Assembly (NCBI GenBank): GCA_020851635.1
Contig: JADZCJ010000025.1
Span: 1-32,797, forward strand
Length of the DNA: 32,797 bases
Reading direction: 5' to 3'
Origin: Anaerolineae bacterium
GTDB lineage: Bacteria; Chloroflexota; Anaerolineae; UBA4142; SHND01
The notes under the pieces were generated by a model, which worked only from the letters and a program-made list of their open reading frames with translations, searched no databases and had not been told where the DNA came from. Each line of letters opens with the position of its first letter. The stretch's first letter is position 1. Position numbers and translations under genes: made by a program. Positions 1 to 32,797 of this stretch are shown here, in pieces.

Positions 1-111
1 GAGCAAGGGGTTCTGGCAGAGATCGAGCGCATTCAACAGCAGAATTATGCCGCCTACCTCTCGCATCGCAAACGACATCTGCGAGAACTTCGCAGGTTAA
101 AACCAAAGTAA
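1..111 (+). CDS. C-terminal end of an unidentified protein (partial)
   Basis: The frame is open from the first base and ends at a TAA at 109-111, giving 36 residues that are rich in Arg, Lys, Gln and Leu and look helical. No family can be recognised from so short a tail. It may be the end of a gene upstream of selB, but nothing in the fragment links it to selenocysteine metabolism. It could also be a chance open frame. Confidence 0.4.
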   Translation, partial: EQGVLAEIERIQQQNYAAYLSHRKRHLRELRRLKPK

Positions 112-269
112 CGTTGTAGTACTAGTTTGCATCCGCAAAGGGTTCTGGACAACCGCGAATTTGGCTCTTGTAGGCAGATGCTCACCAAGAAAATCTGGAT
201 TTTAGGGCTTTTCGGATGCAACCTATCTAGCCCCTCTATTGCCCATGATTCGGACACAGACGATCCTGT

Positions 270-298
270 TTGCGCAGATCAACGCGTATCTGTGTAAT
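270..298 (+). promoter_or_regulatory. Possible sigma-70-type promoter for selB
   Basis: TTGCGC at 270-275 and TGTAAT at 293-298 are separated by 17 nt. The -10 matches the consensus at 5 of 6 positions and the -35 only in its TTG. The start of transcription would lie near 305, leaving about 22 nt before the selB ATG, with no Shine-Dalgarno sequence in that leader. Confidence 0.35.
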
Positions 299-327
299 CG
301 GCATTGCGCTGTGTCTTGTTTTTTACC

Positions 328-2205
328 ATGAGAGTTGTCGGCACAGCCGGACACGTAGACCACGGCAAATCCACGCTGGTGCAGGCATTGACGGGCATTA
401 ACCCCGACCGCCTGCAGCAAGAGCAGGAACGCGAGATGACGATTGACCTCGGTTTCGCCTGGCTCACCCTGCCACACGGTGAAACTATTTCGCTGGTGGA
501 CGTGCCCGGTCATGAAGCATTTATCAAAAACATGCTCGCGGGCGCGGGCGGCATAGATGCGGCGCTGCTGGTCATTGCCGCAGACGAGGGCATCATGCCG
601 CAAACACGCGAGCATCTCGCAATCCTCGACTTGCTCAAGATCGGCGGCGGCGTGGTGGCGCTGACCAAAATAGACATGCCCTTTGAAGCGGGATGGCTCG
701 ACCTCGTGCAAAGTGAGATTCGCAGCGCGCTGCGGGGAACCGTCCTTGAGGATGCCGAAATAATCCCTCTGTCCGCGCGGACCGGGCAGGGGTTAAAGCA
801 ACTCCAACTGGCGCTGGAACGCGCGCTGGCACATGTTTCGGGCAAAGCCGATCACAACCGCCCGCGCTTGCCGGTGGACCGCGTCTTTACCATGAGCGGT
901 TTCGGCACTGTGGTCACGGGCACACTGACCGACGGCACGCTGCGCGTGGGCGACGTGGTTGAAATCAGCCCGCGCGGTCTGCGTTCGCGCATCCGCGGAT
1001 TGCAGACACACAAACACAAAATAGAACTCGCGCCGGTGGGCGGTCGCACAGCGTTGAACCTGGCGAACGTGTCAACCGACGAATTGGCGCGCGGGGATGT
1101 GATCGTTTACCCCGACACTTACAAGCCGACGACCATGCTCGATGCGCGCATCGAATGGCTTGCTTCTGCGCCCAAGCCGTTGACGCACAGCCAACAAGTC
1201 GAATTCTTTTTGCACACCGCCCAGGTCCTCGCGCGCGTGAGATTGCTGGAAGGGGATACGCTGACGCCGGGCAGTCGGGGTTGGGCGCAATTGATTCTTG
1301 CCGCGCCGGTCACTGCGGCGCAAGGCGACCGCTTTATTTTGCGCTATCCGTCACCCAATATCACGGTCGGCGGTGGCGTGATTGTTGCGCCCAACCCTGT
1401 CGCCCGACATCGCCGAAATCGTCCCGATGTGGTGGAGCGCCTCGCCCGCGCGCTCCAGGGCACACCTGCGGACCTGATTTTGCATTATGTAGAAACGCAT
1501 CCGGCATCAGAGCGCAAGGAAATTGCCAACGCCGTTGGCACGGACGAGGCGACAACGCAATCGGCGCTCGCCCAATTGACGATGGAGGGACAACTGCTGG
1601 AGTTGGCTGACTCGCGCCGAGTGTTGTATCTCACGCCCGGCGTTTGGAGCCGCTGGCGCGAACGATTGACCGGCGAACTGGCTGCATTTCACAAACAATA
1701 CCCGATGCGCGGCGGCATGTCGCGCATCGAACTCCAGAGCCGATTAAGGATGACGCCGCGCGCGTTTGAAGGGACACTTGCCAAAACCGTTGCCGAGGGC
1801 ATGGTGCGCGCAACCGACAAGCAAGTTGCGCTGGCGGATCATCGCATCATTTTTGATGCGGCGGTGCAGACCGGGATTGATGCGCTCTTGAAACAGTTTG
1901 CGGACGCGCCATACAATCCGCCCGCGCTGGCGGACGCGGAAGCTGCCGTCGGCGCCGAGACGCTCTATGCGCTGATCGAGCAGGGCATGCTGGAACGCGT
2001 TGCGCCCACGATTTTGTTTTCGCCCGATGCTGTGGCAAAAATGCAGACGTGGGTTTTGGAAACGCTCGAGACAGAACCCGAAATCACCGCCGCGCAGCTG
2101 CGCGATCGGTTTGGGACGAGTCGCAAGTATGCCATCGCCTTTTTGGAATATCTGGACGCGCGTCACATTACGCGCCGTGTGGGCGATGCGCGCGTGCGGC
2201 GATAA
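328..2205 (+). CDS. selB: Selenocysteine-specific elongation factor SelB
   Basis: SelB is the GTPase that carries Sec-tRNA(Sec) to the ribosome and binds the SECIS hairpin so that UGA is read as selenocysteine. The 625-residue product opens with the G1 motif GHVDHGKST (residues 8-16), followed by DVPGHE and TKID. EF-Tu-like beta-barrel domains follow, then a long C-terminal region of winged-helix repeats whose last helix region ([15 protein letters not shown]) is typical of SelB. Length matches the family. I chose ATG 328 because [15 protein letters not shown] is the normal N-terminus; an earlier TTG at 304 would add eight unlikely residues. No selA, selD, tRNA-Sec or obvious UGA-containing selenoprotein gene is in the window, so the rest of the pathway must be elsewhere. 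Confidence 0.96.
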
Positions 2206-2241
2206 TCCCACACAGGGACGTTAATCTGCAGAGACGTTGTT

Positions 2242-2270
2242 TTGCAAAGTGTGCAGCAAGGGCATTCAAT
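2242..2270 (+). promoter_or_regulatory. Weak promoter candidate for the amidase gene
   Basis: TTGCAA (2242-2247) and TTCAAT (2265-2270) have a 17-nt spacer, each matching consensus at 4 of 6 positions. Transcription would begin near 2277, about 15 nt before the ATG, with no ribosome binding site in between. The match is weak. Confidence 0.3.
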
Positions 2271-2291
2271 TGAACGCCACGACCCCATCAA

Positions 2292-3338
2292 ATGTCACAA
2301 GATCCGTCGGATTTCAAACCACTGCCGCGCCGAACCAACAAACGGCGCAAACAGCGTAACGTCGGTGCTGGTACGCCCTCGACGCCGCGACGGACTGCGC
2401 GCGCGCGGGCGACGAACGCGCATTCTGCAGACGATGCTGCATCTGCATCGCGCACCGCGCGCCGCAGACGCAACAAAGCGAGTCCTTTCCGGTTTGTCAA
2501 ATATTTGGCGTTTTTGGGTATGGTCGGAATGGGCGTCTTTGTTCTGCTCAATCTGCAGCCCACGCCTCCTGCCCCCCCCTCCGATGTGACTCCCGATCCA
2601 AATGCCACGCTTGTGCCGACCCGCGCTCCTATTCTCCAAATTCCCGCGCTCCCGCAGGTCTTTCCGACCGCTGCCCCCACCTTTACCTCCACACCCACAA
2701 TCCCCGAAGTCGCGATTGTGGCGGGGCATTGGGCGGCGGAAGCGACCGACGGCGCACCCACGGTGCCCGACAGCGGCGCAGTCTGTCCCGATGGCTTGCG
2801 TGAAGTGGACATTACCAAGAGCGTAGCCGACAAAACGCTCGACATTATTCGAGGACGCGGGTATCACGCCGTGCTGCTGCAGGAATTTGACCCGCTGTAT
2901 CAAAAAGAACCTCAATTCAAGCCGCGCGTTTTTCTCTCGATTCACGCCGATTCCTGTCTCGTAGGCGCAGACTATGCCTATGCCACGGGTTACAAGATCG
3001 CTCATGCCGAGCCGAGCAATAACGAGCAGGAAGATTCACGGCTGGTGGTCTGCCTGACGCGCAGCTATGACAAGGTCGCGTTGAAATACAACAAACCGTT
3101 CAACGCCAACACGATCACGGTTGACATGACGGCATATCACGCCTTTCGCAAAATTGACCCGACCACTCCGGCGGCGATCATCGAGCTGGGCTTTCTCGGG
3201 TGGGACCGCGAATTCCTTGTCAACAACCAGGACGAAATGGCGCGCGCCCTCGCCATCGGACTAGATGACTTTTTAAAGGGCAGCCCCTGCGTCCCCGCCA
3301 CCGCGACACCCGAGCCGACAGAGACCGACCTGCCATAG
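2292..3338 (+). CDS. Membrane-anchored N-acetylmuramoyl-L-alanine amidase (Amidase_3 type)
   Basis: Likely a zinc amidase that cuts the bond between muramic acid and the stem peptide of peptidoglycan. The 348 residues comprise a basic, low-complexity cytoplasmic N-terminus (1-68), one membrane segment (about 70-88), a Pro/Thr-rich linker (90-138) and the catalytic domain. The usual Amidase_3 positions are present: His146 in AGHW, Glu171 in LREVD, His218 in SIHAD and catalytic Glu298 in IIELGF. The C-terminus is a short Pro/Thr tail. The long Arg-rich cytoplasmic segment is unusual. A strong terminator follows, and the gene is probably transcribed separately from selB. Family call is firm; target and role in cell division or turnover are inference. 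Confidence 0.88.
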   Translation: MSQDPSDFKPLPRRTNKRRKQRNVGAGTPSTPRRTARARATNAHSADDAASASRTARRRRNKASPFRFVKYLAFLGMVGMGVFVLLNLQPTPPAPPSDVTPDPNATLVPTRAPILQIPALPQVFPTAAPTFTSTPTIPEVAIVAGHWAAEATDGAPTVPDSGAVCPDGLREVDITKSVADKTLDIIRGRGYHAVLLQEFDPLYQKEPQFKPRVFLSIHADSCLVGADYAYATGYKIAHAEPSNNEQEDSRLVVCLTRSYDKVALKYNKPFNANTITVDMTAYHAFRKIDPTTPAAIIELGFLGWDREFLVNNQDEMARALAIGLDDFLKGSPCVPATATPEPTETDLP

Positions 3339-3380
3339 ACCGTCTCCCTCGCGCAGTCGGGAGAATTGGGAAAAAGCACA

Positions 3381-3422
3381 AGCCGTGTACCCCCGCAACA
3401 GACAGGGGTACACGGCTTTTTA
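3381..3422. terminator. Strong intrinsic terminator between convergent genes
   Basis: A perfect 13-bp stem, AGCCGTGTACCCC (3381-3393) against GGGGTACACGGCT (3405-3417), encloses an 11-nt loop and is followed by TTTTT (3417-3421). It closes the amidase gene on the plus strand. An A-run at 3371-3375 may let it also serve the converging minus-strand gene. Confidence 0.85.
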
Positions 3423-3439
3423 ATCTCGGGCGCGAGGTG

Positions 3440-4105
3440 TTACGCTTGTGCCCGGCGCATCAAATAGCCGCCCAATGCAGTCACCAGGATTGCGGCGAGC
3501 AGGACAAAGACGGCAATCCCATAAACCGCCGTCATCCAAAACTCGACGGGATAGAACTGGATGAGCGAATCGGTATAATTAAAAAGCCACGTATCCCCTT
3601 CGAAAAAGATGCGGTGAAAGGTCACAAAAAACGAGTCAAAAGCGATGAGCGAAAAAAGTCCGATGACGCCGATCAAAATAAAGGTAAATATGCCGCCGTA
3701 AAATAACGCTCGCCCCGCATTGACACGGGTCGCGGGTTCGCGCCACAGCAGCAAAAACGCGCCGAGGATGAAAATAACGGCGACCGGTTCGAACACAAAC
3801 ATCGGGCGCGAGACCTTGTAAACATCCACCAAATGCTTTATTTCGCGCTCGTTATAGACGCCCAGATCAACGAGTTCCTGCTCGGTGATTTGCCCGCGCG
3901 TATACAGGACAGTCTGCACCGCGTTATACTCGCGCTGTTCGGGTGTAAACAATTGGGCGGGAGGAAAATCGGGGCGCGAATACTGCCACTCGATAAATTG
4001 CGGTGACATGAAAATATACAAACTGCCGATGATCAGGACAAAAGGCATGAGCAGTGTGATTGCCCACTGCAAAAAGCTGACTGCACGCGGGGAGAGGGGA
4101 TTCAT
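3440..4105 (-). CDS. DUF1461/TIGR01906 integral membrane protein
   Basis: The 221-residue product has four predicted membrane segments (about 12-32, 105-122, 132-155 and 190-212). A soluble region after the first contains a possible short helical motif (TEQELVDLGVYNEREIKHLVDV). The stretch HRIFFEGDTWLF followed by DSLIQFYP is characteristic of the TIGR01906/DUF1461 family, whose function is not established to my knowledge. The start codon overlaps the stop of the upstream spermidine-synthase-like gene in an ATGA tetranucleotide (4102-4105), so the two are probably translationally coupled. The coupling suggests a shared membrane process, but which one cannot be read from sequence. Confidence 0.85.
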   Translation of the reverse strand: MNPLSPRAVSFLQWAITLLMPFVLIIGSLYIFMSPQFIEWQYSRPDFPPAQLFTPEQREYNAVQTVLYTRGQITEQELVDLGVYNEREIKHLVDVYKVSRPMFVFEPVAVIFILGAFLLLWREPATRVNAGRALFYGGIFTFILIGVIGLFSLIAFDSFFVTFHRIFFEGDTWLFNYTDSLIQFYPVEFWMTAVYGIAVFVLLAAILVTALGGYLMRRAQA

Positions 4106-5619
4106 TGGACTGGCGCTCCTAAAGTTGCATCAAAAATGATCGAATGGATCAGATTCTCGACGGCGGATCTGTCATCGGTAAAAACCAGCCCGCTGCCGTC
4201 AAATACGCGGACGTTGGATTCGGCAATCGTCGCAATTTCGACCAACCCGGGATTGTCGAGCGCGGTGAGGCGCGCCCGGTAATCGTCAAGTGGGATATCT
4301 TGCGGCGAGGCGAGAATGATTGTATTCGTATCGTTCGGATAGTCCATCAAGAGGACGGTAGGAAATATCTCGCGCAGTGTGGCGGCGAGCGCATTGACAA
4401 GCCGCGTATCGTCAGGTGTGCGCGCCGCATTGACCGCGATTACGCCGCGTTCGGTGAGGTGCTGTGCCAGCTCCCAGTAATACTCGACCGTCGCCAGGTG
4501 AAACGGCACATACGGCTGACGGTAGGCATCTACGATAATCACATCATAACGCGCGTCCGTTTTCCGCAGCGCAGCGCGCCCATCGTCCACAATGACGTTC
4601 AGATTGGGCTCGTTCATTTCAAACAACTCGCGCCCGACGCGCACGATTTCGGGATCAATCTCGATGCCGTCCATGTGAATGTTCGGATACGCCTGCGCGA
4701 ATTGTTTCGTAACAGTCCCCGCGGCAAGTCCCACGACCAGGAGAGATCTCGGCGGCGCGGCATCGGTCAAATACGGCGTGACTAGAAAAAGGTCCCAATA
4801 CCCGCCCAGCCGCAGGGTGTTTGGATAATACACCGACTGGTACGCCTGTCCCTCATTCACAGTGAGCAAACGCATCTTGTCCTCTTGAATCACCTGAATG
4901 AAATTATAGGGCGATTCCGCTTCATAAACCACATTCGGCAGCGGTTTGATGCCGCCGCGCTGCGCGAATCCGAGCGCCAGCATCGCGACGAGCGCACCGG
5001 TTATGACAAGTGCCGGACGAGTCGCGCGCACAACGAGCAAACCAATCACAGCAACGATCAGCAGTTCCGCTGCCAAGACGACAAATGTGAGACGCGTGCC
5101 GATGCCGGGAATCATCAAGAACACGGTGACATAGACGCCCAAAATCGAGCCGATGGTGGAGAGGGCATACAGCCCGCCGCCCGTTGAGCCAACATGCGCA
5201 ACCGTGCGAGTGCCGAGACGGAGCGCAAAGGGTGGGACACAGCCCAAAAGCGTGACGGGGATGGCAAAGAGCACGACGACGGACAAAAAAGAAACGAGTC
5301 CAAGCTCGGCATTGAATTGGGCGAGCGCAGGAACGGCGAGCGACAAGAGCGGCGCAGCGATGAGAGGTAGAATACCGATTGTCAAACCGGCAATGCCGAT
5401 CACCAGAAACATAGTGCGGGGTCGCGGGTCGCGGTCAGCCCATTTCCCACCCAACCAATAACCCACGCTAAGATACAGCAGCATCACACCAATCACATTT
5501 GCCCAAATGAGCAGGGAAGTGCCAAAAAATGGCGCGAGCAGTCGCGAAGCGGCGAGCTCAATGCCGAGCGAAGCAAAGCCCGCCGCAAAAACGGTGAGAT
5601 ACAAGAACGCACGAGACAT
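4102..5619 (-). CDS. Fused membrane / spermidine-synthase-like protein
   Basis: The 505-residue protein has an N-terminal half of about seven hydrophobic segments (residues 1-225), like the membrane domain of fused MFS/spermidine synthase proteins, and a C-terminal Rossmann methyltransferase-fold domain (about 235-480). The cofactor loop VVGLAAGTV and the acidic strand end DGIEID are recognisable. The loop where true polyamine synthases carry their catalytic Asp reads VDAYRQPYVPFHL, so aminopropyl transfer is not assured. Substrate is unknown. It starts 8 nt downstream of a consensus TATAAT and lacks a Shine-Dalgarno site, so the mRNA may be leaderless. It is the first gene of a two-gene operon with the DUF1461 protein. 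Confidence 0.85.
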   Translation of the reverse strand: MSRAFLYLTVFAAGFASLGIELAASRLLAPFFGTSLLIWANVIGVMLLYLSVGYWLGGKWADRDPRPRTMFLVIGIAGLTIGILPLIAAPLLSLAVPALAQFNAELGLVSFLSVVVLFAIPVTLLGCVPPFALRLGTRTVAHVGSTGGGLYALSTIGSILGVYVTVFLMIPGIGTRLTFVVLAAELLIVAVIGLLVVRATRPALVITGALVAMLALGFAQRGGIKPLPNVVYEAESPYNFIQVIQEDKMRLLTVNEGQAYQSVYYPNTLRLGGYWDLFLVTPYLTDAAPPRSLLVVGLAAGTVTKQFAQAYPNIHMDGIEIDPEIVRVGRELFEMNEPNLNVIVDDGRAALRKTDARYDVIIVDAYRQPYVPFHLATVEYYWELAQHLTERGVIAVNAARTPDDTRLVNALAATLREIFPTVLLMDYPNDTNTIILASPQDIPLDDYRARLTALDNPGLVEIATIAESNVRVFDGSGLVFTDDRSAVENLIHSIIFDATLGAPVQ

Positions 5620-5627
5620 AGCAAGAA

Positions 5628-5655
5628 ATTATATGAGGAACGCGACATGGGGCAA
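5628..5655 (-). promoter_or_regulatory. Promoter for the spermidine-synthase-like operon
   Basis: On the minus strand a perfect TATAAT (5633 to 5628) is preceded after 16 nt by TTGCCC (5655 to 5650). Only 8 nt separate the -10 box from the ATG at 5619, so transcription should begin at or within a base or two of the start codon. Confidence 0.6.
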
Positions 5656-5678
5656 ACGGAGAATCCCTCCTCACCACG

Positions 5679-5707
5679 TTGACACGAGCATTATTCCGCT
5701 TTACACT
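5679..5707 (+). promoter_or_regulatory. Promoter for the lipoprotein gene, near-leaderless
   Basis: A perfect TTGACA (5679-5684), a 17-nt spacer and TACACT (5702-5707) lie directly ahead of the ATG at 5716, with 8 nt between the -10 box and the start codon. The promoter diverges from the one at 5628-5655. Confidence 0.65.
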
Positions 5708-5715
5708 CGCAAAAC

Positions 5716-6420
5716 ATGAAGGGTCGAATCGGCTGCCAACTTGCTCGCCTCGCGAGCATTGTTCCGTTCTTGACGTGGCTCGTTGCGCTGGCGGGCTGCG
5801 GTAATTTGCCAATCGTTGGTGGTCTTGGTGGTTCCGCCACTCCTGAACGGCAAATTACGTTTGAGGGTGCGGTGACACTGAACGTCAAAGTGGGCGGACA
5901 ATTGGCGGGCACGGGCATTGTCTATCAGGGCAAAGCGCCGGATGGACGCGCGGTCGTCATGATTGATGGACTGCAAGGATTAAAATCAACGGCAGATTCG
6001 GTCAAATGGACGGGCGCGCTGGTCTTGTTTTCGCTGGTGGACCTGAATTTGCGCGTGGTGACGTATGACGAGTCCTCGATGAATTTGGCAGGCACGATTC
6101 GGATTGTCGTCCAGGAGCCAAACCCGACGCCCGGTGACATAATGGCGAATCCGATGGCGACGTTCACGATCCCCCTCACCTATGTCGTAAACAAAAACAC
6201 GACGATTCCGGGCACGAATGTGACATTCGAGGGCGCTGACACAGGAGGCGCTAGGTTCCAGAATCTGGACCAGATTCCGTTCCGCGAGCGTTTTGATTCG
6301 GTTGTCTGGCAGGGACACTTGCGCGAGCGGATCGCCGTGCGCTATGAATTGCGGCTGCTCGATTTTAACGACGAGCGCGCGATTCTGGGCGGAACGGCGG
6401 GCATTGTGTTCGAGCCATAA
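5716..6420 (+). CDS. Predicted lipoprotein with an internally duplicated domain
   Basis: The 234-residue product has a signal peptide ending in the lipobox LAGC, making Cys28 the lipidated residue, so it is probably anchored on the outside of the membrane. I do not recognise a family. The mature part consists of two related beta-rich halves (about 46-135 and 147-234). DSVKWTG (94-100) matches DSVVWQG (194-200), and LNLRVVTYDESSMNLAGT (110-127) matches YELRLLDFNDERAILGGT (210-227), a period of exactly 100 residues. A GTxxxxxG motif also recurs (65-72 and 166-173). No catalytic residues stand out; a binding or structural role is a guess. It has its own promoter and terminator. Confidence 0.75.
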   Translation: MKGRIGCQLARLASIVPFLTWLVALAGCGNLPIVGGLGGSATPERQITFEGAVTLNVKVGGQLAGTGIVYQGKAPDGRAVVMIDGLQGLKSTADSVKWTGALVLFSLVDLNLRVVTYDESSMNLAGTIRIVVQEPNPTPGDIMANPMATFTIPLTYVVNKNTTIPGTNVTFEGADTGGARFQNLDQIPFRERFDSVVWQGHLRERIAVRYELRLLDFNDERAILGGTAGIVFEP

Positions 6421-6454
6421 AGAAATCGGACGGCTGCAGCTGTCCGATTTCTTT
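6419..6454 (+). terminator. Intrinsic terminator of the lipoprotein gene
   Basis: AAAGAAATCGGAC (6419-6431) pairs perfectly with GTCCGATTTCTTT (6442-6454) around a 10-nt loop. The right arm supplies a short T-rich end, and the symmetrical A/T flanks would also allow use from the minus strand, where the SBBP gene ends at 6548. Confidence 0.7.
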
Positions 6455-6547
6455 ATGGCAAACTAAATTTCCACTTACAGCATCCGTCCGGAGCGAATTT
6501 TCATTATCGCCAAAGCGCGGCGCGCGTACATAGACAATGTCTGATCT

Positions 6548-8137
6548 TCATTTCCGAAATTTGGGTTTGATTTTCAAGAAAAAACCGTCTTGAAAGCTGC
6601 CCAACGTTTTATCGTAGGCGTCCGGCGTCGTCGGAAACTGTGTGGATTTGGTGCTGCCGACGATGTGCGCAATACCCTGTGCATCCAGTACAATGCCGGA
6701 AGCAGCGTCGTGATCAGGATCTCCTCGCGCGACATGTACTCTATCATAGCCGGTACCACCAAGAAAGGTCCCGTAGCGCAGATTGGTGCCGCGCGGGTTC
6801 AGCTTTACAAAAAAGGCGTCCAACAGATACGCGCATGGTTTGTTGCACCTGCGATCAAATGCCCCGCGCGTAGTCGGAAAATTTTTCGAGGTGGTATATC
6901 CGACAACGTGCGCCGCGCCCTTGTCGTCAACGGCAATCCCCAGGCCCGCTTCATAGTTCCTGCCTCCCAAAAGCGTTGCGTATTCGAGGGCAGAGCCATC
7001 TGCTTTCAACTTCAAGACAAATGCATCCCCGCCATAAGGTCCTTTGTCATTGAGTGTAGTATCGTATGCTCCCTTTGTTACCGGAAAGTTGAGTGAATCC
7101 GTTTGCCCCGTCACATAGACAGCGCCCAGATCGTCAATGGCGAGCGCACTTGACGCTTCTCGTCCGTTCCCACCAAAGAGCGTAGAAAAAACGAGATCGC
7201 CCGTCGTGGCTGAGAATTTCGCCACAAAGCCTTCGGGACAGTACCCGTTGGCACATTCATGAAACTCGCGCTGAAATGCTCCCGGAGTGGTTGGAAACTG
7301 CCGCGACTCTGTCTGTCCTGCGATGATTACGTCACCATTGCCATCCAACGCGATGCCGCTGCCGGTGTCGGAGGCGCGCCGCCCCAAAAAAGTGCTATAG
7401 ATCAAATCCGAGCCATCGTCATTCAGCTGAGCGAGGAATGCGTCTCCTCCATTTCCGGCGGCAAATGTTTTGTCGTATGCATTTTCGGTTGTTGGAAAAT
7501 CCGCCGAGCGCGTATACCCCGTGACAAATGCCTGTCCGCTCGCATTGGTGACGATGTCCTTTCCCACGTCGTACGCATTGATCTCCTCGTGCCCACCCAA
7601 ATAAGTCGAATAGACCACCCTGCCTTGACTATCAAACTTGGCGACAAATGCTTTGCCGCGGTACTCTGTCGAATCTGAATCAAACGCATTTGGTGTAGTC
7701 GGAAAGTCCGGCGCATTCGTCGAGCCGGTTACGTAAATATTTCGCTCTGTATCAAGGACGATGCTGGACACATATTCGGCAAAACCATCGCCGCCATTCG
7801 TTTCTGTGCCACCCAGTGCTGTTGCAAAGACGAGTGCCCCATTCGTATCAAACTTGGCGACGAACGGATCGCAGCCAATGATTTCGGGATGAATGGGATC
7901 AAAAATTGTCAAGAACTCATCGGTGCAGGTCAGTCCTCCAACATACGCGTTGCCGTCGCTATCCAGTGCAAGATCATTGACCATATCGGCGCTCTCACCA
8001 CCCAAAAAAGTCGAATAGACCAAGTCCGAAGCGTCCGCCGAGGGCAATTGCGCCCGCGCGGGCTGCGGAGCTTGGAACAAGGCAATGGTTGCGAGCAACA
8101 ACCCACAAACAAAAAGGCGAGATATTTTGCAATGCAT
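6548..8137 (-). CDS. Secreted SBBP seven-repeat beta-propeller protein
   Basis: The 529-residue product starts with a signal peptide (basic start, hydrophobic core, ARA-Q cleavage context) and continues as seven repeats of about 60-75 residues. Each repeat opens with a variant of YSTFLGG and contains an FPTTxxAxD block, the signature of SBBP (seven-bladed propeller) repeats. The seven openers are YSTFLGG, FATALGG, YSTYLGG, YSTFLGR, FSTLFGG, YATLLGG and YGTFLGG. Thus it should form one complete propeller. No anchor or additional domain follows, so it is probably released or surface associated. I chose ATG 8137 because GGAGGT (8146-8141) lies just upstream; the ATG at 8161 would place that site inside the coding region and spoil the signal peptide. 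Ligand unknown. Confidence 0.85.
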   Translation of the reverse strand: MHCKISRLFVCGLLLATIALFQAPQPARAQLPSADASDLVYSTFLGGESADMVNDLALDSDGNAYVGGLTCTDEFLTIFDPIHPEIIGCDPFVAKFDTNGALVFATALGGTETNGGDGFAEYVSSIVLDTERNIYVTGSTNAPDFPTTPNAFDSDSTEYRGKAFVAKFDSQGRVVYSTYLGGHEEINAYDVGKDIVTNASGQAFVTGYTRSADFPTTENAYDKTFAAGNGGDAFLAQLNDDGSDLIYSTFLGRRASDTGSGIALDGNGDVIIAGQTESRQFPTTPGAFQREFHECANGYCPEGFVAKFSATTGDLVFSTLFGGNGREASSALAIDDLGAVYVTGQTDSLNFPVTKGAYDTTLNDKGPYGGDAFVLKLKADGSALEYATLLGGRNYEAGLGIAVDDKGAAHVVGYTTSKNFPTTRGAFDRRCNKPCAYLLDAFFVKLNPRGTNLRYGTFLGGTGYDRVHVARGDPDHDAASGIVLDAQGIAHIVGSTKSTQFPTTPDAYDKTLGSFQDGFFLKIKPKFRK

Positions 8138-8179
8138 GTGACCTCCAGAAAACCAAACCACTCTAGTAACGCTAAAATT

Positions 8180-8206
8180 GTTGGCTATAGGTACTGACCT
8201 GCCAAC
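8180..8206 (-). terminator. Hairpin at the end of the HNH gene, possible terminator
   Basis: GTTGGC and GCCAAC (8180-8185 and 8201-8206) form a 6-bp stem with an inner GGT/ACC pairing. On the minus strand it is followed by AATTTTA, a poor T-tract. It overlaps the HNH stop codon and may end the dnaX-to-HNH cluster. This is a weak candidate. Confidence 0.3.
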
Positions 8207-8598
8207 ACCAACCGTTCCCGTTCTAAAATCCGATCCGGATGGTTCATTTGTAGAATCAAGATTGTCACTCGCCCTTCAGGCGAAAGTCCTGCTAGAGCCG
8301 CGCTATCGAATTTGAAATGTTCTGCCCAGGTGTGCTTTCGCGGATTAAAAAACGCAGTTAGTTGGCCGGTTTGGGGATCAATTGAGCCAAGGTCAGTCCC
8401 TTTATACCGATTGCAAAAAGGACAGGCGAGCGCAAGGTTGTCGAACTCACTCGTGCCGCCATGCTTTTCGGAAATAATGTGTTCAATCTCAAAAGCCAGG
8501 AACGAAGCATTCTGCGGATACAAGCAATACTCGCAGCGATTCAGCGCGCGTTCCATGACAGCGTGGCGCAGCGTGGAAGGGATGGGTGTGCGGCTCAT
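8185..8598 (-). CDS. HNH endonuclease
   Basis: The 137-residue protein carries a compact HNH fold. A CxxC pair at Cys22/Cys25 and a second at Cys59/Cys62 should bind structural zinc, and the catalytic stretch has IEHI (His40), His46 and Asn54 of the ExNLALAC region. This is the McrA-like small HNH layout, expected to nick or cut DNA with a divalent metal. It overlaps the stop of the upstream RHH-like gene by ATGA (8595-8598), so the two are coupled. Such pairs are seen in cyanobacteria and Chloroflexota, but their role (toxin-antitoxin, defence or housekeeping) is not clear to me. Confidence 0.85.
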   Translation of the reverse strand: MSRTPIPSTLRHAVMERALNRCEYCLYPQNASFLAFEIEHIISEKHGGTSEFDNLALACPFCNRYKGTDLGSIDPQTGQLTAFFNPRKHTWAEHFKFDSAALAGLSPEGRVTILILQMNHPDRILERERLVLAGQYL

Positions 8599-8954
8599 TC
8601 CGCTTTGGCGAGCTGCTGATAGGCGTGTGCCTTGGCAAGGCGCACCAAATGTTCGAGCGTCAAATACCGCTCCATTTCGATTTCTTCGGCGCGTGATAAC
8701 TCTTCTTGTTTACTGCGTTCGAGTAATTCACTCATTCGCGCCTGAAGCGTGTCGGATGCTCGCAGGTCGAGGACTTGCCGGGGGGATGGATTCCCGGTTA
8801 GGGTTTCGATTATCTCTTCTTCGTCGGCAACGATGCCAGTATTGTCGCGGATTTCTTCGGCGAGAGCTCGCTCTAGCAATTCCGGCAGCCGTTCCTGAAC
8901 GAGCTCCAACCGCTTGCCCAATTCATCGGGCACACGAATGGTAATTTCCATCAT
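8595..8954 (-). CDS. Small RHH-like, coiled-coil-rich protein paired with the HNH nuclease
   Basis: The 119-residue product begins MMEITIRVPDELGKRL, a beta strand plus helix resembling the N-terminus of ribbon-helix-helix proteins. The remainder is strongly charged and helical (Glu, Leu, Arg rich). I do not recognise a defined family. It sits 2 nt downstream of recR and overlaps the HNH gene by 4 nt, so it is probably translated in a fixed ratio with the nuclease and could bind it or regulate it. An antitoxin-like role is inference only. The two adjacent ATGs (8954 and 8951) cannot be separated; I took the first. Confidence 0.65.
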   Translation of the reverse strand: MMEITIRVPDELGKRLELVQERLPELLERALAEEIRDNTGIVADEEEIIETLTGNPSPRQVLDLRASDTLQARMSELLERSKQEELSRAEEIEMERYLTLEHLVRLAKAHAYQQLAKAE

Positions 8955-8956
8955 AT

Positions 8957-9556
8957 TCAGACCTCTCGTCTTCCCTCCAAGGCACGCGTCAGCGTCACCT
9001 CGTCCGCATATTCCAAATCGCCTCCGACGGGCAAGCCGCGCGCCAGCCGCGTCATGCGAATGCCGAGCGGCTTGATGAGACGTTCAAGATACATGGCGGT
9101 CGCCTCGCCTTCCAGATTCGGATTCGTGGCGAGCAGCACTTCGGTCACACGCCCATCGCGCAAGCGGTCCAGCAGCTCCTTGATCCGCAAGTCTTCGGGA
9201 CCGATGCCTTCGACGGGTGAAATCGCTCCGTGCAGGACGTGATACAACCCCTTGTACTCGCGCGTGCGCTCGATTGCGACCAGGTCAAGCGGTTCCTCGA
9301 TCACACAAATCATGGAGCGGTCGCGCGTCTCGTCGCGGCATACATTGCACGGGTTTGACTCGGCAATGTTTTGACAAAGGGCGCAGGTCGTAATTTGCTC
9401 GCGCAGGTCGCGGATCGCGTCAGACAGCGACTCGACCTGGGTTTTTGAAGTCCGCAGCAAATAAAAGGTCAGGCGCTGCGCCGTCTTGGGTCCTATACCG
9501 GGCAGGCGGTGAAATTCCTCGATCAAACGCGTGACAGAACGCGGGGTCGTATCCAT
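8957..9556 (-). CDS. recR: Recombination mediator protein RecR
   Basis: RecR works with RecO and RecF to load RecA onto gapped, SSB-coated DNA. The 199-residue protein has the N-terminal helix-hairpin-helix ([15 protein letters not shown], about 14-28), a four-Cys zinc finger (CALC and CNVC, about 57-72), a Toprim domain beginning at ICVIEEPLD and the C-terminal [18 protein letters not shown] block. Length is normal for RecR. A GAGGA ribosome binding site lies 8 nt before the ATG. In many bacteria recR directly follows dnaX and ybaB; here two genes and an inverted repeat intervene. Confidence 0.96.
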
Positions 9557-9611
9557 GTGCCAGTCCTCGAATCGTTTTAACAGGTGCCCCTGTCAGATTT
9601 ACGACAACACA

Positions 9612-9696
9612 TCTCAAAAATGGATTTCCAAAAAGACTCCATGACGCTCTTGCTCGAAAATTCGACGAATATTCTCGAGTCAGAGCATTTTTGAGA
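9612..9696. repeat. Nested inverted repeat between the cyclase gene and recR
   Basis: The outer arms TCTCAAAAATG (9612-9622) and CATTTTTGAGA (9686-9696) are perfect complements. Inside, GCTCTTGCTCGA (9646-9657) pairs with TCGAGTCAGAGC (9675-9686) with one mismatch and one G-T pair. It could be a terminator for the cyclase gene, a processing site ahead of recR, or a remnant of a small inverted-repeat element. The sequence alone does not decide. Confidence 0.5.
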
Positions 9697-9716
9697 CGCG
9701 GTGGAGTGTAGCATTG

Positions 9717-11576
9717 TTAAAAATCATTGGCAAGGTTAGGCGGAGTTTTGTTCTGAGGCGCGGTATCAGACGTGTGTTGGCTGATGCGCCACAGACGGGT
9801 GAGCTCTTGAAAACCGCGCAGGCGGGTCTCGAAAGAGGTTGCCTGCAGCTCTGTCTGACTGCTTATCCATTTCAGCACCTCGGAATCATTCCAAAACGCG
9901 TCCGATACCAGAATGTCCGTCCCATCAGACACTCCGGCAATGCGCGCCGTAATATTGACTGTCGAGCCAAAATAGTCCAGCCGATTATTCAGGTTCACTG
10001 CGATGCAAGTGCCGGTGTGGATGCCCACTTTGAGCAAGAGCGGCGCGACCCTGTTGGCGGGATTTTCCAGAGCGCGCTGTGCAGAGTACATGGCGCGCAG
10101 CGCATTGACTGGACGGCGAAAGACCACCATAACCGCATCCCCCATGGTTTTGACGACCGCCCCATCCTCTCTTTGCACAGCGTTGCGGATCACCTCAAAA
10201 TGATTCAACACCCGTCCGAACGCGGGCGCATCGCCGATTTCGCGATACATTTCGGTCGAGCGCTTCAGGTCGGTAAAGACCAGCGTGAGCGAGCCGACGG
10301 AAAACTGCTCGCCCGCGCGCAGCGCCTCGTCGGCAAACAAATCGCGAAACGCCTGCAGCGCGATCACATCCGCCGCCGTGACCGAGTCATCGCTCCACGC
10401 CCAGCGTTCGAGGATAAACAACTGGTCCTGAGCTGTCGCGTTTTCGAACGTCAGGTGCGGTTCCAGATTGACGTGCGGCTCGCGGTCGCTCCAATCGTCC
10501 TCATCCGCGCGCAACATAGCTTCGGGCGCTCCTTGCGGGTCGGCATCCAGAAACTGTCCGCCGCGTTTTTGTGGGGTCCGGACGCGATAGCGCCCCGCTT
10601 CGAGTGGGATGGCGATTGTCGCCTGTGTGCGCGGCGGAAGGTGATGCTGAGCGAAAATATGCGGTGTTACTTGCGGACCACCAACGCAATACACGCGCCG
10701 GTTGATCGAACGCACCGCGGGATTCGGCAGAAAAGACAATTCGACCGAGCGGTCAAAGTTCACCCTGTAATCAATATTGCACGAATCACAATGGACATCT
10801 TTTTGGACCGCGTTCAGCGATTCGAGCTGCGTGCTTGGTCCCCGACACAGCGGGCAGAGCAAATCCCATTCGAGGTCCAGAATCCCCTGACGCGTGGCAT
10901 GTAAACACAATTCCAACACCTCGCGTCGCGCCGCGCCCCATGCGTCCGCCAGCCGGTACGGACGGATGCGCGCGAGCTCCAACTCGTCCGCATAGGTAAT
11001 GTGCTCGAACAGGAGGTCAATGAGCGCAGGTGAAAACCCTTGCGCGACAAGGTTTGTGCGCGCCGCATCCAGACGCGGGCGCGCGCCGGGGGTGAGCGCG
11101 AGAGAGTCCGCCGTGACGTGCGTCGGGGACCCCGCAGTCAGTTCCTTGTCATAGCGTCGCACGGCTTGCTCGATGCCGCGACGCGTCAAGAGACCGATTT
11201 GAACGGGAATCGCCAGTGCGCCCAGAAAATTGCGCGGCGTCGCCCGCGCGCTGTAAATGATGCGAGCGCCGCCGTTTTCGCGTCGCTGCAATTCGACGCG
11301 GATAACCAGCTCTCGCAGCGGACCGCGTGTGTATCGCCGGATGACGCCATACCGAAAAGGGCGCGTCCATTCGAACGGCTCTTCGTCCCATTCCACCGGA
11401 ATCCCCAAAAAGCGAAACCCCAAATGGCGGTCGGCGCCGTGCTGTCTGATGACGCCGGGGGTCAATGCGGGTACGCCTGTGTCGCGATTAAAGCGGTTCG
11501 TGTCCGCCACGCGCGTCCACATCGCTTCCGGCGGTGCCAGAGTGTCAAATTCCCACTTGTAGTTGAACTCGGACAT
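9717..11576 (-). CDS. Class III adenylate/guanylate cyclase with DUF5939-type N-terminus
   Basis: The 619-residue soluble protein has three parts. Residues 1-150 resemble the START/SRPBCC-like region found in DUF5939 cyclases. A middle region has a zinc-ribbon-like pair CPLC (241-244) and CDSC (263-266). The cyclase catalytic domain lies at about 425-560. The catalytic set is complete: metal ligands Asp436 (VFTDLKRST) and Asp480 (MGDAVMV), the purine-selecting Lys476 and Asp534, and transition-state Asn541 and Arg545 (VNITARI). The Lys/Asp pair favours ATP, hence cAMP. No membrane segment is seen. It lies between the CHAD gene and recR on the same strand and may share their transcript. Confidence 0.88.
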   Translation of the reverse strand: MSEFNYKWEFDTLAPPEAMWTRVADTNRFNRDTGVPALTPGVIRQHGADRHLGFRFLGIPVEWDEEPFEWTRPFRYGVIRRYTRGPLRELVIRVELQRRENGGARIIYSARATPRNFLGALAIPVQIGLLTRRGIEQAVRRYDKELTAGSPTHVTADSLALTPGARPRLDAARTNLVAQGFSPALIDLLFEHITYADELELARIRPYRLADAWGAARREVLELCLHATRQGILDLEWDLLCPLCRGPSTQLESLNAVQKDVHCDSCNIDYRVNFDRSVELSFLPNPAVRSINRRVYCVGGPQVTPHIFAQHHLPPRTQATIAIPLEAGRYRVRTPQKRGGQFLDADPQGAPEAMLRADEDDWSDREPHVNLEPHLTFENATAQDQLFILERWAWSDDSVTAADVIALQAFRDLFADEALRAGEQFSVGSLTLVFTDLKRSTEMYREIGDAPAFGRVLNHFEVIRNAVQREDGAVVKTMGDAVMVVFRRPVNALRAMYSAQRALENPANRVAPLLLKVGIHTGTCIAVNLNNRLDYFGSTVNITARIAGVSDGTDILVSDAFWNDSEVLKWISSQTELQATSFETRLRGFQELTRLWRISQHTSDTAPQNKTPPNLANDF

Positions 11577-11648
11577 GGAGAGCCAACCCGGGACATTCAG
11601 ACAGGGTGAACGGTTTTAGCCACCTGCATCGGGCGAAATTTTCAAGGA

Positions 11649-12905
11649 TCAGATTGACGCGACCGCCTGGGCTAGTCGCCTGCGATAGCGCGCCTCCGCT
11701 ATCGCCGCCCACTTTGCGGGCACATCCATTCGTAGCTCAGAAATGCGCGCTTGCAGAAAAGAGTGATATGCCGCAATCGGGCGAAAATCGGGCGCGGCCT
11801 CCCCTTGCGCTTTGGCGGTGTCCGCCTGTGCGCCAAGAAAATCCGTCAACGCCTGTCCCGCGACGACCGCATCCTGAATCGCGCCGAGTTGGTCTTGCAG
11901 CGCGACGAGGGGTTTTATCAGAGATTCGGTGATGCGAGTTTTTGCCTCATCAAACGGCAGTCGCATCCCCTGCGCCAGCGGCTCACGGAAAAATTCCAGC
12001 GTGTAGCGAAGACGTTTGATCGAGATACGCAGCGCGTGGAGTTGTTCGAGCGTCGCATCCCTGACGTTCGACCCACATGCGCGGACGGTGCCATACTCTT
12101 GCCACACCAAAGCGGGCAACACCTCGATCACGCGTGGCGAGGAACTCGCGTTGTCATCCTCCAGCAAGATACCCATACGCGTTTTCCACTCGGCTGCTCG
12201 CGCGCTGTCGAGATACTGCACGAGTTTGCCGTGACCTGCGGTGCGGTCCGCCTGCCACGCGGCGGCGAGTTCCCCGAGCCGGAACTGGTCCCGCTCGACG
12301 GCGGACGAGCGATATACGTCCAGATCCCCAATCAACACATCCAGATTACGAATGTGTCCCAACACATCGCGCAGCTCTTCCAGGTCTTTTCGCAGACGCC
12401 TGGCGCGTTTGGCGGCAAGATAACTGCGAAAAAGACGAAAAGCCGAGTTGAGTCGCCGGGACGCCACGCGCATATCGTGGACCGCCTCGCTGTCCCGAGT
12501 CGCGCGGACATCCTCTTCTGCCTGATTCAATTTGAAATATTGTTCCTTGATCACAAGGCGCGCCGCCTCACGCATCGTCGAATTTGCGCCTATCCCCTCC
12601 TGTGGGGATACGTTCGGAGCTGTGCCGGCGGTTTGGGCGCGCCTGAGCGCGGCAAAAGAAAAAGCGTTCAAGCGCTTTTCATCAAATCGAGCAAGGGTGT
12701 GACGAATCGAGCGTGTGCGGGTGTTCAGGGCGCGCGCAATGTGCGCGGGGTCCTTGCCATCGGCTGAATCGAGGAGGATGCGCGCCCGTCGGCGCGCGCG
12801 GCTGCTGGAATCGTCGAGTAACGCCGTTATCAGGAACCGCTCGTTATCGGCGAGGGAGAAGGCGGGCGTTTCCACGGCAAAAAAAAGGGTGGCAGAGCGC
12901 GGCAT
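11649..12905 (-). CDS. CHAD-domain protein with an N-terminal HTH-like segment
   Basis: CHAD domains are all-helical, His-rich and bind inorganic polyphosphate. Residues about 108-405 show the two conserved CHAD blocks, HDMRVASRRLNSAFRLF and HALRISIKRLRYTLEFF. Residues about 40-90 (DGKDPAHIARALNTRTRSI) look like the helix-turn-helix at the front of IS630-type transposases and some regulators. I see no CYTH domain. A DNA-contacting CHAD protein would be unusual; the HTH reading is by eye. It lies 34 nt downstream of ybaB, without a clear ribosome binding site, and 72 nt upstream of the cyclase gene. Confidence 0.8.
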   Translation of the reverse strand: MPRSATLFFAVETPAFSLADNERFLITALLDDSSSRARRRARILLDSADGKDPAHIARALNTRTRSIRHTLARFDEKRLNAFSFAALRRAQTAGTAPNVSPQEGIGANSTMREAARLVIKEQYFKLNQAEEDVRATRDSEAVHDMRVASRRLNSAFRLFRSYLAAKRARRLRKDLEELRDVLGHIRNLDVLIGDLDVYRSSAVERDQFRLGELAAAWQADRTAGHGKLVQYLDSARAAEWKTRMGILLEDDNASSSPRVIEVLPALVWQEYGTVRACGSNVRDATLEQLHALRISIKRLRYTLEFFREPLAQGMRLPFDEAKTRITESLIKPLVALQDQLGAIQDAVVAGQALTDFLGAQADTAKAQGEAAPDFRPIAAYHSFLQARISELRMDVPAKWAAIAEARYRRRLAQAVASI

Positions 12906-12939
12906 CTGACTTGTGCCACGCTTGATACCAATGATGGAC

Positions 12940-13308
12940 CTAACCCAGACCGGGGAAACCCGCGCCGAGTCCGCCAGTGACAGCTCTCATGCGCTCTGAC
13001 GCCATCGTTTGCGAGCGTTCGTGACACTCGTTCACTGCCGACATGATCAAATCCTCGAGCAGCGTGGGATCATCCGCCGACTCTTTGATGGCATCGGCGC
13101 TGACCTTGATTGCAGTGATCTTTTGATGCCCGTTCATGGTCACGGTCACCATACCCCCGCCGACCGTAGCGGTGGTGAATTCGTTTTCAAGCTGCTGCTG
13201 CGTTTCCAGCATCTTTTTCTGCAATTCTTCGACCTGTTTTTGCAGTGCGGCGGGATTGAATCCACCCATGCCCCCGCCCGGTTTGCCAAAACTCTTGTTT
13301 TTGCTCAT
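12940..13308 (-). CDS. ybaB: YbaB/EbfC nucleoid-associated protein
   Basis: The 122-residue product is a small dimeric DNA-binding protein of the YbaB/EbfC family. It has a Gly/Met-rich N-terminus, a long amphipathic helix (PAALQKQVEELQKKMLETQQ) and the family block VTVTMNGHQKITAIKVSADA. A GAGGAG ribosome binding site lies 9 nt before the ATG and overlaps the end of dnaX, which is 6 nt upstream, so the two are co-transcribed. Position after dnaX is the conserved arrangement. Confidence 0.94.
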   Translation of the reverse strand: MSKNKSFGKPGGGMGGFNPAALQKQVEELQKKMLETQQQLENEFTTATVGGGMVTVTMNGHQKITAIKVSADAIKESADDPTLLEDLIMSAVNECHERSQTMASERMRAVTGGLGAGFPGLG

Positions 13309-13314
13309 GTATCT

Positions 13315-14949
13315 CTACTCCTCTTCCGAATCATTATCTATAATATCTGAAACTTTGCCGCCCAAATTCATCCCCGCGCGAATCAGCGGATCATCCTGCG
13401 CCGCCTGCATTTTCGCGCGCTTGGGTGAAACGATACACTTGATCTGCACGGGCGCGCCAAACATCGCGCTCAATAGTTTGCTCAGCTGCGGCACTGCATT
13501 CTTGTCATTCTTGAAACGGTCTTGGTGCAAGGGATAGAAAAAGCCGACAGTCAGCTCACCCTTTTCAAGAGCCAACGGCTCGGCGTCACGCAAGAGCGCG
13601 GCGGAGGACTTGTTTCCTTTTTGAAACCGCACAATAATATCATTCCAGCTCCCTTTGATCGCCGCGAGCGATAAACCGCCAACGACCTCTTCGGGTTCGG
13701 GCGCGGGACGGGCGGACGTTCCTTTTTTCTTTTCTGGAGTCGCCACGCGCGTAAATGACGGTTCCGCCCTTTTCGGCGCAGCCGGGGCGTTCGACACAAA
13801 CGGGTTGGACGACGCGGCGGGCGCGGCGCGCGTCTGTGGAGCTGAAACAGCCGCATATGCGGGGGCGGGATCGTGCATCGCTTCGATGAGCGCCATTTCG
13901 AGCGGCAGTGTGGGACTGGCGCTGTGACGCAGTTCCAGCGCCGCCTGTGAAAAGAGTCGAATCGCCCGGGCTGCCTGTTCCGCATTAAACTGTGCTGCCA
14001 GGGAGCGCATTTCGACTTGGACCTCTTCACCTACATTCAGCATGGAATCGCTGTTGACGGCAAACAACATGACACCGCGCAAGTATTCGATCACATCCCG
14101 CGCCACCTGACGTGGGTCCGCGCCCGCATCCACCGCCTCGTCAAGCGCCGCAATCCCGCGCCCCACATCCCGCGACACAAGCCCCGAGACAATGGCGTGG
14201 ATATTCTCGCGCGAAGCCGCGCCCAGCAGCACCTGCACGTGCTTGAGCGTGATCGTGTCGCCGCTGTACGCCGTCAGTTGGTCGAGCAGACTCGTCCCGT
14301 CACGGAAACTGCCGTTCGCCTGTCGCGCGATCAGTTCCAACGCGGCGGGTTCCAAATCCATACCCTCTTTTTTGGCAATCTCGCCCAGCTCGCCCATCAA
14401 TTCCTTGAGCGAGGCGCGTTTGAAATCAAACCGCTGACAGCGCGAGGTAATGGTCGCGGGCACACGGTTGACTTCGGTGGTGGCAAGGACAAAAATAACG
14501 TGCGGCGGCGGCTCTTCGAGTGTCTTGAGCAGGGCATTGAACGCGGCATTGGAAAGCATATGTGCTTCGTCAATGATATACACCTTGAACCGCGCTTCAT
14601 TGGGGCGAAAATCCACCTTGTCCCGCAAGTCACGAATATTGTCCACACCCGTATTCGATGCCGCATCAATTTCGACGAGGTCGAGCAGCCGCTCTTGATT
14701 GATGGCGCGGCAAATCGCGCACTGGTTGCAGGGATGCTTGCCCACATCGGGGTCGAGACAGTTGACTGCTTTGGCGAGAATGCGCGCCGTCGAAGTCTTG
14801 CCGGTGCCGCGGGTCCCTGTAAACAGATAGGCGTGTGCAATCCGATTGAGCGCCAGGGCGTTCTTGAGCGTGGTGGTGATATGCTCTTGCCCCTGCACAT
14901 CGTCAAACGATTGGGGGCGATACTTGAGATACAGCGCTTGAGCGGGCAT
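13315..14949 (-). CDS. dnaX: DNA polymerase III subunit gamma/tau
   Basis: DnaX is the AAA+ core of the clamp loader. The 544-residue protein has Walker A GTRGTGKT (45-52), four zinc-binding Cys (64, 74, 77 and 80), Walker B with VYIIDEAHML, sensor 1 (ATTEVNRVP) and arginine-finger region SRCQRFDF. A lid and oligomerisation domain follow, then a Pro/Ala-rich linker (about 365-425) and a short C-terminal domain. In the linker, at codons 408-409, an A6 run follows AAG (minus strand 13728 to 13723), where shift products would be gamma-sized. The -10 box ends 9 nt before the ATG and there is no Shine-Dalgarno site, so the mRNA is probably leaderless. It is the first gene of the cluster running to recR. 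Confidence 0.95.
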   Translation of the reverse strand: MPAQALYLKYRPQSFDDVQGQEHITTTLKNALALNRIAHAYLFTGTRGTGKTSTARILAKAVNCLDPDVGKHPCNQCAICRAINQERLLDLVEIDAASNTGVDNIRDLRDKVDFRPNEARFKVYIIDEAHMLSNAAFNALLKTLEEPPPHVIFVLATTEVNRVPATITSRCQRFDFKRASLKELMGELGEIAKKEGMDLEPAALELIARQANGSFRDGTSLLDQLTAYSGDTITLKHVQVLLGAASRENIHAIVSGLVSRDVGRGIAALDEAVDAGADPRQVARDVIEYLRGVMLFAVNSDSMLNVGEEVQVEMRSLAAQFNAEQAARAIRLFSQAALELRHSASPTLPLEMALIEAMHDPAPAYAAVSAPQTRAAPAASSNPFVSNAPAAPKRAEPSFTRVATPEKKKGTSARPAPEPEEVVGGLSLAAIKGSWNDIIVRFQKGNKSSAALLRDAEPLALEKGELTVGFFYPLHQDRFKNDKNAVPQLSKLLSAMFGAPVQIKCIVSPKRAKMQAAQDDPLIRAGMNLGGKVSDIIDNDSEEE

Positions 14950-14958
14950 TTCGGCAAA

Positions 14959-14987
14959 AGCATAACATCATCGCGCAAAATCGGCAA
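14959..14987 (-). promoter_or_regulatory. Promoter for dnaX, near-leaderless
   Basis: On the minus strand TTGCCG (14987 to 14982), a 17-nt spacer and TATGCT (14964 to 14959) precede the dnaX ATG at 14949 by 9 nt. Confidence 0.55.
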
Positions 14988-15015
14988 GCGATGCGAAATG
15001 ACACATTCATTTTGG

Positions 15016-15044
15016 TTGACATGCCCCCATTGTGGGGATACAAT
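15016..15044 (+). promoter_or_regulatory. Strong promoter for the RsmI-like gene, with a palindrome in its spacer
   Basis: TTGACA (15016-15021), a 17-nt spacer and TACAAT (15039-15044) make an almost perfect sigma-70 promoter. The spacer holds CCCCA-TTG-TGGGG (15025-15037), which could be an operator or chance. Transcription should begin near 15050-15052, so the GTG at 15056 is the practical start and the GTG at 15032 lies inside the promoter. Confidence 0.7.
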
Positions 15045-15055
15045 CGCGCGACGTT

Positions 15056-15766
15056 GTGAAACAAGCTGCTCTGTACATTGTCGCGACGCCCATCGGAAAC
15101 TATGCGGACCTGACCCTGCGCGCGCGGCGCGTGCTGGGCGAGTGTGACGCAATAGTGTGCGAAGAACGGCGCGCCGGTTCGACGCTTTTAACACATTTTC
15201 AAATTGACAAGCCGCTCCTGGAATGGAACGAGCATTCCGGGGCGGCACAGCTCGACGAGTTGCTTGGGCTGCTCCGACAGGGGCGAGCTTTGGCATTGAT
15301 CTCGGATCACGGCACACCGTTAGTGCAGGACCCCGGCGCTGAATTGGTCCGGGCGGTCCTTCGCGAGAATATTCGCGTCGAGCCGATTCCCGGCGCGTCC
15401 GCGATTCTCGCTGCGCTTGTCGCAAGCGGCATCCCCGCGCCGCGTTTTCGCTTTATCGGACGGTTGCCGCAGAAAAAGGACGAACGCGCGGCTGCGCTCC
15501 AGAATCTGCGCGAACTGCCCGAGACGCTGATCTTGCTCGACGCGCCATACCGGCTCGCGGCGCTGCTCCCCGCGCTTGGCAAAGCGTTTGGCGAAACGCG
15601 CCGCGCCGCCGTCGCCTGCGATCTCACCATGCCGACCGAGCATTTCGTGCGCGGCACGTTGGGTGAAATCATCAAACATTTTGTCAATCACCCATTCAAG
15701 GGTGAGTTTGTTATTATTGTGCAAGGCAAGTCAAGCCAATCGCACTCGATGAGGAGTCATTCTTGA
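15056..15766 (+). CDS. rsmI: RsmI-like 16S rRNA (cytidine-2'-O)-methyltransferase, short form
   Basis: RsmI methylates the 2'-O of C1402 in 16S rRNA. The 236-residue protein has the tetrapyrrole-methylase fold with ATPIGNYADLTLRA, EERRAGSTLL, ISDHGTPLVQDPG and PGASAILAALVASGI, all counterparts of RsmI motifs. Two motifs differ from the common form (EDTR is EERR; SDAGTP is SDHGTP), and the protein lacks the C-terminal extension that brings typical RsmI to about 280 residues. It could therefore be a related methylase with another target. Its stop overlaps the next gene's TTG start by 4 nt. Start GTG 15056 was chosen from the promoter position. Confidence 0.78.
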   Translation: MKQAALYIVATPIGNYADLTLRARRVLGECDAIVCEERRAGSTLLTHFQIDKPLLEWNEHSGAAQLDELLGLLRQGRALALISDHGTPLVQDPGAELVRAVLRENIRVEPIPGASAILAALVASGIPAPRFRFIGRLPQKKDERAAALQNLRELPETLILLDAPYRLAALLPALGKAFGETRRAAVACDLTMPTEHFVRGTLGEIIKHFVNHPFKGEFVIIVQGKSSQSHSMRSHS

Positions 15767-16746
15767 AAGCAGTAATCTTGTTGGCGGGTCTTGGCACCCG
15801 TCTTAGACCTCACACCTACAGCCGCCCCAAACCGCTCGTCAATGTCGCAGGCAAACCCGTGCTCGCCCACATTCTGGACGGGATGGCAGAGCTGCAATTC
15901 GACGAGATCATTTTTATCGTCGGGTATCTCGGCGAACAAATCGAAAAATTCGTCGCCGATAATTATCGGCGCCTGAACTCGCGCTTTGTATTCCAGGAAG
16001 AAATGCGCGGGCAGGCACATGCCATCAATCTCGCTCGTGACTATATCAATCAGGACGTGCTGATTATTTTTGGCGATACGATTTGGGAGACGGACTGGAC
16101 GCGTCTGCAGCGGGTCAAGTCCGACGGATTGATCTATTGTCACCAGGTCTCCGACCCCCGTCGCTTTGGGGTGGTCACATTGGACAATGGCTTTGTCACG
16201 CGCTTTGTCGAAAAACCACAAACGCCGGTCTCGAATCTCGCAGTCGTCGGCGTATATTATTTCAGGGCATGGCAAAAATTGATGCAGGCGATTGATGACA
16301 TTATCGTCAACAATATCCAGACCAAAGGCGAATTCTATCTCGCCGATGCCATGCAGCGCATGATCGAACAGGGCGCGCGGCTCGAAGCGGAACCGATTTC
16401 AGTGTGGGAGGACTGCGGCACCCGCGAAGCCCTGTTACATACCAACCGCTACCTTTTGGCTAAAAACGGCGTCGCCGTGGGCGAGTCCGAGGCGTCGCAC
16501 ATCATTCCGCCGGTGCACATTGCCAGGGGCGCGCTGGTGCGCCGTTCGATTGTCGGACCCAACGTTTCGATTTCGGAAGGCGCGGTCATCGAGGACTCGA
16601 TTCTGCGCGACTGTATCATCAGCCAGGAGGCGCAGGTATCCAATGCAATGTTGGAATGGTCGCTCGTCGGCTCGAATGCGCGCGTGCATGGCGCATTCGA
16701 GCGATTGAATGTAGGCGATTCGTCCGAGATTGACTTTGCCGAATAA
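15763..16746 (+). CDS. Sugar-1-phosphate nucleotidyltransferase with left-handed beta-helix tail
   Basis: The 327-residue product has the NTP-transferase start LLAGLGTRLRPHT with RPKPLV (Lys23), the IFGDTIWE metal site, a VEKP motif and WEDCGT. It ends in a hexapeptide-repeat region from about residue 240 (IIPPVHIARGALVRRSIVGP). It should activate a sugar phosphate with a nucleotide, as in glucose-1-phosphate thymidylyltransferase or UTP-dependent relatives; the base and sugar cannot be told. The start is TTG at 15763, overlapping the rsmI stop as TTGA, with GAGGAG 6 nt upstream. The first motif has LLAG where LAAG is usual. Confidence 0.88.
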   Translation: MKAVILLAGLGTRLRPHTYSRPKPLVNVAGKPVLAHILDGMAELQFDEIIFIVGYLGEQIEKFVADNYRRLNSRFVFQEEMRGQAHAINLARDYINQDVLIIFGDTIWETDWTRLQRVKSDGLIYCHQVSDPRRFGVVTLDNGFVTRFVEKPQTPVSNLAVVGVYYFRAWQKLMQAIDDIIVNNIQTKGEFYLADAMQRMIEQGARLEAEPISVWEDCGTREALLHTNRYLLAKNGVAVGESEASHIIPPVHIARGALVRRSIVGPNVSISEGAVIEDSILRDCIISQEAQVSNAMLEWSLVGSNARVHGAFERLNVGDSSEIDFAE

Positions 16747-16798
16747 AAACCCGGACGCATCCCGATTTCGTCATCCATCCTCCATCACAGGTGATTTC

Positions 16799-17962
16799 AT
16801 GTCCAGGTCCCGCTTATCTCAAAAGATAACTTCCATTCCCCCTTCCGGCATTCGCCGGTTTTTCGATATTGCCGCCACGATGAAGGACGTAATCTCGCTC
16901 GGCATTGGCGAGCCGGACTTTGTCACCCCCCGCCACATTTCGGATGCGGCAATCCGGTCCATTATAGATGGAGACACACACTATACCTCCAACAGCGGCA
17001 CCATCGAGCTCAGGACCGCTGTTGCCGACAAACTGGCGGAATTGTATGGCGTGCGCTACAACCCCGAAAACCAAGTGTTGATCACAGTCGGCGTTTCGGA
17101 GGCGCTCCAGTGCGCGATGCTGGCGTTGGTTGATCCCGGTGACGAGGTGCTGGTCGTCGAGCCGTGTTTTGTCGCATACAAGCCGAGCGTAGTGTTGGCG
17201 GGTGGCGCGCCCGTGGTCGTGCCGACGCGGGTCCGGGACGGATTCGAGGTGACCGCCGAGGAAATCGAAAAATACATCACACCCAAAACCAAGATGATTT
17301 TCATCGGCTATCCCAACAACCCGACCGGCGCGGTCATGACCAAAAAGCGTCTGTTGGAGATTGCTGCGTTGGCAGAAAAATATGATCTCTTGGTGCTTTC
17401 GGACGAAATTTATGACCGCCTGGTCTATGGCGTGGAGCATATCAATTTCGCGTCCCTTCCCGGCATGCAGGACCGCACTGTGCTGCTGGGCGGTTTTTCC
17501 AAGAGCTATGCGATGACGGGCTGGCGAGTTGGTTATGTCTGCGCCAATCCCGAAATCCTCGGCGCGATTCGCAAAGTGCATCAATACGCCATCATGTCCG
17601 CGCCCACTATGGCACAACACGCGGCGCTGGAGGCGTTGCAGCATGGCGAGCAGGATGTGCGCGACATGGTGAACGAATATGACCTGCGCCGACAAACAAT
17701 CCTTGCCGGGTTGAACACGATCGGTTTGCCGACCTTTGAACCGCGCGGGGCTTTTTATGTGTTCCCTGACGTGCGTCCGACGGGATTGACGAGTAACGAG
17801 TTTTCGGAAAAACTGTTGATGGAGCAGCATGTCGCCGCCGTTCCCGGTGATGCATTTGGCGAAAGCGGCGCGGGCTTTGTGCGCATGTCGTACTGCAATT
17901 CGATGGAAAACATCGAAGAAGCGCTGGAACGGATCGAACATCTTGTAAAAGCGACGAGATAA
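16799..17962 (+). CDS. Class I/II PLP-dependent aminotransferase (aspartate aminotransferase family)
   Basis: The 387-residue protein has the fold-type I set: LGIGEPDFVTP at the N-terminus, YPNNPTG (about 171-177), SDEIYD with Asp202, the PLP-binding Lys235 in GGFSKSYAMTGWRVGY and the substrate-carboxylate Arg in FVRMSYC. It resembles PatA/AspC-type enzymes; the amino donor cannot be fixed by sequence alone. I chose ATG 16799 because AGGTGA lies about 6 nt upstream and the family N-terminus begins soon after; the frame extends upstream to 16730 only through the end of the preceding gene. The gap to that gene is 52 nt, so co-transcription is likely. Confidence 0.92.
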   Translation: MSRSRLSQKITSIPPSGIRRFFDIAATMKDVISLGIGEPDFVTPRHISDAAIRSIIDGDTHYTSNSGTIELRTAVADKLAELYGVRYNPENQVLITVGVSEALQCAMLALVDPGDEVLVVEPCFVAYKPSVVLAGGAPVVVPTRVRDGFEVTAEEIEKYITPKTKMIFIGYPNNPTGAVMTKKRLLEIAALAEKYDLLVLSDEIYDRLVYGVEHINFASLPGMQDRTVLLGGFSKSYAMTGWRVGYVCANPEILGAIRKVHQYAIMSAPTMAQHAALEALQHGEQDVRDMVNEYDLRRQTILAGLNTIGLPTFEPRGAFYVFPDVRPTGLTSNEFSEKLLMEQHVAAVPGDAFGESGAGFVRMSYCNSMENIEEALERIEHLVKATR

Positions 17963-17986
17963 AACAAATCGCCTATTTTTCGCGCT

Positions 17987-18005
17987 GACAAATCTCCAAT
18001 TTGTC
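17987..18005 (+). other. Small hairpin between aminotransferase and isomerase genes
   Basis: GACAAAT (17987-17993) and ATTTGTC (17999-18005) form a 7-bp stem with a 5-nt loop. There is no T-tract, so it is more likely an mRNA processing or stability element than a terminator, or chance. Confidence 0.3.
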
Positions 18006-18031
18006 GGACTTGCGCACCCAAGGACCTCAAT

Positions 18032-18787
18032 ATGACTCCACCGCTAGGGCTTCAACTCTATACCTTGCGCGCCAACCTCGCCGAGGATTTCGAGAACAAC
18101 ATGCGTCGTGTCGCCAAGATCGGATTTTCCGGCGTTGAATTTGGCGGCTTTTATGGCGAATCGGCTGCGGCAGCCGCAAACCTGTGCCGAGAGCTGGGAC
18201 TTGAAATATGCGGTATGCACTCGCACGGTCCACTGATGGAAAACCTCACGCTCACGATTGACACGGCGCAGATCCTTGGCGTCAAACGGGTTGTTTGCCC
18301 CTGGTATCCGCCGGAAGATTTGGCGACCGTGGATGACATCAAAAAAACTTGTGACGAGCTGAATACCGCAAATGAAATCATGCGCGGTAACAATCTGACT
18401 TTTGGCTATCACAATCACTGGGCGGAATGTTATCGCGTACAAGACAAATACGCGTACCAGCACATGAGCGAGTTTCTTGACCCGACCGTCTTTTTTGAGG
18501 TGGATGTGTATTGGGCAAGAACGGCAGGGGTCGCCCCCGCAGCAATGCTCCGTGAATTGGGCGCGCGCGCGCCGCTGCTCCACATCAAGGATGGACCGGC
18601 GACGATGGAAGGGGACATGACCGCGGTCGGTGATGGAGTGTTGGATTTTGACGCCATTTCTGCGGCGAGCAAGGATACGGCGCAATGGTGGATCGTCGAA
18701 TTGGACCGCTGCGCGACCGATATGCTGCAGGCGGTTGACAAGAGCTATCAACACATTACCCGGCGAGGTTTGGCGCATGGCAGATAA
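18032..18787 (+). CDS. Sugar phosphate isomerase/epimerase (xylose-isomerase-like TIM barrel)
   Basis: The 251-residue protein starts GLQLYTLRANL and has the AP-endonuclease-2/xylose-isomerase-like signatures. These are GFSGVEFGGFYG with a metal-ligand Glu, ICGMHSHGP, FGYHNHWAE, FFEVDVYWA and LLHIKDG. Such enzymes isomerise or epimerise sugars or inositols using a divalent metal. AAGGA lies about 7 nt before the ATG. It overlaps the next gene, a Gfo/Idh/MocA oxidoreductase, by 11 nt; this pairing is typical of sugar or cyclitol catabolic modules. The actual substrate is unknown. Confidence 0.88.
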   Translation: MTPPLGLQLYTLRANLAEDFENNMRRVAKIGFSGVEFGGFYGESAAAAANLCRELGLEICGMHSHGPLMENLTLTIDTAQILGVKRVVCPWYPPEDLATVDDIKKTCDELNTANEIMRGNNLTFGYHNHWAECYRVQDKYAYQHMSEFLDPTVFFEVDVYWARTAGVAPAAMLRELGARAPLLHIKDGPATMEGDMTAVGDGVLDFDAISAASKDTAQWWIVELDRCATDMLQAVDKSYQHITRRGLAHGR

Positions 18788-19877
18788 TAAAAGTTCAGAC
18801 AAACCGCTGGGTGTTGGCATCATTGGTTGCGGCAACATTAGCGAAATCTATTGCAAGAACCTCCCGACTTTTGACAGCGTCAATCTGGTCGCATGCGCCG
18901 ACCTGGACCATCCCCGCGCGGCTGCCCGCGCCGCCCAGTTCAAACTTGACGCGCGCAGTGTTGAGGATTTGCTTGACAGCGACGACATTTCGCTGGTGGT
19001 CAACCTCACCATCCCCGACGCGCATGCCGGGGTGAGCCGCGCAATTCTCAAATCTGGCAAACACGTCTATTCCGAAAAACCGTTGGCAACCCGGCGCAAG
19101 GATGCGGCGGGGATTCTACGACGCGCCAAAAAGAAAAAACTGCGCGTGGGCGGCGCGCCGGACACGTTTCTGGGCGGCGCATGGCAGACCATTCGCAAAT
19201 TGTTGGACCAAGGCGCGATCGGTCGCCCCGTTGCCGCGACTGCCTTCATGCTGGGTCACGGTCCCGAGCAGTGGCATCCCAACCCCGATTTCTTTTATCA
19301 ACCGGGCGCGGGTCCTTTGTTTGACATGGGACCGTATTACTTGACCGCGCTCATCAACCTCTTTGGCCCGGTCGTGCGGGTTGCCTCTTTGGCGCACGCA
19401 TCATTCCCGGAACGCATCGCCGGGGATGGACACACGATTCCCGTCAACACGCCGACGCACGTGGCGGGAACCCTGGCATTTCAAAACGGCGCGCTGGCGA
19501 CCCTGATAACCTCGTTCGACGTGTGGCATTCCAAACTGCCGCGCATTGAAATCTATGGCAGTGAGGGGTCAATCCTTGCGCCCGACCCCAACTCTTTTGG
19601 CGGCGAAATTCTTGTTCGCAGGCAAACCGACAAGGATTGGCTGCCTGCGCCTGCCGAATTCCCATATCTGGAAAACAATCGCGGTCTCGGCGTGGCGGAC
19701 ATGGCGCAAGGCATCCTCTCCGACACGCCGCATCGCTGTTCCGCCGAAATGACCTACCACGTTGTGGATGTCATGCGCGCCCTTTTGAAATCTTCCGACA
19801 AGGGCAAGCAGGTCCGCCTCAAGAGTAAATGTGAACGACCTCCGCTGATGGCAACACCCGCAATCCTGACTGCATAA
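18777..19877 (+). CDS. Gfo/Idh/MocA-family oxidoreductase
   Basis: The 366-residue protein has the NAD(P)-binding start GVGIIGCGNISEIY and the catalytic YSEKPLA motif. The C-terminal alpha/beta domain contains FDMGPYYLTALINLFG, where the Asp and Tyr residues typical of the family sit. It probably oxidises or reduces a sugar or cyclitol and cooperates with the isomerase whose 3' end it overlaps. GAGGT lies about 7 nt before ATG 18777; the frame extends upstream only inside the isomerase gene. The next open frame (19878) begins directly after its stop codon. Confidence 0.92.
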   Translation: MADNKSSDKPLGVGIIGCGNISEIYCKNLPTFDSVNLVACADLDHPRAAARAAQFKLDARSVEDLLDSDDISLVVNLTIPDAHAGVSRAILKSGKHVYSEKPLATRRKDAAGILRRAKKKKLRVGGAPDTFLGGAWQTIRKLLDQGAIGRPVAATAFMLGHGPEQWHPNPDFFYQPGAGPLFDMGPYYLTALINLFGPVVRVASLAHASFPERIAGDGHTIPVNTPTHVAGTLAFQNGALATLITSFDVWHSKLPRIEIYGSEGSILAPDPNSFGGEILVRRQTDKDWLPAPAEFPYLENNRGLGVADMAQGILSDTPHRCSAEMTYHVVDVMRALLKSSDKGKQVRLKSKCERPPLMATPAILTA

Positions 19878-20249
19878 ATGAATCTCGATTCGACGTGGCT
19901 GGTGGAAACGGCAGACTATGAGGGCAATCGGGTCCTTTTGTCCGCCGCTACGTGGCATGCCAAGACAGTCGAGCATCCAGAAATACGCGATTATTTAGCA
20001 GATATTTAGCCAGCCATTGAAACCCCGGACTTGGTCTTTGCCAGCACGCGTGATAAACGCGCACGGGTCTTTTATCGCATGTTTGTGGGTCGCCAGCAAC
20101 TTCAAGGCAAGCATCTTGTGGTCGTGGTAAAATACATTCAGGAAGACGAACGCCGCGGCTATGTCAATACGATTTATCTGAGCCACGCCGTCTATTCCCG
20201 TGGAGATGTATTATGGAAGAATCTGGAAAAGAATTTCCCCTTCGAGTAG
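19878..20249 (+). pseudogene. PBECR-like nuclease/toxin gene interrupted by one amber codon
   Basis: Reading from ATG 19878 gives 43 residues, then a single in-frame TAG at 20007-20009, then 79 more residues in the same frame to the stop at 20247-20249. The pieces join into one protein-like sequence: WHAKTVEHPEIRDYLADI, stop, PAIETPDLVFASTRDKR, and later HLVVVVKYI. This matches the layout of the small free-standing PBECR/RelE-like nuclease-fold proteins (HPE, then PD, then a YR strand, then VVVK). A CAG-to-TAG change would explain it. The start directly abuts the preceding stop, and the end overlaps the DUF2283 gene by 37 nt, as in toxin-antitoxin pairs. A sequencing error is possible. The family call is from memory and moderate. 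Confidence 0.65.
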
Positions 20250-20506
20250 ATTATGACCCGAACAACGACACCCTGTCGTTTCATTTTGTGGCGGTCCCCG
20301 TTCCTGCAGTCGCCGAGGAAGCGGCTGACGAGATTTGGGTGCGTTTTGAGCCAGAGACGCATCGTGTTGTGAGCGTTGAGGTGCTGAATTTCTCTAAACG
20401 TGTGCATCAAGTATTCGGACCCTCGCTCACCTATACAGAACGAACGGATCCGGAGCGACTCGTGTCGTTGGTTGGTCTATTGCCAAATTCCAGAGATGGA
20501 AATTGA
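20213..20506 (+). CDS. DUF2283-like small protein, probable antitoxin partner
   Basis: The 97-residue product has the DUF2283 pattern: VDYDPNNDTLSFHF, an acidic middle, then IWVRFEPETHRVVSVEVLNFSKRV. DUF2283 proteins often sit beside small toxins as probable antitoxins. It overlaps the interrupted nuclease frame by 37 nt (20213-20249), so in the intact state the two would have been coupled. Unlike its partner it is undamaged. A hairpin that may act as a terminator begins 9 nt after the stop. Confidence 0.8.
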   Translation: MEESGKEFPLRVDYDPNNDTLSFHFVAVPVPAVAEEAADEIWVRFEPETHRVVSVEVLNFSKRVHQVFGPSLTYTERTDPERLVSLVGLLPNSRDGN

Positions 20507-20514
20507 CGCTAATT

Positions 20515-20538
20515 GCAAGCCCGTCCCAACGGGCTTGC
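20515..20538 (+). terminator. Probable terminator after the DUF2283 gene
   Basis: GCAAGCCCGT (20515-20524) pairs perfectly with ACGGGCTTGC (20529-20538) around a CCCA loop. The downstream sequence is only moderately T-rich (TGCTTGTTT). It separates the plus-strand operon from the gatB promoter. Confidence 0.55.
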
Positions 20539-20565
20539 TGCTTGTTTCGCGCCTTGTGATATAAT
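20535..20565 (+). promoter_or_regulatory. Promoter for gatB, leaderless layout
   Basis: A perfect TATAAT (20560-20565) ends 7 nt before the ATG at 20573. The best -35 is TTGCTG (20535-20540) with a long 19-nt spacer, overlapping the terminator arm. The -10 position implies transcription starting at or beside the AUG. Confidence 0.5.
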
Positions 20566-20572
20566 TGGCTCG

Positions 20573-22075
20573 ATGAACAGCGTCGTTCACCCCACATCCT
20601 CTGCTGTCTCCTCGCGAGTTATGATTGAATTTGAACCCGTTATTGGTCTCGAAGTTCATGCCCAGGTCCTCACAAAATCAAAAATGTTTTGTGGTTGTTC
20701 GGCGGAAGCGTTCGGCGCGCCGCCGAACTCGCATGTCTGTCCCATTTGTCTGGGGATGCCGGGCGCGCTTCCTGTCATCAATCAAGCGGCGGTCAAAGCC
20801 ACGATTCTCACCGCACTCGCGCTGCACTGCGCCATTCCCGAATATTCGAAATTCGACCGCAAGAATTACATGTATCCCGACTTGATGAAGGGGTACCAGA
20901 TTTCGCAATACGATCTGCCTCTCTCGCGCGACGGCTATCTCGAAATTGCAAGTAAAGGCGTCGTCAAGAAAATCGGGATTCGCCGCGTGCATCTCGAAGA
21001 GGACACTGCCAAGCTGTTTCACGTCGCTGACAATGGCGGTTCCTCGCTGGTGGACGTGAACCGGAGCGGCGTCCCTCTGATGGAAATTGTGAGCCAGCCC
21101 GAGCTGCACTCGGCGCAGGATGTCAAAGAATACGCGACCGCCCTGCGCCAGATTCTGCGCTATATCGGCGTTTGCTCCGGCGATATGGAAAAAGGCGCGC
21201 TGCGTATCGAGCCCAACATTTCACTCCGTCCCGTCGGGACGACCGAGCTTTCGGAAACGCGCACGGAAATCAAGAACCTGAACTCGATCACCGCAATGTA
21301 TCATGCCGTCGAGTATGAAATCGAGCGCCAGTCCGGGATTCTCCGCGCGGGGGGGCGGGTGCCGCAGGAAACAATGGGGTGGGATGAATCGCGGGGAGTG
21401 ACCGTGCCCCAACGCAGCAAAGAAGAGGCGCACGATTATCGCTATTTCCCCGAACCGGATTTGCCGCGCCTGCACGTCACCCGCGAATGGGTGAGCGAAA
21501 TAGAGGCATCTTTGCCCGAGCTGCCCGCCGCCAAAAGGACGCGTTACATGAACGAGCTCGGGCTAAGCCCATATGACGCAGGTGTGCTGAGCGCCGAGCG
21601 CAATGTGGCAGACTATTTTGATGCCGCCGTGAGCGCAGGGCGCACAAAAAACGTTTCACCCAAAGCGCTCTCGAACTGGTTGACGTCCGAAATTTTCGCG
21701 CGGCTCGAAGGGGATATCACGACGCTCAAGATCGCGCCGGCGCAGCTGGCGGGGCTGGTCGAACGAGTCAACGATTCTACGATCAGCAACACCCAGGCAA
21801 GGACCGCGCTGATTGAAATGATGGCGACCGGGCAGGATGCCGACTCGATCATCCGGGCAAAAGGTTTGGCGCAAGTGAGCGACCGCGCACCGATCCGGGC
21901 GGCGGCACAGCTCGTAATTGACAACCATCCGCAAGAGGTCCAGTCCTACCTGTCCGGCAAGCACACTGTATTGAATTTCCTCGTCGGACAGTTGATGAAA
22001 GCAACACGAGGTCAGGCGAACCCCGCATTGGCGCGGGAAATCATGACCGAAAAATTAAACGCCTTGCTCAAGTGA
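20573..22075 (+). CDS. gatB: Asp-tRNA(Asn)/Glu-tRNA(Gln) amidotransferase subunit B
   Basis: GatB carries the kinase and tRNA-binding part of the GatCAB enzyme that amidates misacylated Asp-tRNA(Asn) or Glu-tRNA(Gln). Signatures include [56 protein letters not shown] and the C-terminal YqeY/tail domain ending near [15 protein letters not shown]. From ATG 20573 the product is 500 residues. An ATG at 20621 gives the more usual N-terminus ([14 protein letters not shown]), but the -10 box points to 20573. gatA and gatC are not here. A glutamate dehydrogenase gene begins 9 nt downstream. Confidence 0.95.
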
Positions 22076-22084
22076 CAAGGCAAA

Positions 22085-23353
22085 ATGGATCCGAACATGT
22101 CAGCAATAGAACAAAAATCTCCGTACCAAATCGCGCAGGAGCAATTTGACCTCGCCGCCGAGTTCATGGGCTTGGAAGACGACCTCAGGCATGTCCTGCG
22201 AGTGCCGAAACGCGAACTGACGACAACTTTTCCCGTGCGTATGGACGACGGCTCGGTGAAAGCATTTACCGGATATCGCGTCCAGCACAACGTGACACGG
22301 GGTCCCGGCAAGGGCGGCATCCGCTATCACCAGGATGTTACGCTCGACGAAGTGCGCGCTCTTGCCATGTGGATGACGTGGAAGTGCGCGGTGGTCAATA
22401 TTCCGTTTGGCGGCGCCAAAGGTGGGGTCGTCGTGGACCCGACCGGGCTTTCGATGCGCGAATTGGAAAATCTCACCCGCCGCTTTGCAACCGAGATCTC
22501 GCCCCTCATCGGGCATGACGGCGACATCCCCGCGCCGGATGTCAACACGAATCAACAGATCATGGCGTGGTTGATGGACACCATTTCAATGCACACCGGG
22601 CATCTCGAAAGCGCGATCACCACGGGCAAGCCGCTGGGACTGGGCGGCTCGTTGGGGCGCGCCGACGCGACGGGGCGCGGCGTAAGTTTTGTGGTGGCGT
22701 CCGCAGCCAAGTTTTTGAACCTGGATTTGAATGGCGCAACTACCGTTGTGCAGGGGTTTGGCAACGTCGGGTCGGTCAGTGCGACCATGCTGCATGATCT
22801 CGGCTGCAAAATAGTCGGGATCAGCGACGTGAATGGCGGGATTTGCAACAAGGACGGCATTGATCCCCACGCCCTGGTCCGCCACATGAAAAAGACACGC
22901 ACCGTCATTGACTATCCCGGCGTCGAACGCATCTCCAATTCCGAATTGCTTGAACTGCCATGCGAGATTCTGGTCCCGGCGGCGCTGGAAAAACAAATTA
23001 CCGCCGATAATGCGGCGCGCATCCGCCCCAAAATATTGGCAGAAGGGGCGAATGGTCCGACGACCCCCGAAGCGGACGAGATTCTGTTTTCAAACAATGT
23101 CTTTGTTGTTCCCGACATTCTCGCCAACGCGGGCGGCGTGACGGTCTCGTATTTCGAGTGGGTGCAGGACCTGCAATCGTTCTTTTGGAATGAGGATGAA
23201 ATCAATCACCGGCTCAAACTGGTGATGGACGCTTCGTTCCAGGCGGTCAACCAGCGCGCGCAGGCGCATAAAATTCCCCTGCGACTCGCCGCCAACATCC
23301 TCGCTATCGAACGCGTAGCCGAGGCGACGCGCTTGCGTGGGATTTACCCATAA
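22085..23353 (+). CDS. gdhA: Glutamate dehydrogenase, catalytically intact copy
   Basis: The 422-residue protein is a Glu/Leu/Phe/Val-type dehydrogenase that interconverts glutamate and 2-oxoglutarate plus ammonia. All key positions are present: Lys76 in GPGKGGIRYH, Lys100 in MTWKCAV, catalytic Lys112 in PFGGAKGGV and Asp152 in IPAPDV. The DATGRG segment and the nucleotide-binding loop GFGNVGS follow. Glutamate is the likely substrate from the K-rich pocket, but leucine or other dehydrogenases share the fold. It follows gatB after 9 nt, and AAGG lies about 5 nt before the ATG. A close but altered paralogue follows 111 nt downstream. Confidence 0.92.
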   Translation: MDPNMSAIEQKSPYQIAQEQFDLAAEFMGLEDDLRHVLRVPKRELTTTFPVRMDDGSVKAFTGYRVQHNVTRGPGKGGIRYHQDVTLDEVRALAMWMTWKCAVVNIPFGGAKGGVVVDPTGLSMRELENLTRRFATEISPLIGHDGDIPAPDVNTNQQIMAWLMDTISMHTGHLESAITTGKPLGLGGSLGRADATGRGVSFVVASAAKFLNLDLNGATTVVQGFGNVGSVSATMLHDLGCKIVGISDVNGGICNKDGIDPHALVRHMKKTRTVIDYPGVERISNSELLELPCEILVPAALEKQITADNAARIRPKILAEGANGPTTPEADEILFSNNVFVVPDILANAGGVTVSYFEWVQDLQSFFWNEDEINHRLKLVMDASFQAVNQRAQAHKIPLRLAANILAIERVAEATRLRGIYP

Positions 23354-23388
23354 TAAACAAATGGGGCCCGCGACTGCAGCTTGTTTAT
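23353..23388 (+). other. Inverted repeat in the gap between the two GDH genes
   Basis: ATAAACAA (23353-23360) is complementary to TTGTTTAT (23381-23388) with a 20-nt GC-rich loop. It begins right after the first GDH stop. It lacks a T-tract and may modulate expression of the second gene or be a processing site. Confidence 0.35.
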
Positions 23389-23411
23389 GTGAACTTGCCA
23401 TTCCGGGTCTC

Positions 23412-23431
23412 TAATCTCTGATCACTAATCT
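23412..23431 (+). repeat. Dispersed 20-nt intergenic repeat, copy 1
   Basis: TAATCTCTGATCACTAATCT matches the copy at 30253-30272 at 18 of 20 positions by direct reading. Both copies are outside coding sequence, one between the GDH genes and one in the valS leader. Confidence 0.45.
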
Positions 23432-23464
23432 CGCCCTTTAATTCTCGACGAGGAGAACGAACCC

Positions 23465-24760
23465 ATGACGATTCATGAAATGACAATGCAAACTACAGAG
23501 ACCCCGAGTTTGTGGAGGGTTGCATCCGCACAGTTTGACCGCGCGGCGGATGCGCTGAACCTCGAGGACCCGCTGCGCGTGATTTTGGGGAACGTCAAGC
23601 GCGAACTCGCCGTGAATTTTCCTGTGCGTATGTCCAACGGCAGGACCCAGGTCTTTGCGGGATATCGCGCGCATCACAACGTAAATATGGGACCCGCGCG
23701 CGGCGGCGTCCGGTATCACCCAAACGTCAATCCCGACCAGGTGCGCGCCTTTGCAATGCTAAACACATGGCGCGCGGCAATCGTGAACGTGCCCTTTGGC
23801 GGCGCAAGCGGCGGAGTCGTCTGTGATCCGCGCGGGCAGCTCACCGGCCGCCCCATGACGCAGCGAGAGCTGGAAAACTTGACTCGCCGGTTCATCACCG
23901 AAATTGATTTCTTGATCGGACCACAGTCCGATATTCTGGTGCCCGAGGTCAACATAACGCCCGAGATTGTTGCCTGGATGATGGATACCTACTCGATGCA
24001 TCACGGTCAAATGGTGACGAGCGTGGTTACGGGCAAACCGTTGGCGATTGGCGGAAGCGCGCTGCGGGATGAGGCGGGCGGTCTGGGCGTCAAGCTCGTC
24101 GTCGAAGCGGCGGCGCGCATGTCCGAACTGAATCTGGAGGGCGCCACTGTGGTGATTCAGGGGTTTGGGAATACGGGCAGCAACGCCGCCATGTTCTTGA
24201 ATGACTTGGGAGCCAAGATCATTGCCGTGAGCGATGTCACGGGTGCAATCATCTCTGACAGGGCGCTCGATCCCATCGAAATCGAACAGCACCGTGTTGC
24301 AAACGGCACACTCATGGGCTTTCGCAATAGTGAGGCGCTCGATGAGCGGGATCTGCTGGAACTGCCCTGTGATATTCTGGTATTGGCGGGGCTGGAGAAT
24401 CAAATTGACGCGACAAATGCGCCGCGCATCCGCGCCAAAATGATTGCCGAGGCGGCAAACCTGCCGACAACGCCGGAAGCGGACGACATTTTGCGTGACC
24501 GCAATATTCTGCTCATTCCGGATTTGCTGGCGAACGCGTCCAGTCTCATGCTCTCTTATTTCGAGTGGGTCCAGGACTTGCAGTCGTTCTTTTGGACCGA
24601 AGATGAAACACGCGCTCGGGTGCGCAAGGTGGTTACGGACGCATTTCTGAACGCCAAAGCCACCGCAGAGCGGCAAAAAACTGACCTGCGCACGGCCGCC
24701 CTGATGATCGCTGTCGGGCGGGTTGCCGAAGCAACGCGTCTGCGCGGAATTTACCCATAG
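23465..24760 (+). CDS. Glutamate dehydrogenase paralogue lacking catalytic residues, probable regulatory subunit
   Basis: The 431-residue product aligns end to end with the upstream GDH, sharing SYFEWVQDLQSFFW and the ending VAEATRLRGIYP. Every active-site residue I could check is changed: Arg79 for Lys (GPARGG), Arg103 for Lys (NTWRAA), Ser115 for the catalytic Lys (FGGASGG) and Glu161 for the catalytic Asp (LVPEVN). ATGRG is AGGLG. The nucleotide loop GFGNTGS and overall length are kept, and the frame is clean, so this looks selected rather than decaying. Thermus thermophilus is known to have tandem GDH genes with one regulatory and one catalytic subunit; this may be an analogous pair. GAGGAG lies 9 nt before the ATG. 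Confidence 0.88.
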   Translation: MTIHEMTMQTTETPSLWRVASAQFDRAADALNLEDPLRVILGNVKRELAVNFPVRMSNGRTQVFAGYRAHHNVNMGPARGGVRYHPNVNPDQVRAFAMLNTWRAAIVNVPFGGASGGVVCDPRGQLTGRPMTQRELENLTRRFITEIDFLIGPQSDILVPEVNITPEIVAWMMDTYSMHHGQMVTSVVTGKPLAIGGSALRDEAGGLGVKLVVEAAARMSELNLEGATVVIQGFGNTGSNAAMFLNDLGAKIIAVSDVTGAIISDRALDPIEIEQHRVANGTLMGFRNSEALDERDLLELPCDILVLAGLENQIDATNAPRIRAKMIAEAANLPTTPEADDILRDRNILLIPDLLANASSLMLSYFEWVQDLQSFFWTEDETRARVRKVVTDAFLNAKATAERQKTDLRTAALMIAVGRVAEATRLRGIYP

Positions 24761-24770
24761 CCGTTTTTAT

Positions 24771-24799
24771 TTGACGATTCCAAACCTCTCTGCTATTAT
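24771..24799 (+). promoter_or_regulatory. Promoter of the tRNA cluster
   Basis: TTGACG (24771-24776), a 17-nt spacer and TATTAT (24794-24799) form a near-consensus promoter 67 nt upstream of the first tRNA and directly after the second GDH gene. Confidence 0.65.
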
Positions 24800-24866
24800 A
24801 CTCGGCGCAAATTCGACGCTGGCATCACATGTTTGCACAGCTGAATCATGAGGATGCCGTACGAGT

Positions 24867-24949
24867 GGAGCAGTGCCGGAGTGGACAAACGGCGCCGCCT
24901 TGAAAGCGGATGGTCGAAAGGCACGGAGGTTCGAATCCTTCCTGCTCCG
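24867..24949 (+). tRNA. tRNA-Ser (anticodon TGA)
   Basis: The acceptor arms GGAGCAG (24867-24873) and CTGCTCC (24942-24948) pair fully, with a G discriminator at 24949. The anticodon loop CTTGAAA gives TGA, reading UCA. A long variable arm and a T loop TTCGAAT are present. The CCA end is not encoded. Confidence 0.9.
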
Positions 24950-24961
24950 CCGGAAAGTCAC

Positions 24962-24978
24962 TGATTTCTGATTTTTGA
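24962..24978 (-). repeat. Dispersed AT-rich intergenic word, copy 1
   Basis: On the minus strand this reads TCAAAAATCAGAAATCA. Near-copies are at 27396-27414 and, in part, 32689-32700, all between genes. Confidence 0.35.
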
Positions 24979-25031
24979 CTCTCGATTGCGCCGGAAAAAA
25001 CGCAAGCATCGCTCAGAAATCATAAATCTCT

Positions 25032-25124
25032 GGAGGGGTCGCATAGCCAGGTCTAGTGCGGCCGCCTGCTAAGCGGCTCTAGGGGGTTATTCCTCTAGCG
25101 CGGGTTCAAATCCCGCCCCCTCCG
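25032..25124 (+). tRNA. tRNA-Ser (anticodon GCT)
   Basis: The acceptor arms GGAGGGG (25032-25038) and CCCCTCC (25117-25123) pair, with a G discriminator. The anticodon loop CTGCTAA gives GCT, reading AGC/AGU. The variable arm is long, as expected for serine tRNA, and the T loop TTCAAAT is normal. Confidence 0.92.
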
Positions 25125-25154
25125 CCTGTTTTACGTTGCAACCACTGGTAGTTT

Positions 25155-25228
25155 GTCCTCGTAGCTCAATTGGATAGAGTACTTCCCTGCGGAGGAAGGG
25201 GTTAGCAGTTCAAGCCTGCTCGAGGACA
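25155..25228 (+). tRNA. tRNA-Arg (anticodon GCG)
   Basis: The acceptor arms GTCCTCG (25155-25161) and CGAGGAC (25221-25227) pair, with an A discriminator. The anticodon loop CTGCGGA gives GCG, reading CGC. The D arm (GCTCAATTGGATAGAGT) and T loop (TTCAAGC) are canonical. It is the last tRNA before the terminator. Confidence 0.92.
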
Positions 25229-25243
25229 CTTTATCAAGAATTG

Positions 25244-25288
25244 AATGACTCCTTTTCTATCGGGGAAAAGGAGTCATTTCTTGTTTTT
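25244..25288 (+). terminator. Strong intrinsic terminator of the tRNA cluster
   Basis: AATGACTCCTTTTC (25244-25257) pairs perfectly with GAAAAGGAGTCATT (25265-25278) around a 7-nt loop, followed by TCTTGTTTTT. It lies 16 nt after the tRNA-Arg. Confidence 0.85.
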
Positions 25289-25292
25289 CGAC

Positions 25293-25712
25293 ATGGAACT
25301 CACAACCGGTCAAAAAGGTTCGCTTGCTCTCTTGAAGGTTCAGCAACGCGCACTGGAACGCGGCGCAATAACAAGTCTGCCAACAACCGACAACTGTCGT
25401 TATGACGCGATAATTGATGAAGGTGGACATCCTTTCCGAGTTCAAATCAAGTATGCTAATCGCACAGGCGGCGAAGGGGAAGGGGCGATTTCTGTTGAAC
25501 TGACAAGCTATCATCGAAACGGTAGACTCGCATCTCGGGGTTATACTGCCAAGGAAATTGACGCTCTGCTGGTCTATGTTCCGCGAATTGATAAGGTTCT
25601 CTGGTTTGGTCCTGAAATATTTGTAGGTCGCACCTCAATCCAAATCCGGACTGAACCTTCTAAAAACGGTCAGACGCAAGGGTGTCGCTTTGCAACCGAT
25701 TATATCTGGTGA
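25293..25712 (+). CDS. PD-(D/E)XK endonuclease of the group I intron-associated type
   Basis: The 139-residue product matches the PDDEXK_5 pattern (relatives of the I-Ssp6803I homing enzyme): GQKGSLALLKVQQRALERG, CRYDAIIDEGG with Asp38, FRVQIKYA with Gln51 and Lys53, and IDALLVYVPRIDKVLWF. These residues form the metal-dependent nuclease site. No intron is seen; the three tRNAs nearby are uninterrupted. By hand count it is about 48% GC, clearly below its neighbours, which suggests transfer. I start it at ATG 25293 because the upstream ATG at 25245 lies inside the terminator hairpin. No ribosome binding site is evident, and the gene follows the terminator by a few bases. Confidence 0.8.
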   Translation: MELTTGQKGSLALLKVQQRALERGAITSLPTTDNCRYDAIIDEGGHPFRVQIKYANRTGGEGEGAISVELTSYHRNGRLASRGYTAKEIDALLVYVPRIDKVLWFGPEIFVGRTSIQIRTEPSKNGQTQGCRFATDYIW

Positions 25713-25721
25713 AAGGCACGC

Positions 25722-26009
25722 ATGGACGACAACATCTCTTTATATTCCAATCAGGACCTGACCACACTGGTCCGCGGGTTTGAAGTCGAAGCCCTCTCGG
25801 AACCGAGCGACGAACTCACCGGGCGGTATCAATACATTGTCTCGCGCGAAAAATTCCGAGAGGCGTACAAAAATTGGAATCGCGACGAGGCGCCGCTGCT
25901 GACCCTGCACGACGAATTGTCACACACCAACATCTTTTTGGCCAAGCCCTCGGCAGAGCGGGTGCGCGAGGCGATTTCAGGGAAACAGGCGAGCGTGCAG
26001 CTGTTTTAG
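25722..26009 (+). CDS. Small conserved-looking protein of unknown function
   Basis: The 95-residue product starts MDDNISLYSNQDLTTLVRGFEVEAL and is mostly charged and mixed alpha/beta, with no Cys, membrane segment or motif I recognise. It begins 9 nt after the endonuclease stop with AAGG about 6 nt upstream, so it is probably co-transcribed with it, although its composition is closer to the chromosome. Its TAG stop interlocks with the TAA stop of the converging methyltransferase gene in the tetranucleotide TTAG (26006-26009). Confidence 0.65.
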   Translation: MDDNISLYSNQDLTTLVRGFEVEALSEPSDELTGRYQYIVSREKFREAYKNWNRDEAPLLTLHDELSHTNIFLAKPSAERVREAISGKQASVQLF

Positions 26010-26794
26010 GTTTTTTGTGCCACGAGCCAGCGTGCCTCTGCCTCTGTGGCAATCGGTCGGGACAAATCACCGAACGTGTCCTCTGCCCAATCGCGCAGCC
26101 GCGGCATAATTTTGTCCATCACGTCGCGCGGAATCATCCACGTTTCCGAAAAAATTTGCCGGTCGAGTTCATCCAGGATGACCGCAGGCACTTCGTCCTG
26201 TTCCCAACGGCTCGCCTCGACGATGCGCAGCGAGTCGTTCCACTTTTCCATTTCCGTCAGAATCTCGTCCTCGGTCTGGCTTCCGGGGCGCTTGGTGGAA
26301 ATCCCATACGATTCAAGCAGCCGCGCCAGTTCGCGGCGCAGCTTGCGGTTGGGCGTTTCACCCTGCCGCTTGTGAAAGCTCACAATAAAAGAACCACCCG
26401 GTTTTAATACGCGGCGCGCGTCGCTCAAGGCGGCTTGCCAACTCTGAACGAGATGATAGACGTGAACGGCATAGACAACATCAAACGTCTCGTCGCCGAA
26501 CGGGAGCCACACCGCGTTTGCCTGTGTCAGGTCAATCGCATGTCCCCTCACAGCAAGCTTGCCCCTCAGCACCCCCATCATCTCCCGCGACAAGTCAATC
26601 CCATACAAGCGCCGCACGTGTTCCGCGACGGACATGGCAATCCGACCCGTGCCGATGCCAACTTCAAGGACGCGCGAGTCATACGTAATGCCCCCGGCTC
26701 GCACCAGCGCGTCAATCATCTCGCGATGCTGTTCCGGCGGCAAGGCGCGTGTTTGGTCGTAATAACCTGCGGCGCGGTCAAAGACAATGCTCAC
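26006..26794 (-). CDS. SAM-dependent class I methyltransferase
   Basis: The 262-residue protein has the Rossmann methyltransferase motifs: VLEVGIGTGRIAMSVA (motif I), YGIDLSREMM (acidic end of strand 2), LPFGDETFDVVYAVHVYHLV (motif IV region) and VLKPGGSFIVSFH. This is the Methyltransf_11 pattern used on small molecules as well as other substrates; the target is unknown. The C-terminal 110 residues are helical and may close the active site. It is 19 nt downstream of rsmD and probably part of the valS-rsmD transcript. Confidence 0.85.
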   Translation of the reverse strand: MSIVFDRAAGYYDQTRALPPEQHREMIDALVRAGGITYDSRVLEVGIGTGRIAMSVAEHVRRLYGIDLSREMMGVLRGKLAVRGHAIDLTQANAVWLPFGDETFDVVYAVHVYHLVQSWQAALSDARRVLKPGGSFIVSFHKRQGETPNRKLRRELARLLESYGISTKRPGSQTEDEILTEMEKWNDSLRIVEASRWEQDEVPAVILDELDRQIFSETWMIPRDVMDKIMPRLRDWAEDTFGDLSRPIATEAEARWLVAQKT

Positions 26795-26813
26795 AAGAAA
26801 TCCTCAACTCCCA

Positions 26814-27383
26814 TCACTCTACGTGTTCTGAATCGCTCGCCGTTTTCTCATAAAAACACAACATTGTGCTCCCGTACTTGCGTCTGTCAGTCAGATCGAA
26901 CGATTGCAGCGGCAGTTCCTCAAACTCGACCGGATGAATCTGGACGATCAGTATGCCCTCTTCGGACAGCCACTGCGGGCGCGCGTCGAGCAGTTTCATC
27001 GTCTCTTGCCACATTTCCTTGTACTGCGGCGGAGCAACATAGATAATGTCAAAAGGGGCGGCGGGCGGTTTCTTGAGATAACGATACACGTTCGCCGAAA
27101 GGACGGTGGCGCGCGGCGCGAGTTTGGTGAGCTTGAGGTTGGTTTGAATGGTGCGCCGCGCCTCGTCATTCAATTCCACAAACGTTGCGTGTTTTGCCCC
27201 GCGCGAAAGCGCCTCGATCCCCACACTGCCCGCGCCCGCGTAAAGGTCCAACACGGTGGCGTCAATCACATCCGTGCCGAGAATGTTGAACAGATTTTCC
27301 TTGACGCGGTCCATGATCGGACGCGTCGAAGCGGGTGGCGATTTGAGTTGACGCCCCTTGGCTGTTCCGGCGATGACACGCAT
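26814..27383 (-). CDS. rsmD: 16S rRNA (guanine966-N2)-methyltransferase RsmD, variant motif IV
   Basis: RsmD methylates N2 of G966 in 16S rRNA. The 189-residue protein has the family N-terminus MRVIAGTAKGRQLKSP, the TRPIMDRVKENLFNIL block and motif I VLDLYAGAGSVGIEALSRG. Motif IV, normally DPPY or DPPF, reads APPQ (Ala117 to Gln120) in the context IIYVAPPQYKEMW. The rest is well kept, so this is probably a lineage form. I recall similar sequences in Chloroflexota but cannot verify that here. It lies downstream of valS after a hairpin. Confidence 0.9.
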   Translation of the reverse strand: MRVIAGTAKGRQLKSPPASTRPIMDRVKENLFNILGTDVIDATVLDLYAGAGSVGIEALSRGAKHATFVELNDEARRTIQTNLKLTKLAPRATVLSANVYRYLKKPPAAPFDIIYVAPPQYKEMWQETMKLLDARPQWLSEEGILIVQIHPVEFEELPLQSFDLTDRRKYGSTMLCFYEKTASDSEHVE

Positions 27384-27395
27384 AAAGAGATTCTA

Positions 27396-27435
27396 TCAAA
27401 AAATCAGGAAATCATTTGATTCTCCGATTTTTTGA
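27396..27435 (-). terminator. Hairpin after valS, probable terminator or attenuating element
   Basis: TCAAAAAATC (27396-27405) and GATTTTTTGA (27426-27435) pair perfectly, with further AATCA/TGATT pairing inside. On the minus strand a T6 run ends the structure. It lies between valS and rsmD and may reduce read-through. Its left part is also a copy of the dispersed AT-rich word at 24962-24978. Confidence 0.5.
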
Positions 27436-27440
27436 TTCCC

Positions 27441-30110
27441 TTATTTCAAACCGTCGAGCTGCTCTTGCAATTTGTTGATTCGTTCAAGCGTGGCGCTCAA
27501 ACGGTCGCGTTCTCTGGCGACAACCGCTTCCGGCGCTTTTTGGGCGAAATCACTTTCGAGCTTGGCAGTCGTGCGCTCGGCGTCTGAACGCGCCTTGTCG
27601 AGTTCGGCGGTGATTCGCTTTTTTTCCTTTTCGAAATCAATCATGCCCGCGAGCGGCAAATAGAGTTGAATGCCCGAAGCGAGCACCGCCGAGTAGGCAT
27701 TTTCGGGTTTGACCTCTACCGTCTCCACGATTTTGAGCTGCGCGGCATCCAACCGTGCGAGCGAGGCGAACACCGCGCGTTCCGTCTCGAACGTCGCCGC
27801 ATGTTCGCCCACGGCAACGATGGCGGCAATGCGTTTACCCGGTTCCACGTTAAATTCCGAACGCGCGTTGCGGACCGCCCGCACCGTGTCCATTATCCGC
27901 TCAAAGTCCGCTTCAGCGGCGGGGGCGGTTGTTCTGCCGCCCTCGGGCCATTGTGCCACAATCAACGCCTCGCCGTGATGGGGCAGGTGCTGCCAGATTT
28001 CCTCGGTCACGAACGGCATCATCGGATGCAGCAAGCGCAGCGCGTGTTCCAGCACATGCACCAGCACCGCGCGGGTGTTGTGTTTGGCTGCCTCGTCCCC
28101 CCCGTTCAGCGTCACCTTGGAGGCCTCGATATACCAGTCGCAGTACTCGTCCCAAAGAAAATGATACAGGTTCTGCGCCGCTTCATTAAAACGGTACTCG
28201 CGAAACAGCGCGTTCACATCATTGAGCAGTCCGTGTGCGCGCGATAGAATCCAGCGGTCTGCCAGCGACAGGGCGTTCGGGTCGGGCTTGTGCCAATTCG
28301 CATATTGTTCGGGATGGTCGCCAAGATTGGAAATGGCAAAACGCGCGGCGTTCCATATCTTGTTGGCAAAATTGCGCGCGTCGGCAATCTTGTCCAGGTT
28401 GATCCGCACGTCATTGCCCGGCGACGCGCTGGTGATGATAAAAAAGCGGAACGCGTCCGCCGAATAGTCGGCAATCACATCCAGCGGATTGTCGCCGGGG
28501 CGAAAATCGCTCTTGGACATTTTCGTGCCGTCGGTATGGCGCATAATGCCATGCAAATAAATCGTGTCGAACGGAATTTCGCCCATAATTTCGATGCCCA
28601 GCATCACCATCCGCGCCACCCAGAAAAACAGAATGTCATAGCCCGTTTCGAGCACCGAGGTCGGATAAAAATAGCGCAGGTCCTCGGTATCTTGCGGCCA
28701 ACCGAGCGTGGAAAAGGGCCACAGACCGGACGAGAACCATGTGTCCAGCACATCCGGGTCCTGTTCGAGCTTTACATCCGGTCCCAGTTTTGCGCGCGCC
28801 TGTTCATACGCGCCCGCTTCGTCCACCGCGCAAAACATGGACCCGTCGGGCGCATACCACACGGGGATGCGGTGTCCCCACCATAACTGGCGCGAAATAC
28901 ACCAGTCGCGAATATTTTCCATCCACTGGTAATAAATTTTCTCGAATCGCTGTGGCACGATCTTGATCTTGCCCGAACGCACCACTTCGATGGACGGTTC
29001 CGCGAGCGGACCGGTTTTCACAAACCACTGGGTCGAAATGAGTGGCTCGATCACGGTGTGACAGCGCTGGCAAGTGCCCACGCTGAGTGTGTGCGGCTCG
29101 ATTTTGGCAAGCAAGCCATCGCGTTCCAGGTCCGCCACCAGCTGTTTGCGCGCCGCATAGCGGTCCAACCCCGCGTATGGACCACCGTTCTCGTTGATCG
29201 TGGCGTCGGTGTTCATCACATTGATAAATGGCAGATTGTGTTTTATCCCCATGTCGTAATCGTTCGGGTCGTGCGCGGGCGTCACCTTGACCGCGCCGGT
29301 GCCGAACGCGCGGTCAACCGTATCGTCAGCAATGATCGGTATGGGGCGGTCCAGTTCGGGCAGCCGCGCCGTCTTGCCGATGAGGTGTTGATAGCGTTCA
29401 TCCTCGGGATGCACCGCCACCGCCGTGTCGCCGAGCATGGTTTCGGGACGCGTGGTTGCCACCGTAATAAATTCGCCCGGCGAATCCTGAATCGGGTATT
29501 TGATGTACCACAGATTACCCTGCACCTCTTCGTGTTCCACTTCGAGGTCGCTGATCGCCGATTCGTCTCTGGGACACCAGTTCACGAGGCGCGGACCGCG
29601 ATAGATCAGACCTTTATTGTACATCCGCACAAACGCCTCGCGCACCGCAAGCGAGAGCTGTTCGTCCATCGTGAACCGTTCGCGCGTCCAGTCCACCGAC
29701 GCGCCGAGACGGCGAATCTGGCGCGTGATCATGCCGCCGTATTCCGCTTTCCATTCCCACACGCGTTTTACAAATTCCTCGCGCCCGAGTTCCTTGCGCG
29801 AGATGCCCTGTTTCGCCAGCGCTTTCTCCACCACGTTCTGCGTGGCGATGCCCGCGTGGTCAGTTCCGGGCAGCCACAACGTCGGTTCGCCCCGCATGCG
29901 GTGCCAGCGAATCAACAGGTCCTCAAAGCCGACAAACATGGCATGCCCATGATGCAGTTCGCCCGTCACATTCGGTGGGGGAATGACAATCGTAAATGGT
30001 TTCCTGCTCGGGTCAATTTTTGGCGTGAAATAACCTCTCGCTTCCCACCACTCGTATAGGCGTTGCTCGGTTTCATGCGGGTCGTAGGTTTTGGGCATTT
30101 CGCTAGGCAT
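27441..30110 (-). CDS. valS: Valyl-tRNA synthetase
   Basis: The enzyme charges tRNA(Val). The 889-residue protein has the class I HIGH motif as HHGH in PNVTGELHHGHAM, the KMSKS motif in GTKMSKSDF, and an editing (CP1) domain with TTRPETMLGDTAV and GTGAVKVTPAHDPNDY. An anticodon-binding helical domain and a C-terminal coiled coil (about 820-889) follow. Length is normal. AAGGA lies about 9 nt before the ATG. A T-box leader with a promoter about 360 nt upstream controls it. rsmD and a methyltransferase follow on the same strand. Confidence 0.97.
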   Translation of the reverse strand: MPSEMPKTYDPHETEQRLYEWWEARGYFTPKIDPSRKPFTIVIPPPNVTGELHHGHAMFVGFEDLLIRWHRMRGEPTLWLPGTDHAGIATQNVVEKALAKQGISRKELGREEFVKRVWEWKAEYGGMITRQIRRLGASVDWTRERFTMDEQLSLAVREAFVRMYNKGLIYRGPRLVNWCPRDESAISDLEVEHEEVQGNLWYIKYPIQDSPGEFITVATTRPETMLGDTAVAVHPEDERYQHLIGKTARLPELDRPIPIIADDTVDRAFGTGAVKVTPAHDPNDYDMGIKHNLPFINVMNTDATINENGGPYAGLDRYAARKQLVADLERDGLLAKIEPHTLSVGTCQRCHTVIEPLISTQWFVKTGPLAEPSIEVVRSGKIKIVPQRFEKIYYQWMENIRDWCISRQLWWGHRIPVWYAPDGSMFCAVDEAGAYEQARAKLGPDVKLEQDPDVLDTWFSSGLWPFSTLGWPQDTEDLRYFYPTSVLETGYDILFFWVARMVMLGIEIMGEIPFDTIYLHGIMRHTDGTKMSKSDFRPGDNPLDVIADYSADAFRFFIITSASPGNDVRINLDKIADARNFANKIWNAARFAISNLGDHPEQYANWHKPDPNALSLADRWILSRAHGLLNDVNALFREYRFNEAAQNLYHFLWDEYCDWYIEASKVTLNGGDEAAKHNTRAVLVHVLEHALRLLHPMMPFVTEEIWQHLPHHGEALIVAQWPEGGRTTAPAAEADFERIMDTVRAVRNARSEFNVEPGKRIAAIVAVGEHAATFETERAVFASLARLDAAQLKIVETVEVKPENAYSAVLASGIQLYLPLAGMIDFEKEKKRITAELDKARSDAERTTAKLESDFAQKAPEAVVARERDRLSATLERINKLQEQLDGLK

Positions 30111-30140
30111 GGTCGGTTCCTTGTCTTTTTGTGTTCCAAT

Positions 30141-30455
30141 AAAAAATCCCTTTCACCTCAAGGGCGAAAGGGCATCGCGGTACCACCTTGTTTAGAATCG
30201 AGATTCGAGACTGGAAACTGCAAGCGCTCCCTGAGCATCAATCTGCAGTCCTTAATCTCTGTTCCCTAATCTTTCTCTTGCGCTGTATCGGGCGCTCGCC
30301 GCAGTCAACTACTCGACAACCAAATATCTTTGGCGGACTGAACTCGTCGGGGACGTTCGGCAGTTGTCTGTGAGAGCGGCTTTCAGCCGATGACCGCTCC
30401 TTGCTGACACACCTCTTCTGCCTACTCTTCCGAGTCAATGTCTTGGTATGTATTC
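30141..30455 (-). promoter_or_regulatory. T-box riboswitch leader of valS
   Basis: The leader carries the canonical T-box AAGGTGGTACCGCG (minus strand 30189 to 30176), then a terminator stem CCCTTTC/GAAAGGG (30172-30166 and 30154-30148) and a T-run (30146-30141). Upstream, GAAGAGTAGGCAGAAGAGGT (30430 to 30411) fits the start of Stem I. A GAGCGG/CCGCTC hairpin and CTGCCGAAC are followed by GTC (30354 to 30352), a valine codon at the expected specifier position. Uncharged tRNA(Val) should favour antitermination. A dispersed 20-nt word (30253-30272) lies inside the leader. Confidence 0.88.
30253..30272 (+). repeat. Dispersed 20-nt intergenic repeat, copy 2
   Basis: TAATCTCTGTTCCCTAATCT differs from the copy at 23412-23431 at two positions. 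It lies within the linker of the valS leader, away from the recognised T-box elements. Confidence 0.45.
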
Positions 30456-30463
30456 GCGCCTTG

Positions 30464-30491
30464 ATTATAGGCAAAGCGGACGGAAGGTCAA
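30464..30491 (-). promoter_or_regulatory. Promoter for the valS T-box transcript
   Basis: On the minus strand TTGACC (30491 to 30486), a 16-nt spacer and a perfect TATAAT (30469 to 30464) precede the Stem I region. Transcription should begin near 30457. Confidence 0.7.
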
Positions 30492-30571
30492 GGGCGGGAC
30501 GCAAACAAACGGCGCAAACTTGTGCTATGATGCATTTGACCCCATCCAAACTGTGAAAAGTACGTCACAAT

Positions 30572-31081
30572 ATGAACGCAGATGCCTTTCGCCATTTCTA
30601 TGACTATCATTTTGCCGAAAATCGCAAAATCTGGAATGACTATATCGTTCCACTTTCGCAGGAACAGTTCACCCGAAACGTGGGCTACTCGCGCGGCTCG
30701 GTCCGCAACCAGATCGTCCATCTCATGAATGTGGATGAAGGGTGGTTCAGCGACTTGCGCGGCGTCGAAACTCCGTTGGAACTCGAACCGGCTGACACCG
30801 ATGATCGGACCCTCATTCGCGCCTTTGGCGACCGTGTCGAGCAACACCTGCGCGAATATCTCGCCAAATTACGCGACGATATGTTGTTCGCGCACCCGTT
30901 CACCGAGGGCGAAGACAAGGACCTTGTGTTGTGGCAAATCCTTTTGCATGTTGCCAATCATGGCACCGACCATCGCGCCCAGATTCTCCGGCTGCTCAAC
31001 GATTTCGGCGTCGAGACTGCGTATCAGGATTACGTGTTTTATGCGTATGAACACCCATGGAGCTATTTTTTCGGGGAATGA
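30572..31081 (+). CDS. DinB-family protein
   Basis: The 169-residue protein has the four-helix DinB/YfiT-like pattern with the metal triad His50 (NQIVHLMNVDEGW) and His130/His134 in HVANHGTDHRAQI. DinB-like proteins include thiol-dependent transferases and stress proteins; the substrate here is unknown. It starts about 80 nt from the divergent valS promoter. A TATGAT at 30526-30531 may be its -10 box, but no good -35 is seen. The DUF1801 gene follows after 59 nt. Confidence 0.87.
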   Translation: MNADAFRHFYDYHFAENRKIWNDYIVPLSQEQFTRNVGYSRGSVRNQIVHLMNVDEGWFSDLRGVETPLELEPADTDDRTLIRAFGDRVEQHLREYLAKLRDDMLFAHPFTEGEDKDLVLWQILLHVANHGTDHRAQILRLLNDFGVETAYQDYVFYAYEHPWSYFFGE

Positions 31082-31140
31082 ACCTTGTCACGCGGGACAG
31101 TCTTTGTTCCGAGTCAAGGCGCAGCCAGGGGAGGTAGGAT

Positions 31141-31590
31141 ATGGCAGAGAATAAGACACAAGCCACTCGAGAAAGCGTCACTAAATTTCTCGATGGCATC
31201 GCTGATCAAGCGAACCGTCAGGATTCTTTCGTGCTGTACGGGATGATGCAACGCGCGACCAAAAACCAACCTCGGATGTGGGGCGAAAGCATCGTCGGTT
31301 TTGGCGAGTATCATTATGTCGGCAAGAGCGGTCGCGAAGGTGACTGGTTCCTCGCCGGATTTTCGCCGCGCAAACAAGCACTCACTCTCTATATGCTCGG
31401 GGGCTGGGAGCAGCATGACGAATTGCTCGCTAAACTGGGCAAGCACTCGCTCGGCAAAGGATGCTTGTATATCAAGCGATTGGCGGATGTGGATACAGCC
31501 ATCCTGAATAAATTGATTGTCCAGGCAACCAAGCGCGCTCAGAAACAGGCTCGGACGGATGCCAGAGCGCAGGCAAAACTCAAGAAATAG
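31141..31590 (+). CDS. DUF1801 protein
   Basis: The 149-residue product shows the DUF1801 blocks MWGESIVGFGEYHYVGKSGREGDW, FSPRKQALTLYML and KLGKHSLGKGCLYIKRLADVD. It ends in a basic, helical tail. The family is widespread; some members (YdhG) are called iron chaperones, but the function is not settled. A strong GGGGAGG ribosome binding site lies about 7 nt before the ATG. It may be co-transcribed with the DinB gene. Confidence 0.88.
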   Translation: MAENKTQATRESVTKFLDGIADQANRQDSFVLYGMMQRATKNQPRMWGESIVGFGEYHYVGKSGREGDWFLAGFSPRKQALTLYMLGGWEQHDELLAKLGKHSLGKGCLYIKRLADVDTAILNKLIVQATKRAQKQARTDARAQAKLKK

Positions 31591-31608
31591 AGCTTACATG
31601 AATAGCAT

Positions 31609-32217
31609 ATGAAGTTGACTGTATCTCGATTCGGACTCGTCTTGTTTGGACTGGGAGCGCTGTCGGTCCTGTTGCTGATCTTGTACAATCCCTTTTCGGA
31701 GACGCATCCGATTTCACAACTCGTCCGCGGACAATCCATCAGCGCATGTCCGCCTCGACCCGCGCGCGTGGTCCCCTCTGCCGAGCCACCGAGGACAATT
31801 CCGCGTCCGACACCCGCTCCGCCGCCCACAGCTGGACCACCGCAGCCGGTCGTAGCGCTAATCTCCCCGACGCTCGAGCACCCGTTATCATCAAAAAAAC
31901 AGGTCCTTCGGCAGCTGCTTGAATTTGATACAGGGTTTGCGGATTGGCGAGACCCCTGGTGTGTCGAGACCCTGCGACTCGACCCCGGTCGCATCAAATT
32001 CAAACAGTATCCAAGCGAACAAGCCTATAGCGGTGTAAAACAACCCCCTGCCTACCGCGGCCTGGGACCGATCTGGGTGGTGACGATCAAGGGTGAGGTC
32101 GAATATTCCATGCCCTGCATGTCCTGTACAGGTCGGCCCCACGCGTTTGGATTACGGTACACCATTTCCAGAAACACCGGCGTGGTGGGACACATCGGCG
32201 GCTTGGCGCGGGAATAA
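31609..32217 (+). CDS. Membrane-anchored extracytoplasmic protein of unknown function
   Basis: The 202-residue protein has an N-terminal membrane segment (about 9-26), then a Pro-rich linker (about 48-82, PTPAPPPTAGPP) and a C-terminal domain of about 110 residues. The last contains a CMSC pair and aromatic beta-strand-like stretches (GPIWVVTIKGEVEYSMP). The linker suggests an extended wall-crossing stalk similar in design to the amidase at 2292. I recognise no family. The weak spacing to the preceding gene (18 nt) suggests co-transcription with the DUF1801 gene. Confidence 0.7.
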   Translation: MKLTVSRFGLVLFGLGALSVLLLILYNPFSETHPISQLVRGQSISACPPRPARVVPSAEPPRTIPRPTPAPPPTAGPPQPVVALISPTLEHPLSSKKQVLRQLLEFDTGFADWRDPWCVETLRLDPGRIKFKQYPSEQAYSGVKQPPAYRGLGPIWVVTIKGEVEYSMPCMSCTGRPHAFGLRYTISRNTGVVGHIGGLARE

Positions 32218-32232
32218 GTAACCTTCTGCATG

Positions 32233-32238
32233 TATAAT
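32233..32238 (+). promoter_or_regulatory. -10 box for the cupin gene
   Basis: A perfect TATAAT lies 37 nt before the chosen cupin start. No convincing -35 is seen at 16-18 nt. Its overlap with the ATG at 32237 argues against that ATG as the start. Confidence 0.45.
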
Positions 32239-32275
32239 GATTCCTGTCGTACTCAACAGAGGAGCATGTGACGCA

Positions 32276-32653
32276 ATGAATGCTATTCCCAACGTGAACT
32301 CTGTCATCAACCAGCAGGAAGAGGAGTGGTCCCCTTCTCTCGACGCGCTGGTCGCAGCTCCCGACCATCACAAGCTGTTGCTGGAAAATGAGCGGGTCCG
32401 GGTGCTCGACACGCGGATTGCCCCCGGTGAACGTACTCCTATTCATACTCATCGTTGGTCCGCTGCGTTGTATGTCTTGAGCCGGAGCAACTTTGTCCGC
32501 TATGACGACGAGGGCAAGGTGCTGGTTGAATCCTGCACGATTGAAGCGTTCCGCGTGCCGCCTGTAGTATTGTGGTCAGCCCCGCTCCCACCGCACTCGC
32601 TGGAAAATATTGGTGAGACAGAACTGCATATCATCAGCGTCGAACTCAAGTAG
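32276..32653 (+). CDS. Small cupin-domain protein
   Basis: The 125-residue product has a single cupin barrel with RIAPGERTPIHTHRWSAALYVL (motif 1, two of the usual His ligands) and PLPPHSLENIGETELHIISVEL (motif 2 His). A metal-dependent small-molecule function or a binding role is possible; the specific reaction is unknown. I chose ATG 32276 because GAGGAG lies 11 nt upstream, and the earlier ATG at 32237 overlaps the TATAAT box. Confidence 0.82.
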   Translation: MNAIPNVNSVINQQEEEWSPSLDALVAAPDHHKLLLENERVRVLDTRIAPGERTPIHTHRWSAALYVLSRSNFVRYDDEGKVLVESCTIEAFRVPPVVLWSAPLPPHSLENIGETELHIISVELK

Positions 32654-32688
32654 AGAATTTAGAGATACATTTGGCGTTGGTGCATGAA

Positions 32689-32700
32689 TCAAAAATCAGA
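32689..32700 (+). repeat. Dispersed AT-rich intergenic word, partial copy
   Basis: TCAAAAATCAGA is identical to the first 12 bases of the word at 24962-24978 (opposite strand) and similar to 27396-27414. Confidence 0.3.
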
Positions 32701-32707
32701 CGCACAG

Positions 32708-32728
32708 CAATCCCTTGGTGGGGGATTG
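32708..32728. terminator. Hairpin between the converging cupin gene and edge fragment
   Basis: CAATCCC (32708-32714) and GGGATTG (32722-32728) pair around a 7-nt loop. No clear T-tract follows on either strand, so termination is uncertain. Confidence 0.35.
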
Positions 32729-32730
32729 GC

Positions 32731-32796
32731 TCAGGCGACTTTGTAACTCTGTGGCATCCCGGCGTGCGTCATCTTGTTTAGAGCGACACAGCGAAT
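32731..32796 (-). CDS. Possible 3' end of a gene entering from the right edge
   Basis: On the minus strand a frame is open from the window edge for 21 codons and ends TGA at 32733-32731, with the hairpin at 32708-32728 directly after. The residues (ending AGMPQSYKVA) do not identify a family. It may be a chance frame. Confidence 0.25.
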   Translation of the reverse strand: MRCVALNKMTHAGMPQSYKVA

Positions 32797-32797
32797 C

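Follow-up and report, generated by a model that had tools for sequence, protein, structure and literature searches.

The dnaX-ybaB-recR cluster of an Anaerolineae bacterium and its genus carries two additional genes between ybaB and recR, one coding for a CHAD protein and the other for a class III nucleotide cyclase. The component genes are of known kinds, and their arrangement is new. A row that brings together genes for a putative binder of polyphosphate (polyP), a nucleoid protein, the clamp loader, a mediator of recombination and a cyclase is a concrete candidate for a link between polyP, which is made in stress, and the bacterial chromosome. It looks as if phosphate state and DNA upkeep were run together in one Chloroflexota genus.

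Table 1 Features of the locus, with positions in the window
Feature	Position	Strand	Basis and spacing
dnaX, clamp-loader gamma/tau	13315..14949	minus	Pfam DNA_pol3_delta2 4e-46, ORF
ybaB/ebfC nucleoid protein	12940..13308	minus	Pfam 5e-26; 6 bp past dnaX
CHAD protein, 418 aa, HTH-CHAD	11649..12905	minus	Pfam CHAD 1e-43; 34 bp past ybaB
HTH region of CHAD protein, residues 40-87	12645..12788	minus	just below Pfam cut-off
CHAD domain, residues 119-353	11847..12551	minus	Pfam and residue alignment
START-DUF5939-class III nucleotide cyclase, 619 aa	9717..11576	minus	Pfam; 72 bp past CHAD
START/SRPBCC (Bet v 1-like) N-terminal domain, residues 1-150	11127..11576	minus	predicted fold, PDB comparison
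DUF5939 match with Cys4 (C241, C244, C263, C266; zinc-ribbon-like)	10701..11045	minus	Pfam, alignment
Class III cyclase catalytic domain, residues 425-600	9777..10304	minus	Pfam, alignment, fold comparison
recR	8957..9556	minus	ORF, Pfam; 160 bp past cyclase
119-aa orf	8595-8954	minus	ORF; 2 bp past recR
HNH endonuclease-like gene	8185-8598	minus	ORF, Pfam scan; 4-bp overlap with 119-aa orf

In the window, i.e. the whole stretch of 32,797 nucleotides analysed, all five genes of the order dnaX-ybaB-CHAD-cyclase-recR given in the preliminary description are present on the minus strand with Pfam support (Table 1). The three genes dnaX, ybaB and recR have the same order as in the operons of E. coli and other bacteria (PMC9610160), but they are not contiguous here: in E. 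coli ybaB overlaps recR and the two are coupled in translation (PMC9610160), whereas in the window they are separated by 3.4 kb containing the CHAD and cyclase genes. No terminator-like site was found in the gaps between the operon genes, and the promoter and terminator scans were at chance level. Since the two genes are on the same strand as the rest of the operon, with gaps of 0-160 bp, they are probably co-transcribed with the clamp-loader, nucleoid and repair genes, as judged from the sequence. The 119-aa orf and the HNH endonuclease-like gene had no match in the stretches of the genus relatives compared.

The CHAD and cyclase genes had been described as inserted into the cluster, and comparison with related genomes bore this out. 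In all 15 genomes outside the genus for which a recR locus was available, ybaB directly adjoins recR, with neither gene between them. Of the genus genomes with a contig covering the locus, all five have CHAD next to the cyclase gene and all five have ybaB next to CHAD; their absence between ybaB and recR outside the genus and their genus-wide presence there therefore indicate a genus-level insertion. Order and strand are fixed across the genus, and within it neither gene was found elsewhere or on the opposite strand. recR is next in the row in four of the five genus genomes with sequence, and in one congener (G001) two other genes are inserted between the cyclase gene and recR. Five genomes that were assembled separately all show this order, so that an assembly artefact was ruled out and the order is not due to chance. 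Protein identity within the genus goes down to 41-59 % for CHAD and 65-76 % for the cyclase, dN/dS is well under 1 for each, and the inserted genes are kept under purifying selection.

The CHAD domain (PF05235) scored 150.3 bits against a curated cut-off of 25.6, and by sequence the fold is like that of the CHAD phosins of polyP clusters (CtCHAD, 6qv7/6qva; 6.2e-25). H143, R146, R150, R186, R300 and Y301 match H253, R256, R260, R296 and R418/Y419 of CtCHAD, in which mutation lowers polyP binding. All mutation-tested polyP contacts are thus common to CtCHAD and the genus CHAD, and they are invariant in the five genus proteins, which suggests that the genus CHAD protein binds polyP. The HTH-like start noted previously was just under the Pfam cut-offs (HTH_29 26.8 of 28.1 bits, HTH_23 24.0 of 24.6 bits), but in other families of the class, too, this HTH is found ahead of CHAD.

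The genus CHAD is what trimming has left of CYTH-HTH-Ppx_III-CHAD, a polyP protein found across the class. When 30 class CHAD proteins (29 of the highest-scoring from the 181 genomes found, and that of G021) were scanned with Pfam, CYTH was present in 18, HTH_23 in nine and Ppx_III in five. The genus proteins have no CYTH, and Ppx_III has also been lost except in G001, which retains HTH-Ppx_III-CHAD together with two thymidylate-kinase-like genes (a tmk pair), companions of CHAD elsewhere in the class. The HTH is absent from the CHAD proteins of G002 and G004, and the genus CHAD evolves fast. Of 88 labelled CHAD loci, taken mostly one per genus, three (L169, L243 and L286) did not reach the cut-off for the CHAD gene; of the other 85, 17 have ppk1, PPK2, sixA or ppx within three genes. 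Unlike these relatives, CHAD in the genus is no longer part of a polyP gene cluster and is located between ybaB and the class III cyclase gene; no polyP enzyme gene was seen beside it within the window, and the ppk1 of this genome is on another contig, C97.

In the cyclase, Pfam recognised Guanylate_cyc (5e-15) and DUF5939 (PF19363, 2e-17), the latter with 63.5 bits against a cut-off of 22.5 and over profile positions 12-127 of 281. The preliminary description had credited the enzyme with a full catalytic set. In the alignment both metal-binding aspartates (D436, D480) and the transition-state residues N541 and R545 are present, as is K476 of the base-recognition pair of canonical adenylate cyclases, but the second residue of this pair is Ser538 instead of Asp. 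Across 85 aligned rows position 538 is Ser in 73, Thr in seven, Cys in one and a gap in four, with no Asp, so that 80 of the 81 ungapped rows have Ser or Thr. The metal, Lys, Asn and Arg positions are kept in nearly all relatives. The Lys/Asp pair is a feature of a subgroup and is not required for class III as such, and class III enzymes carrying Thr at the second base-reading position are active.

The AF2 model of the cyclase had a mean pLDDT of 87.5, and its catalytic fold matched Ma1120 (5d0e) with Z 22.7 and rmsd 1.9 over 163 residues. The N-terminal part (pLDDT 91) was modelled as a helix-grip fold resembling TcmN ARO/CYC (Z 13.7), PYL10 (Z 13.8) and the COXG-family protein 2ns9 (Z 13.2). 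When the whole model was compared with the PDB, the match list was filled by the catalytic domain; a beta-sandwich part is located at about residues 305-395. Neither the N-terminal nor the beta-sandwich piece, scanned in isolation, had a match in Pfam. The cyclase looks active, with cAMP a more likely product than cGMP. At least ten matches to cyclases were found in the genome, together with 18 cNMP-binding matches, none of the latter on this contig.

No paper on DUF5939 cyclases was found in the literature. The roles of these enzymes and of HTH-CHAD proteins are thin or absent in print, and both are now placed in a phosphate/polyP setting. DUF5939 class III cyclases of Chloroflexota, Acidobacteriota and rhizobia have their domains, residues and Cys4 motif in common with the genus cyclase; among the matches listed, the copies on rhizobial plasmids are 31-32 % identical to it and match only from residue ~180, i.e. 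without the START part. Unlike the genus cyclase, the others occur in pho/ppk, sucD-ndk or unrelated contexts. Neighbourhoods were compared at 80 loci, kept of 228 confirmed relatives. In Anaerolineales relatives the cyclase gene is often in pho/ppk gene clusters, and in the Anaerolineales clade nearest the genus PhoBR-like genes occur at 11 of 25 loci and PhoU at one more (raw counts). Acidobacteriota relatives often adjoin a cNMP-binding protein, which was near 18 of the 80 loci, and many contexts are unrelated. An SPFH partner, considered from a Band_7 gene beside the relative in G052, was rejected, as a search with that protein gave none in the 80 loci.

CHAD and the cyclase are usually apart outside the genus: among 30 genomes of the class in which both occur, 22 carry them on different contigs or Mb apart. 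In the three further linked genomes, of family f29, ~5 kb with polyP and PhoBR-like genes separates the two. The cyclase tree joins the genus with Anaerolineales (support 94). The CHAD tree, of 29 rows (the first row extraction, on one strand, missed 15 of the 29 loci of the class-wide search), groups the genus with the unlinked CHAD of G030 (support 80), away from ppk-linked Anaerolineales CHAD. A CHAD-cyclase pair inherited from an ancestor shared with Anaerolineales, considered because of the cyclase tree, is not supported, given this placement of CHAD and its distance from the CHAD of f29.

A link between CHAD, cyclic-nucleotide synthesis and a ParA-like gene is also found in Acidithiobacillus, where, according to two reports (PMC6416229, PMC10892726), a CYTH-CHAD class IV cyclase adjoins ppk1, folD and parA, and polyP-regulated cAMP was proposed by the authors. 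There the activities are in one polypeptide of class IV (CYTH) at a different genomic site, whereas here a separate START-DUF5939 cyclase of class III is found in the dnaX-ybaB-recR cluster, without CYTH. An archaeal cluster, SixA-PPX-dTMP kinase-CHAD (PMC10892726, Fig. 2 legend), has a dTMP-kinase-like gene beside CHAD, as do G001 and other class members, and as described there it contains no cyclase and no dnaX cluster.

The likeliest role of the two proteins, to which we give about an even chance, is that of a pair which signals polyP/phosphate status and is expressed in concert with the maintenance of the chromosome. A polyP module would have entered the operon in the genus ancestor and then been kept. 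The CHAD protein would bind polyP, probably at granules, and the soluble cyclase would make a cyclic nucleotide, the START domain suggesting control by a small ligand. Observed directly are the gene order, its conservation, the domains, the intact residues, the purifying selection and the polyP/phosphate neighbourhoods of relatives, and from these we infer co-transcription, polyP binding, the cyclase product, a START ligand and a common pathway for the two proteins. It is possible, although less probable, that both genes are passengers which merely use the operon promoter and have no functional tie to each other or to the DNA genes, the CHAD protein doing its usual granule work and the cyclase answering an unrelated ligand. 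The separation of the genes in most class genomes with both, the many contexts of cyclase relatives, the extra genes of G001 and the fast divergence and domain loss of CHAD are consistent with such an insertion, but the adjacency is kept in all five genus genomes despite the low identities, and each gene has polyP or phosphate neighbours elsewhere. That the cyclase domain is inactive or gives no cAMP or cGMP, the protein being only a sensor, seems very improbable: the Ser or Thr at the second base-reading position would fit it, but the other catalytic positions are kept, the fold matches active cyclases and Thr-bearing class III enzymes are active.

A closer coupling to the chromosome, in which CHAD would hold polyP granules at the nucleoid, close to YbaB or the replisome, and the cyclase would broadcast this, so that replication would be slowed or repair tuned on a change in phosphate or polyP, is in our view unlikely. 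There is a similarly small chance that class CHAD proteins are chromosome-facing polyP devices, built here into the operon with a START-gated cyclase replacing the ancestral CYTH, so that nucleoid polyP would set replication or repair through cNMP. Replication/repair genes made up 13 of 423 genes within three of CHAD at 85 loci and one of 382 around the cyclase at 76 loci of the class (p 0.002, kinship uncorrected; control genes 4 and 6), favouring such coupling. This count ignores shared descent, and of the 30 DNA queries, a broad textbook set, six had been taken from the window or from CHAD loci; when only the 24 E. coli queries were used, the counts were 12/668 vs 5/767 (p 0.05, likewise uncorrected). 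In Pseudomonas, polyP granules are reported to arise where the nucleoid lies, and cells lacking polyP to leave the cell cycle poorly (PMC9239181), while two CHAD proteins are reported not to bind single-stranded DNA or RNA (PMC6537752). Also in keeping with coupling are ParA-like genes, which follow CHAD at 10 of the 85 loci, another family in which ybaB-recR is convergent with CYTH-Ppx_III-CHAD, 20 bp apart, and the further class rows lexA-CHAD-tmk-ruvA, uvrB-gyrA-CHAD-PPK2 and recJ-parA-CHAD. If CHAD proteins are chromosome-facing devices, their genes would have settled time and again beside recR-ybaB, lexA-ruvA, gyrA-uvrB, recJ and ParA-like ATPases across the class.

The gene order given in the preliminary description was right, with the five genes from dnaX to recR on one strand of contig C25, which belongs to a 5.8 Mb genome. 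The gaps in the row dnaX/ybaB/CHAD/cyclase/recR/119-aa orf/HNH are, in order, 6, 34, 72, 160, 2 and −4 bp, and the terminator scan, in which site numbers were at chance level, placed no terminator-like site inside any of the gaps from ybaB to recR. Elsewhere in the window (22085-24760) a tandem pair of glutamate-dehydrogenase-like genes was identified by eye.

Gene row around the CHAD and cyclase genes
Feature	Position	Strand
dnaX	13315-14949	minus
ybaB	12940-13308	minus
CHAD protein gene	11649-12905	minus
START-DUF5939-class III cyclase gene	9717-11576	minus
recR	8957-9556	minus
119-aa orf, then HNH gene	next after recR	minus

The genus sample comprised the window and five further genomes, G001-G005. 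dnaX and ybaB directly precede CHAD in the window and in G001, G002, G003 and G004 (the G005 contig begins within CHAD), and CHAD and the cyclase are adjacent on the same strand in the window, G001, G003, G004 and G005 (the G002 contig stops in CHAD). recR comes next in four of the five genomes showing the pair; only in G001 do two extra genes, thymidylate-kinase-like and on the opposite strand, separate it from the cyclase. A recR locus was obtained from 20 of 24 genomes searched, and in all 15 of those outside the genus dnaX, ybaB and recR were consecutive, with neither CHAD nor cyclase there. Because the pair is kept across the genus and missing from these 15 loci, it is an insertion fixed at genus level, and the earlier suggestion of insertion is borne out. 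Within the genus both genes are under purifying selection: for the cyclase pairwise dN/dS is about 0.14-0.24 and for CHAD 0.26-0.50, at dS near saturation, compared with 0.02-0.10 for recR. The dnaX of G001 (L031:5436-6512) encodes 920 aa, about 360 of which form an in-frame insert following residue 129, perhaps an intein.

The other suggestion, that polyphosphate (polyP) is involved, was well supported by the CHAD residues and by the polyP genes nearby in the class. Window residues H143, R146, R150, R186, R300 and Y301 align with residues of the characterized protein CtCHAD whose mutation is described as weakening polyP binding (PMC6537752), and the contact residues are invariant in five genus proteins. 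ppk1, PPK2, sixA or ppx lie at most three genes from CHAD in 17 of 85 class loci, and in G019, of the sister family, the order is phoB-phoR-x-ppk1-sixA-(CYTH-CHAD) with ppx opposite. In three genus loci examined (L165, L172, L173) ppk1 is elsewhere, without CHAD. The HTH of the window protein is inherited, because class relatives (G021, G050, G131, G118) have a CYTH-HTH-Ppx_III-CHAD architecture; among 30 class CHAD proteins, CYTH was found in 18, HTH_23 in nine and Ppx_III in five. G001 retains HTH-Ppx_III-CHAD, the window and G003 (by alignment) have HTH-CHAD, and G002 and G004 hardly more than the CHAD domain; the G005 sequence begins within the protein.

The cyclase alignment retains the metal Asp positions as well as those of Lys, Asn and Arg. 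At the second base-reading position, occupied in 81 of its 85 rows, the residue is Ser in 73, Thr in seven, Cys in one and Asp in none. The AF2 model (mean pLDDT 87.5, pTM 0.82) places a Cys4 region, a beta-sandwich and the catalytic domain after the START part. Residues 1-150, modelled separately (pLDDT 91), form a START/SRPBCC fold resembling TcmN aromatase/cyclase (Z 13.7) and the ABA receptor PYL10 (Z 13.8), while the catalytic domain resembles Ma1120 (5d0e; Z 22.7, rmsd 1.9). From these modelled domains the enzyme is probably soluble and ligand-controlled.

The cyclase has a wide spread of relatives; of 228 confirmed, 80 were kept. The genus (support 100) joins weakly (94) to a 25-row Anaerolineales clade, whose flanks hold PhoBR-like genes in 11 loci (named by similarity, the NCBIfam PhoB and PhoR models matching below cut-off), PhoU in one more, PstB adjoining two cyclases (L120, L144), ppk1 in five loci and CHAD in three. 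Eighteen of the 80 loci, each from Acidobacteriota according to its record title, have a cNMP-binding protein (one checked by Pfam) near the cyclase, in 17 of them just downstream, which agrees with a cyclic-nucleotide product; the two are likely a dedicated cyclase-receptor pair. The order sucD-ndk-zinc-ribbon protein-4Fe4S protein-cyclase-ABC ATPase-cNMP-binding/DUF1003-HAD recurs there (L080, L081, L112, L113 and 14 more loci). In G052 (L038:6596-10398) an SPFH/Band_7 gene precedes a cyclase relative. DUF5939-type cyclases also occur on 79 plasmid records of Rhizobium and relatives, 35 predicted conjugative; the ten listed match from about residue 180 onward, without the START part.

In the 297 class genomes with a completeness of at least 90%, CHAD was present in 181, the DUF5939 cyclase N-terminus in 46 and both in 30 (counted from two lists). 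The two lie within 10 kb in eight of the 30, five of them genus members. The other three, G046, G228 and G270, all belong to another family; there CHAD is inside a ppk1/sixA cluster, which includes ppx in all but G228, and the cyclase lies on the far side of a PhoBR-like pair at a distance of about 5 kb. In the remaining 22 they are on separate contigs or far apart.

Most likely, the CHAD protein would bind polyP and the cyclase would make cAMP (or cGMP) under control of its START domain, the two reporting phosphate or polyP status while being transcribed together with chromosome-upkeep genes. In Acidithiobacillus, according to PMC6416229, a CYTH-CHAD class IV cyclase proposed to be polyP-regulated lies beside ppk and parA, so that parA next to CHAD is already in print; the window protein, by contrast, no longer has CYTH, and its neighbour is a class III cyclase, speculatively a functional swap for the lost domain. 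Searches of open-licence papers yielded no CHAD-class III cyclase pair, no CHAD in a dnaX cluster and no paper on DUF5939.

Outside the genus, ybaB-recR faces CYTH-Ppx_III-CHAD 20 bp apart in G180 (another family), lexA-CHAD faces a tmk pair and ruvA in two f9 genomes, G118 has uvrB-gyrA-CHAD-PPK2, and in G287 recJ faces parA-CHAD. Neighbours were compared using a set of 30 replication/repair queries, of which 24 were E. coli proteins and six came from the window or from CHAD loci, together with 37 control proteins. Within three genes of CHAD there were 13 replication/repair and 4 control matches among 423 genes, against 1 and 6 among 382 genes for the cyclase (76 loci; p 0.002 and 0.53, respectively); with E. 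coli queries alone over the whole flank, the counts were 12/668 and 5/767 (p 0.05). The excess near CHAD may be taken as a lead towards the suggested tie to replication, no more, because loci sharing descent count separately, flank lengths differ and, within CHAD loci, genes four or more away are equally rich (7/245).

In the 85 class loci, ParA-like and thymidylate-kinase-like genes lie no more than three genes from CHAD in ten loci each. The ParA/MinD-like ATPase gene is directly downstream, often with a few-base overlap (L214, L215, L217, L219, L220, L221, L229, L240, L246, L261), and is a candidate for a system that positions polyP granules on the nucleoid. PMC10892726 already describes an archaeal CHAD cluster that includes a dTMP kinase. 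The G001 tmk pair is of the same type as pairs about three genes or fewer from CHAD in G021, G063, G131 and G194; its first gene occurs in seven of 18 genomes searched, unlinked to CHAD in G050 and G118. In the tandems near CHAD (L031:11899-13462, L170:3652-5309, L204:6579-8080, L206:1577-3039) the first gene has Arg for the Walker A Lys (GVGRST) in all copies where the motif was read, and the second a normal P-loop; they may form a nucleotide kinase pair linked to polyP, in which one subunit is altered. Tandem PPK2 genes, four checked by Pfam and the others by similarity, adjoin CYTH-CHAD or CYTH-HTH-Ppx_III-CHAD in several families (L205, L209, L223, L226, L227, L248, L260).
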